Part shown: in pieces, positions 1 through 64,000 of the stretch | How the letters are laid out: each line of letters starts with the position of its first letter | How positions within the stretch are numbered: the first letter of the stretch is position 1 | Assembly (NCBI GenBank): GCA_947464275.1 | Contig: CANHVU010000007.1 | Location: 62,001 to 126,000 of the forward strand | From: Bacteroidota bacterium | GTDB taxonomy: Bacteria > Bacteroidota > Bacteroidia > UKL13-3 | Direction: 5' to 3' | Length of the DNA: 64,000 nt | Notes under the pieces: generated by a model | What the model saw: the letters and a program-made list of their open reading frames with translations, nothing else | The model's database searches: none | Told to the model about the DNA's origin: nothing | Translations under genes and position numbers: made by a program

Positions 1-85
1 TTTCGAACAAAAATTCGCAATAAGCTATATCCACTCCATCCATAGAAGTGCCACTCATTAAGCCAATTACATTGTATTTTGTCAC
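1..85 (-). CDS. anmK: Anhydro-N-acetylmuramic acid kinase, N-terminal fragment (cut by window edge)
   Basis: Only the first 28 codons are in the window. Reading the minus strand from 85 gives M(GTG)TKYNVIGLMSGTSMDGVDIAY followed by CEFLFE. GLMSGTSxDGxD is the N-terminal nucleotide-binding signature of AnmK, which phosphorylates and opens 1,6-anhydro-MurNAc during peptidoglycan recycling in the cytoplasm. The GTG at 83-85 is chosen because it places residues TKYNVIG at the usual distance before the signature; no in-frame ATG lies upstream, and the ATG at 56-58 falls inside the signature and is too late. It is divergent from the large secreted-protein gene that begins at 230. The product call rests on a short but very characteristic motif; the rest of the gene is outside the window. 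Confidence 0.85.
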   Translation of the reverse strand, partial: MTKYNVIGLMSGTSMDGVDIAYCEFLFE

Positions 86-229
86 AGTTTTAGTTAAAAA
101 TAGGGTGTGCGAATATATTACATTAAAGCCTTTTAGCGGCTATTTTTTGTCATTGAAAAATATATCAATAAGATTTTTTTTTAAGAAGAATTTAATTATA
201 ATTGTCTTAGTAAAATTAATAAAAATTTC

Positions 230-3200
230 ATGAAAAAAATTACTACAAAACTCAATTTTAATTTATCTTTTTCATTATTAATACTCTTATTTATAAGTGT
301 TTTTAATGGTGTATTACAAGCTCAAGTTTCAAATTATGTTTTTTCAGCAAGTTCTGGAACCTTTGTACCCCTTACTGGTGGTACAATAATGACTTTATCT
401 GGAGGTACTTCTGATGATGGATATTATAATAATATTCCATTAGGATTTAACTTTAATTACGATGGAGCTACTTACAACACTGCTGCTGGCTGTACTAATG
501 GTTGGTTAAGTTTAATAGGCTCTATGACAGAAAATGCATGGACTAATAACTTAACTTCTGGTATTTCTGCTGCTAGGCCAATTTTAGCTCCTTTATGGGA
601 CGACCATGATGGGTCAGGTATTACCTTCACCTACAAAACAGATTATATTGCCGCTACAACTGATAGCGTTTTTACTGCAGAATGGCTTGATGTTGATTGG
701 CAGTTTCAGGGCGGATCTACTATCTCTTTTCAAGTAAAGTTATTTAAAAACTCTGGTAATATTCAATTTATATACCGTCAAGAAACTACCCCAGTAAGTT
801 TTACATCTGCTTCTATTGGTATATCAAGCGTGACAACCGGAACCAATAAATTTCTTTCTTTAAATGGTTCTAGTGCTACTCCCTCAGTTAGTTACACAGT
901 TGAAACAACGAATATAAACACAAAGCCTGCCACAGGTCAAATTTATCAATTTGCTCCACCAACTCCTGCTGCGCCTATAATGATAACAGGTACTAAAACT
1001 AATGTTTTAACAAATTCAGTAACACTTTCTGGTATTATAGTAGGTAATACATTTCCAGCCATTACAACTAGTGGAGTTGTTGTTGGAACAAGTCCTAGTC
1101 CTACAATTGGTGATCCTTTAGTTATTGATTCAATAACAACCCCAATTGCTATCTCAGGTTCTTTTACAAAAGATATTGTGGGATTAAATAACTCAACTAC
1201 TTATTTTTATCGTGCTTATGCCATTAATAGTATTGGTACAACTTACGGTGCAGATAGTACTTTTACTACCAATTCAGGTTCTACTATTGCTAGCATAAAT
1301 AGTATTGGTGCTACTGGAGTATCGACTAATTCATCTAATATAGGAGGAACAATAGTTAACAATGGAGGTGATCCAATAACTACAAGTGGTGTTGTATATG
1401 CTACTACCTCTATGCCAACTATAGGAGGTTTAGGTGTGGTTGACTCGGTTACAAATCCAAATATTTCTTCTGGGTCATTTAACTTCATTTTAGGAGGATT
1501 AACTCATTCCACAAAATATTACTACCGTGCTTATGCTATTAATAGTATTGGTACTGCTTATAGCGTACAGGATAGTTTCACTACTGCCCCAATAGTTTCT
1601 GCATTGCCATACAGTGAAAATTTTGATGCACCTACTACTAATTGGACTACAAATACAATAAATGGAGGAACCAATGCTTGGGAAAAGGGAAGTCCTACAA
1701 AAACAAATTTAAACGGTCCTTTTTCTGCACCAAATTGTTTTGTTACCAAATTATCGGGTAATTATTTAGGAACTGAAGACTGTGGTTTAACTTCTCCACA
1801 ATTTGATTTTTCTGGATTAACTGTTACTCCTGTAATTAGTTTTAAGCATAAATTTGATGAGTCGAATGATGTTGATTGGGATGGTGGCGTTGTTGAAATA
1901 TCTATCAATAATGGCGCTTGGACAAGGTTAGATAATAACACAGGTACTGGATCTAATTTTAACACACTTAATAGTACTTCATGGTATAATAATAGTGCTG
2001 GTAATGGAACTTTAGGTGCTAATAAATTTAATGATTTAAGTTCGGCCTATGCCTCTCAAGTTAATGGTTGGATTACTTCAATAACTCCATTAACCGGAGC
2101 TATGGGGCAATCAAATGTAAAAGTAAGATTCCGTTTCTGGGCTGATGGATTTGTAGATGAGGGCTGGGCAATTGATAATATTGAAGTATTTTTACCTGTC
2201 AGTCCTTCTGTTTCTACTAATAGTAATTCAAATATCACATCAAATTCAGCTACACTTAGTGGTAATATTTTATTCAATGGGTATAGTGCTATAACTGAAA
2301 GTGGAGTTGTTTATAGCACATCTCCAGCTCCAGTTCGTGGTGCTTTAGGTGTTGTAGATTCAGCTTCAAGTCCTTTAGCTACTTCAGGTGTATTTTCTAG
2401 AGGTATTAGTGGTTTAAATAATTCTACAACATACTATTACCGTGCATATGCTAAAAATGATGTGGGCATAACTTACGGACCTGATAGTGTATTTACAACC
2501 AATGCAAGTTCAACCATTGCTTCAATAAATAGAAACACAGCAACTTTAATTCAGGCTACAAGTGCAGTAATTGGTGGTACTATTGTTAACAATGGAGGCG
2601 ACCCAATAACATTAAGTGGTGTAGTTTTTTCAACTTCTTCTTTACCCACAATTAGTGGAGCAGGTGTTATTGATTCTGTAACAACACCAAATATTTCTTC
2701 TGGTTCATTTAATTTTACATTGGCAGGTTTAACTCACTCAACTAAATACTATTATCGTGCATATGCTATTAATAGTATCGGAACAGCATATAGTACCCAA
2801 GACAGTTTTACTACATCTCCAATAATATCCGTTTTGCCATATAGTCAAAACTTTGATACAGTTAATAATAATAATGGATGGGGTGCTAATACTGTGTCTG
2901 GTGTAATTAATCCTTGGCAGTTAGGTACTCCTGCAAAAATTAATATTAACAATGCATTTAGTGCTCCTAATGCATGGGTTACTAATATTACTGGTAATTA
3001 TGCAAATAGCACTAATGCAGCTTTAACGTCTCCTCAGTTTGATTTCTCTTCGCAAACAGTAGATCCAATTTTAAGATTTCAACATAAGTTTCGTACAATA
3101 TCTGGAGTAGACTTAGCAATTGTTGAAATTTCTATCAATAATGGCCCTTGGGCTGCATTAGATAATAATTTTGGCACTGGTACTAATTTTAATAGTTCAA

Positions 3201-5611
3201 ATGGAAGTTTGGCTTGGTATAACGGACCGAATAATTTTTGGACAACTACCTCTGGGGCTGTATTTACTGGAAATTCTACAGGATATGCAACACAGTCAAA
3301 TGGTTGGATTCAAAGTACCACTAAGTTAACAGGGGCTGCCGGTCAATCAAATGTAAAAGTTAGATTGCGTTTTGAAAGTACTACAGTTACTTTCTTTGGC
3401 ACTAATGAAGGTTGGGCGGTTGATAATATAGAGGTTTTCCCTCCTGTAGCTCCTACAGTTGTTACTGGTACTAAATCAGGAATTACTACCAATATTGCAA
3501 CTTTATCGGGTAATATAATTAGTAATGGAAATGCAACAATAACTGAAAGTGGTGTTGTATTTAGTACATTACCATCACCAGTAAGAGGTGCTGTTGGAGT
3601 GGTTGATTCAGCTTCTAGTCCATTAGCCACTATTGGTTTATTTAGTAAAAATATTTCAGGTTTAAGCAATGCTACTACTTATTATTATCGTGCTTATGCT
3701 AAAAATGCGGTTGGTACTAGTTATGGTGCTGATAGCACATTTACAACTAATGCAAGCGCAACTTTAGCCTTAATAAATAGTAATGTTGCTTCTGCAATTG
3801 GTACTACAGTTGCCACTGTTGGAGGTACAATAGTAAATGATGGAGGTGATCCGATAACAGTTAGTGGTGTAGTTTTTAGTACTTCATCTTTACCAACTAT
3901 TGGAGCTTCAGGAGTTATTGATTCTGTTACAACACCAAATGTAGCTTTAGGGTCTTTTAATTTTAATATGGTTGCGTTAACACATTCAACAAAATATTAT
4001 TACCGTGCTTATGCTATTAATAGTGTTGGTACTGCATATAGTAATCAAGATAGTTTTACTACTTCACCAATTGTTTCTAGTCTTCCATATGTACAAAATT
4101 TTGATGCTGTTGGTAATTCGGGCTGGACAACAGTAGCTTTAAATGGACGTTTTAATTCATGGGAATTAGGTACACCAGTTAAAACGTTTATGAATAGTGC
4201 ATATTCTGCTCCAAATGCATACGTAACTAAATTAATTGGTAATTATGGTGGTTCAGGTGATGAAGAAGCTGCTTTGGTTTCTCCTCAATTTGATTTCTCT
4301 ACAGTTACTTCAGATCCTATCTTAAGATTTAGAAATAAACATAAAACTAATAATGATCCAGGTTATGATTGTGGAGTTGTCGAAATATCTGTAAACAATG
4401 GTCCATGGACAAGATTAAATAACCAAACAGGAACAGGAACTAACTTTAATACTTTGAGTAGTTATGCTTGGCATAATTTAACAAATACGAATGGTTTTAT
4501 TTCATCAGGAAGTAAATTTACAAATACTACTAATAATTATGCAAGTCAAGTTAATGGCTGGGTTCAAAGTGCTACTACTTTAACAGGTGCTGCTGGTCAG
4601 TCAAATGTTAAGTTCCGTTTCCATTTTGCAGCAGATGATATTGGAACAGACGAGGGTTGGGCTATAGATGATATTGAAGTTGTTGCTTTAACAACACCAA
4701 CAGTTACGGCTAGCTTAATCAATCTTACTCCTAATCCTGCGGGAGCAGAAATGAATGTTTCATTTACAGTTGGTAATGGACAAGAACGAATTGTTGTAGC
4801 ACGCTTAACAACCAATCCAGCAATTGCACCTTACGATTCAATTATGTATACAGCTAATCCTGTTTTTGGTAGTTTAGTTGCCTCTAGTTTAACTGGTTTA
4901 GGTAATTATATTGTTTACAAAGGTACTGGTAATTCAGTTAATGTTTCTGGATTGGCTAATTTTACAGATTACACTTTTGATGTTTATGAATACAATGGTA
5001 AATATATGCACAATAAATTTTCTGCTGCTAGTTCAAATAACAATATGACACTTCCAGTTAAATTATTATCATTTAATGGAATTACTAAAAATAATGATGT
5101 AGTTTTAAAATGGGTAACTGTATCTGAAATTAATAATAAAGGATTTGAAGTGGAAAGATCATTTGACGCTAGAACTTTTAAAACTATAGGTTTTGTTAAA
5201 GGTGCAGGTAATAGTAATGCCACAATTAACTATAACTTATTAGATGCTGGTGTTTTAAATAAATCATCTTTGGTTTATTATCGTTTAAAGCAAATTGATT
5301 TTGACGGAACCATTAGTTATTCTCAAATTATAAGAATCAGTCTAAATGGTGAATCAAAAAATTCGGTTGCTGTTTTTCCTAATCCTTTCACCAATGATTT
5401 TAATATTTCTTTTGTATCAAATGTTGAAGGTAATATTACTTACGATATTCTAGATATTCAAGGAAAGGTAATTGTTTCAAAAAGTGATTTTGTAATGGAA
5501 GGTTCAAATACTATTGTTATTGATAATTGTAATAATTTTAATAGTGGAATTTATTTTGTTCGCATTAATATTAATGGCGAAACACAAGTGATGAAATTAG
5601 TTAAAAACTAA
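230..5611 (+). CDS. Giant T9SS-secreted repeat protein (fibronectin-like and cleaved-adhesin-like modules)
   Basis: 1793 residues with an N-terminal signal peptide ending near residue 32 (VLQAQ). Residues about 33-240 form a beta-rich domain. Then a composite unit occurs three times: two fibronectin-III-like modules of about 100 residues (shared words TLSGNI, SGVV.S, YYYRAYAxNxxGTxYG, DSFTT) followed by a roughly 200-residue jelly-roll-like module that opens LPYxxNFD and ends EGWAIDNIEV, resembling cleaved-adhesin/choice-of-anchor J domains. Modules lie about 247-453/457-657, 658-864/867-1070 and 1072-1278/1280-1486. Residues about 1609-1700 carry the LPVKLLSFNG...NNKGFEVERS motif typical of T9SS cargo, and about 1718-1793 form the C-terminal sorting domain (VFPNPF...GIYFVRI). 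Predicted to be exported by Sec and T9SS and displayed on the surface; an adhesin role is an inference. A strong hairpin terminator follows. Confidence 0.9.
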   Translation: MKKITTKLNFNLSFSLLILLFISVFNGVLQAQVSNYVFSASSGTFVPLTGGTIMTLSGGTSDDGYYNNIPLGFNFNYDGATYNTAAGCTNGWLSLIGSMTENAWTNNLTSGISAARPILAPLWDDHDGSGITFTYKTDYIAATTDSVFTAEWLDVDWQFQGGSTISFQVKLFKNSGNIQFIYRQETTPVSFTSASIGISSVTTGTNKFLSLNGSSATPSVSYTVETTNINTKPATGQIYQFAPPTPAAPIMITGTKTNVLTNSVTLSGIIVGNTFPAITTSGVVVGTSPSPTIGDPLVIDSITTPIAISGSFTKDIVGLNNSTTYFYRAYAINSIGTTYGADSTFTTNSGSTIASINSIGATGVSTNSSNIGGTIVNNGGDPITTSGVVYATTSMPTIGGLGVVDSVTNPNISSGSFNFILGGLTHSTKYYYRAYAINSIGTAYSVQDSFTTAPIVSALPYSENFDAPTTNWTTNTINGGTNAWEKGSPTKTNLNGPFSAPNCFVTKLSGNYLGTEDCGLTSPQFDFSGLTVTPVISFKHKFDESNDVDWDGGVVEISINNGAWTRLDNNTGTGSNFNTLNSTSWYNNSAGNGTLGANKFNDLSSAYASQVNGWITSITPLTGAMGQSNVKVRFRFWADGFVDEGWAIDNIEVFLPVSPSVSTNSNSNITSNSATLSGNILFNGYSAITESGVVYSTSPAPVRGALGVVDSASSPLATSGVFSRGISGLNNSTTYYYRAYAKNDVGITYGPDSVFTTNASSTIASINRNTATLIQATSAVIGGTIVNNGGDPITLSGVVFSTSSLPTISGAGVIDSVTTPNISSGSFNFTLAGLTHSTKYYYRAYAINSIGTAYSTQDSFTTSPIISVLPYSQNFDTVNNNNGWGANTVSGVINPWQLGTPAKININNAFSAPNAWVTNITGNYANSTNAALTSPQFDFSSQTVDPILRFQHKFRTISGVDLAIVEISINNGPWAALDNNFGTGTNFNSSNGSLAWYNGPNNFWTTTSGAVFTGNSTGYATQSNGWIQSTTKLTGAAGQSNVKVRLRFESTTVTFFGTNEGWAVDNIEVFPPVAPTVVTGTKSGITTNIATLSGNIISNGNATITESGVVFSTLPSPVRGAVGVVDSASSPLATIGLFSKNISGLSNATTYYYRAYAKNAVGTSYGADSTFTTNASATLALINSNVASAIGTTVATVGGTIVNDGGDPITVSGVVFSTSSLPTIGASGVIDSVTTPNVALGSFNFNMVALTHSTKYYYRAYAINSVGTAYSNQDSFTTSPIVSSLPYVQNFDAVGNSGWTTVALNGRFNSWELGTPVKTFMNSAYSAPNAYVTKLIGNYGGSGDEEAALVSPQFDFSTVTSDPILRFRNKHKTNNDPGYDCGVVEISVNNGPWTRLNNQTGTGTNFNTLSSYAWHNLTNTNGFISSGSKFTNTTNNYASQVNGWVQSATTLTGAAGQSNVKFRFHFAADDIGTDEGWAIDDIEVVALTTPTVTASLINLTPNPAGAEMNVSFTVGNGQERIVVARLTTNPAIAPYDSIMYTANPVFGSLVASSLTGLGNYIVYKGTGNSVNVSGLANFTDYTFDVYEYNGKYMHNKFSAASSNNNMTLPVKLLSFNGITKNNDVVLKWVTVSEINNKGFEVERSFDARTFKTIGFVKGAGNSNATINYNLLDAGVLNKSSLVYYRLKQIDFDGTISYSQIIRISLNGESKNSVAVFPNPFTNDFNISFVSNVEGNITYDILDIQGKVIVSKSDFVMEGSNTIVIDNCNNFNSGIYFVRININGETQVMKLVKN

Positions 5612-5629
5612 GACAAATAATTAAAAGCA

Positions 5630-5667
5630 AAAAAGGGCAACTCAAATTTTGAGTTGCCCTTTTTTTA
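5630..5667. terminator. Bidirectional rho-independent terminator
   Basis: Stem GGGCAACTCAA / TTGAGTTGCCC flanked by A-runs and T-runs on both sides. It lies between the convergent ends of the giant secreted-protein gene and ispD and can serve both strands. Confidence 0.9.
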
Positions 5668-5703
5668 TTTTTTACTGTAACTAAAATAAAACTTATTGAA
5701 AGG

Positions 5704-6375
5704 TTAACGAATTTTATTTGTTAAAAAAGCTTCACCTACTAGTAAATCTTCAGGAGTAGTTATTTTTATGTTTTTGTAATCACCAACTATTAAGTTAATA
5801 GCGTGTCCGTTTGATTCTAAAACACTTGCATCATCGGTAAAGTTAATGTGGTCTTGCGCGGCATAAGCCTCTTTAATTAATTGGGCTTTAAATGTTTGAG
5901 GTGTTTGAATAAGGTAATAATTATCTCTGTTTACATTTTTATTGCTCAGTAATTCTACTTTTCTTATTGAATCTTTTAAGCGAACTGCTGCTACTGCATT
6001 GCCTTTTTGCAAAGCTGTTTCAAAACTATTTAAAATAATTTCTTTACTAATAAATGGTCTTACACCATCGTGTATAGCAACTACATCGTCATTCTTACAG
6101 TGCTGCAAACCATTTTGAACCGATTCGAAACGAGATGCTCCACCGGGTACTATTTGGTGCTGAATGGTAAACTGATGGGTTTGGCATAATTGGTTCCAAA
6201 ATTCTATTTGGCTTTCAGGTAAAACTAAAATAATGTTATTAACTCCACTATTATAAAATGCTTCAATGGTATGCATTAAAATAGGTTTTCCCACCAATAA
6301 TAAAAACTGTTTGGGTAAATTGCTTTCCATACGCGTTCCGCTTCCACCTGCTACTATTAAAGCTGTTTTGTTCAT
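5704..6375 (-). CDS. ispD: 2-C-methyl-D-erythritol 4-phosphate cytidylyltransferase
   Basis: 223 residues, the normal length of IspD. It forms CDP-methylerythritol from CTP and MEP, the third step of the non-mevalonate isoprenoid pathway in the cytoplasm. The N-terminal nucleotide-binding loop IVAGGSGTRMESNLPKQF is intact, as are VAIHDGVRPF (metal and CTP contacts) and the FTDDASVLE motif near residue 180 that contacts MEP. ATG start at 6373-6375 directly before the loop. A TAATTTTG element lies 33-40 bases upstream, just inside the spacer after the sucC terminator, so the gene is probably transcribed on its own. Convergent with the giant secreted-protein gene. Confidence 0.95.
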   Translation of the reverse strand: MNKTALIVAGGSGTRMESNLPKQFLLLVGKPILMHTIEAFYNSGVNNIILVLPESQIEFWNQLCQTHQFTIQHQIVPGGASRFESVQNGLQHCKNDDVVAIHDGVRPFISKEIILNSFETALQKGNAVAAVRLKDSIRKVELLSNKNVNRDNYYLIQTPQTFKAQLIKEAYAAQDHINFTDDASVLESNGHAINLIVGDYKNIKITTPEDLLVGEAFLTNKIR

Positions 6376-6407
6376 TGTTTTTTTGTTTATTTTTAGAGAT
6401 AAATAGC

Positions 6408-6415
6408 CAAAATTA
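6408..6415 (-). promoter_or_regulatory. Candidate -7 promoter element for ispD
   Basis: TAATTTTG on the minus strand matches the Bacteroidota -7 consensus TAnnTTTG exactly and sits 33 bases before the ispD start. A TTG at 6432-6434 could be the -33 element, but the spacer is 16 bases, shorter than the usual 19-21. Confidence 0.4.
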
Positions 6416-6423
6416 GGTTTATA

Positions 6424-6462
6424 AAAAAGACCAACAACTAATTGAATAGTGTTGGTCTTTTT
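6424..6462 (-). terminator. Terminator downstream of sucC
   Basis: Perfect 13-bp stem AAAAAGACCAACA / TGTTGGTCTTTTT with a 13-base loop, located 41 bases past the sucC stop codon on the minus strand. Confidence 0.85.
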
Positions 6463-6502
6463 GTATTTTATACAAGCATTGCTGCTAGTAGTTTATTAAT
6501 TA

Positions 6503-7723
6503 TTAAATAGTTCCGCTTACTGCTTTTTGAACTAAATCAGCAGCTTCTTTTAACACAATTGCTGAGTAAACTTTTAATCCACTTTCGTCAATTAATTTTT
6601 TAGCAGCTTCTGCATTTGTTCCTTGTAAACGAACAATAATTGGAACTGGAATATTACCAATTGATTTGTATGCATCTACAACACCTTGTGCTACTCTATC
6701 GCAACGAACTATACCACCAAAAATATTAATTAAGATAGCTTTTACATTTGGATCTTTTAAAATAATACGGAAACCAGCTTCTACTGTAGTAGCATTAGCA
6801 CTTCCTCCTACGTCTAAGAAATTAGCAGGATCTCCACCCGATAATTTAATAATATCCATAGTAGCCATAGCTAAACCAGCACCATTAACCATACAACCTA
6901 CGTTACCATCTAATTTAACATAGTTTAAGTTAAATTCTTTAGCTTCTACTTCAGTTGGATCTTCTTCTGCAGTATCGCGCATTGCTGCGTAATCGGCATG
7001 ACGGTATAAAGCGTTATCATCAATATCTACTTTACCATCTACTGCTATAATTTTATCATCGCTAGTTTTTAAAACTGGATTGATTTCAAACATAGCTGCA
7101 TCTGAATTACTGTAAGCTTTATATAAAGCTGTAACAAATTTTACCATTTGTTTAAATGCTTCTCCTTCGCAACCTAAATTAAACGCAATTTTACGAGCTT
7201 GGAAGCCTTGTAAACCTACTTTAGGATCAATGGTTTCTTTATGAATTAAGTGTGGAGTGTGCTCTGCAACGTGCTCAATATCCATACCACCTTCGGTACT
7301 GTAAACTATAATGTTTTTGCTTTGACCTCTATCTAACATTACACTCATGTAATATTCTTTAGGTTCGCTTGAGCCAGGATAATATACATCTTGTGCTACT
7401 AATACTTTGCTTACTAATTTACCTTTTGGTCCGGTTTGAATAGTAACTAAAGTACCACCTAATAAGTTACCTGCAATTTCTTTAGCTTTATCAGCATTTT
7501 TAGCTACAGCAACACCGCGTTGTTCTTTTCCAATAATACTACCTTTTCCACGTCCGCCAGCATGAATTTGTGCTTTCACAACCACAAAATCGCTTCCGTA
7601 TTGTTCTTTTAACTTTAATGCAGCTGTGTGTGCTTCATCTGCTGTTTCAGCAACTATGCCTTCTTGCACAGCAACTCCAAACGATTTTAAAATTTGTTTG
7701 GCTTGGTATTCGTGTATATTCAT
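6503..7723 (-). CDS. sucC: Succinyl-CoA synthetase (ADP-forming), beta subunit
   Basis: 406 residues, close to the usual 385-400. Catalyses succinyl-CoA + ADP + Pi to succinate + CoA + ATP in the TCA cycle, together with the alpha subunit SucD that carries the phosphohistidine. The protein opens MNIHEYQAKQIL, then an ATP-grasp domain with VVVKAQIHAGGRGKG near residues 46-60 (nucleotide-binding lysine and glycine loop); the C-terminal ligase-CoA domain carries GNVGCMVNGAGLAMATMD and LDVGGSA. sucD is not next to it in this window; a split sucC/sucD arrangement is common in Bacteroidota (family knowledge). Flanked by its own downstream terminator, so probably monocistronic. Confidence 0.96.
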   Translation of the reverse strand: MNIHEYQAKQILKSFGVAVQEGIVAETADEAHTAALKLKEQYGSDFVVVKAQIHAGGRGKGSIIGKEQRGVAVAKNADKAKEIAGNLLGGTLVTIQTGPKGKLVSKVLVAQDVYYPGSSEPKEYYMSVMLDRGQSKNIIVYSTEGGMDIEHVAEHTPHLIHKETIDPKVGLQGFQARKIAFNLGCEGEAFKQMVKFVTALYKAYSNSDAAMFEINPVLKTSDDKIIAVDGKVDIDDNALYRHADYAAMRDTAEEDPTEVEAKEFNLNYVKLDGNVGCMVNGAGLAMATMDIIKLSGGDPANFLDVGGSANATTVEAGFRIILKDPNVKAILINIFGGIVRCDRVAQGVVDAYKSIGNIPVPIIVRLQGTNAEAAKKLIDESGLKVYSAIVLKEAADLVQKAVSGTI

Positions 7724-7853
7724 TTTGTTTTAAATGATGATTATTTTTATGGGTACGAAAATAGTAGATATACTTAATTACACAACCAAAATATTTGGCA
7801 TTTTAAGTGTTAAATATTAGTTTTTTGAAATGAATTGGTTGTAAATAGAACAC

Positions 7854-7888
7854 AAAAAAAGCCATTCTAGCTAAAGAATGACTTTTTA
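7854..7888 (-). terminator. Terminator downstream of the fatty acid desaturase
   Basis: Stem-loop AAAAAGTCATTCT / AGAATGGCTTTTT (minus strand, one G-U pair) directly after the desaturase stop codon. Confidence 0.75.
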
Positions 7889-7900
7889 AAGTAATGTTAT

Positions 7901-8986
7901 TTATGCAACTGCTTTGGCTGTTCCCATTGCTTTTAAATGCAATAAGTGGGAGCGAACAGCACTTGCTACAGTAGGGAATTCTCTATATTTAATATCAAAT
8001 TCTTTACAAGCTTGTTTTACAATTTTGTGTATTTGTGGGTAGTGAACATGGCTTATTCTAGGAAATAAATGATGTTCTATTTGGAAATTTAACCCACCCA
8101 TAAACCAAGTCATGCTTTTGCTTTTAGTAGCAAAATTAGCAGTCGTGTTTATTTGATGAATTGCCCATTCAGTTTCAATTTTCATAGAAGTACCATTGGT
8201 ATCTACAAAGTCCATATCTTCTAAAATATGTGCCAATTGAAAAACAATTGCAATTACTAATCCGCAAACAAAAACACTTATTAAATAACCAATAATGGTA
8301 GGTATTAAACCAGCAAAAAATATTGGAAGTACTAAAAACAAGCCTACATAACCAACTTTAGTAACCCAAAATATGATATGTTCTTTAACATCCATTTTGC
8401 GTAGTGGCGTGTAGTCAGAAATACGACTAGCAAAATATTTTTTAAAATCGTTGAAAAACACCCAAAAAATGTATGTTAAACCATAAAGTAAAAGTCCATA
8501 AATATGCTGAAAACGGTGGAACCATTTACTATCTTGGTCTGCATGAACACGTATGAAAGGTTTGATATCAATATCATCGTCCATACCTTCAATATTGGTA
8601 TAAGAGTGATGATTAATATTGTGTTTTTGTTTCCATAAATAGCTGCTTCCGCCCATTATATTCAAGGAGTAGCTCATAGCTTCGTTAATCCATTTTTTAG
8701 TAGAATAACTTCCATGCGCACCATCGTGCATTACATTAAATCCAATTGCAGCTAAATCAATACCAAGTACAATACAAATTAGCACGCATATTGTATTAGA
8801 TTCAGGTGTAAAAAACACCAATGTAATATAACAAGCAGCTAATACAGATAACAAAATAGCCGTTTTGGAATACAGTTTGTAATTACCAGTTGGCTTAATG
8901 TTTTTTGTTTCAAAATACTCTTCAACGCGAGCTTTTAATACATTGAAAAATTCAGGGTTTTTGTTGTCGAATTTAATTTTGGTCAT
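7901..8986 (-). CDS. Membrane fatty acid desaturase (front-end/linoleoyl-CoA type)
   Basis: 361 residues with four or more hydrophobic segments. The three histidine boxes that bind the di-iron centre are present: HDGAH at 87-91, HNINHH at 122-127 and QIEHH at 302-306. The glutamine in the third box (QxxHH instead of HxxHH) is typical of front-end (delta-5/delta-6-like) desaturases, although no cytochrome b5 domain is fused, so an external ferredoxin or cytochrome would supply electrons. It introduces double bonds into membrane acyl chains; regiospecificity cannot be read from the sequence. It stands alone between terminators, and a second, unrelated delta-9-like desaturase lies at 20710-21435, so this genome has at least two desaturase types. 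Confidence 0.88.
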   Translation of the reverse strand: MTKIKFDNKNPEFFNVLKARVEEYFETKNIKPTGNYKLYSKTAILLSVLAACYITLVFFTPESNTICVLICIVLGIDLAAIGFNVMHDGAHGSYSTKKWINEAMSYSLNIMGGSSYLWKQKHNINHHSYTNIEGMDDDIDIKPFIRVHADQDSKWFHRFQHIYGLLLYGLTYIFWVFFNDFKKYFASRISDYTPLRKMDVKEHIIFWVTKVGYVGLFLVLPIFFAGLIPTIIGYLISVFVCGLVIAIVFQLAHILEDMDFVDTNGTSMKIETEWAIHQINTTANFATKSKSMTWFMGGLNFQIEHHLFPRISHVHYPQIHKIVKQACKEFDIKYREFPTVASAVRSHLLHLKAMGTAKAVA

Positions 8987-9083
8987 TCTATATTAAATAA
9001 TATGCCGCAATATGAATAAAAAAACATGTAGAAACTAAAACAATTATCATGTAATTTATTTAGATTGATTTTAATTAAATGTA

Positions 9084-10151
9084 TTAAAAGTCCATTCTAA
9101 AGCGCTCTCGCTTAAACTGTTGAAAAGCTAATGGATTGGCTCGTAATTCCTTGTTATCAGTGCGTCTAGCTATTATATCAAGCGCTAAATACAAGGCATT
9201 TCTTAAACTACTTTCATCTGCTTTATTTTTTCCGGCAATGTCGTATGCCGTACCATGGTCGGGCGAAGTTCGAACTGCACTGAGGCCAGCGGTATAATTT
9301 ACCCCATCGGTAAAAGCAAAATATTTGAATGGAATTAAGCCTTGGTCGTGATACATTGCCATAACACCATCAAATTTTTCATATTGTTTTGACCCAAAAA
9401 ATCCATCTGAAGGGTAAGGTCCGTATGCCATTATGCCTTCTGTTTGTGCCGCATTGATTGCAGGTGTAATAATATTTTTTTCTTCAGCACCAATTAAGCC
9501 ATCATCGCCAGCATGAGGATTTAAGCCTAAAACTGCAATTTTGGGTTTAGGGCAATTAAAATCGTTTTTCAACGATTGATTCATTGTTTTTATTTTACTT
9601 AAAATAAGTTCAGTACTTAATTTTGAAGCTACATCTTTTAGTGGAACATGTCCAGTAACTAAACCTATTTTTAAGTCTTCACAAACTAAAAACATGAGGT
9701 AATTATGGTTATTTAATTCCTTAGCTAAATATTCGGTATGTCCTTTAAATGGCAACAATTCGCTATTAACAAGGTTTTTATTTAAAGGTGCTGTTACTAG
9801 CCCATCAATTTTACCTTCTTTTAAATCTTGGGTAGCTACCTCTAAACTTTTAAATGCATATTTTCCGCCAATTTCATTGGCTTCACCAACTTTAATTTCT
9901 ACCTCTTCTTCCCAACAAGCTATTAAGTTGATTTTTTTTGAATTAACTTGGTCTGGGCTTTTAATAATATTTACAAAAAACTCAGGCATACCAATTATTT
10001 TTTTCCAAAAGCCAATTACCTTTGGTGAACCATAAATAATAGGTGTGCAGTAATCGCAAATTCTTAGATCGCTTAAGGTTTTAATTACAATTTCAGGTGC
10101 TATAGAGTTAATATCGCCAAGTGTAATACCTATAATAGGAAGTTTACTCAT
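9084..10151 (-). CDS. pdxA: 4-hydroxythreonine-4-phosphate dehydrogenase
   Basis: 355 residues, normal for PdxA, which oxidises 4-phosphohydroxy-L-threonine with NAD in the DXP-dependent pyridoxal phosphate pathway. Seen: GITLGDINSIAPEI at the N terminus (family form GDPxGIGPE, here with the variant NSIA), GHTEYLA near residue 137, MYHDQGLIPFK near 265 and VRTSPDHGTAYDIAGK near 292, which hold the metal-binding histidines and substrate contacts. Begins 53 bp after rpe on the same strand, with no terminator or clear promoter between, so rpe-pdxA is probably one transcript; both act on sugar- or hydroxyacid-phosphate metabolism that feeds PLP and pentose pathways. The variant loop is the only oddity. 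Confidence 0.95.
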   Translation of the reverse strand: MSKLPIIGITLGDINSIAPEIVIKTLSDLRICDYCTPIIYGSPKVIGFWKKIIGMPEFFVNIIKSPDQVNSKKINLIACWEEEVEIKVGEANEIGGKYAFKSLEVATQDLKEGKIDGLVTAPLNKNLVNSELLPFKGHTEYLAKELNNHNYLMFLVCEDLKIGLVTGHVPLKDVASKLSTELILSKIKTMNQSLKNDFNCPKPKIAVLGLNPHAGDDGLIGAEEKNIITPAINAAQTEGIMAYGPYPSDGFFGSKQYEKFDGVMAMYHDQGLIPFKYFAFTDGVNYTAGLSAVRTSPDHGTAYDIAGKNKADESSLRNALYLALDIIARRTDNKELRANPLAFQQFKRERFRMDF

Positions 10152-10204
10152 TTTAATGAATTTTTTTTAAGGAAGTTAGTAATATTTATTATAGTTTTTA
10201 ACTA

Positions 10205-10858
10205 TTATAATGCTTTTAAACTAGCAATGGTAGCCATTGGGTTATTGGATGAGAATACGTAATTTCCTGCTACCAAAACATTGGCTCCTGCATTCAATAG
10301 TTTAGGTGCAGTAATTTCGTTTACTCCACCATCTATTTCTATCAAACAATGGCTGTTTTTTTGAATAATTAAATTCTTTAAATCAGCACATTTATTATAA
10401 GTGTTTTCAATAAATTTTTGACCTCCAAAGCCTGGGTTTACACTCATCATACACACCAAATCAGTATCCGCAATAATGTCTTTTAGTAATTCAATAGGTG
10501 TATGTGGATTAATGGCAACACCCGCTTTCATACCTGCTTCTTTGATAGCATAAATAGTGCGGTGCAAATGGGTACACGCTTCGTAATGTACCGAAAGAAT
10601 ATTGGCGCCTACATCTTTAAAATCGGTAATATAACGTTCTGGTTGAACAATCATTAAATGAACATCTAATGTTTTGGTAGCTAATTTTTGTAAAGATTTC
10701 ATTACAGGGAATCCAAACGAAATATTGGGAACAAAAACACCATCCATTACATCTACGTGAAACCAATCGGCCTCACTTTTATTAATCATTTCAATGTCGG
10801 TTCCTAATTGTGCAAAATTTGCAGATAGTATAGAAGGTGCAATAATGTGATTTGGCAT
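10205..10858 (-). CDS. rpe: Ribulose-phosphate 3-epimerase
   Basis: 217 residues, full length for this TIM-barrel enzyme of the pentose phosphate pathway, interconverting ribulose-5-P and xylulose-5-P. Seen: IAPSILSANFAQLG at the N terminus (catalytic Ser/metal region), DWFHVDVMDGVFVPNIS near 31-47 with the metal-binding His-Val-Asp, DVHLMI near 64, MSVNPGFGGQKFI near 138-150 and EIDGGVN near 173 (second catalytic Asp). A TATATTTG element ends only 8 bases before the ATG, implying a leader of just a few bases. First gene of the likely rpe-pdxA pair. Confidence 0.96.
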   Translation of the reverse strand: MPNHIIAPSILSANFAQLGTDIEMINKSEADWFHVDVMDGVFVPNISFGFPVMKSLQKLATKTLDVHLMIVQPERYITDFKDVGANILSVHYEACTHLHRTIYAIKEAGMKAGVAINPHTPIELLKDIIADTDLVCMMSVNPGFGGQKFIENTYNKCADLKNLIIQKNSHCLIEIDGGVNEITAPKLLNAGANVLVAGNYVFSSNNPMATIASLKAL

Positions 10859-10866
10859 AATGCCCG

Positions 10867-10874
10867 CAAATATA
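10867..10874 (-). promoter_or_regulatory. Candidate -7 promoter element for rpe
   Basis: TATATTTG on the minus strand, an exact TAnnTTTG match. Its last base is 8 nt from the A of the rpe start codon, which would give a nearly leaderless transcript. No convincing -33 TTTG lies 19-21 bases upstream. Confidence 0.45.
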
Positions 10875-10905
10875 ATTTTTAATTGATAAGGTTGAAATTT
10901 TACTT

Positions 10906-11604
10906 CTATTCTCTGAATAAGAAAATACCTACACCAATGTTTAAGTTGATAACAGTTTGGTTGTAAGAAATATCTCCTTCTGAAAATGTTTCTTTGGTGT
11001 TATTGTTTGTAATAATAATATTATTGGGACGTGCAGTGCTTACTAAATAATTTCCTTCAATTTCAATAAAAAATTTGTTTTCTATGGGAACATAAATTCC
11101 TGCTCCAAATCCATAAATAGGATTTATACTTGAGGTGCTTTGTTGTAAAGTAAGCGAACCTACAGTGTTAGAGCCAGTTATTTCTGCCGATTTTGACCTT
11201 CCAAATCCCCCATAGGCTTTAATAAATAAGGGAGTTTCTTTGCCTTTTAGCATAATACTTCCAATAAAAGCATCAGTTTCATATTTTTTGTTTGTTTTAG
11301 TATTTATTGTGGTAAAGGCATTATTAAAGCCTGCATATATGTTTCCTTCTTCTATCCCATTAGTAAAATTTAAGTAATTTATACCCAAGCAAAATGCATC
11401 AACTATTCTAAAATCAGCATACAATTTATAATTATATCCATTTGCTGCATATCCATTATCAATATAAAGTCCATAGCCACTTGCAAACTGACCCATTGGA
11501 ATTGCTAAACCGCCTTGTACTCCAATTTGAATTTCGTGTTTTTGGGCAATAACCATGTTACTGAAGCAAATAGTAAAAAGTAAAGATAAATATTTTATTG
11601 ACAT
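10906..11604 (-). CDS. Outer-membrane beta-barrel protein, OmpA/OprF-type N-domain
   Basis: 232 residues with a signal peptide ending near residue 20 (NMVIAQ) and then alternating aromatic/hydrophobic strands with glycine-rich turns (IQIGVQGGLAIPMG, YGGFGRSKSA, YGFGAGIYVPI), finishing on a strand that ends in Phe plus a charged tail (VGIFLFRE). This is the look of an eight-stranded outer-membrane barrel. No peptidoglycan-binding domain follows. It is separated by 47 bp from rpe on the same strand and is divergent from the LruC lipoprotein. Ligand and role are unknown. Confidence 0.72.
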   Translation of the reverse strand: MSIKYLSLLFTICFSNMVIAQKHEIQIGVQGGLAIPMGQFASGYGLYIDNGYAANGYNYKLYADFRIVDAFCLGINYLNFTNGIEEGNIYAGFNNAFTTINTKTNKKYETDAFIGSIMLKGKETPLFIKAYGGFGRSKSAEITGSNTVGSLTLQQSTSSINPIYGFGAGIYVPIENKFFIEIEGNYLVSTARPNNIIITNNNTKETFSEGDISYNQTVINLNIGVGIFLFRE

Positions 11605-11876
11605 ACAAATGCAATTATAAGCAACTTGCAGTTTACTTTAAATTTTCGGCTATTCGTATAATTTTAATTTTTCTGTTTTTTTATGCATTTAACACCTTTT
11701 TTTGTTTATAATTCATTTAATTTTTATATTTAAATTATTGTTATTTAATGATTTATATGCGACAAATTGTTTTTATAATCGCAGAGTAATTGTTGAAAAT
11801 AAATAATCTATGTCCAATCTTTTGTTGAAAGCATTTTATTAAGGCTTTCCTTTGTAGTTGAACAAACAATAAATAC

Positions 11877-13265
11877 ATGAAAAACATTTTACTAATATTT
11901 TCTTTTTTGGTATTAATAATGGCTTGCCGCAAAGAAATTGTGGTGCAACGCGCTATTCCTACAAATACCACCAATACCACACCAAATACAGAAACACTAA
12001 ATGGATTAACTGCCCCTGAAAATTTTAAGTGGCAGTTTTTACAAGATTATTTAATAACGCTAACCGCAGATACTCTTATTGATAGTGTTTCATTTGCTTT
12101 ATACAGCGATGATGCAAAACTGGTTTATAACGGCATATTCAATTTTGGATATTCATCTTTTTCATTGCGTGTGCCTCGTGATGTCAAATATTTATTATTG
12201 GTGTCATATAGTTCTAAAATAGTTCCTGCACAAACCATTAATCTCCAAAACCCAACTTCATTGTATAATGATAAAGTTGTTATTAAAACCATAATACAAG
12301 CCAATAAGTTATGGACTAAAAAATCAAATGATTTAGCTGATAAAAATGAAGGCAGCCAACTATTTAAAGGTGGTGATATTACCTCGTTATGGAGCAAAAA
12401 TGAGTATTTATATACTAGAACTTTATTTGAAGATTTATGGCCAAGTACTGCCGACTACGATTTTAATGATATGGTAGTTGATAATTTAAATTCATTAAAT
12501 TTTAGAACTGCCGGCAATAAACCTGCTGGTGCTAAAAGACCAATTGGCTTAGGTAATAAAGTTGTAAATCAATTAAAGGGAACTTATGTTGTACAAGCCA
12601 ACGGTGCAGGTTTTAATAATGGACTTGCAGTACAAATATTCGGTGAGTATTACAATCAAGATGGAAGCATAACTCCAATTAACAATTTGGCTAATTATAT
12701 CTCTAATTGCAAGTTTACCAACAGCAGCGGGAAGGCTAACTCTGGTGCAAATTTAGAAACTTTACCCAACGGAGATGTTGTGTTAGTTTTGTTTGCTCGC
12801 ATCAATGATGTAAAAGCTTCTATTTATCAAAATACAGATGCCAAAACAGCTTTTGGATTAGGTGATACTATTTTCTTTACTATCGATTTAAATACTGAAA
12901 TAGATAAAGATTATTGGCAAGGTAAATTATGTACTTTCAGGTATTCTCATCCTTTTTTATTGCAAAATGGTGATAGAAGCATGGAAATTCATGTGGCAGG
13001 GGAAAAACCAACATTAAAAGCCAATACTGCTATTTTTGGTACAGGAGAAGATAACACAAATATAAGCACTGGCAAAACTTATTTAAGTAAAAAGAAAAAT
13101 TTGCCTTGGGCCTTGTCTATGCCTTCTAGTTTTGTTTGGCCAACCGAAAAAGTTGAAATGGTTAAAGCATATCCTAACTTTAGTGCCTGGGTTTTAAAAA
13201 ATGGTGTTAATATTAACGAATGGCGCTACAATAAATTAGATTCATTAATAAAACAAGTAAACTAA
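11877..13265 (+). CDS. LruC-domain lipoprotein
   Basis: 462 residues. The N terminus is a lipoprotein signal with lipobox LIMAC (Cys about residue 17), so the mature protein should be lipid-anchored. Residues about 190-200 contain WPSTADYDFNDMVVD, the hallmark of LruC domains (leptospiral LruC-like, linked to DUF4842 in Bacteroidota); the following 250 residues are beta-rich and end with HVAGEKPT and a paired aromatic region (PSSFVWPTEKV). A TTG, 19 bases, then TTCCTTTG stands 22 bases before the ATG as a near-consensus promoter. A terminator follows at 13286-13319, so it is monocistronic. Function of LruC domains is not established; surface carbohydrate binding is only a guess. Confidence 0.82.
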   Translation: MKNILLIFSFLVLIMACRKEIVVQRAIPTNTTNTTPNTETLNGLTAPENFKWQFLQDYLITLTADTLIDSVSFALYSDDAKLVYNGIFNFGYSSFSLRVPRDVKYLLLVSYSSKIVPAQTINLQNPTSLYNDKVVIKTIIQANKLWTKKSNDLADKNEGSQLFKGGDITSLWSKNEYLYTRTLFEDLWPSTADYDFNDMVVDNLNSLNFRTAGNKPAGAKRPIGLGNKVVNQLKGTYVVQANGAGFNNGLAVQIFGEYYNQDGSITPINNLANYISNCKFTNSSGKANSGANLETLPNGDVVLVLFARINDVKASIYQNTDAKTAFGLGDTIFFTIDLNTEIDKDYWQGKLCTFRYSHPFLLQNGDRSMEIHVAGEKPTLKANTAIFGTGEDNTNISTGKTYLSKKKNLPWALSMPSSFVWPTEKVEMVKAYPNFSAWVLKNGVNINEWRYNKLDSLIKQVN

Positions 13266-13285
13266 ATAGTTAATCTTAATTATTT

Positions 13286-13319
13286 AAAGGGTGAGGTTTT
13301 ATAAATCTTACCCTTTTTT
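13286..13319 (+). terminator. Terminator after the LruC lipoprotein gene
   Basis: Eleven-pair stem GGGTGAGGTTT / AAATCTTACCC (three G-U pairs) followed by a six-T run, 21 bases after the stop codon. Confidence 0.8.
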
Positions 13320-13465
13320 GTTTTAGGCTATTTCAATTTTTTTCCAAATAATACATTAAACAAAATATTGGGATTAAACATTAACTGAAAATATATAAAA
13401 TGAAGTTTCTTAATAAAATAAGTTTATAGCTTAATTGTATTTTTGAGTAATAAAAAGCATTAATT

Positions 13466-13495
13466 TTTGCTAAATAGTTTAATAACTTACCTTTG
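13466..13495 (+). promoter_or_regulatory. Consensus promoter for the LD-carboxypeptidase gene
   Basis: TTTG (13466-13469), an 18-base spacer, then TACCTTTG (13488-13495) matches both halves of the Bacteroidota housekeeping promoter. The ATG is 15 bases after the -7 element, so the leader is very short. Confidence 0.65.
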
Positions 13496-13509
13496 ACAAA
13501 ATATTATTT

Positions 13510-14409
13510 ATGTATTTAAAACCCAACAGTACCATAGCAATAGCTGCCACTGCAAGGCATATTGACAAAGATTCCATTAATAATGCCAAACAAATTTTTG
13601 AGAGTTGGGGTCTAAAAGTAGTACTAAGTAATTATCTGTTTGAGCAGGAAAATGCATTTGCCGGTAGTGATGAAAAACGTGCTTTGGGTTTGCAACAATT
13701 ATTGGATAACCCAGAAGTGGATGCTTTAGTGATAGCACGAGGGGGATACGGAACTGTGCGCGTTATTGATAAAATTGATTTTACCAATTTCAGGAAAAAA
13801 CCAAAATTGATTGCTGGCTTTAGCGATGTTACAGTTTTACATGCACATATCAATCAAAACTTTGGAATACAAACTCTTCATAGCTGCATGCCAATTACCA
13901 TGCAGGGCAAGTATTTCAATGAACAAACCAATCAAAGTTTTAAAAACGTTTTGTTTGGAAATGCAGTAAACTACCAATTTGCTCAGCATTCATTTAATAA
14001 TTGTAATAATATAGAAGGGGAGTTAGTTGGTGGCAATTTATCGGTATTGTATAGTTTATTAGGTAGCGCCAGCGATTTAAATTTGGATGGTAAAATACTT
14101 TTTATAGAAGATATTGGTGAATATTATTATCATATAGATCGCATGATGCAAGGCCTTGATAGAGCTGGGAAGTTCAAAAACCTAAAAGGTCTTTTGGTTG
14201 GAGGTATGAGTGATATGAATGAAAATGCAGCGCCATTTGCATTTAATAAAAACTGTTACCAAATTATAAATGAGGTAGTTGGTAAATATAATATCCCTGT
14301 TTTTTATGGCTTTCCTGCTGGACACGAAAACTTGAACTTATGCGTTAAACTTGCAGCTGATTGTAATATTAGTTTTGATAAGGAGAATGTATTCTTTTCT
14401 CAAGAATAA
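13510..14409 (+). CDS. LD-carboxypeptidase (peptidase S66 family)
   Basis: 299 residues, the usual size for LdcA-type cytoplasmic enzymes that remove the terminal D-Ala from murein tetrapeptides during cell-wall recycling. Visible: ARGGYGTVR near residue 77, the nucleophile motif GFSDVTVLH near 103-111, a glycine-rich GGNLSVLYSLLGS near 178, IEDIGE near 200, and the C-terminal FPAGHENLN that carries the catalytic His. The short leader and consensus promoter directly upstream indicate independent transcription. It is in the same window as anmK, another murein recycling gene, but not linked to it. Confidence 0.92.
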   Translation: MYLKPNSTIAIAATARHIDKDSINNAKQIFESWGLKVVLSNYLFEQENAFAGSDEKRALGLQQLLDNPEVDALVIARGGYGTVRVIDKIDFTNFRKKPKLIAGFSDVTVLHAHINQNFGIQTLHSCMPITMQGKYFNEQTNQSFKNVLFGNAVNYQFAQHSFNNCNNIEGELVGGNLSVLYSLLGSASDLNLDGKILFIEDIGEYYYHIDRMMQGLDRAGKFKNLKGLLVGGMSDMNENAAPFAFNKNCYQIINEVVGKYNIPVFYGFPAGHENLNLCVKLAADCNISFDKENVFFSQE

Positions 14410-14549
14410 TTTATTTTTAATAACAGTCAGTATTTTAAGTTTAATATGGTTGAAGAAAAAAATATTCATCAAAAATCACACATCAAAAATCTTAACTATG
14501 TTAATAGTTTAACTTGCCAAATGGCAATCAATTTAATTACTTGCACCCA

Positions 14550-17500
14550 ATGAAAAAAATATTACTTTTTGTACTAATTGTTACCCTTTTTAATGGTTAT
14601 TTATTAGCACAACGTCCAACTAGTTTTTCTTACGATCCTAATGTGTTTATAACGGAATTTGAAAGTTTCATGCGCAGTGGTAAAAGTGATGCCAAGGATG
14701 AAGCAGAAAATTTTGCAGCCAATTACAATACTGGAAAATTTAGTTTACCACAAAAGCAGCAAATGGTAAAATTATGTAATGAAATGTTGCAAAAACAAAT
14801 GCAACCAAGTGTGGAATTTTACTATTATATGCAAACTGCCAATGCTTTAGTGGCGAATAATCAAATAGCTAAATTTGATAATTGGCACAAAACATTAATT
14901 AGTGCACTTAAAAAGAATAAAGATGAATTCAATAGGTTTTTAAATGTGTCAAAAAACGTTTTTGCTGAAAATGTAATGCTTCGAGTTGGTGTATCTACTT
15001 GGGTTATCAATGCGCAAGATGTAGATTTAAAAATGGAAGGACAAGCTACCTTTATTTTTAAAAATCTTGACTTAATTTGTTATGGTACTGGCGATACATT
15101 AGAAATTTTGAAAACAAATGGAAAGTATTATGCAGGTACTAATCAATTTGTAGGAAAAGGCGGAAAAGTAGATTGGAGCAGAGTTGGGCTTGATACTTCT
15201 AAGGTATTTGCTAAACTAAATAATTATTTTATCAATTTAAGCGATGGGCTACTTACAGCCGATAGTGCCATGCTTACTTATAAAGATAGGTTTAAAGAAC
15301 CAGTTATGGGTAAGGTAACAGATAAACCATTGGGAAGCAGCCAAGGCGAAAAATCAATTTATCCTCAATTTGAAAGTACCACACAAACATTTACAGGTTT
15401 AACATACGGAAAAGCCAAATACAAAGGTGGTTTTGGTTTAAGAGGTGCATTGGTGGTAGGTAAAAGTTCTGGTAATCAAAAAGCAGAATTGTACTTTTAT
15501 TTTAAAAATAAACCAGTATTGCGCATTGCTAGTAATGAGTTTTTTATGCGCGATAATAAAATTACTAATGATAAAGTAGAGTTAACTATATTTTTAGATA
15601 AAGATTCTATTTTTCATCCTCAATTGAAATTTACCTATTTAATTAACGATGATAAAATTAGCCTTTACCGCGATACCAAAATTGGTATTAGTGCTGCTCC
15701 TTTTGTAGATTATTATCATAACCTCGAAATATATGTAGATGAATTAAAATGGGATATTAATAACCCTAAAATTGATTTGAAAAATGTGGCAGGTGATGAC
15801 CCGGCTAAGTTTCAATCAATTAATTATTTTAGAGATGTAATTTATGAACGTATACAAGGTATGTTGGATTACAATCCTTTGCAACGAGTAAAGCAATATT
15901 GCGAAAAGTATGATATCAAATCATTTAATATTGAATCGTATGCTCAGTTTTATAAAAGCGATTTAAGCGATATAAAATTAATGATGATTGATTTGAACGA
16001 TAGGGGTTTTTTAAATTATAATGAACAAACAAAAATTATAAATATTAAACCAAAACTAAAGGATTATGTAAACGCGCATATTGGACGAACGGATTATGAT
16101 GCCATCAGTTTTAAATCTGTTATTAGTGCAATTCCTAATGCAGCCATTAGTTTGATTAATAATGACTTAATTGTACAAGGTGTTGGTAGGTTTAAATTTA
16201 GTGATTCGCAAAATGTAGAAGTAACACCACGAGAACAAATATTAACTATTAAAAAAAATAGAGGAATTGAATTTAATGGTAAGCTTAGGGCTGGAAAAGC
16301 CGATTTTTACGGAAGTAATTTTTCATTTGATTATACCAAATTTGATGTAAGGCTTAACAATGTTGATTCACTTAAATTTTTATACCTAGACGATACATTG
16401 GGTTATCTAGCCAATGTAAAAAGTGTAATTCAAAATATTTATGGAACCTTAGAAATAGATTACCCTTATAATAAAAGTAGTAGAAAAAACTATCCGGGTT
16501 ATCCTAAATTTACAAGCGAAGTAGGCTCAAAAGTATTTTATGATTACCAAACCACACAAAATGGAAATTATGTAAAAGACCGATTTTTCTTTGCAGTTGA
16601 TCCATTTAAGCTAGATAGTTTAAATGATTTGAATTTATATACATTAGCATTGGCTGGTACACTTGAAAGTGATGGAATATTGCCAGATATGAGGCAAGAA
16701 ATATATTTACAGCCAGATAAATCTTTGGGTTTTTATATTCCTAACGATACGAATAATTCGTATATGTTATATAAAGGTAAAGGCTCTGCAAAGTTTGCTT
16801 TGAGGTTAAGTAACGATGGTTTAATAGGTGATGGAGATCTTTATTATCTAGCTTCTAAATCATCGAGTAAACGTTTTAATTTATTGCTAGATAGCATGAA
16901 TGCAGACTGTGAATCATTTAAAAACGATAGAACAGCATTGTTTCCAACCGTAATTAACTCTCAAAATGTATACAATCATTGGATTCCTTATCAAGATACG
17001 ATGTTCATATTTAATAAAGGAGAGCCTATCAAAATTGCATACGAAAAAGCAGAATTAAGAGGTACTTTAATTTTAACACCTCAGGCTATGAAAGCAAGAG
17101 GAAGTATGACAATAGAAGATGGAGAATTAATAGCCGATTTGTACGAATTACGTCCAGTTGAGATATTGAGTGAAAATGCTATTTTCCGTCAACGCTGGCC
17201 GGGTGACACAACTAAAATAGCTTTTGTAACTCAAAAAGTTAATGCATATGTGAATTTGGAAAAACGTTTTGGAGAGTTTACTTATTTAAATCCAAATGAA
17301 ATTAATAACCAATTTGCCTATAATTTATATGAAGGAAGTTTTGAAAAAATGAGATGGGAAATGGAACCAAGAACCATGGAATTTACTGGAAAAACTTTTG
17401 AGCAAAATGCCGCCAGTGCAAGCTATTTAATATCAAAACGACCAAGCCAAGATAATTTAACATTTAAATGTGCAAGCATGAAAATGGGATTAGGCGATTA

Positions 17501-18926
17501 TTTAATGAAAGCAAGTAAGATTCCATTTATTCAAGTAGTTGATAGTAAAGTATTACCCGATAGTGGTAAAGTAGAAATTGGTAAAGATGCTGAAATGAAT
17601 GAGTTGAAAAATGCTAAAATTAATGCAGACACTATTACTAAGTTTCATAAAATAGAACAAGTAACTATCAAAATTAACGGCAAAACCGATTTTAGAGGTC
17701 AAGGAAATTATATTTACCTAGATAAAAATAAAAAACCTCAACGTTTTTACTTAAGTGAAATTTACCCTGAAGACAAAAAATATTTAGGAGGAAAATCAAA
17801 TATTCCTGATTCAATAAATTTTAATGTTGGAACAAAACTAGCGTTTAGAGGTAATGCTATTTTACATTCATTCAATAAAAATTTAGAATACAATGGTTTC
17901 TTTAAACCATTACACGAATTATATTTACCTAAAACAGATTGGTTTAAATCTGCTGCGGTTATCAATCCTGATACGGTTTATATTGATTTATTGCCACCGT
18001 TAACAAATTTAAATAGGGCAGTATTAAATTGTGGTTTTATCCTTACTGCTGACTCTACTCACGTCACGCCAGCTATGTTCTCGCGTAAACGTTCAAATAA
18101 CGACATCGAACTTTTAAAAGTTGAAGGTACCTTTACATACAACGATAAGTTTGACGAATTTAGAATTGGTCCGTATGCCAAAGTGTTTGGACAGCCAGCT
18201 AAATTGGGTAATTTTATGGCAGTAAGCGAGAGCAAAAAAGCCATTTATGGCGAAGGTAAGTTCAATTTCAATCTCGATATTCCTAAATTTAAATTAATTA
18301 CTGCAGGAAACGGTTCATTTAGTTTAAGAGATACTACTTTTACCATGAATATTGCCGCAGTGGTTGACTTTGAAATGCCTGCCAATGCAATAAAATTAAT
18401 GGTTGACTCTATTACCGAACAATCGTCTTCTAATTCAAACGATTATTTTAAAAAAGAAATTTTAAATATAGCCTTACCTGAAATGGTAGATGAAAAAACT
18501 TTGAAAAAAATGAGCGATGAAGCCAGCGATGAGTTGGAAGGGAAATTGATAAACGATTTATTCAAATCATTTTTTATAACGGACTTGAAATTTAAATATG
18601 ATATCAATACACGTTCATTTATAAGCGAAGGCGATTTTGGGGTGAGAAGTATAGATAAGTATTCTATTGAACGCAGATTGCAAGGTAGAATTCAAATACT
18701 CAAAACTAGAACCAAAGAAGAGTTCGTAATTTATTTGCAACAAAATAATGGCAGTTGGTATTACTTTAAATATTCAAAAGGAAATTTAAGTATTTTAGGT
18801 AGCGATCCATTATTTAACGAAGCTCTAAAAGCTGGAATGGATAAATTAAATGGCGATGGATTTACTGTGAGGTTAGCAAGTATAAGCGACAGAAATAAAA
18901 TAATGAGAGCCATAAAAGGCAAGTAA
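14550..18926 (+). CDS. Large secreted protein of unknown function, 1458 residues
   Basis: The ATG at 14550 is chosen because it opens a clean Sec signal peptide (MKKILLFVLIVTLFNGYLLA, cleavage near AQ); an in-frame TTG 36 bases earlier would only add charged residues in front of it. The mature protein is long and mostly beta-type, with repeated short strands, DxxKxxxxN turns and scattered SMTI/GKAxxxG stretches, and no recognisable catalytic motif. There is no T9SS sorting domain and no lipobox; the tail (KIMRAIKGK) is basic. It is likely periplasmic or outer-membrane associated. The gene lies 53 bp upstream of plsY. I do not recognise the family; long Bacteroidota-specific envelope proteins of this kind are usually annotated as hypothetical. 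Confidence 0.8.
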   Translation: MKKILLFVLIVTLFNGYLLAQRPTSFSYDPNVFITEFESFMRSGKSDAKDEAENFAANYNTGKFSLPQKQQMVKLCNEMLQKQMQPSVEFYYYMQTANALVANNQIAKFDNWHKTLISALKKNKDEFNRFLNVSKNVFAENVMLRVGVSTWVINAQDVDLKMEGQATFIFKNLDLICYGTGDTLEILKTNGKYYAGTNQFVGKGGKVDWSRVGLDTSKVFAKLNNYFINLSDGLLTADSAMLTYKDRFKEPVMGKVTDKPLGSSQGEKSIYPQFESTTQTFTGLTYGKAKYKGGFGLRGALVVGKSSGNQKAELYFYFKNKPVLRIASNEFFMRDNKITNDKVELTIFLDKDSIFHPQLKFTYLINDDKISLYRDTKIGISAAPFVDYYHNLEIYVDELKWDINNPKIDLKNVAGDDPAKFQSINYFRDVIYERIQGMLDYNPLQRVKQYCEKYDIKSFNIESYAQFYKSDLSDIKLMMIDLNDRGFLNYNEQTKIINIKPKLKDYVNAHIGRTDYDAISFKSVISAIPNAAISLINNDLIVQGVGRFKFSDSQNVEVTPREQILTIKKNRGIEFNGKLRAGKADFYGSNFSFDYTKFDVRLNNVDSLKFLYLDDTLGYLANVKSVIQNIYGTLEIDYPYNKSSRKNYPGYPKFTSEVGSKVFYDYQTTQNGNYVKDRFFFAVDPFKLDSLNDLNLYTLALAGTLESDGILPDMRQEIYLQPDKSLGFYIPNDTNNSYMLYKGKGSAKFALRLSNDGLIGDGDLYYLASKSSSKRFNLLLDSMNADCESFKNDRTALFPTVINSQNVYNHWIPYQDTMFIFNKGEPIKIAYEKAELRGTLILTPQAMKARGSMTIEDGELIADLYELRPVEILSENAIFRQRWPGDTTKIAFVTQKVNAYVNLEKRFGEFTYLNPNEINNQFAYNLYEGSFEKMRWEMEPRTMEFTGKTFEQNAASASYLISKRPSQDNLTFKCASMKMGLGDYLMKASKIPFIQVVDSKVLPDSGKVEIGKDAEMNELKNAKINADTITKFHKIEQVTIKINGKTDFRGQGNYIYLDKNKKPQRFYLSEIYPEDKKYLGGKSNIPDSINFNVGTKLAFRGNAILHSFNKNLEYNGFFKPLHELYLPKTDWFKSAAVINPDTVYIDLLPPLTNLNRAVLNCGFILTADSTHVTPAMFSRKRSNNDIELLKVEGTFTYNDKFDEFRIGPYAKVFGQPAKLGNFMAVSESKKAIYGEGKFNFNLDIPKFKLITAGNGSFSLRDTTFTMNIAAVVDFEMPANAIKLMVDSITEQSSSNSNDYFKKEILNIALPEMVDEKTLKKMSDEASDELEGKLINDLFKSFFITDLKFKYDINTRSFISEGDFGVRSIDKYSIERRLQGRIQILKTRTKEEFVIYLQQNNGSWYYFKYSKGNLSILGSDPLFNEALKAGMDKLNGDGFTVRLASISDRNKIMRAIKGK

Positions 18927-18978
18927 TTTTTTTATAATATTAAAAATTTGTAATCTTGACGTTGTAAAAAAACAATAA

Positions 18979-19596
18979 ATGATCATAACTATCCTTATAA
19001 TTTTAGCCTACCTTTTAGGGTCAATCCCCACTGCAGTTTGGTACGGAAAAACTTTTCATAAAATAGATGTACGAGAACATGGAAGTGGTAATGCTGGTGC
19101 TACTAATACGTTAAGAGTGTTGGGTAATAAAGCAGGGTTTGTTGTGTTATTTATTGATTTATTAAAAGGTTTTTTGGCAACAAGTTTATCTTATTTTTCA
19201 GATTTTGAAATGGGAAGTCAAAGCTATTTTAACTTTCAAATGGCATTAGGAATTACTGCAGTCATAGGTCATGTGTTTCCCTTGTTTGCAGGTTTTAAGG
19301 GTGGCAAAGGAATTGCAACATTATTGGGTATGGCAATTGCTTTAAATTGGCAAATTGCATTAATTTGTATCATTGCTTTTGTTACTATTGTTTGGATTAC
19401 AAAATACATTTCAGTAGGAAGCATGAGTGCAGCAATTTTAGCGGCATTGCTTTCTTTTTTTCCTTATTTTTATTATAATAATGTAATTGCAAATTCTTTT
19501 TTTTGTACAATTGCTATGTTAGTAGTTTATACCCATAGAGCGAATATAAAAAGATTGAAAGCGGGTAATGAAAATAAATTTGCATTTAAAAAATAA
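18979..19596 (+). CDS. plsY: Acyl-phosphate:glycerol-3-phosphate acyltransferase
   Basis: 205 residues with about five membrane helices, as in PlsY, which transfers an acyl group from acyl-phosphate to sn-glycerol-3-phosphate in the first step of phospholipid synthesis. Conserved loops are intact: GSIPTAVWYGK near 14, GSGNAGATNTLRVLG at about 37-51 (phosphate binding), and FKGGKGIATLLG near 109. It acts in the inner membrane and depends on PlsX, which is not in this window. clpS starts 11 bases after the stop, suggesting co-transcription. Confidence 0.95.
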   Translation: MIITILIILAYLLGSIPTAVWYGKTFHKIDVREHGSGNAGATNTLRVLGNKAGFVVLFIDLLKGFLATSLSYFSDFEMGSQSYFNFQMALGITAVIGHVFPLFAGFKGGKGIATLLGMAIALNWQIALICIIAFVTIVWITKYISVGSMSAAILAALLSFFPYFYYNNVIANSFFCTIAMLVVYTHRANIKRLKAGNENKFAFKK

Positions 19597-19607
19597 TATT
19601 TAAAAGT

Positions 19608-19877
19608 ATGCAAACAGAAAAAGAACTAGAGGTAGATGTGCTAGAGGAGATAGATAATGGATTGAAAGTAATACTTTATAACGATGATGTAAATACTTTT
19701 GATTGGGTAATTGAATGTCTTTGTGATATTTGTGAACATGATGAATTGCAGGCAGAACAATGTGCCATGCTTGTTCATTTTAAAGGAAAGGCTTTAGTAA
19801 AAAAAGGCGAAGAACAAAAGTTGAAAAGTATTTGCCAAGCTTTGTGTGATAGGGGTCTTTCTGCTGTTGTTGAGTAA
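19608..19877 (+). CDS. clpS: ATP-dependent Clp protease adaptor ClpS
   Basis: 89 residues. ClpS binds N-end-rule (N-degron) substrates and delivers them to ClpAP-type proteases. The core signature is LKVILYNDDVNTFDWVIECL at about 19-38, with the Asn-Asp pair that contacts the substrate N terminus, then EQCAMLVHFKGKALVKKG, in which the His of the adaptor pocket (VHFKG) is preserved. Slightly shorter than E. coli ClpS at the N terminus. Located 11 bp after plsY. No clpA is present in the window. Confidence 0.95.
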   Translation: MQTEKELEVDVLEEIDNGLKVILYNDDVNTFDWVIECLCDICEHDELQAEQCAMLVHFKGKALVKKGEEQKLKSICQALCDRGLSAVVE

Positions 19878-19956
19878 TAATTAAGAAAAAATGAATTAGA
19901 CGGTTGATAAACTTTCAATCTTTTAATTTTATAAACTTTAAATAAATAAAAAAAAC

Positions 19957-20655
19957 ATGTTACAAAAAGTAGTTTCAAATGCTGATGAAGCAGTTAAGGA
20001 TATAAATGATGGTGCAGTTATAATGCTTGGTGGTTTTGGACTTTGTGGTATTCCTGAAAACTCAATCAATGCCTTGGTAAAAAAAGGTGTTAAAAACCTT
20101 ACTTGTATAAGTAATAATGCTGGTGTTGACGATTTCGGAATAGGATTGATGTTAAAAACGCGTCAAGTAAAAAAAATGATTTCGAGCTATGTAGGTGAAA
20201 ATGCAGAGTTTGAACGTCAACTACTCAGTGGAGAATTAGAAGTTGAATTAATTCCGCAAGGAACTTTGGCTACTCGCTGCTTGGCTGCAGGTTATGGCAT
20301 GCCAGCTATTTTTACACCTGCAGGTGTTGGAACTGAAGTGGCAATTGGTAAAGAAACACGCGATTTTGACGGAAAAACCTATTTACTAGAACATGCTTTT
20401 AAATCGGATTACGCTATAGTTAAAGCTTGGAAAGGCGATGCGCATGGGAATTTAGTTTTTAGAGCTACTTCTCGTAATTTCAACCCTTTGATGGCAATGG
20501 CTGGAAAAATAACAATTGCTGAAGTAGAGGAGCTTGTTCCTGTAGGAGAACTAGAGCCGGATATGATTCATACACCTGGAATTTTTGTAAACTATATATT
20601 TCAAGGTACAGATTACGAAAAACGAATAGAACAATTAACGGTTACTAAACGATAG
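19957..20655 (+). CDS. scoA: Succinyl-CoA:3-ketoacid (acetoacetate) CoA-transferase, subunit A
   Basis: 232 residues, full length for the A subunit. Seen: MLGGFGLCGIPENSINAL near residue 22 (CoA-binding glycine-rich loop), CISNNAGVDDFGIGLML near 50, LIPQGTLATRCLAAGYGMPAIFT near 102, and AWKGDAHGNLVFRATSRNFNP. Couples with subunit B to move CoA from succinyl-CoA to acetoacetate, allowing ketone-body or branched-chain amino acid use. The catalytic glutamate is on subunit B, which normally follows directly; here a strong terminator follows and the next gene is on the other strand, so the partner must be elsewhere. Confidence 0.92.
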   Translation: MLQKVVSNADEAVKDINDGAVIMLGGFGLCGIPENSINALVKKGVKNLTCISNNAGVDDFGIGLMLKTRQVKKMISSYVGENAEFERQLLSGELEVELIPQGTLATRCLAAGYGMPAIFTPAGVGTEVAIGKETRDFDGKTYLLEHAFKSDYAIVKAWKGDAHGNLVFRATSRNFNPLMAMAGKITIAEVEELVPVGELEPDMIHTPGIFVNYIFQGTDYEKRIEQLTVTKR

Positions 20656-20660
20656 AAAAT

Positions 20661-20698
20661 AAAAAAGGCGGCAAATATTAATATTTGCCGCCTTTTTT
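20661..20698. terminator. Bidirectional terminator between scoA and the acyl-CoA desaturase
   Basis: Perfect stem AAGGCGGCAAATAT / ATATTTGCCGCCTT with TTAA-like loop and flanking A and T runs, between convergent genes. Confidence 0.92.
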
Positions 20699-20709
20699 AT
20701 TAAAACTTG

Positions 20710-21435
20710 TTATCGTACTAGTTTTATTATTTTCACCTTATCCAATATTTTTATTATAGGGTAAACAGGGTCAATTTCCCACCATTTCGCTGCAAAATTA
20801 GGCCTTGCACCAGCATGGTGATGGTTGTTTTGAAATAACTCTCCAAGCATTAAGAAGTCAAAAAATAAAGTGTTTTTCGAATGGTCGTTTTCATTAAAGT
20901 TTCTATAACCATATTTATGTCCTGCCCAATTTACAATGGCTCCATGTACTGGTCCCATTAAAAAATGAATAGGAAGTAAAAAATACATCCACCAACTTGT
21001 GGCAAAATAAACATAAAATAAAACATATCCTGTTCCAAATAATAATCTGCTAGTCCATGTATTTGCCATCCAATCCACAGTTTTCCATTCTGGAAAATTG
21101 CGGTCAAATTTGGCATCAAATTGCAGTTTATTGTTATGAATTCCACTAAAAATTTTATAGGTATATTTCATCATACTCATTACCTCTTTGAAAAAATGTG
21201 GTGAATGTGGATCTTTTTCAGTGTCACTAAAGGCGTGATGCATTCTATGCATAATAGCATATGGTCTTGGTGTTAAATAGGATGCGCCTTGAGTGAGGTA
21301 AGTAAATAAATAAAAAAACTTTTCCCAAAATTTATTCATTGTGAACATTTTATGAGCTGAATATCTGTGCAAATAAAACGTTTGAGAGAATAATGATAAG
21401 TACCAATGTGATACAAAAAATATTAATATATACAT
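20710..21435 (-). CDS. Acyl-CoA desaturase, delta-9 (stearoyl-CoA) type
   Basis: 241 residues, short but typical for the bacterial form. Three histidine boxes of the di-iron site are seen: HRYSAH near 23-28, HRMHH near 63-67 and NNHHH near 208-212, plus the additional conserved GHKYGYRNF and NDHSKN motif. Several hydrophobic helices place it in the inner membrane. It makes monounsaturated acyl chains, tuning membrane fluidity. It is a different subfamily from the QxxHH desaturase at 7901-8986. Convergent with scoA; its upstream region (21436-21544) shows no clear promoter element. Confidence 0.9.
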   Translation of the reverse strand: MYILIFFVSHWYLSLFSQTFYLHRYSAHKMFTMNKFWEKFFYLFTYLTQGASYLTPRPYAIMHRMHHAFSDTEKDPHSPHFFKEVMSMMKYTYKIFSGIHNNKLQFDAKFDRNFPEWKTVDWMANTWTSRLLFGTGYVLFYVYFATSWWMYFLLPIHFLMGPVHGAIVNWAGHKYGYRNFNENDHSKNTLFFDFLMLGELFQNNHHHAGARPNFAAKWWEIDPVYPIIKILDKVKIIKLVR

Positions 21436-21492
21436 ATTTAGTTAATCAAAAAATATATTGGATGCAAAAATAGGATTGAATAAAATTTAAAC

Positions 21493-21522
21493 AACTCATT
21501 ATGGAGCTACATATAATGAGTT
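21493..21522 (-). terminator. Weak hairpin downstream of the UbiA-family gene
   Basis: Perfect 10-bp inverted repeat AACTCATTAT / ATAATGAGTT with a 10-base loop, 23 bases past the stop of the minus-strand prenyltransferase gene. The T-run is poor, so it may be a stabilising hairpin rather than a full terminator. Confidence 0.5.
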
Positions 21523-21544
21523 TAATCAAAAATTTAGTTGTTGA

Positions 21545-22462
21545 TTAATATGTTTTCCAAAATACCATACTGAAAATTCCAAGTAGCATAATAATTTTAG
21601 CAATAAAACTCAGATGAGTAAAATGTTTTTTTGTATCGGCATTCCAAAGTTTGAATAATAAATAAATGGAAGGAATAATAACCAATAAAGAAATATAGGT
21701 AATAAATTGAAATGAAGCTAAAGGCCCAACGTTGCTTATTGCTGGAAAAAGTATAGTAAAAGAAAGGCACATTAAAATAAAACACAATTGTAAATAGAAC
21801 AATATTTGTTTTGTGTGTTTTATACCCAATTTAATTGGCAAAGTATTGGCATTAAATTTCGAATCACCTTTAATATCTTCTGTATCTTTTATAATTTCTC
21901 TAATCAAGTTACTAAAAAAGGCAAAAATTGAATAGGCCAAACAGCCTAAAATATTAGCCTTTTCATCGAAAGGAATTAAAATAAAAATAGTAGAAGCGGT
22001 CATAATAGCTACTAAAAGATTTCCTAATAGGTAACTTTTTTTGAAATATTGAGAATACATCCATAATAATAAGGAACACACAAAAACTAATATTGCCACC
22101 CTATATGAAATTTGCCATGCAAGCACAAAAGCAAAAACATTAAATCCTGAATGTAACAAAATGGCCCACCGTCTACTTATTGTTTTACCTATAATTACTG
22201 ATTGTGGTTTATTAACCATATCAAGTTTTACATCCATGTAATCATTAATAATATAACCAGCCGCAGCTGATAAAAAGGTAGAGCAAAGTAATAGTATAAA
22301 TCTAGATGAAAATAAATTTTCTAACCCTATGTTTGGTGATAAAAAGTAGTAACTAAAACATTGAGTGGAGGAGATTATTAAAATATTTTTGTAGCGAATT
22401 AGCTTCCAAAAATCGAAAAAGGATTTAAAAAATGAATTAGTTGCCAATTTCTGTAACCCCAC
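21545..22462 (-). CDS. UbiA-family membrane prenyltransferase
   Basis: 305 residues with about eight hydrophobic helices. Both polyprenyl-diphosphate-binding aspartate motifs are present: NDYMDVKLDMVNKP near residue 73 and KDTEDIKGDSKFNANTLPI near 190. The pattern resembles the geranylgeranylglycerol-phosphate/chlorophyll-synthase-like branch often annotated in Bacteroidota; menaquinone (MenA) or heme O synthesis is less likely but not excluded. Start: GTG at 22460-22462 or TTG at 22445-22447; no ATG fits before the first helices. Either start lies inside the end of the DUF502 gene, so translation is probably coupled to it. Confidence 0.85.
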   Translation of the reverse strand: MGLQKLATNSFFKSFFDFWKLIRYKNILIISSTQCFSYYFLSPNIGLENLFSSRFILLLCSTFLSAAAGYIINDYMDVKLDMVNKPQSVIIGKTISRRWAILLHSGFNVFAFVLAWQISYRVAILVFVCSLLLWMYSQYFKKSYLLGNLLVAIMTASTIFILIPFDEKANILGCLAYSIFAFFSNLIREIIKDTEDIKGDSKFNANTLPIKLGIKHTKQILFYLQLCFILMCLSFTILFPAISNVGPLASFQFITYISLLVIIPSIYLLFKLWNADTKKHFTHLSFIAKIIMLLGIFSMVFWKTY

Positions 22463-23018
22463 CGCTTACAATAAATTTCATAAAATCTGTTGAATTACCT
22501 TCATATGGTTTGATTTTTGATTTTTCTACAAAAAACAAATTCCCACTAAAAGCATAAGAATGAGGAAAATATACACCAACAAGTCCTGGTAAATGAATTT
22601 CAAATAAATCATCTTGTGTAATAAATCCTGGTTTGTAAATACCATCACCTAATTCCACAATTACAGGTTTTGAAAATTTTTTCTTTTCACCTACAAATGC
22701 CTCCATTAAGTCTTTTACAGAAGTGTAAATTATTTTAATAAACGGAAGGCTAGATAAAAAGTCGTCAAGTAGGTTGAAAATTGGTTTTGAAATAATGCTA
22801 GAACCAAACCAGCCAATAAAAGTTACTCCTACAATAACAATCGCAAAGCCTATTCCTGGAATATCAATTGGAATAAATTTATCAATAGAAATAACTATAC
22901 TAGAAACCACATAATAGGTTAAAATTATTGGAAGGCATACAAGTAAACCCTTTAAAAAAAAATTTATTATTTTTTTTGTTTTATAAGCAAATCCACGTTT
23001 TAGGTTTTCTTTTTTCAT
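22437..23018 (-). CDS. DUF502 family membrane protein
   Basis: 193 residues. Two membrane helices near 20-40 and 52-80 followed by the DUF502 core: LPFIKIIYTSVKDLMEAF near 92, then KPVIVELGDGIYKPGFITQ and VYFPHSYAFSGNLFFVEKSKI, ending in MKFIVSGGV. DUF502 proteins are inner-membrane proteins of unknown function, found widely in bacteria and plants. The gene overlaps the following prenyltransferase gene by 11-26 bases on the same strand, indicating co-expression; whether they work together is not known. Confidence 0.9.
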   Translation of the reverse strand: MKKENLKRGFAYKTKKIINFFLKGLLVCLPIILTYYVVSSIVISIDKFIPIDIPGIGFAIVIVGVTFIGWFGSSIISKPIFNLLDDFLSSLPFIKIIYTSVKDLMEAFVGEKKKFSKPVIVELGDGIYKPGFITQDDLFEIHLPGLVGVYFPHSYAFSGNLFFVEKSKIKPYEGNSTDFMKFIVSGGVTEIGN

Positions 23019-23058
23019 GTTTATTTTGTTTGCAATAATATGTTAATAATGAGCTTTC

Positions 23059-23601
23059 CTAGTCAATTGTTATTAATTTACTTGTTGCGTCCCAAATTAT
23101 TATACCTGCTGCCACGGAAACGTTTAGCGAATGCTTTGTTCCAAATTGGGGGATTTCAATACAATTATTTGATATATCTAAAACTTCTTGACTTACTCCT
23201 TCTACCTCATTCCCAAAAATATAGACATTTTTTTTCAAATAATCAGGTTTATAATTTAATAAACTTATACTGTTCTGAGCCTGTTCTACAGAGTTTATTA
23301 TGCAGTCCGCCTCTTTGAGCATTTTAATGCAATTTAACGTATTTTCGAAATATTCCCAAACAACTGACTCTGTGGAACCTAAAGCAGTTTTTAGTATTTC
23401 TTTGTTTGGTGGAATGGAAGTAATGCCACATAAAAAAATTTTTTCCACATTAAATGAATCACAGGTTCTGAAAAGAGACCCTACGTTTTGAGCACTTCTA
23501 ATGTTATCTAAAACCACAATAATATTATTTCGTTGGATGTTTTTGTATTCTGAAATGCTTGACCGGTCAAGTTCATTTGAAGTTAATTTTCGGTAATTCA
23601 T
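23059..23601 (-). CDS. SpoU/TrmH-family RNA 2'-O-methyltransferase
   Basis: 180 residues from the ATG at 23599-23601; an upstream in-frame TTG would add 11 residues but lies in the divergent promoter region. A SPOUT knot enzyme: motif 1 LDNIRSAQNVGSLFRTCDSF near 27-46 with the catalytic Asn/Arg, motif 2 FGNEVEGVSQEVLD near 129, motif 3 IPQFGTKHSLNVSVAAGI near 150-167. It uses S-adenosylmethionine to methylate ribose of tRNA or rRNA. The size fits a minimal TrmH-like enzyme without an N-terminal substrate-binding domain; the exact target cannot be assigned. Divergent from the tandem-barrel SPOR protein. Confidence 0.9.
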   Translation of the reverse strand: MNYRKLTSNELDRSSISEYKNIQRNNIIVVLDNIRSAQNVGSLFRTCDSFNVEKIFLCGITSIPPNKEILKTALGSTESVVWEYFENTLNCIKMLKEADCIINSVEQAQNSISLLNYKPDYLKKNVYIFGNEVEGVSQEVLDISNNCIEIPQFGTKHSLNVSVAAGIIIWDATSKLITID

Positions 23602-23665
23602 AATGTAATAAATTGATTTTTTATGGTTTAACAATTAATTTATTTAATTTTTGATTAAATTATTT

Positions 23666-23673
23666 TATCTTTG
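23666..23673 (+). promoter_or_regulatory. -7 promoter element for the tandem-barrel SPOR gene
   Basis: TATCTTTG matches TAnnTTTG exactly and is followed by GCA; the ATG is 39 bases downstream. No good -33 TTTG at the standard distance. Confidence 0.5.
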
Positions 23674-23711
23674 CACCATAATGTAAACTTTATAATTAAT
23701 TCTACAAAAAT

Positions 23712-25562
23712 ATGTTTAAAATTTTAAAAAAGTTAACACTTTCAATTTTGTGTTACTCAATATTATTCAATGCAACAGCCCAGAAAAATGTAAAATGGAG
23801 TGCTGATTTATCTTTAGGGATTCCTGTTACTTTTTTTTCAATTAATTCTGATTTGACTGGAATTTATCAAGCTGGATTACGCTATTCCATTAATAAAAAT
23901 TGGTCTGTTTCTGGAAGATTTGCTTCTAAGGCTTTTTTTGCAAAAACAGGTAATTCGTCTGGAGTTGTTTCTACCGATGGTATTTACGCAAAGGATGTAG
24001 CTAGTTACCGAAATGCATTTTACGATATTAATGGATACGTTCAATATAATTTCGGTGGGCTATTAGGTTTAAATAAACCAACAACTAAATTTTCGCCTTT
24101 TGTAACGTTAGGAGCTGGTTTGCAATTTTGGAAACTTAAAACAAATTTTATTGATGGAACAGAAGTAGCCATGACTGAATTTGGAGACAAGCCAATGAGA
24201 AATTATCAATTAGGTTTAGGTATTCGTTATTTTTTGAATCCATCTATCGATTTAGTTTTTTCAAGTGAATTCAACTATTTTGAAACTTATTGGATGGATG
24301 GTGCTTATGCTGACAAAAAACTTGACCACTATTTGAACAATTCATTTGGAATTTCTTACAAAATAGGTGCAAAATCTAATAAAAATTTAATAGATTGGGA
24401 ATTTAGAAATACAGACTCAGAAGATGCTCCAAAAAAGGATTATGCTCGTTGGAGTGCTGATTTAAACTTAGGATTACCAATAATGTTCACACCTATTGGA
24501 TACAGTCCAACTGTTATGGGCGGTTTAGCAGGTAGGTATTCTTTCTCTAACTTCTTTTCTTTACAAGGTGCTTATCATTATGGTCAGTTTTCTGGTAGTC
24601 ATGATGTTGCGAATCCTTCAACTGGATCTATTCTAGATGCTAGTAATATTAAAGAATACTCTAATAGCATGAACCAATTAACGGTTAGAGCATTGTTCAA
24701 TTTACGTAGATTAAACTCTGAGCCAGAAACTTTAAATAAATGGAATTACTATGCAGTTGTTGGTGGTGGTTATTTATTTTATACTGTAAATAAAACGTAT
24801 GCTAATAATAGTACTAGTGAGGTAAATTATAATAGTGGAACACAAAATATTGTAGTTGGTGCTCAAGCAAGAAAACATATTACTTCAACTTGGGATTTTT
24901 TAGCTGGTGTTGATTTTAATTATAATCAATCAAAATGGTTAGATGGTGCAGCCAATAAGGATAATTTGAATCATCATTTATATATTAATGCAGGTATTTC
25001 TTACAAATTCAATACCAGTAATAATAGGGAGTTAATCGATTGGAGTTCTTCAAGCTACAAATATTCAAAAACTGCTAAAGATGTAGATATAGAAAAGATT
25101 CCAGTTATAGAAAAACCTGCAGTTGTTGATGTTCCTAAAGTGATTGAGCAAGCTCCAATTGACACGGTAAAAGCGGTAATAGAAACTCCTAAACCAATTG
25201 TTGTTCAGCCCGAAATTATAGCACCACCGGTTGAAGTACCAGTTATTAAAGTTGAACCTAAAGAAGTTACTCCTGTAGAGCCTATTTTAGCGGAAAATAA
25301 AGAAACTGTAACTGAACCAGATGGAAAATATAATGTTGTTGTTGCTTGTTATGGTTTAAGACACCTTGATTTAGCAATGAAATTTAGAGACACTATTCGT
25401 AAAAAAGGATTCAAATCAAATGTTTATCGTACTATTGGTTCAAAATATTACAGAGTAATGACCACTAGCACAGACGATAAAGGTTCTGCATTACAGATTT
25501 TAAGAAAATCGAAATCGCAAATAGATTCCGAATCTTGGTTTTATTTATACAATAAACAATAA
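23712..25562 (+). CDS. Outer-membrane protein with two tandem beta-barrel domains and a C-terminal SPOR domain
   Basis: 616 residues. Signal peptide to about residue 24 (NATAQ). Two homologous segments of about 200 residues follow: 26-233 begins VKWSADLSLGIPV and ends NLIDWEF, and 245-446 begins ARWSADLNLGLPI and ends ELIDWSS. Each has the alternating strand pattern of an eight-stranded OmpA-like barrel. Residues about 447-537 are a Pro/Glu/Val-rich linker (many KPxVV, PVEVPVIKV repeats), and about 538-616 resemble a SPOR domain (YNVVVACYGLRHLDLAM...YRVMT). SPOR binds denuded glycan strands of peptidoglycan, so the protein probably ties the outer membrane to the wall. It is followed by a GAAA-loop terminator and then the related OmpA-type gene at 25645. 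Confidence 0.8.
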   Translation: MFKILKKLTLSILCYSILFNATAQKNVKWSADLSLGIPVTFFSINSDLTGIYQAGLRYSINKNWSVSGRFASKAFFAKTGNSSGVVSTDGIYAKDVASYRNAFYDINGYVQYNFGGLLGLNKPTTKFSPFVTLGAGLQFWKLKTNFIDGTEVAMTEFGDKPMRNYQLGLGIRYFLNPSIDLVFSSEFNYFETYWMDGAYADKKLDHYLNNSFGISYKIGAKSNKNLIDWEFRNTDSEDAPKKDYARWSADLNLGLPIMFTPIGYSPTVMGGLAGRYSFSNFFSLQGAYHYGQFSGSHDVANPSTGSILDASNIKEYSNSMNQLTVRALFNLRRLNSEPETLNKWNYYAVVGGGYLFYTVNKTYANNSTSEVNYNSGTQNIVVGAQARKHITSTWDFLAGVDFNYNQSKWLDGAANKDNLNHHLYINAGISYKFNTSNNRELIDWSSSSYKYSKTAKDVDIEKIPVIEKPAVVDVPKVIEQAPIDTVKAVIETPKPIVVQPEIIAPPVEVPVIKVEPKEVTPVEPILAENKETVTEPDGKYNVVVACYGLRHLDLAMKFRDTIRKKGFKSNVYRTIGSKYYRVMTTSTDDKGSALQILRKSKSQIDSESWFYLYNKQ

Positions 25563-25571
25563 TATGTAGAT

Positions 25572-25595
25572 AAAAGCCCCGAAAGGGGCTTTTTC
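25572..25595 (+). terminator. GAAA-tetraloop terminator
   Basis: Stem AAAGCCCC / GGGGCTTT closed by a GAAA loop and followed by T residues, 10 bases after the SPOR protein stop. Confidence 0.9.
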
Positions 25596-25644
25596 ATTTA
25601 TTATGAAATAGTATTTTAGCATATCGAAATATTGGATAAAAAAT

Positions 25645-27054
25645 ATGAAAAAATTTCTTGTAATTTTACTTTGCTTAGCTTCTCAATTTTTAAGAGCGCA
25701 GCAAAACATATCTGACGGTAAAGATGAAAAATTAGCAAATAACAATAGTGAAAACAACTTTTCAAATGCTAGTTTAAGCAGATGGTCGCTTGGTCTTGGG
25801 TTAGGAGGAACATATACTGTTTTTGACATTGAGCAAGATGTGGTTAATCCTGCAATTGCATTAAACGTTAAGTATTCTTTTGGTCATGTAATTGGATTAA
25901 GATTTCAGGGAATGTATGCCTCTTATTCTGGAAAAGGAACTTCAGGTTCGAAATCATACTACGGATTTGTTAATAATATGACTCAATTAGGTTTTCATTT
26001 AATGGCTAATATTGGGGGATTAAATTTTAGGAAAAAGAATCCGAATACAATTGTTTATTTGTTTTCAGGGGCTTCTATTGCTATTAGTGATGCTATTAGA
26101 GACAAGAAGGAATCTCAAATTCCTGTTTTGCCTATTATCTCACCAACGTCTGGTAGTTATTCTGGTGTTGATTTAACTATACCATTGGGTTTAGGTACTA
26201 AGTATAGAATAAATGATAAGTTTGATATTGGAATAGAGGGAGTTGTGAATATTGCAAAGACTGATAAATTTGATATATATGAACCTTTTGTTAACCAAGG
26301 TTTTCCTGATTTTTTTGGATCAATGATGGTACATGTTGGTTATAATTTTACTAACGCTGTGAATTCTAAACACATGGATTGGGTTAATCCAATGGCTGTT
26401 ATTTATGATGATTTAGCAAAAAAGGCACAAAAGTCAGTAGAAGCTGCAAAAAGTGATGGTGATGGTGATGGTATACCTGATTATCTTGATTTGGAGAAGA
26501 ATACTAAACCAGGCTACAAGGTAGATGTTAAAGGAATTACACTTGATAGTGATGTTGACGGTGTACCAGATACAGAAGATACAGATCCTTATGGCTTCAA
26601 CCAAATGTTAAGCGTATATTATCCAGCAGAATCTTTCCAAGTAAAATCTTCAGTTAATGTTATGAGGTTTTCAGATTCGATACCAGAAGCCGATTTTATT
26701 ACCTTAACAACTGAAGGATATGGATTGCCAGTAATTACTTTTGCACCAAACAAATATGACATTCATGTAGAGCAATATCCACTTCTACAACAAATTGCTC
26801 GCATTATGGCTATTGATTCAAATGTAATGGTTGCTGTAATTGGTCATGCTGACGAAAATAAGCCAGATATGACTCAATTTAATGTAGCTGAAAAAAGAGC
26901 TTTGGCTGTGAAACGTCAACTTACCAAAATATATGAAATTAAAGAAGATAGGATATTAGTATTTAGTGAGCGTGATGCATTTGTGAAAAAGTATAAAATG
27001 CAAACTGAAGGATTAGATAGAAAAGTGGAGTTCAGATTAATCAGAAAACCGTAA
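25645..27054 (+). CDS. OmpA-family outer-membrane protein with thrombospondin type 3 repeats
   Basis: 469 residues. Signal peptide ending near 19 (LRAQ), then an N-terminal beta-barrel of about 45-240 (LGLGLGGTYTVF..., MMVHVGYNF), Asp-rich calcium-binding TSP3 motifs at about 270-315 (DGDGDGIPDYLD, DSDVDGVPDTEDTDPYG), and an OmpA-like peptidoglycan-binding domain at about 360-469 (ITFAPNKYDIHVEQYPLL, VIGHADENKPDM, ALAVKRQL, DRKVEFRLI). The layout is the standard Bacteroidota OprF/OmpA type that anchors the outer membrane to peptidoglycan. It lies directly after the tandem-barrel SPOR gene, another wall-binding envelope protein, but with its own terminators on both sides. Confidence 0.88.
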   Translation: MKKFLVILLCLASQFLRAQQNISDGKDEKLANNNSENNFSNASLSRWSLGLGLGGTYTVFDIEQDVVNPAIALNVKYSFGHVIGLRFQGMYASYSGKGTSGSKSYYGFVNNMTQLGFHLMANIGGLNFRKKNPNTIVYLFSGASIAISDAIRDKKESQIPVLPIISPTSGSYSGVDLTIPLGLGTKYRINDKFDIGIEGVVNIAKTDKFDIYEPFVNQGFPDFFGSMMVHVGYNFTNAVNSKHMDWVNPMAVIYDDLAKKAQKSVEAAKSDGDGDGIPDYLDLEKNTKPGYKVDVKGITLDSDVDGVPDTEDTDPYGFNQMLSVYYPAESFQVKSSVNVMRFSDSIPEADFITLTTEGYGLPVITFAPNKYDIHVEQYPLLQQIARIMAIDSNVMVAVIGHADENKPDMTQFNVAEKRALAVKRQLTKIYEIKEDRILVFSERDAFVKKYKMQTEGLDRKVEFRLIRKP

Positions 27055-27071
27055 TCTTAACTTTATAAAAT

Positions 27072-27109
27072 AAAAAAGCCCTTGTAATTTAATTATAAGG
27101 GCTTTTTTA
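27072..27109 (+). terminator. Terminator after the OmpA-family gene
   Basis: Stem AAAAAAGCCCTTGTAAT / ATTATAAGGGCTTTTTT (one mismatch, one short loop) followed by T residues. Confidence 0.88.
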
Positions 27110-27188
27110 TTTTTGAATCAATTTGGTTACTGCTAATTTAATGCATTAAAAAATGCATTTTTGTAAACTGTAGTTAAAGTAAATAAAT

Positions 27189-28409
27189 ATGAAGTTTGAA
27201 GAATACAATATAGCCGATGAAATAAAAAAAAGTATAGCAGAAATGGGCTTTAGACGTCCAACTGATATTCAATTCAAGGCCATTGGACCCATTTTAAAAG
27301 GTGAAGATGTATTGGGTATTGCACAAACAGGCACCGGAAAAACAGCAGCTTTTGCCATTCCAATTATTCATTTGTTATTACAACGCAAAAAAAAAGGTAC
27401 CTATATTAAAGGTTTGGTTTTATTGCCAACACGCGAATTGGCAGTGCAAATTACAGAGGTTTTTAAAAATATAGCCAAATACACCAACCTGAAAATAGTT
27501 TGTTTAATGGGCGGAGTAGAGCAAGACAATCAAATTTTTGACTTAACAGTAGGTGCTGATATTGTAATTGCCACTCCTGGCCGCATGTTCGATTTGCAAA
27601 GCCAAGGTTATATTGATTTAAGCAGGGTTGAAATGTTGGTGTTAGATGAAGCCGATAAAATGCTTGATAAAGGTTTTATTAAAGATATTCACGATATCAT
27701 TAAGCGTATTCCTCGTGTGCATCAAACATTGTTTTTTTCAGCAACTATTAATCGCCAAATTAAAACATTGGCTTATTCAGTAGTGGGTGCTAATCCAATT
27801 CGCATTCAAATTTCACCTAAAAATCCAGTTTCGAAAAATGTGAGCCATGCGGTAGCTTTTGTAGAAATGGATGATAAACGTTTTTTCTTAGAGCGATTGA
27901 TTAAAGAAGCTCCTGAAAGTAAATTTTTGGTTTTTGTAAGAACCAAAGTACGTGCTGAAAGGGTTTTTACGGCTATGCAGCGTGTAGGAATTGAATCACT
28001 TACTATGCATGGTGGGAAAGAGCAAGAAGATCGCCAAGCAGTTATGACTGACTTTAGAAATGGTAAAGTGAAAATATTAATTGCAACCGATTTAAGTGCA
28101 CGTGGTATTGATATTGAAAATGTAGATTATGTTATTAATTATGATTTACCTGATTTACCAGAGAACTATGTTCATAGAGTTGGAAGAACAGGTAGGGGAG
28201 TGAAATCGGGAAAAGCGGTTTCGTTTAGCAGCAAAGAAGAAGCTAAACTTTTAAAAGATATTGAAACTTTTTTAGGCTATGAAATTCCTCGTTTAGAGGT
28301 TGATAAAGAAACCTATGTTGAAACCTTAGATTTTAGTGACGATGGAAATAAAAACTGGAAAGCTTTAATGAAAGATGCAGCAAAGTTTGAAGTTAAAAAG
28401 AAAAAGTAA
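27189..28409 (+). CDS. DEAD-box RNA helicase, RhlE-like
   Basis: 406 residues, i.e. the two RecA-like domains with almost no tail. Motifs in order: Q motif GFRRPTDIQFKAI near 20, I AQTGTGKT near 46, Ia PTRELA near 81, TPGR near 130, II DEAD near 152, III SAT near 184, V ATDLSARGID near 299 and VI HRVGRTGR near 325. The short basic end (FEVKKKK) may bind RNA. It unwinds short RNA duplexes, probably in ribosome assembly or mRNA turnover. The second helicase in the window (57259-59226) has long RNA-binding extensions, so the two are likely to have different roles. Confidence 0.93.
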   Translation: MKFEEYNIADEIKKSIAEMGFRRPTDIQFKAIGPILKGEDVLGIAQTGTGKTAAFAIPIIHLLLQRKKKGTYIKGLVLLPTRELAVQITEVFKNIAKYTNLKIVCLMGGVEQDNQIFDLTVGADIVIATPGRMFDLQSQGYIDLSRVEMLVLDEADKMLDKGFIKDIHDIIKRIPRVHQTLFFSATINRQIKTLAYSVVGANPIRIQISPKNPVSKNVSHAVAFVEMDDKRFFLERLIKEAPESKFLVFVRTKVRAERVFTAMQRVGIESLTMHGGKEQEDRQAVMTDFRNGKVKILIATDLSARGIDIENVDYVINYDLPDLPENYVHRVGRTGRGVKSGKAVSFSSKEEAKLLKDIETFLGYEIPRLEVDKETYVETLDFSDDGNKNWKALMKDAAKFEVKKKK

Positions 28410-28546
28410 CTGATTTTGCGACCAAGTACAAAATTTTTGCAAATAATTAAAAACAATTAAATCTCTTTTGCCGTAATTTTCGTATGTATCTTTAACAAAA
28501 TTTTTTGCTATTGGCATAACTATTGTTAAAGTAATACTTACAAAAT

Positions 28547-28777
28547 ATGATAAGTTATATCTTAATTGTTTCCGCAACATTTCCCTTTCTAGCTCTTCTA
28601 ATTATTAGGTTGGCTATTTACTTTTTTAGTCAAAAACATACTCAATGTAAAGTTTGTAAGTCGTTTGATACAGAGCGAATAGAACGTGGTTTTTTTATAA
28701 AAAAAATTATGTTTATGAATAAAACACATAAATATTGGTGCCGTAAATGTTGGAATAATTTTTATTTGAGGCACTAA
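28547..28777 (+). CDS. Small membrane protein with zinc-ribbon-like CxxC pair
   Basis: 76 residues. One N-terminal membrane helix (ISYILIVSATFPFLALLII, about 2-27) is followed by a basic cytoplasmic tail with CKVC at about 34-37 and CRKC at about 67-70, spaced 29 residues apart, a likely zinc-binding pair. Codon use resembles its neighbours and it lies in a gap that is otherwise empty, between the helicase and the CXXCH T9SS gene on the same strand. I do not recognise the family. The paired cysteines make a real protein more likely than chance. Confidence 0.55.
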   Translation: MISYILIVSATFPFLALLIIRLAIYFFSQKHTQCKVCKSFDTERIERGFFIKKIMFMNKTHKYWCRKCWNNFYLRH

Positions 28778-28828
28778 TTGTTTTGTACTTATTTTTAACT
28801 TTATTTGTATTTAAAGATATTTTAAAAT

Positions 28829-29665
28829 ATGAAGAAAGTTGTTTTTACAATTCTAATTGGTATTTCAACACTTATCCTTCTTGAGTCGTTTGGAACAGCA
28901 AGTTTAGGGAAGATTGATGGTACTGAGCCTGGGTTCACAGGTTCTCCTGGCGATAGCTTGAAAAACTGCACCAAATGTCACGGTGGTAATGCTTATTCTG
29001 TAGCAGGTTGGATTACTTCTAATATACCTTCTAGTGGTTATATACCAGGTAACACTTATACAATTACGGCTAAAAATACTTCATTAGGTCATAATAGATT
29101 TGGTTTTTTAGTTTCTCCACAAAAACTTAATGGCGATTTACTTGGAACATTAGTAATAAGCGACACTGTAAAAACTAAATTGGTTGGAAATAGTAAATAT
29201 GTTACCTACAGAGCTGCAAGTGTTGCTAGTCAAGATTTTATGTCTTGGACTTTTAATTGGATTGCACCTGCAGTAGGTACAGGAGATGTGGTATTTTATG
29301 GGGCATTTAACTCCAATCAAGATGGACATAAAGGAGGAGATGTAACTCAGCTTTCGACTTTAAGAGTTAAAGAAAACGGAACTGCATCAGTTACAAATTT
29401 TAATAGTTATAAAGTTGTTGTTTCTGTTTATCCTAATCCTGCAAGCAATTTTATAAACGTAAATGTTACACTTGCTCAAAAAGGTAATTTAGTTATTAAA
29501 ATTTTAAACCTTGAAGGAAAAATAGTTTACCAAACAGCTGAAGAAAATACCGTTGGAATTGTAAATAAACAAATAGAAACTAGCCAGTTGGCAAATGGAG
29601 TTTATTTTATTCAAACGCAAGTTGGTGAAAATATTTCAACTAATAAAGTGGTAGTTTTTAATTAA
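28829..29665 (+). CDS. T9SS-secreted protein with choice-of-anchor V domain and CXXCH motif
   Basis: 278 residues. Signal peptide near 1-24, then GSPGDSLKNCTKCHGGNA with CTKCH at residues 47-51, a c-type heme-like site. Residues about 55-185 form a Reeler-like beta domain (YTITAKNTSLGHNRFGF, AASQDFMSWTFNW, GDVVFYGAFNSNQDGHKGGD) known in Bacteroidota as choice-of-anchor V. The C terminus from about 200 is a T9SS sorting domain (VSVYPNPASNFINV ... NGVYFIQTQ). Whether heme is attached is not shown by the sequence: a single CXXCH with no obvious distal Met could also bind metal. A strong terminator separates it from lpxA. Confidence 0.85.
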   Translation: MKKVVFTILIGISTLILLESFGTASLGKIDGTEPGFTGSPGDSLKNCTKCHGGNAYSVAGWITSNIPSSGYIPGNTYTITAKNTSLGHNRFGFLVSPQKLNGDLLGTLVISDTVKTKLVGNSKYVTYRAASVASQDFMSWTFNWIAPAVGTGDVVFYGAFNSNQDGHKGGDVTQLSTLRVKENGTASVTNFNSYKVVVSVYPNPASNFINVNVTLAQKGNLVIKILNLEGKIVYQTAEENTVGIVNKQIETSQLANGVYFIQTQVGENISTNKVVVFN

Positions 29666-29684
29666 TTATCAGGTTTTAGAAAAT

Positions 29685-29723
29685 AAAAAAAGGTGGTTCA
29701 AATTAGTTTGAACCACCTTTTTT
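29685..29723. terminator. Bidirectional terminator between the T9SS gene and lpxA
   Basis: Stem AAAAGGTGGTTCAA / TTGAACCACCTTTT with a five-base loop and T-runs on both strands, between convergent genes. Confidence 0.93.
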
Positions 29724-29742
29724 ATGGGTATTACTTTTATAA

Positions 29743-30528
29743 TTATTTACCTTTATTAAAACCTTTCATTACTCCGCGTTCCGAAGTTTGAATAAATTCT
29801 AAAATTTCATCTCTTAAAGGCGATGGTTTAATCGCATCTTCTACCTGTGCCATTCCTTTGCTTACATTGTTATTATGAATAAAAATAACACGGTAAGTAT
29901 CTTGTATGGTATTTACTTCTTCTTGGGTAAAGCCATTGCGTTTTAAGCCTACCGAATTTACACCTTCGTAACTTACTGGATAACGGCCTGCAATAACATA
30001 AGGAGGAATATCTTTAGTAACCATACTTCCACCCTCTATCATTACATTTCTTCCAACTTTTACAAACTGGTGAATAGCCGAAAGTCCGCCAATTCTTGCA
30101 TAATCAGCAATGGTCACATGCCCAGCTACTTGAACACCATTTGCTATAATTACATTACTTCCTACAATACAATCGTGTGCTAAGTGCACATAGGCCATTA
30201 ATAAACAGTTGCTACCAACTTCTGTCTTGTATTTATCTTTGGTGCCACGGTTAATGGTAACACATTCTCTAATGGTGGTATTATCGCCCACTATGGCAAA
30301 AGTTTCTTCACCTACAAATTTTAAATCTTGAGGTACAGCGCTAATTACAGCTCCTGGAAAAATACGGCAGTTTTTGCCAATTCTAGCACCTGGATAAATG
30401 GTAACATTGGGTCCGATTTCAGTTCCATCACCAATTTCCACATTATCGTAAATGGTGGTAAAGGCACCTATTACTACGCTGCTTCCAATTTTGGCGCGTG
30501 TATCTATTTGAGCTAAGTTTGATATCAT
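29743..30528 (-). CDS. lpxA: UDP-N-acetylglucosamine O-acyltransferase
   Basis: 261 residues, full length. Catalyses the first step of lipid A synthesis, moving a 3-hydroxyacyl chain from ACP to UDP-GlcNAc. About ten hexapeptide repeats (IGxxVxIG type) run from residue 5 to 185, forming the left-handed beta helix. Conserved sites: SAVPQDLKF near 68, TIRECVTINRGT near 84, and AYVHLAHDCIVG, which contains the catalytic His. The C-terminal helical part (LKRNGFTQEEV...) is present. It is 60 bp after lpxC-fabZ on the same strand, with no terminator between, so it is in one operon with it. Confidence 0.97.
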   Translation of the reverse strand: MISNLAQIDTRAKIGSSVVIGAFTTIYDNVEIGDGTEIGPNVTIYPGARIGKNCRIFPGAVISAVPQDLKFVGEETFAIVGDNTTIRECVTINRGTKDKYKTEVGSNCLLMAYVHLAHDCIVGSNVIIANGVQVAGHVTIADYARIGGLSAIHQFVKVGRNVMIEGGSMVTKDIPPYVIAGRYPVSYEGVNSVGLKRNGFTQEEVNTIQDTYRVIFIHNNNVSKGMAQVEDAIKPSPLRDEILEFIQTSERGVMKGFNKGK

Positions 30529-30588
30529 TTTAAAAATTTTAGCCTTTGGCAGCGAGCTTTCAGCTATTTTTATTTGTTAAGTTAAAAA

Positions 30589-31974
30589 TTATTTTTTTGC
30601 TATTTGTGCCATTAATTCTGCTTCGCAAACTAACTTATCGCCAACAAATGCTGATGCTTTCATTACGCAAACACCTCTTCTTACTGGAGCTATTAACTCT
30701 AATCTAAATAAAAGGGTATCACCAGGTACAACCTTATCTTTAAATTTAGCATTGTCTATTTTCATAAAATAGGTGTTGTAGTTCTCAGGGTCTTCTACCT
30801 GCGAAAGTACCAATACACCACCTGCTTGTGCCATTGCCTCAATAATTAAAACACCCGGCATTACAGGGTTTCCAGGGAAATGACCTGGGAAAAACGGTTC
30901 ATTAAAAGTTACATTTTTTACCGCTGTTAAATAACTTTTGCCCATTTCCAAAACTTTATCTACCAACAAAAATGGACTGCGATGAGGCAACATTCTTGCT
31001 ATATCTTGTGTATTGTAAAGAGGTGGTTTGTTAGGATCGTATTTAGGAACATTTACTTGGCTACGGGTTTTTTTAATCAATGCTTTAATTTTTTTACCAA
31101 AAGCAATATTAGCCGCATGGCCTGGACGGGCAGCCATGATTTGAGCTTTAATTGGTGTGCCAATCAAAGCTAAATCGCCTACTAAATCTAGTAATTTATG
31201 ACGTGCAGGTTCGTTATGAAAACGTAAATCTACGTTATTTAAAATACCTTCTTTTTTTACCTCAACCTTTGGCTTGTTAAACATTTTAGCCAAATGATCT
31301 AGTTCATCATCTTTTATAATTCTATCTACAATTACAATGGCGTTATTTAAATCACCACCACGAATTAAGTTATTGTTATACAACATTTCTAACTCGTGTA
31401 AGAAGCAAAAAGTACGGCACGATGAAATTTCAGATTCAAACTCTTTTAAGCTGGTAATAGAAGCATGTTGGCTTCCTAAAACTGGCGAGTTATAATCAAC
31501 CATTACAGTTAAACGGTAATCGTCTAAAGGCATGGCTATCATTTCTACTTGTCTATCTTCTTCGGTATAATAAATATTAGAGGGTAAAGTAAAGTATTCG
31601 CGCTCTGCTTCTTGTTCTAAAATTCCAGTTTCTTTTAAAGCTTTAATAAAAAACTGAGAACTTCCGTCCATAATTGGGGTTTCATCAGCGTTTATATGAA
31701 TAAGGCAATTGTCTATTTCTAAACCTGCCAACGAAGCCATAACATGCTCAACGGTATTCACTTTGCCACCATTTTGCTCTAAAGTTGTACCACGACTTAA
31801 GTCGGTAACATTATCTACATCGGCATCAATAATGGGTTTGTTGGGTAAATCTATACGTTGAAATTTTATTCCGTGGTTTTCGGGTGCTGGGTTAAAAGTC
31901 ATGGTAACTTCTTGCCCTGTGTGTAAACCTACACCACTTAAACTCACTGCTTTTTTGATTGTTGTTTGTTTCAT
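30589..31974 (-). CDS. lpxC-fabZ: Bifunctional UDP-3-O-acyl-GlcNAc deacetylase / 3-hydroxyacyl-ACP dehydratase
   Basis: 461 residues: a natural LpxC-FabZ fusion typical of Bacteroidota. Residues about 1-300 are the LpxC zinc deacetylase (SGVGLHTGQEVTM, NTVEHVMASLAGLEIDN with a zinc-binding His, SSCRTFCF, and HKLLDLVGDLALIG with the second His and Asp). Residues about 315-461 are FabZ (MLPHRSPFLLVDKV, PFFPGHFPGNPVMPGVLIIEAMAQAGG with catalytic His and Glu). Joining the committed lipid A step with fatty-acid elongation presumably balances the two pathways. A consensus promoter at 32029-32059 drives this gene and then lpxA. Confidence 0.97.
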   Translation of the reverse strand: MKQTTIKKAVSLSGVGLHTGQEVTMTFNPAPENHGIKFQRIDLPNKPIIDADVDNVTDLSRGTTLEQNGGKVNTVEHVMASLAGLEIDNCLIHINADETPIMDGSSQFFIKALKETGILEQEAEREYFTLPSNIYYTEEDRQVEMIAMPLDDYRLTVMVDYNSPVLGSQHASITSLKEFESEISSCRTFCFLHELEMLYNNNLIRGGDLNNAIVIVDRIIKDDELDHLAKMFNKPKVEVKKEGILNNVDLRFHNEPARHKLLDLVGDLALIGTPIKAQIMAARPGHAANIAFGKKIKALIKKTRSQVNVPKYDPNKPPLYNTQDIARMLPHRSPFLLVDKVLEMGKSYLTAVKNVTFNEPFFPGHFPGNPVMPGVLIIEAMAQAGGVLVLSQVEDPENYNTYFMKIDNAKFKDKVVPGDTLLFRLELIAPVRRGVCVMKASAFVGDKLVCEAELMAQIAKK

Positions 31975-32028
31975 TTCTACTGATTTTCAGCTATAAAATT
32001 AAAGGCTTTGTTGTTTTTAAAACGGGTT

Positions 32029-32059
32029 CAAATATAGCAAATAGCCTTGTTTGGTCAAA
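32029..32059 (-). promoter_or_regulatory. Consensus promoter of the lpxC-fabZ/lpxA operon
   Basis: On the minus strand TTTG (32056-32059), a 19-base spacer and TATATTTG (32029-32036) match both promoter elements of the Bacteroidota primary sigma factor with ideal spacing. Transcription should start about 32022, giving a leader of about 48 bases. Confidence 0.7.
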
Positions 32060-32190
32060 TGTAATTTTTAAGCGTTAATTTAAGGACTTTTGGTTTAAAA
32101 TAATTGTTCTAGTTCAATGGTTCAAACTATTATTTTGGCTATTTTTGAATAAACTTAATTCTTTATTTTAGGTTTAATACTATATTACTT

Positions 32191-33330
32191 ATGAGCAATA
32201 AATTAGAACGTAGAAATTTTTTAGGCCGATTATCGTTGGCTTTTTCAGCTGCATTAGCCGCTCCAATCCATGGTTTTTCTAACTCTTTAAAACAAACTTA
32301 TAATGCTTTGAACCCAAATCCTATTTTAAAAATTAAGCCTTTGGGTTTTCAGTGGGAAACAGCCGATCCTTTTTTATTTTGTGTGCACCACGAAGATAAA
32401 TTTCCGAAAGGAAACGAGTTAATGGGTCCTGATAAAACCCTGTTTCAAGGGCGCCACATGGGCGATGATTTTATTATAAAAGATGGTTTTAGGATGTATC
32501 ATGGAAAAACCGTTCCTGGCTTTCCGGGCCATCCGCATAGAGGTTTCGAAACCATTACTGTGGTGCGCAAAGGCATAGTTGACCATGCCGACTCAATGGG
32601 TGCAGCAGGCCGATATGGTGATGGCGATGTACAATGGATGACAGCAGGCAAAGGTGTGCAACACTCAGAAATGTTTCCATTGGTAAAAAAAGACCAAGAA
32701 AACCCCATGGAGCTGTTTCAAATTTGGCTGAATTTACCTGCAAAAAATAAAATGGTGGAGCCTCATTTTAAAATGCTTTGGCGCGAAGCAATTCCTAATT
32801 ATGTATATACCGATGGCAATAAAAAAACTACCAAAGTAGAAGTAATTGCGGGTAAAATTGGAAAGTACAAAGCCCCACCACCTCCACCAAACTCGTGGGC
32901 GGCCGACCCTAAAAACGAAGTAGCCGTTTGGAATATAAAAATGCAAGCGGGTGCAGTATTTACCTTACCTAAAGCCTCGGTTGGAATAAACCGAACCATT
33001 TATTTTTACGAAGGCACCACTTTAAAATTAGCCGAAACCAAAATTAACCCATATAGTGCGGTAGAGCTTTTGCCTAATGTTGATGTGGCACTTTTTGCAG
33101 GCGATACCGAAGTAAGTATTTTGGTATTACAAGGTAATCCAATTGGAGAGCAAGTAATGCAATACGGGCCTTTTGTAATGAATACCAAAGAGGAAATAAA
33201 CCAAGCTTTTGAAGATTACCACAAAACGCAATTTGGCGGCTGGCCTTGGCCCAAATACGACCAAGTACACGACCGTACCAAAAGCCGTTTTGCCAAACAT
33301 GCCGATGGGAAACTGGAGGTAAAAGGGTAG
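32191..33330 (+). CDS. Tat-exported pirin-family protein
   Basis: 379 residues, longer than the usual 230-300. The N terminus has a twin-arginine type signal (ERRNFLGRLSLAFSAALAAP), suggesting folded, metal-loaded export, unusual for a pirin, most of which are cytoplasmic. The N-terminal cupin carries the pirin metal site: GHPHRGFETITVV with two His near residue 116, and MTAGKGVQHSEM with a third His near 158. The C-terminal cupin is degenerate but shaped like pirin (NRTIYFYEGTTLKL, DTEVSILVLQGNPI, YGPFVMNT). Pirins bind Fe or Ni and some act as quercetin dioxygenases; the substrate here is unknown. It is isolated, with empty gaps on both sides. Confidence 0.88.
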   Translation: MSNKLERRNFLGRLSLAFSAALAAPIHGFSNSLKQTYNALNPNPILKIKPLGFQWETADPFLFCVHHEDKFPKGNELMGPDKTLFQGRHMGDDFIIKDGFRMYHGKTVPGFPGHPHRGFETITVVRKGIVDHADSMGAAGRYGDGDVQWMTAGKGVQHSEMFPLVKKDQENPMELFQIWLNLPAKNKMVEPHFKMLWREAIPNYVYTDGNKKTTKVEVIAGKIGKYKAPPPPPNSWAADPKNEVAVWNIKMQAGAVFTLPKASVGINRTIYFYEGTTLKLAETKINPYSAVELLPNVDVALFAGDTEVSILVLQGNPIGEQVMQYGPFVMNTKEEINQAFEDYHKTQFGGWPWPKYDQVHDRTKSRFAKHADGKLEVKG

Positions 33331-33411
33331 CGTATTTGTTGATTTGGAGATTTGTTGATTTAGTTAATTAGATGATTGGTAGGTAAGTCTTCTAAATCTT
33401 TTAAACATGAT

Positions 33412-33476
33412 AGTTCCGTAGGAACGAACTTATGGTAGAAATTAATTGGCTATTCAACTTCAACTCCTTCGGAGTT
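33412..33476. repeat. Two short palindromes of a dispersed family
   Basis: AGTTCCGTAGGAAC (33412-33425) and AACTCCTTCGGAGTT (33462-33476) lie 36 bases apart in the gap after the pirin gene. The second shares its core CTCCTTCGGAG with the palindromes at 56852-56937 and, with a GAA loop, 57104-57120. The rest of the gap 33331-33516 shows no gene. Confidence 0.6.
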
Positions 33477-33516
33477 ATAGTTTTGTTTATTTGGTAATAC
33501 CCTGCTTTAAAAATTT

Positions 33517-33954
33517 TTATTTCAGTTCTTTAATTGTTTCTATTTCTTCTTTTTCAATGTCAAAGTTTAATGTTGTTCTCCTATAAATTGGACTGTCAAT
33601 GCCAAATAAATAGTTATCAAGAAAATTATTGAAGTGCAGAACCCGAAATTCTTTTTTGAAAGTCGTAATTGTCAGATTAGTTACATCAACAATTGATATT
33701 TTTTGATTTCTTTGTTTTGTCCAAATTGGTAATGCAATTTTGTTACTTGAATTATTCCAAATAATTGGTCCACAACAACAATCATTTAATTTTAGTTTTT
33801 TGTCATCAAGAATTAAATAGCATTCTCCACTAATTGGGGCTCCCATTGCAATTTCATAAAGTTCTCCAAATTCAATTTTGTATTTTCCATTTGGAGATAG
33901 CAGGTTCTTGTCAATGTTTGAAAAGTTCCAAGGATTTGGATATTCGTTATTCAT
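33517..33954 (-). CDS. Hypothetical soluble beta-rich protein
   Basis: 145 residues without signal peptide. The sequence looks like repeated short beta strands: PNGKYKIEFGELYEIAMG, ECYLILDDKKLKL, a CCCG patch at about 58-61, KIALPIWTKQRNQKISIVD, TITTFKKEFRVL. This may be one or two blades of a WD40/YncE-like propeller, but no family is recognised. It starts 3 bases after the stop of the membrane-protein gene at 33958-34476 and appears to be the last gene of a three-gene minus-strand unit (59-residue membrane protein, 172-residue membrane protein, this protein). Confidence 0.65.
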   Translation of the reverse strand: MNNEYPNPWNFSNIDKNLLSPNGKYKIEFGELYEIAMGAPISGECYLILDDKKLKLNDCCCGPIIWNNSSNKIALPIWTKQRNQKISIVDVTNLTITTFKKEFRVLHFNNFLDNYLFGIDSPIYRRTTLNFDIEKEEIETIKELK

Positions 33955-33957
33955 AAA

Positions 33958-34476
33958 TTAAAATTTAAACAAATTCGCTAAGAAAAATGAAATTAAACCG
34001 ATTATAGTAAATAAGGCTTGCGATGTGTAAGCAAAAACTAAAGATATAAAATAACTTTGTTTGATATTAATGTGACTAGTGTTGTGAGTGTAACAAACTA
34101 TTTCATATGGATATTTGCCTTTTGTTGTAAAAACAATTGAATGATCATCTAAATAAGAAGTTATTACATTTCGAAAATATGCTGTTTGGGTAAATACAAT
34201 ATCATAATCATCAATTCTAAAATCATAATCTTTTCCTTTGGTATTTGTTGCTATGTTAGTTATGTAGTTTCCATTTAAGTCGTAGACTTGAACTCTGCTA
34301 TATTTACCTAGTCCAACATAAATTTTGTTGTTTTTTTCAACCACACCTTGAATTTCCTCTAATGGCAATTCCATATTTACATTAACAAATCCAAGTGAAA
34401 TGAACATATTTAATAGAAAACCAAATGCTCCCATTAATATCATACATATTGACAAAATTGATATTATCTTTTTCAT
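33958..34476 (-). CDS. Hypothetical membrane-anchored protein with beta-propeller-like segment
   Basis: 172 residues. An N-terminal membrane helix (SILSICMILMGAFGFLLNMF, about 5-28), an outer segment of about 35-140 with strands VVEKNNKIYVGLGKYSRVQVYDLNGNYITNI typical of one YncE/NHL-like blade, and a second hydrophobic helix at the C terminus (YFISLVFAYTSQALFTIIGLISFFL, about 141-168). The sensor-like middle part would face the periplasm. It lies between a 59-residue membrane protein 19 bp upstream and a soluble protein 3 bp downstream, so the three are likely to be co-transcribed. No family recognised. Confidence 0.65.
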   Translation of the reverse strand: MKKIISILSICMILMGAFGFLLNMFISLGFVNVNMELPLEEIQGVVEKNNKIYVGLGKYSRVQVYDLNGNYITNIATNTKGKDYDFRIDDYDIVFTQTAYFRNVITSYLDDHSIVFTTKGKYPYEIVCYTHNTSHINIKQSYFISLVFAYTSQALFTIIGLISFFLANLFKF

Positions 34477-34495
34477 TAATAATTTTAGTCCTTCT

Positions 34496-34675
34496 CTAAA
34501 CTTTTGACTCAGGCCAAAAGTGTTTTTTTATTGAAAAAATGAGTGGAATTATTCCTGCAATAAAATGTATAAAAGTAAAGCGAACACCACCATAATCGTG
34601 GTAACTAAGTACTAAAAACATAATATTTGCTACTATGCATAAAATTAAGTAAAAGTATTTGTTGATAATGTTCAT
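34496..34675 (-). CDS. Small two-helix membrane protein, 59 residues
   Basis: Read on the minus strand from the ATG at 34673-34675 to the TAG at 34496-34498. The protein begins MNIINKYFYLILCIVANIMF, has a short hydrophilic loop with HDYGGVRF and a second hydrophobic segment IHFIAGIIPLIFSI, and ends KKHFWPESKV. Two membrane helices joined by a His/Arg-containing loop. Support for being real: it fills an otherwise empty gap, reads in the same direction as, and 19 bp ahead of, the 172-residue gene, and has a normal start. No homologue is recognised. Confidence 0.55.
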   Translation of the reverse strand: MNIINKYFYLILCIVANIMFLVLSYHDYGGVRFTFIHFIAGIIPLIFSIKKHFWPESKV

Positions 34676-34729
34676 TCTACAAATGGATTGTAATCTGCAA
34701 TGTAATTATTTTTAAGTATATTAAACATG

Positions 34730-34761
34730 AAAAAAGCGACCCTTTAAGAGTCACTTTTTTT
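34730..34761. terminator. Orphan terminator-like hairpin
   Basis: A-run, GCGAC, nine-base loop, GTCAC, T-run. The stem has an A-C mismatch on the plus strand and a G-U pair on the minus strand. No gene on either strand ends nearby. It closely resembles the terminator at 36158-36190. Confidence 0.55.
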
Positions 34762-34922
34762 GTGTTGTAGGTTAATTTATCTAGTTAAGCACACAAATGT
34801 TTTTTGATTAATAAAATTTTATTTTGAATAACAAAACAACACTTTTGGATAATGAGAACCTAATCAGCTTTTTTTTTATTTTAAAAAATTTGATTTATTT
34901 GCGAAAACAAAACAGATAACAA

Positions 34923-35936
34923 ATGAAAAGAATTCTTCTAATAATTGCATTATTAAACACTTTTAGTGCTTGGTCGCAATCAACCTTAAATTTATTTACA
35001 CAAGAAAGTGAGAAATTTATACTTTTTTTGAATGGAGTTCAACAAAATGCAACTTCTCAGAGCAATGTTAAAGTTGAAAACATTACCGCTAGTGTTCAAA
35101 AACTTAAAATAGTTTTTGATGATAAAGCCATTCAAACCATAAATGAAAATATTTATTACGAAACAGGAAAAGAATACACTTATAATGTTCGTAAAAAAAA
35201 TACATCTGCTAATAATGTTAAAAGAATAGATGGAAAATCAGCCACACCAATTATTTATGTAGTTAGATTGCTAGATATGAAACCATTATCTGCCAAGCCA
35301 TCAGTAAAAAGCACACAAGTAATTGAAAGCACAAAGGAAGTTGACGGTGGTAATATTAATTTAGAAACAGAAACAAACGATAAAGTAACCACAAACACTA
35401 CCATTACAAAATCAAATAGTTCACCAACCAATGAAAATGTAAATATTAATGTAGGTATAAATGGAATGGGGATAAACATGAATATTAATGGGTTAGAAGC
35501 CACTGATAAAACAGTTGTAAACAACACCACTACCACCACTACTACCACCACCACTACTAAAACTACAAAAAATGTTTCACCTCCAGTTAAAACTTCAACC
35601 CCAAAAGTTAGTGAGCCAGTTTGTGGGCCAATGACTTCAAGTACTTTTGATGCCCTAACGAGTCAATTAAAAAAGCAAAGTTTTGAAGATAACAAACTTC
35701 AAATTATTAGACAGGTTTTGGCTAGCAATTGTATAAGTACAGCTCAAGTAAAACAATTAGTTGGTGAGTTTACATTTGAAGAAAATAAATTAAAAGTAGC
35801 CAAAATGTGTTACAAAAAAACTACTGATAAAGGTAATTATTTTACCCTTAATGACTCTTTTTCATTTAGCAGCTCGGCTGATGAATTAAACGAGTTTTTG
35901 CAAAGCAAAGGAGCAGTTAGTGAAGACAGTGAATAG
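34923..35936 (+). CDS. Secreted DUF4476-domain protein with Thr-rich linker
   Basis: 337 residues. Signal peptide to about 18 (AWSQ), N-terminal beta domain about 20-115 (EKFILFLNGVQQNATSQSNV, a pattern also seen in other DUF4476 proteins), a low-complexity Asn/Thr-rich middle with a run of about ten Thr at 201-210, and a C-terminal DUF4476 helical domain of about 235-335 (SSTFDALTSQLKKQSFEDNKL, LASNCISTAQVKQLVGEFTFEENKL, with its repeated short helices). DUF4476 is found almost only in Bacteroidota envelope proteins; function unknown. Convergent with the gene at 36194, with a shared terminator between. Confidence 0.82.
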   Translation: MKRILLIIALLNTFSAWSQSTLNLFTQESEKFILFLNGVQQNATSQSNVKVENITASVQKLKIVFDDKAIQTINENIYYETGKEYTYNVRKKNTSANNVKRIDGKSATPIIYVVRLLDMKPLSAKPSVKSTQVIESTKEVDGGNINLETETNDKVTTNTTITKSNSSPTNENVNINVGINGMGINMNINGLEATDKTVVNNTTTTTTTTTTTKTTKNVSPPVKTSTPKVSEPVCGPMTSSTFDALTSQLKKQSFEDNKLQIIRQVLASNCISTAQVKQLVGEFTFEENKLKVAKMCYKKTTDKGNYFTLNDSFSFSSSADELNEFLQSKGAVSEDSE

Positions 35937-36157
35937 GTTAACAACGCAACATTTGGCCAGAACTTAGTATATGGTTACTAAATGTAAATGTACCAACTTA
36001 AATACTAAACACATATAATACTTTAACTTATTAAGATGATTAAGGTAGACTAGCTTAAACTAGCCGTAATGATAGTAGGGATGTTGATGCCAAAAAGTGC
36101 TATCCATGGCCACAAAAGTTATTCAACCCACTAGGGTTTTTTAGTAATCTTATCCAT

Positions 36158-36190
36158 AAAAAAAGCGACCTTCATAGAGTCGCTTTTTTT
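36158..36190. terminator. Bidirectional terminator
   Basis: AAAAAAAGCGAC / GTCGCTTTTTTT stem with a nine-base loop between the convergent DUF4476 gene and the 124-residue secreted protein gene. Confidence 0.88.
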
Positions 36191-36193
36191 GTT

Positions 36194-36568
36194 TTACTTA
36201 CATTCAGCTACATTACAAAGTCGGTAAAAGGTTAGTCCTTTGTGGGCTTTTATACATTTAGTATTGCCATCTATTTTCCATTTTGTGTGGAATTGATGAG
36301 TGGTTTTAAAGTTTTGTAATACTATTTGGTTATTGCTCAGCTCATAATTGCCTGTTACATCTATTGGTTTATTAGGGTTGGTCTTATCAATATAATGAAA
36401 AGTTTGGTCCTCATTTAAAATTAAGCTAAGTATTGATTTACCCTCGCTTTGATAACTACAAACACAGTAAGTTCCCGCCACTGCTTTGATATCCAATTTT
36501 TGTTTGGTTTTAAACGAAAAAATGGTGGCCAAAACCAAAATGCTAATTAATATTTTAAATGTTTTCAT
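36194..36568 (-). CDS. Small secreted protein, lipocalin-like
   Basis: 124 residues. Signal-like N terminus (MKTFKILISILVLATIFSF). The rest reads as a small beta barrel: VAGTYCVCSYQSEGKSILSLILNEDQTFHYID, IDVTGNYELSNNQIVLQ, HTKWKIDGNTKCIKAHKG. This resembles NlpE-N/lipocalin-type stress or metal-binding domains (GxY...L.L..DxxF...), with four cysteines after the signal (Cys35, Cys37, plus three near the end) but no lipobox. Family assignment is tentative. Confidence 0.65.
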   Translation of the reverse strand: MKTFKILISILVLATIFSFKTKQKLDIKAVAGTYCVCSYQSEGKSILSLILNEDQTFHYIDKTNPNKPIDVTGNYELSNNQIVLQNFKTTHQFHTKWKIDGNTKCIKAHKGLTFYRLCNVAECK

Positions 36569-36754
36569 AATCTCTGTTTTTTAGTAATTCAATGATAGTG
36601 AGTTTTATTGGTATTATTTTTATAAAAAGCATTTTGTTAACTAAATAAAAATATTTGATTTTGGAATGGGTAATATTTTAAATAGAAAACTTTAGTAAAA
36701 TACCTTTTGTAATTTGTTATAAAATAAAGCAAATTTGCACAGCAAAAAAATACA

Positions 36755-37363
36755 ATGGCAGTATATAAATTTAAACTAACTTTTGAAGATTACGAAGATT
36801 CTTATCGAGTAATTGAAATTAAATCGAATCAAACTTTTTTAGAATTTCATAAAACTATTTTAGAATCAATTGGTTTTGACGAAAAGCAGTTGGCTTCATT
36901 TTACATGAGTAATGATACTTGGCGCAGAGAACAAGAAATTACTTTGGAGGATATGACTGATGACCCTGAGAATCCAATTCCAGAAATGAAAACTGCTAAG
37001 TTGAGTCAGTTTGTAAACGATCCACACCAAAAAATTATTTATGTATATGATTTTATGGCTATGTGGACTATGCATTTAGAATTATTTGGAATTGAAATTA
37101 AGGAAAACCCTAAGTTTACTTACCCTAGAATTGGTAAATCGGTGGGATTAGCACCTAAACAATATGATAAGGTGCAACGTTTCGGTTTGGTTGATGACAA
37201 CGAATTTGATGAAATAACGAAAAACTATATTGATAAAACAGATGATGTAGGAAGCGAAATTAGCGATGATGAAGCCGATGAATTTGGACTTTTCTCAAAA
37301 GATTCAGATAGTGGTGATGACGATGCTGCTATTGAACCTACAGGTGGTTTTGATGAATATTAG
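36755..37363 (+). CDS. pRiA4b ORF-3-like protein (IS1096 passenger TnpR family)
   Basis: 202 residues. The N-terminal part (AVYKFKLTFEDYEDSYRVIEIKSNQ, then TFLEFHKTILESIGFDEKQLASFYMSNDTWRREQEI) matches the plasmid pRiA4b ORF-3/IS1096 TnpR-like fold, a ubiquitin-like beta-grasp domain often found near mobile elements but also as a stable core gene in Bacteroidota. The C-terminal 40 residues are strongly acidic (ISDDEADEFGLFSKDSDSG). No transposase or terminal repeat is nearby, so it is probably a domesticated chromosomal gene. A TTTG-N20-CAAATTTG promoter-like sequence lies at 36706-36737, 18 bases before the start. Confidence 0.8.
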   Translation: MAVYKFKLTFEDYEDSYRVIEIKSNQTFLEFHKTILESIGFDEKQLASFYMSNDTWRREQEITLEDMTDDPENPIPEMKTAKLSQFVNDPHQKIIYVYDFMAMWTMHLELFGIEIKENPKFTYPRIGKSVGLAPKQYDKVQRFGLVDDNEFDEITKNYIDKTDDVGSEISDDEADEFGLFSKDSDSGDDDAAIEPTGGFDEY

Positions 37364-37385
37364 TATTTTAAAATAATAAAAATTG

Positions 37386-37419
37386 AAAATGCAGGTTTAC
37401 AATTAAACTTGCATTTTTT
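37386..37419 (+). terminator. Terminator after the pRiA4b ORF-3-like gene
   Basis: Stem AAAATGCAGGTTTA / TAAACTTGCATTTT (one G-U) followed by T residues. Confidence 0.85.
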
Positions 37420-37452
37420 ATTTGTAAAATGGTATTGTAATATAACGCTTAA

Positions 37453-38223
37453 ATGAAATTGAATTTAAAACGCCCTCTTGTAATTTTTGATTTAGAAACT
37501 ACAGGAATAAGCATTTCTACAGATAGAATAGTAGAAATGGCAACTATAAAAGTTAATGTAGATGGAACCGAGGAAATAAAAACCCAAAGATTTAATCCTA
37601 CAATGCCTATACCTGCCGAGGTATCGGCCATACATGGTATTTTTGATGAAGATGTAAAAGACATGCCCACCTTTGCCGAAAAAGCAAAAGAGTATGCCGA
37701 GTATTTTAAAGGCTGCGATTTTGGTGGTTTTAATTCTAACAAATTCGATTTCCCTATGTTGGTGGAGGAAATGTTAAGAGCAAATGTGGAATTTGAAACG
37801 GAAGGACGAAAATTTGTAGATGTGCAGCGTATTTTCCATCAAATGGAACAACGTACTTTAAGTGCTGCCTATAAATTTTATTGTGATAAAACATTAGAAA
37901 ATGCGCATAGTGCCGAGGCTGATACCATTGCTACTTATGAAGTATTAAAGGCACAGTTAGACAGATATGAAGTATTGGGTAATGATATGGAATCGCTTCA
38001 CAAAATTAGTGGACAGGCAAATTTGGTAGATTTGGCAGGACGAATTGTATTGAATGATAAAGGACAAGAGGTATTTAATTTTGGGAAGCACAAAGGTAAA
38101 ATGGTGAGCTATGTGTTTAAAAATGAACCTGGTTATTACCAATGGATGATGGACAACGATTTTTCGCTAGATACTAAACGCAAATTAACTCAAATAAAAA
38201 TGCAAGGATTTGGTAGTAAATAG
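37453..38223 (+). CDS. 3'-5' exonuclease, DnaQ-like (DEDDh) with C-terminal exo-associated domain
   Basis: 256 residues. Exonuclease motifs: ExoI VIFDLETTGIS near residue 10 (Asp and Glu metal ligands), ExoII GGFNSNKFDFPML near 93 (Asp) and ExoIII HSAEADTIAT near 155 (His and Asp). The C-terminal segment (FNFGKHKGKMVSYVFKNEPGYYQWMMDNDF) resembles the ExoX C-terminal domain that contacts DNA. It degrades single-stranded 3' ends, in repair or proofreading. It stands between its own terminator and the MFS transporter gene 66 bp downstream. Confidence 0.92.
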   Translation: MKLNLKRPLVIFDLETTGISISTDRIVEMATIKVNVDGTEEIKTQRFNPTMPIPAEVSAIHGIFDEDVKDMPTFAEKAKEYAEYFKGCDFGGFNSNKFDFPMLVEEMLRANVEFETEGRKFVDVQRIFHQMEQRTLSAAYKFYCDKTLENAHSAEADTIATYEVLKAQLDRYEVLGNDMESLHKISGQANLVDLAGRIVLNDKGQEVFNFGKHKGKMVSYVFKNEPGYYQWMMDNDFSLDTKRKLTQIKMQGFGSK

Positions 38224-38289
38224 CACCAAAATGCATTAGCTAAACAGTACAAATAAATTCAAACAAGCTAGCAGCCAAAGGCAATTAAT

Positions 38290-39504
38290 ATGACAAAAAC
38301 TGAAAAAATCATGCTATTTACATTAGCAGCCATCAATTTTGTAAATATCATGGATTTTATGATAATGATGCCACTAGGGCCTAATTTGATTAAAACATTT
38401 AACATTACTGCTTCCGATTTTGGTATTTTGGTTTCATCTTATTCCATCAGTGCTTTTATTTCAGGTATTATTACTACTTTTATAATCAATAAATTTGAGC
38501 GTAAAGATTATTTAATGCGCATCTTCATTGGTTTTTTAATTGGAACTTTTGCCTGTGGTTTAGCTCCAACTTATCAAACCTTATTAATTGCAAGATTTGT
38601 TACTGGTTTATTTGGTGGTGTTTTAGGCGCCATAATTTTAGCAATTGTAAGCGATGCAGTTCCTTTTGAAAGAAGAGGGCAGGCCATGGGAATAATTATG
38701 GCTGCTTTTAGTTTAGCTTCGGTTTTAGGGGTTCCATTTGGAATTTTTATGGCTACTCATACTAAACAATATGATTATTTAGGATGGCATGCACCCTTTT
38801 TATTTTTGGCTGTTTTGGGTATTCCTGTTTACTTTTTGGTACGCAAATTTGTGCCAAGGCAAACTGCTGCGGTTCAATTAGCTGCCAAACAAATGGATGT
38901 TGGTAAAAATATTGAGGCTATTTTTACCAATAAAAATAATCTGTTGGCATTACTTTTTGGGGTGGTTATGATGATGGGACACTTTTGTATTATTCCATTT
39001 TTAAGTCCATACATGGTTAGTAACGTGGGCATGCGCGAAGAAGATTTACCTTTAATTTATTTAGTTGGAGGTGGTGTTACCATTTTTACTTCGCCATTAA
39101 TTGGTAAGTTAGCCGATAAGTTTGGAAAGCTAGTTATGTTTATAGTTTTGGCTTTATTGTACACCATTCCTGTTTTTTTAATTACCAATTTAGAACCTCA
39201 TCCATTGCCTATGGTTTTAACTATCACAGGCGTCTTTTTTATTTTTTCAGGGAGATTTATTCCAATGCAAGCCATGGTTACAGGTGCTGTTGACCCCAAA
39301 ATTAGAGCAAGTTTTATGAGCTTTAATAGCTCCATTCAACAGTTAGCTAATGGAGTTTCAGCTTTCTTAGCAGGTTTGGTTGTTACTACGGTTGATGGTA
39401 AATTGGTTAATTATAATTTATTAGGATACTTTAGTGTAGGAATGGCTATATTGAGTATTTTAATTGCACATAAATTACGTTCATCAAATGGAAGCAAGTT
39501 TTAA
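38290..39504 (+). CDS. Major facilitator superfamily transporter
   Basis: 404 residues with about twelve membrane helices. MFS features: D-x-x-x-x-x-P start region (NIMDFMIMMPLGPNL), motif A-like GxLADKFGK (LIGKLADKFGKLVMF) and an N-terminal helix-2/3 loop NKFERKDYLMR. It resembles AraJ-like sugar or drug efflux transporters; substrate unknown. The last 17 bases (39488-39504) overlap the start of lhgO in another frame, so the two are translationally coupled and probably co-transcribed; exchange of a small organic acid would fit but is only a guess. Confidence 0.88.
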   Translation: MTKTEKIMLFTLAAINFVNIMDFMIMMPLGPNLIKTFNITASDFGILVSSYSISAFISGIITTFIINKFERKDYLMRIFIGFLIGTFACGLAPTYQTLLIARFVTGLFGGVLGAIILAIVSDAVPFERRGQAMGIIMAAFSLASVLGVPFGIFMATHTKQYDYLGWHAPFLFLAVLGIPVYFLVRKFVPRQTAAVQLAAKQMDVGKNIEAIFTNKNNLLALLFGVVMMMGHFCIIPFLSPYMVSNVGMREEDLPLIYLVGGGVTIFTSPLIGKLADKFGKLVMFIVLALLYTIPVFLITNLEPHPLPMVLTITGVFFIFSGRFIPMQAMVTGAVDPKIRASFMSFNSSIQQLANGVSAFLAGLVVTTVDGKLVNYNLLGYFSVGMAILSILIAHKLRSSNGSKF

Positions 39505-40696
39505 ATACGACTTCATTATTATTGGTGGTGGCATAGTTGGTTTGGCCACGGCTTACCAATTATTGCAAAAAAACAGTAGTTTAAAAATAGCTGTTTTAGA
39601 AAAAGAAAATCATGTAGCTGCTCATCAAACGGGGCATAATAGTGGTGTAATTCATTCTGGATTATACTATAAGCCAGGTAGTTTAAAAGCAAAAAATTGT
39701 TTGGAGGGATATCAAATGATGATTGACTTTTGCGATGAAAACAATATAAAATACGATTTGTGCGGCAAGTTAGTGGTAGCAAGTGATGAAAGCGAAATTC
39801 CTGAACTCGATAAACTTTACCAACGCGGTTTAGAGAATGGTTTGGTAAAAAATACCATTATAGAGCAAGATAGAATTAAAGAGTTTGAGCCCAATTTGCG
39901 TGGCGTAAAGGCTATACATGTTCCTTATACGGGTATAATTGATTACAGCCAAGTTTGTGAAAAATTGGCTAAAAAAATTGCCGAATTAGGTGCTGAAATT
40001 TTCCTAGGTCACCAAGTTGAAAAAATTGAAAACCATACAAATTATGTGGTTATTAGTACAAGCCAAAAAGAGTTTGAAGCTTCGCAATACATTAATTGCG
40101 CTGGATTATACAGTGATAAAATAGCTGCTTTAACCAATAAAAATATAGACACAAGAATCATTCCTTTTAGGGGTGAGTATTACATGTTAAAGCCAGAAAA
40201 GCGAGCATTGATTAAGAACTTAATTTATCCAGTCCCTGATCCTAATTTTCCGTTTTTGGGTGTGCACTTTACACGTATGATTGATGGTGGGGTAGAGGCG
40301 GGGCCTAACGCAGTATTTGCATTTAAGCGCGAAGGTTACCACAAAACTGATTTTGATTTTAACGAAACAATGGAAAGTTTGGCTTGGCCCGGTTTCAGAA
40401 AAGTAGCAGTTAAATATTGGAAAACAGGTTTGGGTGAGTTTTACCGTTCGTTTAGTAAAACTGCTTTTACCAAAGCTTTGCAAAAATTGGTTCCGAGTAT
40501 TCAAGAAGATGATTTGGTGCCTGCAGAAGCTGGGGTGCGTGCGCAAGCTTGTGATAAGTTTGGTGGTTTATTAGATGATTTTAAAATAATAGAAGAACCT
40601 AATGCCATTCATATTTTAAATGCGCCAAGTCCTGCAGCTACTAGTAGCTTAAGCATAGGTAAAACCATTGCCGAAATGGCTTTGACTAGGCTATAA
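39488..40696 (+). CDS. lhgO: L-2-hydroxyglutarate oxidase
   Basis: 402 residues from the ATG at 39488; this start overlaps the MFS gene by 17 bases, and an in-frame TTG at 39464 is less likely because the FAD fold begins directly after MEASFKYDF. DFIIIGGGIVGLATAYQLL is the dinucleotide-binding motif, followed by HQTGHNSGVIHSGLYYKPG and FRGEYYMLKP and GAGVRAQAC-like conserved stretches of the LhgO/DAO family (AEAGVRAQACDK near 350). It oxidises L-2-hydroxyglutarate to 2-oxoglutarate, a repair reaction. Same strand and 33 bp before the zinc-ribbon ArsC gene. Confidence 0.9.
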   Translation: MEASFKYDFIIIGGGIVGLATAYQLLQKNSSLKIAVLEKENHVAAHQTGHNSGVIHSGLYYKPGSLKAKNCLEGYQMMIDFCDENNIKYDLCGKLVVASDESEIPELDKLYQRGLENGLVKNTIIEQDRIKEFEPNLRGVKAIHVPYTGIIDYSQVCEKLAKKIAELGAEIFLGHQVEKIENHTNYVVISTSQKEFEASQYINCAGLYSDKIAALTNKNIDTRIIPFRGEYYMLKPEKRALIKNLIYPVPDPNFPFLGVHFTRMIDGGVEAGPNAVFAFKREGYHKTDFDFNETMESLAWPGFRKVAVKYWKTGLGEFYRSFSKTAFTKALQKLVPSIQEDDLVPAEAGVRAQACDKFGGLLDDFKIIEEPNAIHILNAPSPAATSSLSIGKTIAEMALTRL

Positions 40697-40729
40697 TTTA
40701 TTCTTTATTACAAAGTCAAAATTTAGTAA

Positions 40730-41182
40730 ATGGCTATAACGTGCGGTTATATTTGTCCTCAATGTGAAGGAAGAGGTTTTTTAGATGACTTTTCTGACTG
40801 CAATTGGTGCACCGATAATCCAATGATAAACAAAACTAATATGATAGAAATTTACCATAATAACCGTTGCGGTAAAAGCCGCGATACATTGACTATCCTA
40901 ACTGAAAAAAATATAGATTTTAAAGTAATTGACTATTTAAAAAATCCATTAACGGCAAGCCAAATAAAAGCTCTTTTAAAAAAGCTAAACATCAGTGCTT
41001 TTGATTTAATACGAAAAGGAGAAACTATCTTTAAAGAAAACTACAAAGACAAGCAACTTTCAGAAAACGAATGGATTGCAGTTTTAGAACAAAATCCCAT
41101 TTTAATTGAAAGGCCAATTGTAGTAAATGGCAGTAAAGCCATTATTGCCCGCCCGCCAGAAAAAGTATTAGAAATTTTATAA
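40730..41182 (+). CDS. ArsC/Spx-family reductase with an N-terminal zinc-ribbon-like extension
   Basis: 150 residues from the ATG at 40730. Residues 1-37 carry CPQCEGRG (a DnaJ-type CxxCxGxG motif) and CNWC (Cys5, Cys9, Cys12, Cys24, Cys27), and residue 38 is another Met (ATG at 40841) where a normal ArsC-like protein begins: MIEIYHNNRCGKSRDTLTIL with the catalytic Cys47 (Cys10 of the core), LIRKGETIFKE, and IERPIVVNGSKAIIARPPE, which hold the conserved Arg residues. So either a fusion or a small zinc-ribbon reading directly into ArsC. Arsenate reduction or a YfgD-like thiol-redox role is possible; no other ars genes are near. Follows lhgO by 33 bp. Confidence 0.8.
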   Translation: MAITCGYICPQCEGRGFLDDFSDCNWCTDNPMINKTNMIEIYHNNRCGKSRDTLTILTEKNIDFKVIDYLKNPLTASQIKALLKKLNISAFDLIRKGETIFKENYKDKQLSENEWIAVLEQNPILIERPIVVNGSKAIIARPPEKVLEIL

Positions 41183-41183
41183 T

Positions 41184-41211
41184 AAAAGTTGGTTCAATTA
41201 AACCAACTTTT
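41184..41211. terminator. Bidirectional terminator
   Basis: AAAAGTTGGTT / AACCAACTTTT stem between the convergent ArsC-like and CCG-domain genes; it touches the last codon of the latter. Confidence 0.82.
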
Positions 41212-41995
41212 ATAAATCCATTGCATTTGCTATTAGTTCAGCAACATCAAGTACTTGCACTTCTTCTTCTTTGTTATTATGTTTAATACCATCACGTAAC
41301 ATAGTCATACAAAATGGACAAGCAGCAGCCACAATATTTGCTTTTGATTCCAACATATCATCAGCACGCTCCATGTTTACTTCTTTTTTGCCATTTTCGG
41401 CCTCTTTAAACATTTGTGCTCCACCAGCTCCGCAGCATAAACCATTGGCTTTGGCACGTTTCATTTCTACTAACTCGGCATCTAATCTTTCAATTACTTG
41501 GCGAGGTGCTTCGTATATATTATTGGCTCGGCCTAAATAGCAGCTATCGTGGTAAGTAATGCGTTTCCCTTTAAAAGCACCACCTTGAATACTTAATTTT
41601 CCTTTTTCTAAAAGTTCATTAATTAACTCGGTATGATGCACCACTTCATAACTTCCACCTAATTGAGGATATTCGTTTTTTATTGTGTTGAAGCAATGAG
41701 GACAAGCAGTAACAATTTTTTTTACCCCATAAGCATTCATGGTAGTAATATTTTGCATGGCAAGCATTTGAAACAAAAACTCGTTTCCAGCGCGTTTTGC
41801 AGGGTCGCCAGTACACGCTTCTTCGGTTCCTAATATGGCAAATTTAACATTGGCTTGGTGTAAAAGTTTGGCTACCGCTTTGGTTATTTTTTGAGCACGT
41901 TCATCAAAACTTCCTGCACAACCTACCCAAAAAAGTACATCTACTTCTTCTCCATTGGCTGTTACCTCTGCTAATGTTTTTACTTTAAATTCCAT
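41210..41995 (-). CDS. CCG-domain iron-sulfur protein, HdrB/LutA/GlpC-like
   Basis: 261 residues with two cysteine-rich CCG domains: VLFWVGCAGSFDERAQ, CTGDPAKRAG, IVTACPHCFNTIKNEYP near 93, then HDSCYLGRANNIYE near 148, NGLCCGAGGAQMF near 185 and AAACPFCMTMLRDG near 224. This is the HdrB-like noncubane Fe-S protein family that passes electrons between dehydrogenases and quinone or ferredoxin partners (LutA, GlpC, DsrK). The matching ferredoxin-like subunit (HdrC type) is not in this window. Convergent with the ArsC-like gene. ATG start, no obvious promoter. Confidence 0.88.
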   Translation of the reverse strand: MEFKVKTLAEVTANGEEVDVLFWVGCAGSFDERAQKITKAVAKLLHQANVKFAILGTEEACTGDPAKRAGNEFLFQMLAMQNITTMNAYGVKKIVTACPHCFNTIKNEYPQLGGSYEVVHHTELINELLEKGKLSIQGGAFKGKRITYHDSCYLGRANNIYEAPRQVIERLDAELVEMKRAKANGLCCGAGGAQMFKEAENGKKEVNMERADDMLESKANIVAAACPFCMTMLRDGIKHNNKEEEVQVLDVAELIANAMDL

Positions 41996-42088
41996 ATAAA
42001 AAATTGTATTGTTTTAAAAAATTGCAAATTATAATAAAATAGCAAAATTCCTTTGTTGTTATAAAATAAATTTATGTCTTACCTAAAA

Positions 42089-44302
42089 TTATTGCTTAAT
42101 CCATTTTTTTGTTAGTGAATATTGATCAGTATTTATTTTAATGAAATAAATTCCTGCTTTTAAATTTTTGGTATTAATGCTAATGTTTTGACCTAATTCG
42201 TCAGTATTGTTAAATTGAACTTCCTTTCCATTTAATTCATAAAAAATTACTTGACGAATGGCTTCCGTTTGCGAACTAATATTTAGCTCATTTTGTGTTG
42301 TTGGGTTGGGGTAAATAATTACCTGATTGCTTTGGCTTAAGTTGTTAGTGGAAGTATTACTTACCGAGTAATTGTAACAAATACTATCATCAATAATGTT
42401 AATGCCGTTAATTTCATTAATCCAGGCACATAATTTATAATCTCCGGCTTTATCAATGTTTATAGTATTAGTAAAACTTTTTACTGCAAAAGAATTTGGT
42501 TGTAAATTAATAAGTGTTACTTCATCGTTAATTGGGGCTATGTTTTGTTCTAGTATTTTACAGCTAACTGAAAAACGTGTAATTACAGATTCACCATTAT
42601 TTTTAAGTTTAATGCTAATTGTATTGGGTCCTTTTTTGAGTTCAATTGGTAGTACAATAGAATCAATTTGTAGGGAGGTTGTTTTGGGTAGAATGTAGGT
42701 TTTAATAACTGTATCGTTATTTGCATTAATATCCCCATTGGTTTTTACCCAACAGTTTAGTTTATAATTTCCTCCAGTTGAAATATTTAAAGGTTTGTTA
42801 AAAGTGTAATAATAACTGGATTTAGCAGCAATATTTAATCCATTAAGTTTGGTTGAAATAATCGAGTCAGCGTTTAATTGTAATGAAATAATGGTTGAAT
42901 CAATGGTTGTTTCTCCATTATTAAAAAGTTTTATTTTTACGCTATCAGCTCCTCTTAATAGGTTAATTGGATTCACTATAGAATCAATTGCTAAGTCAAT
43001 AATTTTATTAAGATTAAACGTTTTGTTCAAAGTATCGTTTGGAGCAGAATTATCGCCAAAGGTCTTAACCCAAGTTTTTAGTTTATAAGTGCCTCCTGTT
43101 GCTATATTAAATGCGTTAGTAAAAGTATAGTAATAGCTACTTTTTGGGTAAATATTTAAACCTTTAACCAATACTGAAATGGGAGTGTTTTTATCTATTT
43201 GGTAGGCAAATACAGCTGAATCAATCAATGTATTTCCATTATTTGTTATTTTAATAGAAACAGCATTGTTTCCCCTAATTATATTAATTGGGTATAACAA
43301 TGAATCCATCGATAAATCAATAACTTTGGTGTTGATAATAGTATCTTTAGTGGCAAGCCAAATTGTGGCGTTCATTATTAATTTTTCATGATTTCCATTG
43401 GCATCTGTAATCCAACCATCATACAAATTATCACCAGTATCACCAGTGCCATCATCGCATGGAGAACTATCGCCTAAACCTACAATTTTTCCTTTTCCAA
43501 AACGAGCATAAGCCGCCATTACTCCTGTATTGCCAAAACCTACACTTGGGGTAAATACAACTCCTTTAACAGTTGCATTATCATTAGGGTTTAAAGTCAT
43601 GGTGGTTCCACTAAACCAAACAGCCTGAGTAACTTGTCCCATGGGTCCATTTAAAATAGAGTCATTTGGTATGTTTGGGATATTGGTGGTATTTGGTGAT
43701 ATAGATAATGAATCGAAAATAAAACCGAAAGCGTTTGGCTTAACAGAATTATTCTTAATTAAGTCGTTTAATATTTGTTGCGAATCAAAACCATCATTAT
43801 TTCTGTCAGAAATGGCATGATCGGAAACAATAAATAATCCACCACCATTTTGCACAAAATTCATAATAGCTGTTTTTTCAGCTGTTGTAAATAATATATT
43901 GGGCTCTACAATAATAAAAACTTTGTAATTACTTAAATCTTGTAAGTTAGAGGTGTTTCCGTAAGTAATTGTGCCATTATATGGCAATGTTTCTACCACA
44001 TAACCTTTTTTTACACAGTCAATTCCCCAAGCAGAAAGAGCCCCTTTCCAATAATTTTCAGTGGTAGTTGATGTAACTGTTGATTGGGCTGGAGTTGGAA
44101 TTCGCTGTGCATTTCCTTCACTTCCACCTCCTATGCTTGCATTTGGACTCCATTTTATGTTATTTAAATCTTCATCTATTACCCAGTCTGCATTGCCAGC
44201 AGTTTCAGCTTTACTTGCATCAAACAATATTTTTATGGTTTGTGCATTGGTATTAAATCCAATAGAAACTAAAAGTAATATAAAAGTATAAAATTTTTTC
44301 AT
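42089..44302 (-). CDS. T9SS-secreted protein: amidotransferase-fold domain plus three CARDB-like repeats
   Basis: 737 residues. Signal peptide near 1-20 (NTNAQ). Residues about 22-320 look like a class I glutamine amidotransferase-like fold (VFIIVEPNILFTTAEKTAIM, GGGLFIVSDHAISDRNND, GKGKIVGLGDSSPCDDGTGD). Three CARDB-like modules of about 100 residues follow at about 327-435, 439-540 and 544-640 (IDSIVxPIxLxxGxxxxxIKLxNNGExxI). The T9SS sorting domain starts near 664 (VIIYPNPTTQNELN). It lies 28 bp downstream of a small barrel protein on the same strand, probably in the same transcript. A surface role is likely, but the substrate is unknown. Confidence 0.85.
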   Translation of the reverse strand: MKKFYTFILLLVSIGFNTNAQTIKILFDASKAETAGNADWVIDEDLNNIKWSPNASIGGGSEGNAQRIPTPAQSTVTSTTTENYWKGALSAWGIDCVKKGYVVETLPYNGTITYGNTSNLQDLSNYKVFIIVEPNILFTTAEKTAIMNFVQNGGGLFIVSDHAISDRNNDGFDSQQILNDLIKNNSVKPNAFGFIFDSLSISPNTTNIPNIPNDSILNGPMGQVTQAVWFSGTTMTLNPNDNATVKGVVFTPSVGFGNTGVMAAYARFGKGKIVGLGDSSPCDDGTGDTGDNLYDGWITDANGNHEKLIMNATIWLATKDTIINTKVIDLSMDSLLYPINIIRGNNAVSIKITNNGNTLIDSAVFAYQIDKNTPISVLVKGLNIYPKSSYYYTFTNAFNIATGGTYKLKTWVKTFGDNSAPNDTLNKTFNLNKIIDLAIDSIVNPINLLRGADSVKIKLFNNGETTIDSTIISLQLNADSIISTKLNGLNIAAKSSYYYTFNKPLNISTGGNYKLNCWVKTNGDINANNDTVIKTYILPKTTSLQIDSIVLPIELKKGPNTISIKLKNNGESVITRFSVSCKILEQNIAPINDEVTLINLQPNSFAVKSFTNTINIDKAGDYKLCAWINEINGINIIDDSICYNYSVSNTSTNNLSQSNQVIIYPNPTTQNELNISSQTEAIRQVIFYELNGKEVQFNNTDELGQNISINTKNLKAGIYFIKINTDQYSLTKKWIKQ

Positions 44303-44330
44303 GTAAAATATATGAGTTGAGATTGAATAA

Positions 44331-45017
44331 TTAAAAATTAGGACATCCTAATCTACGAGATCCTTTATTGCTCATTCCACCAAACTTTTTAGCATCTAAG
44401 TTAATAACCAAACCTAAATAACCAATAAAATAGGTGTCTGCTTTTTTGTTTTTTAAACTACTATACATATCTAAGAGCTCACTATTAGTTTGTCCGTAAC
44501 TAACACCCATTTGTGCGTCAAAATATTTATTAAGCGGTTTGCGTATATTAAAAACTCCTTTTATGGTTGAAACTGTACCTGTAATTTTTCTGTTTAAAGT
44601 GCCGGTTTGTTCATAATAAATTGCTTCATATGGACTAAAAACTCTTCCTGAAAATAAACCCATATTATAGCCAGCACCAATTCCCAAAAATAAATTTGAT
44701 TGAAGTTTAAATTCATACATTAACAATAAACCTCCAGCATTTATTTGAGTAAAATAGTTAGCCACTATATAATTGAAGTTAATTTGCTTTTTGAAAAAAA
44801 CAGAACTTGCCTCGGCCGATAAAGATAATCCTTTAATTAATTTTACTTTTAAACCCACTTCGCCTAATGAGCCAATTGTAGGCTTAAAGTCAAAATTAGT
44901 TTGAATTGGTAATCCCGCATTAAAATATAAAGAATATTTATGGTAATCATTTTGTGCTATAACATTAATGGTTGAAATTAATGTGAATAGTGTTGTATAA
45001 ATAGTTTTCATTTGCAT
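44331..45017 (-). CDS. Outer-membrane beta-barrel protein
   Basis: 228 residues. Signal peptide ends near 20 (NVIAQ); the ATG at 45017 and the ATG six bases later are equally possible. The body shows barrel strands (YSLYFNAGLPIQTNF, GLKVKLIKGLSLSAEASSVF, NLFLGIGAGYNMGLFSG, YFIGYLGLVINL). The C-terminal tail SRRLGCPNF is unusual because it ends after a short basic stretch with one Cys. Upstream of, and 28 bp from, the T9SS amidotransferase-fold protein, with which it may work. Not a recognisable PorP/SprF protein. Confidence 0.65.
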   Translation of the reverse strand: MQMKTIYTTLFTLISTINVIAQNDYHKYSLYFNAGLPIQTNFDFKPTIGSLGEVGLKVKLIKGLSLSAEASSVFFKKQINFNYIVANYFTQINAGGLLLMYEFKLQSNLFLGIGAGYNMGLFSGRVFSPYEAIYYEQTGTLNRKITGTVSTIKGVFNIRKPLNKYFDAQMGVSYGQTNSELLDMYSSLKNKKADTYFIGYLGLVINLDAKKFGGMSNKGSRRLGCPNF

Positions 45018-45082
45018 TACAATAATAACTTTATAGTTTCAAAATTTGCAATATAAAGTCGGTTTAACTAATAATCAGGAAA

Positions 45083-46045
45083 ATGCCAATTATATCAAGT
45101 AATTTTAAAGGAAATAAATGGAATAAAAATAAACACTTGGAAACCATTATTCCAGCTCTTTTTCGTAAGATTGATATTGCATATGAAAGAGAAAGAGTTG
45201 AATTGCCTGATGGTGATTTTATGGATTTGGACTATGTTATGAACAATAGTAAGAATTTATTAATCTTGTTTCATGGGCTTGAGGGTAGTTCAAATTCACA
45301 ATATATCAAAGGGTTTTCTAAATATTTTTCTAACCAAGGTTTTGATATTTGTGCTATAAATTTCAGAAGTTGCAGTGGCGAAAATAATAGGCTTTTAACA
45401 AGTTACCATAGTGGGAAAAGTGATGATGTTGAATATATTATCAACCATATAATAACCAATAAAAATTATTCTAAAATAATATTAGGAGGTTTTAGTTTAG
45501 GGGGTAATGTATTACTTAAATATTTGGGAGAACAAGCCGAAAAAATTAACCCATTAATAAAAACTGCTTTTGCATTTTCGGTTCCAGTTGATTTAGCGGC
45601 AAGTTCAAAAGTTTTAAGTAAAAATTGGAATAAACCTTATATGGTTCGATTCCTAAAATCATTGAACAAAAAATTAGTTCAAAAAGCAAATCAATTTCCC
45701 AATCAAATTGACTTAACCGATTTATATAAAATAAATAATTTTAAGGAGTGGGATACAAGATTTACAGCAAAAATTCATGGCTTCAAAAATGCAGAAGATT
45801 ATTACCATCAATGCAGTTCATTGCAATTTATTGATAGGATATCCATTCCTACTTTATTAGTTAATGCCCTTAATGACCCATTTTTGGCACCTAGCTGTTT
45901 TCCATTTAATATTGCAAAAAACAGCAAATATTTTTACTTAGAAACACCAGAAAAAGGGGGGCATGTTGGTTTTGCATTAAGTAGTATTAACGGGCAATAC
46001 TACTCTGAACATGCTGCATATAATTTTACTAAAAAGTATCTTTAG
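45083..46045 (+). CDS. YheT-type alpha/beta hydrolase
   Basis: 320 residues. Motifs of the COG0429/YheT group: LLILFHGLEGSSNSQYIKGF near residue 56 (oxyanion loop), AINFRSCSGENN near 89, catalytic GGFSLGGNVLLKYLGE near 137 with nucleophile Ser, LVNALNDPFLAP near 270 with the acid, and GGHVGFAL near 300 with catalytic His. Cytosolic carboxylesterase of unknown substrate. The TAG at 46043-46045 directly abuts the TAG of cmk on the opposite strand (46046-46048), so there is no terminator between. Confidence 0.9.
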   Translation: MPIISSNFKGNKWNKNKHLETIIPALFRKIDIAYERERVELPDGDFMDLDYVMNNSKNLLILFHGLEGSSNSQYIKGFSKYFSNQGFDICAINFRSCSGENNRLLTSYHSGKSDDVEYIINHIITNKNYSKIILGGFSLGGNVLLKYLGEQAEKINPLIKTAFAFSVPVDLAASSKVLSKNWNKPYMVRFLKSLNKKLVQKANQFPNQIDLTDLYKINNFKEWDTRFTAKIHGFKNAEDYYHQCSSLQFIDRISIPTLLVNALNDPFLAPSCFPFNIAKNSKYFYLETPEKGGHVGFALSSINGQYYSEHAAYNFTKKYL

Positions 46046-46735
46046 CTAAGCTTTCAATCCAATCTTTTCGTTTACCAACTTTAAAATCAATTCCAATTGC
46101 TCTTTTTGATTGATCTTGCTATTGTCAATTTCAATGGCATCATCTGCTTTCATGAGTGGAGAGTCGTCTCTATTGGAATCAATATAATCGCGTTTGGTTA
46201 AATTAGCTAACACTTCTTCAAATGTGGTAGTATTTCCCTTTGCTTTTAACTCGTCAAATCTTCGTTGGGCTCTTACATTAGGATCGGCAGTGATGAATAA
46301 CTTTAATTCTGCATCAGGGAAAACAACTGTTCCAATATCGCGACCATCCATGATTATACCTCTTAGCTTTCCTAGTTCTTGTTGTTGTTTTACCAAAAAG
46401 CGTCTTACCTCACTTATTGAACTTACATTGCTTACAAAACCCGCTACACGTGGATTTACCCTAATTTCATTTTCAATATTTTCACCATTCAAAAATGTCT
46501 CTTGAATTTGAGTTTGCTCATCTATTTTAAATGTGATGCTAATTTTTTCTAGTGCATTAATCACATCTTGAATATTGTTGAAATCAATATGATTTTGAAT
46601 TAGATACAAGGTAACCGCTCTATACATTGCACCAGTATCAACGTATTTATAGGTAAGTATTTTAGATAATTCTTTGGCAATGGTGCTTTTACCACACGAT
46701 GAGAATCCGTCAATAGCAATAACAATTTGTTTCAT
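46046..46735 (-). CDS. cmk: Cytidylate kinase
   Basis: 229 residues. Phosphorylates CMP/dCMP to CDP/dCDP with ATP. P-loop AIDGFSSCGKSTIAKELSK near the N terminus, YVDTGAMYRAVTLY near 31, and IIMDGRDIGTVVFPDAELKLFIT near 118. LKLFITADPNVRAQRRF and SNRDDSPLMKADDAIEIDN are the LID and tail regions. Its ATG shares one base with the stop of porQ, in the arrangement TAATG, so it is translationally coupled to porQ. It is the supplier of dCDP precursors in a window that also holds nrdAB. Confidence 0.96.
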   Translation of the reverse strand: MKQIVIAIDGFSSCGKSTIAKELSKILTYKYVDTGAMYRAVTLYLIQNHIDFNNIQDVINALEKISITFKIDEQTQIQETFLNGENIENEIRVNPRVAGFVSNVSSISEVRRFLVKQQQELGKLRGIIMDGRDIGTVVFPDAELKLFITADPNVRAQRRFDELKAKGNTTTFEEVLANLTKRDYIDSNRDDSPLMKADDAIEIDNSKINQKEQLELILKLVNEKIGLKA

Positions 46736-47772
46736 TATTTCTTCTTTTTAAACTCTTGCAAGTTAGTAATTATTGAGAAATGATTGGTAGCATTGGTTGA
46801 ATAAAATGATGAACTACCATAAGAAAATCTAAATTTACGGACTTTCAGGCCGAAACCCCAGCTAAAACCAGCCCACGAACGTGCATCGGGCAATGCCAAT
46901 TCTCGTCTACGTAAATCATTATAACCAAATCTTAATTGGAATCCTTGTCCAAATACTAACTCAGTATTAATAATTAAATGACTCATCAAATAATTAATCG
47001 AAGTAAAATCTTCTTCAATTGGTAATCCAGTTGATAAATCAATGTTTCTATTATTTTTTGTACTATTCTGATATAGCAAACCACCAATTTTTTGTAAATC
47101 GTGTGCTATTATTGATATTCGTAATGGATTATGGGCAAATTTTTTGCTGTAACCAATTTGTAAATTCATTGGGTATTGTTGTCTTTCTGCCCCAGTATAT
47201 GTCGAAATTTCGTATCCTAAATTGTTAACTACAGCGGTAAAAACAGAAAGACTATCCTCACTTTTATAACTTGCAGCTATGTCGGCTGCCATACCTGTAC
47301 TAGAGTATGATTCGATAACAGAATAAACAAACTTAGCAGTAGCGCCAATATTCCATTTTTTAATAATGCGGGAAGTTGATAAATGAATGGCAAAATCATT
47401 GGCAGCAAAACTTCCTAAATTAGTATTATCAATGTCTTTTTTATCAAAACTGCCATAATTTATATATTGAACGCCTAACATTAATGGACCTGCACTTTTG
47501 GTATTAAAAGTATAACCAAAATAGCCTGTACCAATATTTGCCAAATAATTTTGATAATTTAAACTAAGCTGTTTATCCATACCAGCAGTTAAAAGCGATG
47601 GATTGTTAATAACCAAACTAGCGTCATTATCATGGGTAGCAATTGCACTTCCGCCCAATGCGGCTATCCTTGCATTGGAATAATTATTTAAAAATCCGTA
47701 GGGAGTTACTCCACCTAATTGGGCTTTTAAGGTGGTTGAAATAAAAACAAATACTACTATTATACTTTTCAT
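46735..47772 (-). CDS. porQ: Type IX secretion system protein PorQ
   Basis: 345 residues. Signal peptide near 1-18 (TTLKAQ), then the characteristic start LGGVTPYGFLNNYSNARIAALGGSAIATHDNDASLVINNPSLL, followed by outer-membrane barrel strands and a C-terminal RLRFGYNDLRRRELALPD...GFSWGFGLKVRKFRFSYG segment. PorQ belongs to the T9SS attachment complex (with PorU, PorV and PorZ) that anchors cargo to surface lipopolysaccharide. It fits with the four sorting-domain proteins found here. cmk follows in a TAATG overlap. A TATTTTTG element 86-93 bp upstream may be the promoter. Confidence 0.92.
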   Translation of the reverse strand: MKSIIVVFVFISTTLKAQLGGVTPYGFLNNYSNARIAALGGSAIATHDNDASLVINNPSLLTAGMDKQLSLNYQNYLANIGTGYFGYTFNTKSAGPLMLGVQYINYGSFDKKDIDNTNLGSFAANDFAIHLSTSRIIKKWNIGATAKFVYSVIESYSSTGMAADIAASYKSEDSLSVFTAVVNNLGYEISTYTGAERQQYPMNLQIGYSKKFAHNPLRISIIAHDLQKIGGLLYQNSTKNNRNIDLSTGLPIEEDFTSINYLMSHLIINTELVFGQGFQLRFGYNDLRRRELALPDARSWAGFSWGFGLKVRKFRFSYGSSSFYSTNATNHFSIITNLQEFKKKK

Positions 47773-47920
47773 TTAATTTTTGTTGTTATGATAAATAGCA
47801 ATAAAAAACCAAGATTAATTGTTATTTATTTACGCAAATTGATTAACGATTATGCTTCAAAAATAGTATTGCTATTATAAAATCCTAAATTTATAATCAT
47901 GTATTATTAATTTAAATAAT

Positions 47921-47928
47921 TAAATTTG
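47921..47928 (+). promoter_or_regulatory. -7 promoter element of the phosphate transporter gene
   Basis: TAAATTTG, exact TAnnTTTG match, 69 bases before the ATG at 47998. It overlaps an in-frame TTG at 47926, which makes that codon an unlikely start. Confidence 0.45.
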
Positions 47929-47997
47929 CTTTACAATTACTTAACATTGCAATATTGCAATGAAAATTTACTTTCGCCCAAAATTATACCACATAAT

Positions 47998-49398
47998 ATG
48001 TTTGGATTAGACCCAACCTTAACCTTTCTTTTAATTGCTTGCTTATTTGCAGCTTGCGCTTTCGAATTTATTAATGGTTTTCACGATACTGCTAATGCTG
48101 TTGCTACGGTTATTTATACCAATTCATTAAAGCCATGGGTAGCAGTAATTTGGAGTGGAATTTGGAATAGTGTTGGTGTGTTTGCTGGTGGTATTACGGT
48201 GGCTATGGGAATTAGCTATTTAATACCTAGTGAAATGCTTGCTGACCAAAATATTTACCATAGTATAGCCTTAATAATGTCGTTGCTGTTAACAGCAATT
48301 ATTTGGAATTTAGGAACGTGGTATTTTGGTATTCCGTGTTCAAGTTCACATACTTTGGTTGGTAGTATATTAGGGGTTGGTTTAGCTTATTCATTTATTG
48401 CAGAAAAAAGTGGAACTTATGTTAATTGGCACAAAGCATCAGATATTGGCTTGAGTTTATTAATTTCACCACTTATAGGATTTAGCTTGTCAATCTTTCT
48501 AATGTATGTGTTAAGAATATTTGTAAAAAATAAAACAATTTTTAGAGCACCAAAAACAAATGATCCACCACCATTTTGGATTAGAATGATTTTGTTATTG
48601 ACTTGCACCGGTGTTAGTTACAGTCACGGTAGTAATGATGGACAAAAAGGGGTTGGATTGGTAATGTTAATACTAATTGCTATTGTTCCGGGATATTTTG
48701 CCATTAATGCCAAAGTTGATTTACCAAAAGTTAAATATGAAATAACAGCTATTAATAGTATTTTAGATAAAACAATAGTTGAAAAACTTTCAAAAGAGGA
48801 TAGCTTAGAAATTGCTAAGGTGCAAGTTATTACTCAAAAAGTAATGGTTATTTTAAACTCCAAGCCATTCGATAGTTTAACTACCCAAGAAAAATTTGAG
48901 GTAAGAACAAACGTTACAAGGTTGGCAAAAGATATTGATAAAATTAAATACAGTAAAACAATTGCATTGAGCGAAGAGGATAAAAATGGCTTGAAAGCAT
49001 CAATTGGGGGCGTTAAAACAATTACAGAATATTCACCAACTTGGGTTATTTTCATGATTTCTATATCACTTGGGTTAGGTACCATGGTTGGGTGGAAACG
49101 AATTGTAAAGACAATAGGAGAAAAAATTGGAAAACAACATTTGAATTATGCTCAAGGAGCTTCTAGTGAATTAGTTGCGGCTGGAACAATTGGTTTAGCA
49201 ACTGCTTTTGGTTTGCCAGTTAGTACCACTCAAGTTTTATCATCGGGTATTGCTGGTAGTATGGTAGCTAGTAAAGGTATTAAGAATTTGCAAGCTGGAA
49301 CAATTAAAAATATTGCCATTGCGTGGGTATTAACCTTACCTGTTACGATATTACTTTCAGGATTATTGTTTTTATTATTTAGGGCAATGGCAGGTTAA
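47998..49398 (+). CDS. pit: PiT-family inorganic phosphate transporter
   Basis: 466 residues from the ATG at 47998; the 24 residues that an upstream TTG would add have no counterpart in the family and overlie a promoter element. About ten membrane helices. Two inverted PiT repeats: FINGFHDTANAVATVIYTNSL near residue 22 with PCSSSHTLVGSILG near 113, and AQGASSELVAAGTIGLATAFG near 385 with PVSTTQVLSSGIAGSMVASKG. The central loop (about 220-345) is long, Lys/Glu-rich and cytoplasmic. It moves phosphate (with H+ or Na+) across the inner membrane. A strong terminator follows. Confidence 0.92.
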   Translation: MFGLDPTLTFLLIACLFAACAFEFINGFHDTANAVATVIYTNSLKPWVAVIWSGIWNSVGVFAGGITVAMGISYLIPSEMLADQNIYHSIALIMSLLLTAIIWNLGTWYFGIPCSSSHTLVGSILGVGLAYSFIAEKSGTYVNWHKASDIGLSLLISPLIGFSLSIFLMYVLRIFVKNKTIFRAPKTNDPPPFWIRMILLLTCTGVSYSHGSNDGQKGVGLVMLILIAIVPGYFAINAKVDLPKVKYEITAINSILDKTIVEKLSKEDSLEIAKVQVITQKVMVILNSKPFDSLTTQEKFEVRTNVTRLAKDIDKIKYSKTIALSEEDKNGLKASIGGVKTITEYSPTWVIFMISISLGLGTMVGWKRIVKTIGEKIGKQHLNYAQGASSELVAAGTIGLATAFGLPVSTTQVLSSGIAGSMVASKGIKNLQAGTIKNIAIAWVLTLPVTILLSGLLFLLFRAMAG

Positions 49399-49441
49399 AA
49401 AGTAATTTCATTACTTCTAATATTTAAAAATAATTATTTTT

Positions 49442-49480
49442 AAAAAAGGAACTTTTTTACACGAAAAAGTTCCTTTTTTT
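49442..49480 (+). terminator. Terminator after pit
   Basis: Long stem AAAAAGGAACTTTTT / AAAAAGTTCCTTTTT with a five-base loop and T-run. Confidence 0.92.
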
Positions 49481-49573
49481 ATATGTGCCTATTTCATTGA
49501 TGAGTACAACTTTTTTTACAAAAACAAGCATAAAATAAATGCCTTGATTACTTGTTGAAAACTAAAATTACTG

Positions 49574-49587
49574 ATGCTTGCAAGCAT
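49574..49587. promoter_or_regulatory. Candidate operator palindrome upstream of nrdB
   Basis: ATGCTTGCAAGCAT is a perfect 14-bp palindrome with no T-run, 198 bases before the nrdB start. It could be a protein-binding site; no known family motif is claimed. Confidence 0.3.
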
Positions 49588-49785
49588 TGAAAAGACTGGT
49601 GTTTCGAGTGATATTAACAATCCTGTGATTAACTTTTTGAAACATACTTAACCCATGCAATGTATTATTGTAGGAAGCTAAATATTCAAAATAAATTTAA
49701 ATCACATTTAATGAAATGTATTTATGATTTGAATGCTAAACTTACTTTAATTTATTAACGGTTAATTTTAGAAAAAAAACAAAAA

Positions 49786-50757
49786 ATGCAAAATCAAGAC
49801 GAGTTATTATTGAGGGAAAACAAAGACAGATTTGTTATTCTACCCATTAATTATCCAAAAGTATGGGAAATGTATAAAAAACATGAAGCTAGCTTTTGGA
49901 CTGCTGAGGAAATTGATTTGAGTGATGATTTAAAAGATTGGGCAAAATTAAATGATGGAGAACGTCATTTTATTTCTCATATTTTGGCATTTTTTGCAGC
50001 AAGTGATGGTATAGTTAATGAAAATTTGGCTGTTAACTTCATGAGCGAGGTTCAATTGCCTGAGGCTAGATGTTACTATGGTTTCCAAATTATGATGGAA
50101 AATATCCATAGTGAAACATATGCACTGTTGATTGATACATATATCAAAGATCCAAAAGAAAAAGACAGGTTATTTCATGCCATTGATACAGTTCCAGCTG
50201 TAAAAAAGAAGGCAGAGTGGGCTTTGCGTTGGATTAGTAATGGAACTTTTGCTCAACGTTTGGTGGCCTTTGCAGCAGTTGAGGGTATATTTTTTAGTGG
50301 TAGTTTTTGTTCTATATTTTGGATGAAAAAGCGTGGTTTAATGCCAGGTTTAACATTTAGTAATGAACTAATTAGCCGAGATGAAGGAATGCATTGTGAG
50401 TTTGCTTGTTTAATGTATAGCATGTTAAGCAATAAATTAAGCCAAGAGGAAGTGCATACCATTATTAGAGATGCAGTAGCAATTGAAAAAGAATTTGTTT
50501 CTGAAGCATTACCTGTTGATTTGATAGGAATGAATGCTAAGCTAATGCAACAGTATATTGAATTTGTGGCCGATAGATGGTTAGCAGAATTAGGATATGC
50601 AAAATTATACAACGCTACAAATCCATTTGATTTTATGGAAATGATATCGTTACAAGGTAAAACTAACTTTTTTGAAAAAAGAGTTGGTGATTACCAAAAA
50701 GCAGGTGTAATGGGCGGAAAAGAAGGTCATGCATTTTCACTAGAAGAGGACTTTTAA
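49786..50757 (+). CDS. nrdB: Ribonucleoside-diphosphate reductase, beta subunit (class Ia)
   Basis: 323 residues. Makes the tyrosyl radical used by NrdA to reduce ribonucleotides. Di-iron ligands are visible: Asp74 ([12 protein letters not shown]), Glu105 and His108 (ENIHSE), Glu166 (EGIFF), Glu200 and His203 ([10 protein letters not shown]), and the radical Tyr112 (SETYALLID). The wording is close to eukaryote-like class Ia R2. The C terminus ends SLEEDF, the acidic peptide that docks to NrdA. nrdA follows only after an inserted S23-type cassette (50772-51239); without it the two genes would be about 25 bp apart. Confidence 0.97.
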
Positions 50758-50771
50758 AGATTGTTGAACTG

Positions 50772-50791
50772 TGATTTAGGATTTTTGATTT
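50772..50791 (+). repeat. Left inverted-repeat arm of the IVS-like cassette
   Basis: TGATTTAGGATTTTTGATTT, pairs over all 20 bases with 51220-51239. Its last bases overlap the TTG start codon of the S23 gene (50790-50792), so folding would hide the start. Confidence 0.9.
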
Positions 50792-51155
50792 GGAAATTAG
50801 TAATAAAATAGCCTTACAATCAAGAACTAAATTGTTCAATATAGCTGTGATTAGGGCATGTGATGGTTTGCCAAAAACCGCTGCAGGCTTTGAATTGGCA
50901 AAACAATTAATAAGAGCAACTGGTTCGGTAGGTGCAAACTACAGAGCTAGTTCAAGGGCAAAATCTACAGCAGATTTTATTTATAAATTAGAAATTGTAA
51001 TTGAAGAAGCTGATGAGTCTATGTATTGGTTAGAAATTTTGGAAGAGTTAGAGCTTTTAGATAAAGCTATTACTCAACCTTTGATAAAAGAAGCGAATGA
51101 ACTGGTAAGCATTTTTGTAGCTTCGGTTAAAACAGTAAAACAAAAGAAACAATGA
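50790..51155 (+). CDS. S23/IVS-type four-helix-bundle protein
   Basis: 121 residues. The sequence RTKLFNIAVIRACDGLPKTAAGFELA, GSVGANYRASSRAKSTADFIYKLEIVIEEADES and YWLEILEELELL matches the four-helix-bundle proteins (S23/IVP, related to the Avd protein of diversity-generating retroelements), small basic RNA- or protein-binding helical bundles. No ATG fits before the conserved core; the only candidate is the TTG at 50790-50792 because an in-frame stop (TGA at 50772) lies just upstream. It is between nrdB and nrdA in the same direction and is bounded by the 20-bp inverted repeat. Function is unknown; nucleic-acid binding is inferred from the family. Confidence 0.85.
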   Translation: MEISNKIALQSRTKLFNIAVIRACDGLPKTAAGFELAKQLIRATGSVGANYRASSRAKSTADFIYKLEIVIEEADESMYWLEILEELELLDKAITQPLIKEANELVSIFVASVKTVKQKKQ

Positions 51156-51219
51156 TTTTTGATCTGAGATTTCTGTATTGATGTTCATGTAAAATGTTCA
51201 AATCATAACTAAAAATCCT

Positions 51220-51239
51220 AAATCAAAAATCCTAAATCA
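51220..51239 (+). repeat. Right inverted-repeat arm of the IVS-like cassette
   Basis: AAATCAAAAATCCTAAATCA, exact reverse complement of 50772-50791. The arm ends 11 bp before the nrdA ATG, so a folded stem would also touch the region where nrdA translation starts. Confidence 0.9.
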
Positions 51240-51250
51240 TAATTATTAAG

Positions 51251-53677
51251 ATGTTTGTAATTAAAAGAAACGGCAAAAAAGAAAGCGTTAAATTTGACAA
51301 AGTAACGGCAAGAATTGAAAAGCTTAGTTACAGTTTAAGTCCATTAATTGACCCTATTGATGTGGCTAAAAAAGTGGTTCAAGGAATTTATGATGGAGTT
51401 CCTACTACAGAGTTAGATAATTTAGCTGCAGAAACTGCTGCTTCACTTACTACCAAGCATCCCGATTATGCATTATTAGCAAGTAGAATTGCGGTAAGTA
51501 ATTTACACAAAAATACCATTAAGTCGTTTTCAGAAACAATGGAAAAGCTTTACAACTACACCGATAAAGGTACTGGAAAAAGAACACCATTAATAGCTGA
51601 AGATGTATATGAAATTATTCAAAAGAATGCAGAATTATTAGATAGCTCTATTATTTATGATAGAGATTTTGCATTTGATTATTTTGGATTCAAAACAATT
51701 GAAAAATCATACTTATTCCGTGTAGATGGAAAAGTGGCCGAACGACCACAACACATGTACATGCGTGTAGCCCTTGGAATTCACAAGGAGGATATTGATA
51801 GTGTGATTGCCACTTATAATTTAATGAGTGAGCGTTGGTTTACACATGCCACACCTACATTATTTAATGCGGGTACTCCAAAACCGCAAATGAGTAGTTG
51901 TTTTCTTTTAACCATGAAAGAAGATAGTATTGATGGTATTTATGATACTTTAAAACAAACTGCCAAAATTTCGCAAAGTGCTGGTGGAATTGGATTAGCA
52001 ATACATAACATTAGAGCTACAGGTAGTTATATTGGTGGAACTAATGGAACAAGCAATGGTATTGTTCCAATGTTGCGTGTATTTAACGATACTGCTCGCT
52101 ATGTAGATCAAGGTGGAGGGAAACGTAAAGGTGCTTTTGCAATTTACCTAGAACCCTGGCATGCCGATGTTTTTGCATTTTTGGATTTACGTAAAAACCA
52201 TGGTAAAGAAGAAATGCGTGCACGTGATTTATTCTATGCACTTTGGATATGCGATTTATTTATGAAACGTGTAGAAGAAAATGGCGATTGGAGTCTTTTC
52301 TGTCCGAATGAAGCACCAGGCTTAAGCGAGTGTTGGGGAGATGAGTTTGAAGCACTTTATACTAGTTATGAAGCACAAGGTAAAGCACGTCAAACTATTA
52401 AGGCGCAAGATTTATGGTTTGCAATTATGGAATCACAAATTGAAACCGGTACGCCATATATGCTTTACAAAGATGCTGCAAACCGTAAAAGCAATCAACA
52501 AAACTTAGGTACAATAAAAAGCAGTAACTTATGTACCGAAATTATGGAATACACAAGTCCTGATGAAGTAGCAGTTTGTAATTTAGCTTCACTGGCTTTA
52601 CCTCGTTTTGTTATTGATGGCAAATTTGACCATAACAAATTATATGAAGTAACTTACCAAGCTACTTTAAACCTAAATAAAATTATTGATTATAATTACT
52701 ATCCAGTTGAAGAGGCAAGAAACTCTAACATGCGTCATCGCCCAATTGGATTAGGAGTTCAAGGATTAGCAGATGTGTTTATTTTGTTGCGCATGCCATT
52801 CGAAAGTGATTCGGCAAAGCAGTTAAATAAAAATATTTTTGAAACAATATATTTTGCTTCTTTAACAGCAAGTAAAGACTTAGCTAAAAAAGAAGGTGCT
52901 TACCAAACATTTAAAGGTTCACCGCTTTCAAAAGGAAAATTCCAATTTGACTTATGGGATATAAATGCTACTGAAAACTGGAATTGGGAAGCATTGAGAG
53001 CTGAAGTAATAGAACATGGTGTTAGAAATTCATTATTAGTAGCACCAATGCCAACTGCTTCTACTTCTCAAATTTTAGGAAATAATGAGTGTTTTGAACC
53101 ATACACTTCAAATATTTATACTCGTAGGGTTTTAAGTGGCGAATTTGTAGTGGTTAACAAGCATTTATTAAAAGATTTAGTTCAATTAGGACTTTGGACT
53201 AATGATATGAAAAATAAAATAATTGCTGCAAATGGTTCAGTTCAAAATATTGCTGAAATACCAGCAAATATTAAAGAACTATACAAAACAGTTTGGGAAA
53301 TTAAACAACGTAATTTAATTGATATGGCAGCCGATAGGGGAGCTTATATTTGCCAATCGCAGTCGTTGAATTTATTTGTAGATAGCCCTAGCAGTTCTAA
53401 ACTTACTTCAATGCACTTTTATGCATGGAAAAAAGGTTTGAAAACTGGTATGTATTACTTACGCTCCCAAGCAGCTACACAAGCAGTTCAATTTACCATT
53501 GAAAAACAAGGTAATAACGATATGCAACCTGTAGTTCCGGTTATTGAAGTAGCTCCTACTTTAAATGCCGTAACTAATTCAACCATTCCAGCTGGAAATA
53601 ACATAGATGATATTACAACCGATTTCACAGGTCAAGTTTGTACCATGGAAGAAGGTTGTGTAACTTGCAGTAGCTAA
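51251..53677 (+). CDS. nrdA: Ribonucleoside-diphosphate reductase, alpha subunit (class Ia)
   Basis: 808 residues. N-terminal ATP-cone ([18 protein letters not shown], about 1-90) for allosteric control by dATP/ATP. Catalytic barrel with Cys217 (MSSCFLL) and Cys443 (AVCNLASL) as the redox pair, and Asn426, Cys428 and Glu430 in SNLCTEI as the active-site triad. The C terminus [12 protein letters not shown] carries cysteines that shuttle electrons from thioredoxin or glutaredoxin. It reduces NDPs to dNDPs using the NrdB radical. Preceded by the S23 cassette, whose right arm ends 11 bases before the ATG, and followed by its own terminator. Confidence 0.97.
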
Positions 53678-53697
53678 TTAATTAGTTAATAAATTAG

Positions 53698-53736
53698 AAA
53701 AGGTGCGTGAGTTGTAAAAACTTTCGCACCTTTTTT
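53698..53736 (+). terminator. Terminator after nrdA
   Basis: Stem AAAAGGTGCG / CGCACCTTTT with a T-run, 21 bases past the nrdA stop codon. Confidence 0.88.
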
Positions 53737-53843
53737 ATTTTAAATTTGTATTCCAAATAAATAATGAAATACTTATTGCTCAAAAAATTGTTGCAAACTT
53801 GTGATATTTTTTCGCTTGCATGCTAATATTTGCTAGGTTTTAA

Positions 53844-53851
53844 TACATTTG
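53844..53851 (+). promoter_or_regulatory. -7 promoter element for the TPR protein gene
   Basis: TACATTTG, an exact TAnnTTTG match, 19 bases before the ATG at 53870. An in-frame TTG inside this element (53849) is therefore rejected as start. Confidence 0.5.
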
Positions 53852-53869
53852 CAACGCAAAAAATATTAT

Positions 53870-54523
53870 ATGAAATTTTATAATTTATTAATTAAATACC
53901 GTTTTTGGGCTGGAATAGCCTCGTTGATTATAGGTCTTTTACTTCAGTTTGCTGGCTTAGGCGATATTTGGGCCGCAATTATATTTTATACCTTAGCTGT
54001 GATAGCAATTTTTACGCATTTTTTTATTGGTCCCTTGCGTTTAATTCAAGAGCCAATGGAAAATGGTGATGTAGAGGCTGTTGAACGTATTTTAAATTCT
54101 ATATGGTTTCCTAATTTATTGTTCAAACCTATTCGTAGTTCGTATTACACCCTAAGAGGTAATTTGGCTATGGCAAATAAAGATTTTGATTCAGCCGAAA
54201 AACTATTGAAAAAAAGTGCTTCCATTGGCAGTACCTTAGCCGAAAATAAAGGCTCAACCGATGTGCAATTAGGTATGATGGCTTTACAAAAAGGTAGCTA
54301 CAAGGAAGGTGAAAAATACATGAGAGAAGCTTTAAAAGGTTCGTTAGACAACGAAAGTCAAGCTATGGCTTTATTGGGTATGGTTCAAATTTACATGAAC
54401 AAACGCGATATCAGAGCTTCGAAAGATTTTTTAAGAAGAGCTAAAAATTGCAAAGCTAAAAACGAACAGGTAGTTGCTCAAATTAAAGATTTAGACAAAC
54501 ACCTTGCCCGCGTTCCGGGATAA
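53870..54523 (+). CDS. Membrane-anchored TPR-like protein
   Basis: 217 residues from the ATG at 53870. Two membrane helices near 10-30 and 35-57 (FWAGIASLIIGLLLQFAGLGDI, IIFYTLAVIAIFTHFF), then helical repeats of TPR type: SSYYTLRGNLAMANKDFDSAEKLLKKSA, QLGMMALQKGSYKEGEKYMREAL, AMALLGMVQIYMNKRDIRASKDFLRRAK. Such proteins hold cytoplasmic assemblies at the inner membrane. It is separated from nrdA by its own promoter. Partner unknown. Confidence 0.8.
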   Translation: MKFYNLLIKYRFWAGIASLIIGLLLQFAGLGDIWAAIIFYTLAVIAIFTHFFIGPLRLIQEPMENGDVEAVERILNSIWFPNLLFKPIRSSYYTLRGNLAMANKDFDSAEKLLKKSASIGSTLAENKGSTDVQLGMMALQKGSYKEGEKYMREALKGSLDNESQAMALLGMVQIYMNKRDIRASKDFLRRAKNCKAKNEQVVAQIKDLDKHLARVPG

Positions 54524-54686
54524 TTATGAATGTTGAATTATAAATTATGAATTATGAATGTTGAATTGATTCAAAATTTTACTTCTAATCATAATCGTTT
54601 CGACTTCGCTCAATGACCGTGTACATTGAGCGAAGTCGAAATGTATTTCCCTTAACTAAAAGATATTGAATTATGAATGTTGAATT
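54523..54686. repeat. Repeat cluster: three copies of a 17-bp word around an 18-bp perfect stem
   Basis: ATTATGAATGTTGAATT occurs exactly at 54523-54539, 54551-54567 and 54670-54686. Between copies two and three is the inverted repeat TTTCGACTTCGCTCAATG (54598-54615) and CATTGAGCGAAGTCGAAA (54624-54641), perfect over 18 bases with an eight-base loop. The rest of the gap up to 54741 holds AT-rich text and no gene. Confidence 0.75.
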
Positions 54687-54741
54687 CAAATTTTCATATT
54701 TCATACTTTAAACTTAGTACTTCGAACTCTGAACTTCGTAC

Positions 54742-56706
54742 TTACTTAACTATCACAGTACCAATTTTTTTGGTGAGTTCATTGCGTTTTTTTGTCAAAT
54801 CCATATGTACACGCTGATGAAGTTCAAAATCTTCTTCACTTAACTCGGGTTTAAGTTCCTTTTGATTTTTTACAATCAATTTATTGATATACTTAATTTG
54901 TAAGTGTAAAATGGCGGAGTCAATATCGGCTTTCGTATCTTTAAAAAACGAATCCATTTTTACAGCAGCACGCTTTTCCCAGTTAGGACTTAATATATAC
55001 TCGCGTGCAAGCATATCAGCTGCTAAAGCTGTTATTAGTGGGTTTTGATGATTGGTGAAAAATCTATCATCTACAATCTCGCCACGCTCTATAACGTGGT
55101 ATGTTTCATCTAAAATTAGCGTAACTATTGGATGGTCAATTTCAATTTCTTTTTCAATTAATTTCCTTAATAGATAGCTAGCTGCGGTTTCAGTTTCATT
55201 AACAGTTTTATTGGCAAAATTGATAATCAAACGAATCAAATCGCGTTCTTGTTCATCAAAAATAGACGAATTGTTTAATGTATCTTGTAAATCGTCAGCA
55301 TAACCTTGTTCTGGTGTAGGTTCAAAACCCTCAAAAGGATCATTGCTTTCAGTATTTCTTTGTTGCTGCTGTTGTTCCCTATCTTTATCGGTTAAAAACT
55401 GCTTGCGCAATTTATTTAACTCCACCAAAAGTACTTGTTCGTCAATGCTCATTAACCGAGCGCATTCATTTACAAATACCGAACGTTTTATACTATCAGG
55501 AATTTTACTAATACTTTCTACAATATCACGGGTAACAGTTGCCTTTTTTATTGGGTCGTTTCCGGCATCATTTAGTAATAAATTTACCTTAAATACAATA
55601 AAGTCTTGTCGTTTGGTTTCTAAATATTCTTTAAAAGCATCGCTGCCTACTTTTTGGCTATAGCTATCGGGGTCGTCTCCATCAGGAAAAGTTAATACAC
55701 GAACATTTAAACCTTGTTCCAAAAGCATATCAATACCCCTGATACTGGCTTTTATACCCGCAGCATCACCATCAAAAAGTACGGTAACATTTTCGGTAAA
55801 TCTTTTTATAAGCCTAATTTGTCCTTCGGTAAGTGATGTTCCACTCGATGCAACCACATTTTCAACACCCGATTGGTGCATGCTTATTACATCGGTATAA
55901 CCTTCTACTAAATAAACTGAATCTTGTTTACGAATTTCGTTTTTAGCAAAATACAAGCCGTACAGCTCGTTACTTTTATGGTAAAGTATGGTTTCGGGCG
56001 AGTTTACATACTTTGGGCTATTGGGTTCTTTTTTTAAATACCTGCCTGCAAAAGCAATTACTTTTCCGTTTAAATTATGAATTGGAAAAATAACACGACC
56101 ACGATAAGCATCAAATTTTTTACCGTCTTCCTTATGTTTAACTAGGCCTGAACTAAATAAAAGTTCTTCGCTAAACTGATTGGCTATTGCTTTATCAAAA
56201 AAAGCTGACCAACTATCTAAACTAAAACCAAGGTTAAATTTTTTGATGGTATCGTGCCTGAAACCGCGGTTTTCAAAATAACTTAACCCAACAGCTTGAC
56301 CTGTTTCATTTTGCCATAAAATATCCTGAAAATAATCGTTAGCCCAATTATTTAATATTTGTAAACTTTCCTTTTCATCGCGCTGTTTACGCTCTTCATC
56401 TACATTTACAAACTCTTGCTGAGGCCATTCTACATTAAATTTTTCCGCTAAATGTTTTAAGGCAGGAATGTAGCCTAAGCTATCGTGTTCCATAACAAAA
56501 TTTACCACATTGCCAGCTTTGCCGCAACCAAAACATTTAAAAATGCCTTTGGCAGGACTAACAGAAAACGAGGGAGACTTTTCAGAATGGAAAGGGCAAA
56601 GCCCAGTTAAGTTGGCTCCTCTGCGTTTTAAACGCACGTAATCGCCAATTACTTGTTCAATATTGGCAGCTTGAATTATTTCGTCTATTTTAGCTTGAGG
56701 TATCAA
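54742..56706 (-). CDS. dnaG: DNA primase
   Basis: 654 residues. Zinc-binding domain with Cys37, His40, Cys58 and Cys61 (CPFHSEKSPSFSVSPAKGIF, CFGCG); TOPRIM polymerase domain with YLVEGYTDVISMH near 262, VASSGTSL, LFDGDAAG near 307 and DGDDPDSY near 335; C-terminal DnaB-binding helical domain. The start is TTG at 56704-56706: upstream there is an in-frame stop at 56722-56724, and the next in-frame ATG lies past the zinc finger. The reading (M)IPQAKIDEI is the family N terminus. A promoter with TTG-N19-TATTTTTG ends 5 bases before the start codon, so the transcript should begin at or next to it. Confidence 0.95.
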   Translation of the reverse strand: MIPQAKIDEIIQAANIEQVIGDYVRLKRRGANLTGLCPFHSEKSPSFSVSPAKGIFKCFGCGKAGNVVNFVMEHDSLGYIPALKHLAEKFNVEWPQQEFVNVDEERKQRDEKESLQILNNWANDYFQDILWQNETGQAVGLSYFENRGFRHDTIKKFNLGFSLDSWSAFFDKAIANQFSEELLFSSGLVKHKEDGKKFDAYRGRVIFPIHNLNGKVIAFAGRYLKKEPNSPKYVNSPETILYHKSNELYGLYFAKNEIRKQDSVYLVEGYTDVISMHQSGVENVVASSGTSLTEGQIRLIKRFTENVTVLFDGDAAGIKASIRGIDMLLEQGLNVRVLTFPDGDDPDSYSQKVGSDAFKEYLETKRQDFIVFKVNLLLNDAGNDPIKKATVTRDIVESISKIPDSIKRSVFVNECARLMSIDEQVLLVELNKLRKQFLTDKDREQQQQQRNTESNDPFEGFEPTPEQGYADDLQDTLNNSSIFDEQERDLIRLIINFANKTVNETETAASYLLRKLIEKEIEIDHPIVTLILDETYHVIERGEIVDDRFFTNHQNPLITALAADMLAREYILSPNWEKRAAVKMDSFFKDTKADIDSAILHLQIKYINKLIVKNQKELKPELSEEDFELHQRVHMDLTKKRNELTKKIGTVIVK

Positions 56707-56711
56707 CTTTT

Positions 56712-56741
56712 CAAAAATAGCTTATTTGTTGAATTGTTCAA
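56712..56741 (-). promoter_or_regulatory. Consensus promoter of dnaG
   Basis: Minus strand: TTG (56739-56741), 19-base spacer, TATTTTTG (56712-56719). The -7 element is five bases from the TTG start, giving a leaderless or nearly leaderless transcript. Confidence 0.6.
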
Positions 56742-56851
56742 TGGTTTTATAGTCTCAAAATTAGTTGTAATGTTTAGTCTATAAAAATTGCCAATGGAAA
56801 GTGGTATTTGAAAATTTATTTTTAAATACTCTTCAATTTAATTCTTTTATT

Positions 56852-56937
56852 CAACTCCTTCGGAGTTGTTTAAATGGCTGTTTTGTTTTTCACCGAGTTT
56901 CACTCGGTGCTATTTAAATTAAACTCCTTCGGAGTTT
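56852..56937. repeat. Three palindromes with TTC loops
   Basis: CAACTCCTTCGGAGTTG (56852-56868), CACCGAGT-TTC-ACTCGGTG (56891-56909) and AAACTCCTTCGGAGTTT (56921-56937). Two share the core CTCCTTCGGAG with 33462-33476; the middle one has a different stem but the same three-base TTC loop. Confidence 0.7.
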
Positions 56938-57103
56938 TTTACAATAACAGTTTATACCAATTTGATTTATAAATGAGGAAAATGTGTTTGGTGTAAGTAC
57001 CGCTATAATTCAATCAACTGTTTTATTTAAAGAAGCAGTATTAGTTAATTCGGTAATTTGTCTAAATGTTAATAATCAATATGTTGTGTATTTGTATGTA
57101 AGA

Positions 57104-57120
57104 CAACTCCGAAGGAGTTG
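57104..57120. repeat. Palindrome with GAA loop
   Basis: CAACTCCGAAGGAGTTG: the same 7-bp stem as 56852-56868 but with the complementary GAA loop, i.e. the opposite orientation of the same unit. Confidence 0.7.
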
Positions 57121-57151
57121 AATAGGAGCAATAGATAATCGTGCTAAACGC

Positions 57152-57179
57152 AAAAAGCCCAAGTGAAAACTTGGGCTTT
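57152..57179 (-). terminator. Terminator of the second DEAD-box helicase gene
   Basis: AAAGCCCAAGT / ACTTGGGCTTT with GAAA/TTTC loop; on the minus strand followed by a T-run, 80 bases past the stop. Confidence 0.85.
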
Positions 57180-57258
57180 CTTATTGGTTTGAGTACTTCT
57201 TTAAATTGTGGTTGTATTTCTAAAAGCTATCAACTGACAACTATCAACCATCAACTAA

Positions 57259-59226
57259 CTAATCTCTTCTACGTCTTCTTTCGCCACTTGGTCTATCACC
57301 AGCAGGTTTATCGCCACCATAGCTTCTGTTACGTCCGCCATCTCTGGTTCCGTAACCGCTTCTGTCGCTGGTTGAGCTACTTCTATCACTACCAGCATCT
57401 CTGCCATAGCTACTTCTGTCGCTTCTTTCAGTTCTTGGTGCTCTTTCTCTATCTCCGCCTCTTTCTCTATCACCTCCGCTGCTACGTCTTCTATCGCCTC
57501 CGCCATAGCTTGAGCTTCCGCCTTCGCTTCTACGGCTGCTGTATCCTCCGCCACCACTTCTTCCGCCTCTATCGCCACCGCGGCCACCTCTTCCTTCGCG
57601 CGAACCACCTGGTTTTTCACCACTTAATTCTGCTCTTACAGGTCTGCCTTCGTAAGTATTGCCATTTAAAGCAGTAATTACTTTTTCGGCTAATTCTTCT
57701 TTTACATCTACAAAGCTAAATACACCACTTACATCTACATGTAATTCTTTCCAATCTAAGCTGCTTTCTTGAGCAACCCAATCTTTAAAGCTGCGGATAT
57801 CAAAGCCGTCTTTTTTACCTACACTTACAAAAATTCTTTGTCCGCGTACATTTCCACCACGTTCGCCTCTTTCACCATCTCTGGTTCTATCGCCCGAAGT
57901 AGTATTTAAATCAGGAGCGTTTAAGTACTCAGCACTAAATCTGCGTAACTCTAATGAAAGGAATTTTTGAACCAATTCTTCCGAAGGTAAAGTTAATAAC
58001 GGGCGTAAGCTAGTCATTACTTTATCATCAAAAATACTTTCTTCAATTTCGGTATTTACAATAGTATCAATAAAAGCTACTAATTTTTTATCGCGCACTT
58101 CTTCGGCACTTGGAATTAGTATTTTATCAAATTTTACATTACTCAATCTTTCAATATCGCGTAATCTTCCATTTTCGCGCATGTTTAATAAAGTAAACGA
58201 TACACCTAATTTTCCAGCTCTACCTGTTCTACCACTTCTGTGTGTGTAGTTTTCAATATCATCTGGCAAACTAAAATGGATTACGTGACTAATGCCTGAA
58301 ACATCAATACCACGTGCAGCCACATCGGTTGCTAATAATATCTTGATGGCATGATGACGGAAACGGTTCATTACCTTTTCGCGTTGTCCTTGGCTTAAAT
58401 CGCCATGTAAACAATCGGCATTGTAACCATCTTTAATTAATTTATCGCTAATATCTTGTGTTTCGTGTTTGGTAGTACAAAATATAATGGCGTAAATATC
58501 ATCGCTGTTAAAATCAACAAAACGTTTTAAGGCAGCATATTTATCGCGGGCGTGTACTACAGCATATTGATGTGTAATGTTTACGTTACCCGAGTTAGAT
58601 TTACCAACTGTAATTTCAAAAGGATCGTTCATGTAACGGTTTGCAATGTTTCTAATGCTTTTTGGCATAGTTGCACTGAATAAACAAACGCGTTTTTCTT
58701 TAGGAGTTTCTGCTAAAATGTATTCTACATCTTCTTCAAAACCCATGTTTAGCATTTCATCTGCTTCGTCTAACACTACATATTTTACTGTAGAAATGTT
58801 AAGCGCTCTGCGGTTCATTAAATCCATTAAACGACCTGGAGTAGCTACAATAATGTGTGCACCACGTTTAATATCAGAAATTTGACGTTCAATGCTACTT
58901 CCACCGTACACTGCTACGATGTTAATACCAGATTTGTTTTTGCTATAGTTACCTAAATCTTTGCTAATTTGCATGCAAAGCTCACGTGTAGGACAAATAA
59001 CTAAAGCTTGAATAGTTCTGTTAGAAGGTTCAACAAGTTGAATAATTGGCAGGCCAAATGCTGCTGTTTTACCGGTTCCCGTCTGGGCTAATCCCAAAAT
59101 ATCTTGGCCTGTTTCTAAAAACACAGGAATAGACTGTTCCTGTATAGGCGTTGGAGTCTCAAACCCCATCTCTTGAATCGCATTCAAGATGGACGTTTCT
59201 ACGCCCAAATCACTAAAATTTTTCAA
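57259..59226 (-). CDS. DEAD-box RNA helicase with DbpA RNA-binding domain and RGG/SR-rich tail
   Basis: 655 residues. Helicase core of about 1-370: Q motif MGFETPTPIQEQSIP near 20, AQTGTGKT, PTRELC, DEADEML, SAT, ARGIDVSG and HRSGRTGRAG. About 478-555 is a DbpA-type RNA-binding domain (RIFVSVGKKDGFDIRSF...VRAELSG). The last 100 residues are Gly/Arg/Ser-rich (GGRGGDRGGRSGGGG, many RSS and GG steps). The start is TTG at 59224-59226: an in-frame stop is 9 bases upstream and no ATG precedes the Q motif. A TATATTTG element lies 24-31 bases before it. Resembles DeaD/CsdA-type ribosome-assembly helicases. The coding DNA of the tail also gives a long opposite-strand ORF, which is only its shadow. Confidence 0.93.
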   Translation of the reverse strand: MKNFSDLGVETSILNAIQEMGFETPTPIQEQSIPVFLETGQDILGLAQTGTGKTAAFGLPIIQLVEPSNRTIQALVICPTRELCMQISKDLGNYSKNKSGINIVAVYGGSSIERQISDIKRGAHIIVATPGRLMDLMNRRALNISTVKYVVLDEADEMLNMGFEEDVEYILAETPKEKRVCLFSATMPKSIRNIANRYMNDPFEITVGKSNSGNVNITHQYAVVHARDKYAALKRFVDFNSDDIYAIIFCTTKHETQDISDKLIKDGYNADCLHGDLSQGQREKVMNRFRHHAIKILLATDVAARGIDVSGISHVIHFSLPDDIENYTHRSGRTGRAGKLGVSFTLLNMRENGRLRDIERLSNVKFDKILIPSAEEVRDKKLVAFIDTIVNTEIEESIFDDKVMTSLRPLLTLPSEELVQKFLSLELRRFSAEYLNAPDLNTTSGDRTRDGERGERGGNVRGQRIFVSVGKKDGFDIRSFKDWVAQESSLDWKELHVDVSGVFSFVDVKEELAEKVITALNGNTYEGRPVRAELSGEKPGGSREGRGGRGGDRGGRSGGGGYSSRRSEGGSSSYGGGDRRRSSGGDRERGGDRERAPRTERSDRSSYGRDAGSDRSSSTSDRSGYGTRDGGRNRSYGGDKPAGDRPSGERRRRRD

Positions 59227-59249
59227 AGTACTTTATTAAAAATAAGCTG

Positions 59250-59257
59250 CAAATATA
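59250..59257 (-). promoter_or_regulatory. Candidate -7 element for the second DEAD-box gene
   Basis: TATATTTG on the minus strand, 24 bases before the TTG start. No -33 match at the usual spacing. Confidence 0.4.
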
Positions 59258-59398
59258 GCTTAATATTTGATATATTGGCTTTTAGTGACTTAAATAAGTT
59301 TTAATTTAATTATTGTTCAAATGTTAAATTGTTAAATGGTTGGTTTTTTTCTTGTTTTTATATGGTTGATTTTATTTCCGTTATTTAACCCCATTGCT

Positions 59399-59406
59399 TA
59401 TATTTG
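59399..59406 (+). promoter_or_regulatory. -7 promoter element of the DUF2157 gene
   Basis: TATATTTG, exact consensus, 24 bases before the TTG start at 59430. Confidence 0.45.
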
Positions 59407-59429
59407 ATTAACTATTTATCCTCCATAAC

Positions 59430-60416
59430 TTGAAATACGAAGAAGAAATTGCTGAACATTTACATAATAAAAATGCCATTGATGAAAGTAGCTATCAATC
59501 AATTGTTTTTAATATTAAAACACAAAAGTTTTCACTTCATTGGGAATTACGCACCTTGCTTTATATTGGAATCACGCTTTTTACCTCGGGTTTAAGTGTT
59601 TTTATTTATAATAATATTGGTGAATTAGGACATATAGCGCTCATTATTTTGCTTTTTGGAGCTTGTGCTGCATCTTATTGGTACATTTTTAAAAATTCAC
59701 TTCCTTTTAGCAATCAGCAAGTTAATCATACAAATCCATTTTACGATTATGCTGTTCTTTTAGCTTCGCTATTGCTGATAAGTGCCATTGGCTATTTACA
59801 GTTTAAATATAATTTATTGGGTAACTTAGCTAGTTTTTCGGCTTTAATTATTTCGTTAATATTATTTGCAACTGCTCTTCGATTTGACCATAAAGGAGTT
59901 TTAACATTGGCAATCAGTTTTCATGCTTCGTTTTTTGGATTGGTGGTTACTCCACTTCAGTTTTTGGATAACATGGATAATTTTGCTGAACAAAATTTAC
60001 TATATGTGGCTTTGGGTTTAGGTGTATTACTTTATGTCTATGTTCTTATTATTAATTATTTACAATTAAAAGTGCATTTTGCCATTGTATTGTTACATTT
60101 TGCAGTTAACATATTTTTGATTGCTGCTTTAATGGGCGTTTTTACCCAATCTTTTTCGGGTATTTATTATTTAATTTTATTGATAGGTAGTATTGTGAGT
60201 TTTTTAAAAGCCAAGCATTATCAATCGTTTGCTATTTATTTAACTTTGGTTTTAACTAATTTTATAGCTTTAAGTTATTTTATATTAAAAGCTCTTTTTG
60301 ATTTTGATGCCAGTGCAGCTATATATTTAGGCTTCTTATATGTAATTTTTGGTGGAGTTGGTTTGGTTTATTTATTAAAGAATCATAAAACAATTTTAGG
60401 CTATGATAAAGTATAA
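59430..60416 (+). CDS. DUF2157-like multi-pass membrane protein
   Basis: 328 residues with about nine membrane helices (TLLYIGITLFTSGLSVFIY, IALIILLFGACAASYWYIF, and so on) after a short soluble N terminus (MKYEEEIAEHLHNKNAIDESS), the layout of DUF2157 proteins. The start is TTG at 59430, the first start codon after an in-frame stop at 59409-59411 and after the promoter element. The last 14 bases overlap the next gene, which is another multi-pass membrane protein, so the two are almost certainly co-expressed. Function unknown. Confidence 0.78.
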   Translation: MKYEEEIAEHLHNKNAIDESSYQSIVFNIKTQKFSLHWELRTLLYIGITLFTSGLSVFIYNNIGELGHIALIILLFGACAASYWYIFKNSLPFSNQQVNHTNPFYDYAVLLASLLLISAIGYLQFKYNLLGNLASFSALIISLILFATALRFDHKGVLTLAISFHASFFGLVVTPLQFLDNMDNFAEQNLLYVALGLGVLLYVYVLIINYLQLKVHFAIVLLHFAVNIFLIAALMGVFTQSFSGIYYLILLIGSIVSFLKAKHYQSFAIYLTLVLTNFIALSYFILKALFDFDASAAIYLGFLYVIFGGVGLVYLLKNHKTILGYDKV

Positions 60417-61557
60417 TATAGAAAAACTTACCAATGAATTGCTTTTGGCAGCAATTGCCAAATGGGTGAAAAAAGGTTGGGTTAAAGCCGAATCTTTACA
60501 AGAGCTCAATGCTGAAAAGTCCTATGTTAAAAACCATTTACTAAAACGTATTGGTTTATTTATTGCCACTTTTTTAAGTATTTGGGGTGTAATAGGTTTT
60601 TTTAGTTTGTTTTTAGTTCAGTTAGCCGATTCTGGCTTAGGTTTTATAGGTTTTTTATTAATGGCTTATGGTGCGGGTTTATTGGTGTTTTTAGAAAAAA
60701 TGATTGAGGAAAAACAATGGTATAAACAAGGAACAGATGATGCTTTTTTATTCAATGCCATTTTTTTATTATTTACAGGCTTCATACTTATAATAGAGCC
60801 AGACTTCAATCAAGCATGGTTTTTAGCAGGAAGCTTTCTTTTGGTTATAATAATTACTATGGTCAGTTATAGATACCTAAATTGGTTTTATGCTTTAATT
60901 GCTATATTGCTAATCAATAGTGTACCTATTCAGATTTTAGCTTTAATCAATACCCAATTGCTGTTTTTTGCAGCTTTGGTTTTAATTCCGTTAAACATAG
61001 TGGTACTGAAATTGGTGAAAAAGTATGAAATGTTTGATAACTTTGTTTTTATAAATTGTTTTAAATACATAAAATATGTTGCTTGCATAATGATGTACCT
61101 AGGCGTTAATTTGTATGTAATCAAAGAGTCAGCTTATCAATTACTGGGTGTTAACGAAATTCCGTTACAAGGTTTATTTTTAGCATTAACAATTATTTTT
61201 CCTTTGTTATTTATTGTTTTAGGGCTGTATTATAAACAAAAGTTTATGCTGCACAGCGGCTTGTTTTTGTTAATGCCAACAGCAGCAACTATTAGGGCTT
61301 ACTATGCGGTAATGCCCATTGAGATATCTTTAACTTTAGGTGGTTTGGTTTTGATTTTAGTTTCTTATTTTTCAATAAAACAAATTCAGAAAAACGATAC
61401 TCCATTTACTTTTGAAGCCAATGAAGAGGAGGGTTTAAGCAATGCTGAAGTAGTAATAATAGCTCAGCAATTTGGGTCTAAAAGTACTGAAACACCAAGC
61501 GATAAAACCTTTGGAGGTGGAACTTTTGGCGGTGCAGGAGCCGATGGAAGTTATTAA
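60403..61557 (+). CDS. DUF4401-like multi-pass membrane protein with Gly-rich tail
   Basis: 384 residues. Ten or more hydrophobic segments after a soluble N terminus (MIKYNIEKLTNELLLAAIAKWVKK). Pairing of DUF2157- and DUF4401-type proteins in one operon is familiar in proteobacteria and Bacteroidota, but the family label is tentative. The C terminus (KTFGGGTFGGAGADGSY) is Gly-rich and soluble. It overlaps the preceding gene by 14 bases. A terminator follows. Possibly forms a heteromeric membrane complex with its neighbour (inferred). Confidence 0.72.
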   Translation: MIKYNIEKLTNELLLAAIAKWVKKGWVKAESLQELNAEKSYVKNHLLKRIGLFIATFLSIWGVIGFFSLFLVQLADSGLGFIGFLLMAYGAGLLVFLEKMIEEKQWYKQGTDDAFLFNAIFLLFTGFILIIEPDFNQAWFLAGSFLLVIIITMVSYRYLNWFYALIAILLINSVPIQILALINTQLLFFAALVLIPLNIVVLKLVKKYEMFDNFVFINCFKYIKYVACIMMYLGVNLYVIKESAYQLLGVNEIPLQGLFLALTIIFPLLFIVLGLYYKQKFMLHSGLFLLMPTAATIRAYYAVMPIEISLTLGGLVLILVSYFSIKQIQKNDTPFTFEANEEEGLSNAEVVIIAQQFGSKSTETPSDKTFGGGTFGGAGADGSY

Positions 61558-61597
61558 AAAGTGATACTCATTGTTAATGAGTAATCACTATTTTTTT
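61556..61597. terminator. Bidirectional terminator overlapping the end of the T9SS gene
   Basis: AGTGATACTCATT / AATGAGTAATCACT stem (one bulged A) with T-run. Its right arm is the last codons of the minus-strand T9SS gene, so the coding end is part of the hairpin. Confidence 0.82.
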
Positions 61598-63433
61598 GCT
61601 TATAATAATTTTCTCGCCATCTTTAATCATCAGTTGGTAATAACCATTGGTAAGGTTTAACGAGTTAAATGTGAATCTATTTAAACCCGCCTTAGCCCTA
61701 TCTGTTAGTAAAAGTGTTTCTTTTCCCTGCATATCTATTATATAAAAACTTAACACTGATTTTTCTTCCATACTGAAATCAACGGTCATATATTCTTTAG
61801 CTGGTAAAGGATATACACTTACATCGTTGGTATTGGCTATTTGTTCTTTATTAGATAATTTACTGTCTGTATTTTTACTAATTCCTACCCAAGTTCTATT
61901 ATCGTTATTGAAACCAAAACTTCCATTATAATAAACTTTTCCTGGTTCATTGTATTTTAATTGAATACCACCATAGTCTCCCCAACGCTCCACAGAGTCG
62001 CCAATTAGTAATATGTTACTTTCACCTTGTTTCATAATTGCAGATGTAGAAATATTTAAATTTCTGTCAACATAAACTAGGCTATTTCCTGGAAAACTTC
62101 TTGGTGAAACATGGCTCAATGAAATCATAGCGCTATTATCACCTAATCCATTTCCACAATAAGCTATACTTGGATAACCAAAATCCATGGTATCTGAACT
62201 AATTAACTGCAAGTTTGCTTTTAATTGGTTTGGTCCCCAATAATTATCAATAGTAATTAAGTAACATCCTGCTGAATTATAACGAGCGTCCACTGAGTTG
62301 CCTACTAAATAGAAAATACCATTTTCATACATGGCACTAAGCACTCTTGCATCATTGGTTTGTAGTTTTTTACCATTAGGTTGAAATGCATTAGGTTGTA
62401 AACCATAGTGATTATTAGCTTTAACGACAGTAGTTTTTAATGCTGCTTTACCCGATTTAATGGTATTTGTGATTTCATGCACAAATACTGTATCATTCCA
62501 TAATTGGTCAGGTCTAATAGAGAATAAAAACATATTTGGTCCATAAAGTTTACTACCACCTTTTGCCGGACAAACACTCCAAATTGGTTTATTATTGTAT
62601 TTAATATCGTAATAGATTTTTTGATTTAATGAATCGCCTTTAAATCCATTATCCTTATCCATTTGCCAGATAAAACTTTCCATGAATCCATTCTTCCAAT
62701 AAGTGTCGTCTTTTAATCTATTTAAGGTTAAAAAAAGTTCATTTTTCGATATAGAAATGATTGGGAAATCACTCCAACTACTATCACCAAAAATATTTCC
62801 TGGAATAGTATAGAAATTCCAATTTAAAGCAGGATTATTGGTTTGGCTAAAGCCTACAATAATTCTAGTATCTTTACTTGAACTACCTTGCATAAAAACT
62901 AAAATGAATTTGTCGGCTTCCGGATCGTAAATTATTCTAGGATCAAAAGTTCTATTCAAGTTATTAATACCTTTTGCAATTGATTGTAAAGTGCGGGCAG
63001 AAATAACTTTTCCGGTATCATTTAAAATATTCATGTTGGTATTTACTACACTACAAATGGTTCCATTATTACTAACAGCAATATCATTGTCATTTGGCGT
63101 GCCTTGAGTTACATTTGCTTTAAAACCTCTTATTTGAACTGGAGGAGTAACACTTCCTTTATTCAATTTTATTAAAGAGGTGCCATTGTAATTTAAAATT
63201 CCCTCTTGATGTTTTTGATCTAATAGCTGTTTGTTGATATTAAATGCTGTGGCTGGTTTTGGGTTTGCTGCTTTTATGAGCATTAACTTTGGGTCAAAGT
63301 CTTCATCTTTTTCACTCATGTTTATTACAGCAGCTAAAGAAGTTTTGGTGTCAACACTTTTATAGCTAAATTGAGCGTTGGCGCTCAATACAATGTTTAT
63401 GAACATTACCATTAAAATGATTTTATTTTTCAT
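61574..63433 (-). CDS. T9SS-secreted protein of unknown function
   Basis: 619 residues from the ATG at 63431-63433, which opens the signal peptide MKNKIILMVMF...SANAQ; an in-frame start 39 bases further upstream would overlap the EVE gene and is rejected. The main part (about 80-520) is beta-rich, with DPEADKFILVFMQGSS, DSSWSDFPIISISKNELFLTLN and ERWGDYGGIQLKYN, resembling a sialidase/beta-propeller-like fold. T9SS sorting domain from about 539 (SVYPLPAKEYMTVDF ... LTNGYYQLMI). The specific function is unknown; a surface or secreted enzyme is possible. It lies 10 bp after the EVE gene on the same strand. Confidence 0.82.
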   Translation of the reverse strand: MKNKIILMVMFINIVLSANAQFSYKSVDTKTSLAAVINMSEKDEDFDPKLMLIKAANPKPATAFNINKQLLDQKHQEGILNYNGTSLIKLNKGSVTPPVQIRGFKANVTQGTPNDNDIAVSNNGTICSVVNTNMNILNDTGKVISARTLQSIAKGINNLNRTFDPRIIYDPEADKFILVFMQGSSSKDTRIIVGFSQTNNPALNWNFYTIPGNIFGDSSWSDFPIISISKNELFLTLNRLKDDTYWKNGFMESFIWQMDKDNGFKGDSLNQKIYYDIKYNNKPIWSVCPAKGGSKLYGPNMFLFSIRPDQLWNDTVFVHEITNTIKSGKAALKTTVVKANNHYGLQPNAFQPNGKKLQTNDARVLSAMYENGIFYLVGNSVDARYNSAGCYLITIDNYWGPNQLKANLQLISSDTMDFGYPSIAYCGNGLGDNSAMISLSHVSPRSFPGNSLVYVDRNLNISTSAIMKQGESNILLIGDSVERWGDYGGIQLKYNEPGKVYYNGSFGFNNDNRTWVGISKNTDSKLSNKEQIANTNDVSVYPLPAKEYMTVDFSMEEKSVLSFYIIDMQGKETLLLTDRAKAGLNRFTFNSLNLTNGYYQLMIKDGEKIIISKKIVITH

Positions 63434-63443
63434 GTTTTTAAAA

Positions 63444-63848
63444 TTATTTAGCAAGTAACAAAATATAATCAAATTCTTCTTTTTTTAGTTCCATAACTGA
63501 AAGTCGGCCTTGGCGCACGAGTCCTATATCTTTTAAGTTTTCATCGGCTTTTATTTGCTCTAAAGTAACAGTTTTTTTTAACTTTTTAAATGGAGCCAAA
63601 TCCACTACCACCCAGTTTTTGTCTTCGGTAGTAGGATCTTGATAATGCTCTTTTACTACTTTAGCTATTCCAACTATTTCTTTACCCTCGTTACTATGGT
63701 ACCAAAGTACTAAGTCGCCCTTTTTCATTTCTCGTAAATTATTGCGTGCTTGATAGTTACGTACTCCATCCCAAAATGTTTTTCCGTCTTTTTCAAATTG
63801 ATCCCAGCTGTATTTAAAGGGCTCCGATTTTACTAACCAATGTCTCAT
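63444..63848 (-). CDS. EVE-domain protein
   Basis: 134 residues, one EVE domain: RHWLVKSEPFKYSWDQFEKDGKTFWDGVRNYQARNNLREMKKGDLVLWYHS near the N terminus and LVRQGRLSVMELKKEEFDYIL at the end, a close likeness to thymocyte-nuclear-protein-1-type members. EVE domains belong to the PUA-like fold and can bind modified bases in DNA or RNA. In bacteria they may act as readers of nucleic-acid modification; the target here is not known. The gene stops 10 bp before the T9SS gene start on the same strand. Confidence 0.93.
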   Translation of the reverse strand: MRHWLVKSEPFKYSWDQFEKDGKTFWDGVRNYQARNNLREMKKGDLVLWYHSNEGKEIVGIAKVVKEHYQDPTTEDKNWVVVDLAPFKKLKKTVTLEQIKADENLKDIGLVRQGRLSVMELKKEEFDYILLLAK

Positions 63849-63871
63849 TGTATAAATTCTAGCTATATTTT

Positions 63872-64000
63872 TTAATTAAAATGGTAGTATTCTAATACTT
63901 TATTTTGTTTTTTATCAAATGCTATTTCTGTTTGGCTGCCTTTGCTTTTACTGTAAACAAAACCAACACTTGTTGGGTCGGCAGCAATGGCTTCCCAGTG
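63872..64000 (-). CDS. 3' end of an unidentified gene (cut by window edge)
   Basis: Minus strand, open from the window edge to the TAA at 63872-63874: 42 residues ending HWEAIAADPTSVGF, VYSKSKGSQTEIAFDKK, QNKVLEYYHFN. The coding look (no stops, sensible composition) and position 23 bp before the EVE gene on the same strand support a real gene. The family cannot be recognised from this tail. Confidence 0.7.
   Translation of the reverse strand, partial: HWEAIAADPTSVGFVYSKSKGSQTEIAFDKKQNKVLEYYHFN

Follow-up and report, generated by a model that had tools for sequence, protein, structure and literature searches.

An S23 gene between nrdB and nrdA lies in a cassette with inverted heptamer arrays, which its protein probably recognises

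The locus raises the question of how an S23 gene enclosed by inverted repeats comes to lie within a ribonucleotide reductase operon, and what keeps it there. In the window, i.e., the whole 64,000-nucleotide stretch of DNA that was analysed, nrdB, the S23 gene, and nrdA are all co-directional (Table 1). The perfect 20-bp inverted repeat that the initial annotation had reported around the S23 gene is exact, its arms (50772–50791 and 51220–51239) being exact reverse complements, and the locus does have the layout of an intervening sequence (IVS) in an mRNA operon, with an S23 gene and terminal inverted repeats between nrdB and nrdA. However, the repeat is not a unique feature standing on its own: one arm falls inside the left heptamer array, and the other falls inside the right array. 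The 19-bp core of the arm has two exact matches in the window and three matches with up to three mismatches; in 100 shuffles with three mismatches allowed, the mean number of matches was 0.20 and the maximum was 2. The exact part of the right array (51211–51238, minus strand) reads GATTTAG, GATTTTT, GATTTAG, and GATTTTT and is followed on both sides by degenerate units; the array stops 5 nt ahead of the nrdA ATG. The inverted repeat of the cassette is a pair of inverted heptamer arrays with the unit GATTTNN, and the perfect 20 bp are the best-matching stretch of this pair.

Table 1. Features of the nrdB–S23–nrdA locus in window coordinates.
Feature	Coordinates	Strand	Evidence
nrdB, class I ribonucleotide reductase small chain, upstream host gene	49786..50757	+	PF00268 1.1e-119
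Left array, five heptamers GATTGTT GAACTGT GATTTAG GATTTTT GATTTGG	50759..50793	+	Sequence, lag-7 statistics
S23 / four-helix-bundle gene	50790..51155	+	PF05635 4.2e-16, TIGR02436 1.4e-23
Right array, inverted relative to the left; exact units flanked by degenerate ones	51198..51245	-	Sequence
Predicted RNA hairpin closing the cassette, 24 bp	50770..51241	+	MFE and centroid structures
nrdA, ribonucleotide reductase large chain, downstream host gene	51251..53677	+	PF02867 2e-221

The S23 reading frame scores above the curated cut-offs of both PF05635 (59.5 bits vs. 33.8) and TIGR02436 (83.1 vs. 24) and matches PDB 2rld, its nearest solved relative, with a value of 4.4e-15; the 2rld structure has five chains. 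The sole canonical start of the gene is a TTG at 50790, within the left array, and the frame is open from about 50775; in two relatives (L057 and L060), an ATG start lies close by. It is the only gene within the nrd cassette, which encodes no transposase or recombinase, and a mobilising enzyme is presumed. The ends of the cassette abut the stop and start codons, the corresponding empty sites vary in length, and no target-site duplication is definable. The genome contains ten PF05635 genes, with no near-identical cassettes at separate sites. Of the further copies that the initial annotation had proposed to look for, a second 468-bp unit is absent from this genome, but closely related S23 genes with the GATTTNN unit do occur at other sites (L058, hpd–haao). 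No transcription terminator was found at the cassette, and the arms were rejected as such a terminator. An Rfam search of 49700–51500 returned no family at gathering level, no rRNA, and no group I or group II intron match; a group I or group II intron was rejected on that result.

The architecture is not peculiar to nrd: in several bacterial phyla, S23 genes typically lie between inverted heptamer arrays, which usually contain no more than five units. S23 genes were found in 54 of 58 related genomes. For 127 S23 genes from these genomes and further contigs, both flanks show autocorrelation at lags of 7, 14, 21, and 28 only. The lag-7 autocorrelation is 0.083, compared with −0.012 in 250 control stretches, and a lag-7 identity of at least 60% is reached by about half of the S23 flanks but by none of the 250 controls. 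Arms were matched in 124 S23 cassettes from 75 sites. The left arm scores 18.5 against the inverted right arm of its own cassette and 9.8 against those of other cassettes (n = 124), or 17.6 and 9.4, respectively, with one cassette per site, and the own partner ranks in the top 5% for 97 of the 124 cassettes. The unit itself varies among cassettes (GATTTNN, CAGTANN, ACCGNTN, CAATAAG, TTAGGNN, and others). In 40 of 70 two-array cassettes, the consensus units of the two arms agree at 6 or 7 of 7 positions, whereas such agreement between different cassettes is seen in 2.7%. Well-formed arms have about five conserved columns and two variable ones, which are usually adjacent. In a held-out set of 50 loci, mostly from another phylum, the lag-7 periodicity was replicated (0.101/0.101), the own partner was the best arm in 26 of 48 cases, and the orientation was sense in 35 of 42; this set is not wholly independent, since a few genomes were already represented in the first one. 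The inverted-array arms seen elsewhere recur at most of 13 plasmid loci (cyanobacteria, Chloroflexota, Spirochaetota, and Bacteroidota), with GATTTNN arms in Emticicia.

Heptamer arrays without an S23 gene are also present in the window genome (G000), namely at the mraY–murD (C7:49115), folP–cdaA (C8:84710), and groES–groEL (C11:25030) junctions. The mraY–murD array nearly repeats the left arm at nrd and is found in most, but not all, congeners. Thus, arrays are not exclusive to S23 genes, and those lacking the gene in this genome and its congeners may be remnants or S23-less derivatives. Within the window, a GAATTAT-type array near 54524 (54505–54575) and a CAACTAT-type array near 57220 (57216–57262) likewise lack an S23 gene.

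The number of units per arm was counted with the consensus unit taken from the opposite arm; hence, nothing was seeded. At a threshold of 5/7, runs of four, five, six, and seven units were obtained for 36, 49, 8, and 3 arms, respectively, i.e., with a peak at five and a fall at six, while runs in shuffled arms never exceeded three. The peak at five is kept at a threshold of 4/7 and absent at the strict 6/7, and 130 of 272 arms (roughly 40–50%) have two units or fewer in this opposite-arm test. The natural reading of the peak would be one heptamer per subunit of an S23 pentamer. The relation between unit and protein was assessed over 133 sites, in 8671 pairs without shared flanks. Arm similarity stays level at 9.1–9.2 for S23 identities of 20–50% and takes values of 10.3, 10.8, 14.1, and 16.4 at identities of 50–55, 55–60, 60–70, and 70–95%, respectively; the controls gave 8.9–9.5 for arms read backwards and 8.7–10.5 for the opposite strand. 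At unrelated sites, therefore, the heptamer unit follows the similarity of the S23 proteins. In three MAGs named Verrucomicrobia, Bipolaricaulota, and Eisenbacteria, unrelated S23 sites have arms that are 84–96% identical and genes that are 70–77% identical (DNA), although a binning error is possible for them.

Both neighbours are co-directional with the S23 gene at 66 of 74 sites and both are antisense at two, a bias implying that the cassette relies on read-through transcription. The named S23 junctions in this genome are nrdB–nrdA, the split metH halves, serC–serA, fcl–gmd, and paaA–paaB. The metH gene is split near residue 340 of 1234, with the S23 cassette between the parts, so that a split methionine synthase forms a protein-level parallel to an rRNA split by an IVS. 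The metH junction recurs in the genus (L032 and L016), where different species hold unrelated S23 cassettes. Among the 60 fetched loci that were scanned, no S23 gene is lodged in rRNA and two adjoin tRNA-Sec; the comparison with rRNA therefore rests on the published account. In two MAGs named Acidobacteria (L068 and L071), an S23 gene with a GATTTNN left array lies directly behind a selenocysteine tRNA gene. On plasmids of Planktothrix, Gloeocapsa, Dolichospermum, and Chlorohelix (L263–L269), S23 recurs between helicase or DUF1156 genes and methylase or Swt1-HEPN genes, in what are probably defence operons. In Pseudanabaena, S23 is located between csx2 and cas1.

The dN/dS values of S23 are about 0.05–0.2 at nrd and 0.05–0.18 at five other sites. 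These low values indicate that the S23 protein is in use, despite a frameshift in the gene of L060 and an in-frame stop in that of L061. The cassettes are also subject to turnover. The S23 genes of different species are only 34% identical at the junction of the metH halves (arm score, 9.5) and 33% identical at fcl–gmd (arm score, 9.8); the presence of different S23 genes with unrelated arms at one junction indicates that gene and arms are replaced together. In one further genome (G274), S23 cassettes with GAGGACT-type arms, the gene carrying a stop, are located inside two CRISPR arrays (L261 and L262; G274:C1:3064700–3068000 and 3083400–3088000). There, the cassette is in spacer position (CRISPR repeat, 37 bp; spacers, 36–44 bp) and has been amplified in tandem, with full (480 bp) and partial (215 bp) copies. 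The five copies in these arrays were rejected as separate insertions, as they appear to derive from one or two insertions by recombination.

The nrd junction is occupied in six of ten members of the genus (G000, G003, G004, G005, G006, and G009), and further occupied lineages are represented by L059, L061, and L062; L055, L056, L057, and L060 appear conspecific with G003, G004, G005, and G009. Empty nrdB–nrdA junctions, which the initial annotation had proposed to seek in relatives, were found in four congeners (G001, G002, G007, and G008; 109–149 bp), in one sister genus (G029), where the junction is a bare 27 bp, and in 18 more distant genomes, where no S23 gene is present at this position. 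Three of the four empty congeners retain an AATTCAT array just ahead of nrdA, which is likely a remnant. The NrdB/A tree forces at least two changes, since G029 is placed beside the occupied G006 and the four empty congeners beside the occupied G005, and the S23 tree can be reconciled with inheritance followed by loss. Most S23 cassettes in the genus occupy shared sites. Judging from these trees, the nrd cassette seems to have been mainly inherited and lost rather than freshly inserted. It predates the radiation of the genus and was lost at least twice; a single lateral exchange is probable. The S23 tree gives no resolution on L058 as its source. The evidence for exchange comes from one pair: between G003 and G004, 15 of 401 sites are different in the cassette and 220 of 1928 in nrdB/nrdA, while the corresponding values for G000 and G004 are 26 of 401 and 99 of 1928. 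Because the ratio of S23 to flank dS at other sites scatters widely (median, 0.76), the conflict between G003 and G004 is suggestive only. The notion of a mobile IVS living outside rRNA is thus partly supported by the turnover at other junctions, the CRISPR-array copies, and the empty sites: the architecture and past mobility agree with it, whereas the history at nrd appears to be mainly one of inheritance and loss, not of fresh insertion.

We consider it probable, though by no means certain, that the locus is an S23 cassette, i.e., a one-gene IVS-like element with its own inverted heptamer arrays and a ring protein recognising them. The cassette runs in the sense direction of a transcribed operon junction. 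Known relatives of the S23 protein form pentameric rings, and the protein itself most likely reads its own array, one heptamer per subunit. Such reading would account for array lengths that reach about five units, for the agreement of each unit with its protein, and for the selection acting on S23. With the arrays inverted, the two ends offer identical sites only when the nucleic acid is double-stranded DNA or a paired RNA stem; both arrays would be bound, in DNA and/or in the co-transcribed RNA stem, and this binding would keep, move, and occasionally replace the cassette as a whole. RNA processing or an effect on nrd may accompany it. The lack of a transposase, of a definable target-site duplication, and of near-identical copies at separate sites in the window genome, the predominance of shared sites in the genus, the arms with two units or fewer, the S23-less arrays, and the weak mirroring between arms described below count against this model.

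The initial annotation had likened the arms to a cleavable stem. Indeed, the region 50755–51253, folded as RNA, is predicted to form a 24-bp terminal stem in which 50770–50793 pairs with 51218–51241 (−119.1 kcal/mol; z = −4.36; no shuffle was as good), and the terminal stem is within the MFE structure of eight of ten nrd cassettes. Together with the sense orientation inside operons and the cleavage of Coxiella and other rRNA IVSs by RNase III in the terminal stem (PMC4990558), this stem would suit an RNA-level IVS, in which RNase III cuts a stem formed by the arms, releasing the S23 segment and leaving nrdB and nrdA on separate messages, with the S23 protein being secondary. We regard this as unlikely. 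Two nrd cassettes (L061 and L099) have lost most of the stem, the pairing registers slide, no arm covariation is visible at the nrd site, and own-arm pairs there score no better than between-species arm pairs. Overall, the identity of the unit is kept between arms, but the order of the variable positions is weakly mirrored (mean z, 0.5; p ≤ 0.05 in 16%). Both the weak mirroring and the missing covariation at nrd argue against pairing being the sole constraint, and the comparison of arms appears to show that the heptamer unit is conserved rather than the exact stem pairing. Moreover, excision at the RNA level does not require the strong purifying selection seen on S23, whereas a protein recognising its own array accommodates it.

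The same selection (dN/dS about 0.1) and the long vertical retention would also be consistent with a resident host regulator, an RNA-binding S23 protein that binds the array in its own mRNA and tunes its neighbours, e.g., the NrdA:NrdB ratio. The downstream array would then be the operator, in keeping with its position close to the nrdA start and with the sense orientation. This possibility seems rather remote to us, given the patchy presence and clean loss in close relatives, the occurrence of S23 both in functionally unrelated operons (nrd, metH, serC–serA, fcl–gmd, and paaA–paaB) and in CRISPR arrays, and the joint replacement of gene and arms at one junction; furthermore, the two inverted arrays differ in sequence as single-stranded RNA. 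Least probable is that the arrays arose by polymerase slippage in intergenic DNA, with S23 merely alongside. S23-less arrays do exist in the genus, and heptameric repeats are over-represented in bacteria, for which slippage has been proposed (PMC4692102). Yet, no control stretch reaches the level of about half of the S23 flanks, and slippage leaves unexplained the inverted unit on both sides, the peak at five, and the match of unit and protein across unrelated sites. The cassette whose S23 protein recognises its own arrays remains the preferred explanation.

To our knowledge, the S23 family has remained without a known function ever since it was discovered inside 23S rRNA genes in the 1990s, some 30 years ago. 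The heptamer arrays give S23 a concrete candidate ligand with a predicted stoichiometry of five subunits to five units, and the cassette-specific units provide a built-in specificity control, making the function testable. A wider proposal, to which we attach somewhat less than even confidence, is that S23 proteins outside diversity-generating retroelements are array-specific nucleic-acid-binding rings, the pentamer reading five cassette-specific heptamers on each side, and that a single class of element, settling in transcribed junctions, comprises S23 cassettes, rRNA IVSs, and many of the puzzling heptameric repeats of bacteria. The arrays around S23 also provide a possible origin for the heptameric intergenic repeats that other authors could not explain, and they point to rRNA IVSs as one special form of a broader class usually found between protein-coding genes.

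A search of the open-licence literature found no paper that connects heptamer arrays with S23 genes, apart from the case of the Coxiella 23S IVS. Among related systems, Avd of diversity-generating retroelements has the S23-family fold, is a pentamer, and works with a reverse transcriptase. In contrast, there is no reverse transcriptase, template, or variable repeat beside the nrd cassette, whose neighbours are nrdB and nrdA, and the cassette differs from DNA transposons and insertion sequences in lacking a transposase or recombinase. S23 (23S_rRNA_IVP) genes have been described in cas loci, e.g., between cmr3 and cmr2, and were treated as an assorted CRISPR-associated function (PMC3936711). 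They resemble the present gene in being inserted between operon genes, although heptamer arrays such as those described here are not mentioned in the excerpted text of that paper. As for the repeats, the GGGAATC arrays of Xanthomonas number about 186, most often have four units, form about 70 inverted pairs per genome, and were left unexplained (PMC4692102), and TAACTGA arrays of Beggiatoaceae and Bacteroidetes lie mostly just ahead of start codons (PMC4679880). Compared by these published descriptions, they too are intergenic heptamer arrays, but they are not tied to S23 in the excerpted parts of the two papers, whereas the arrays described here bracket S23 and follow its sequence.

The closest resemblance is to the 23S rRNA IVSs with an S23p ORF, which are known from Leptospira, Coxiella, Xanthomonas, and Brucella (as cited in PMC4990558); the Xanthomonas S23p is reported to be a homopentamer (PMC4990558, PMC3936711), and S23 genes are also present in rRNA insertions of CPR (PMC11270868). 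Shared features are a sense S23 gene, stem-forming terminal inverted repeats, a length of about 430–480 bp, and a sporadic distribution among close relatives, as in the occupied and empty nrd junctions of this genus. In the Coxiella 23S IVS, which is cut by RNase III, tandem GACAGAT heptamers are located just upstream of the S23 ORF (PMC4990558), and the heptamers of the nrd cassette likewise lie next to its S23 ORF. However, the Coxiella S23 has been judged expendable and is probably not expressed (PMC4990558), whereas the S23 gene at nrd is under purifying selection, and its cassette resides in a protein-coding operon rather than in an rRNA gene.
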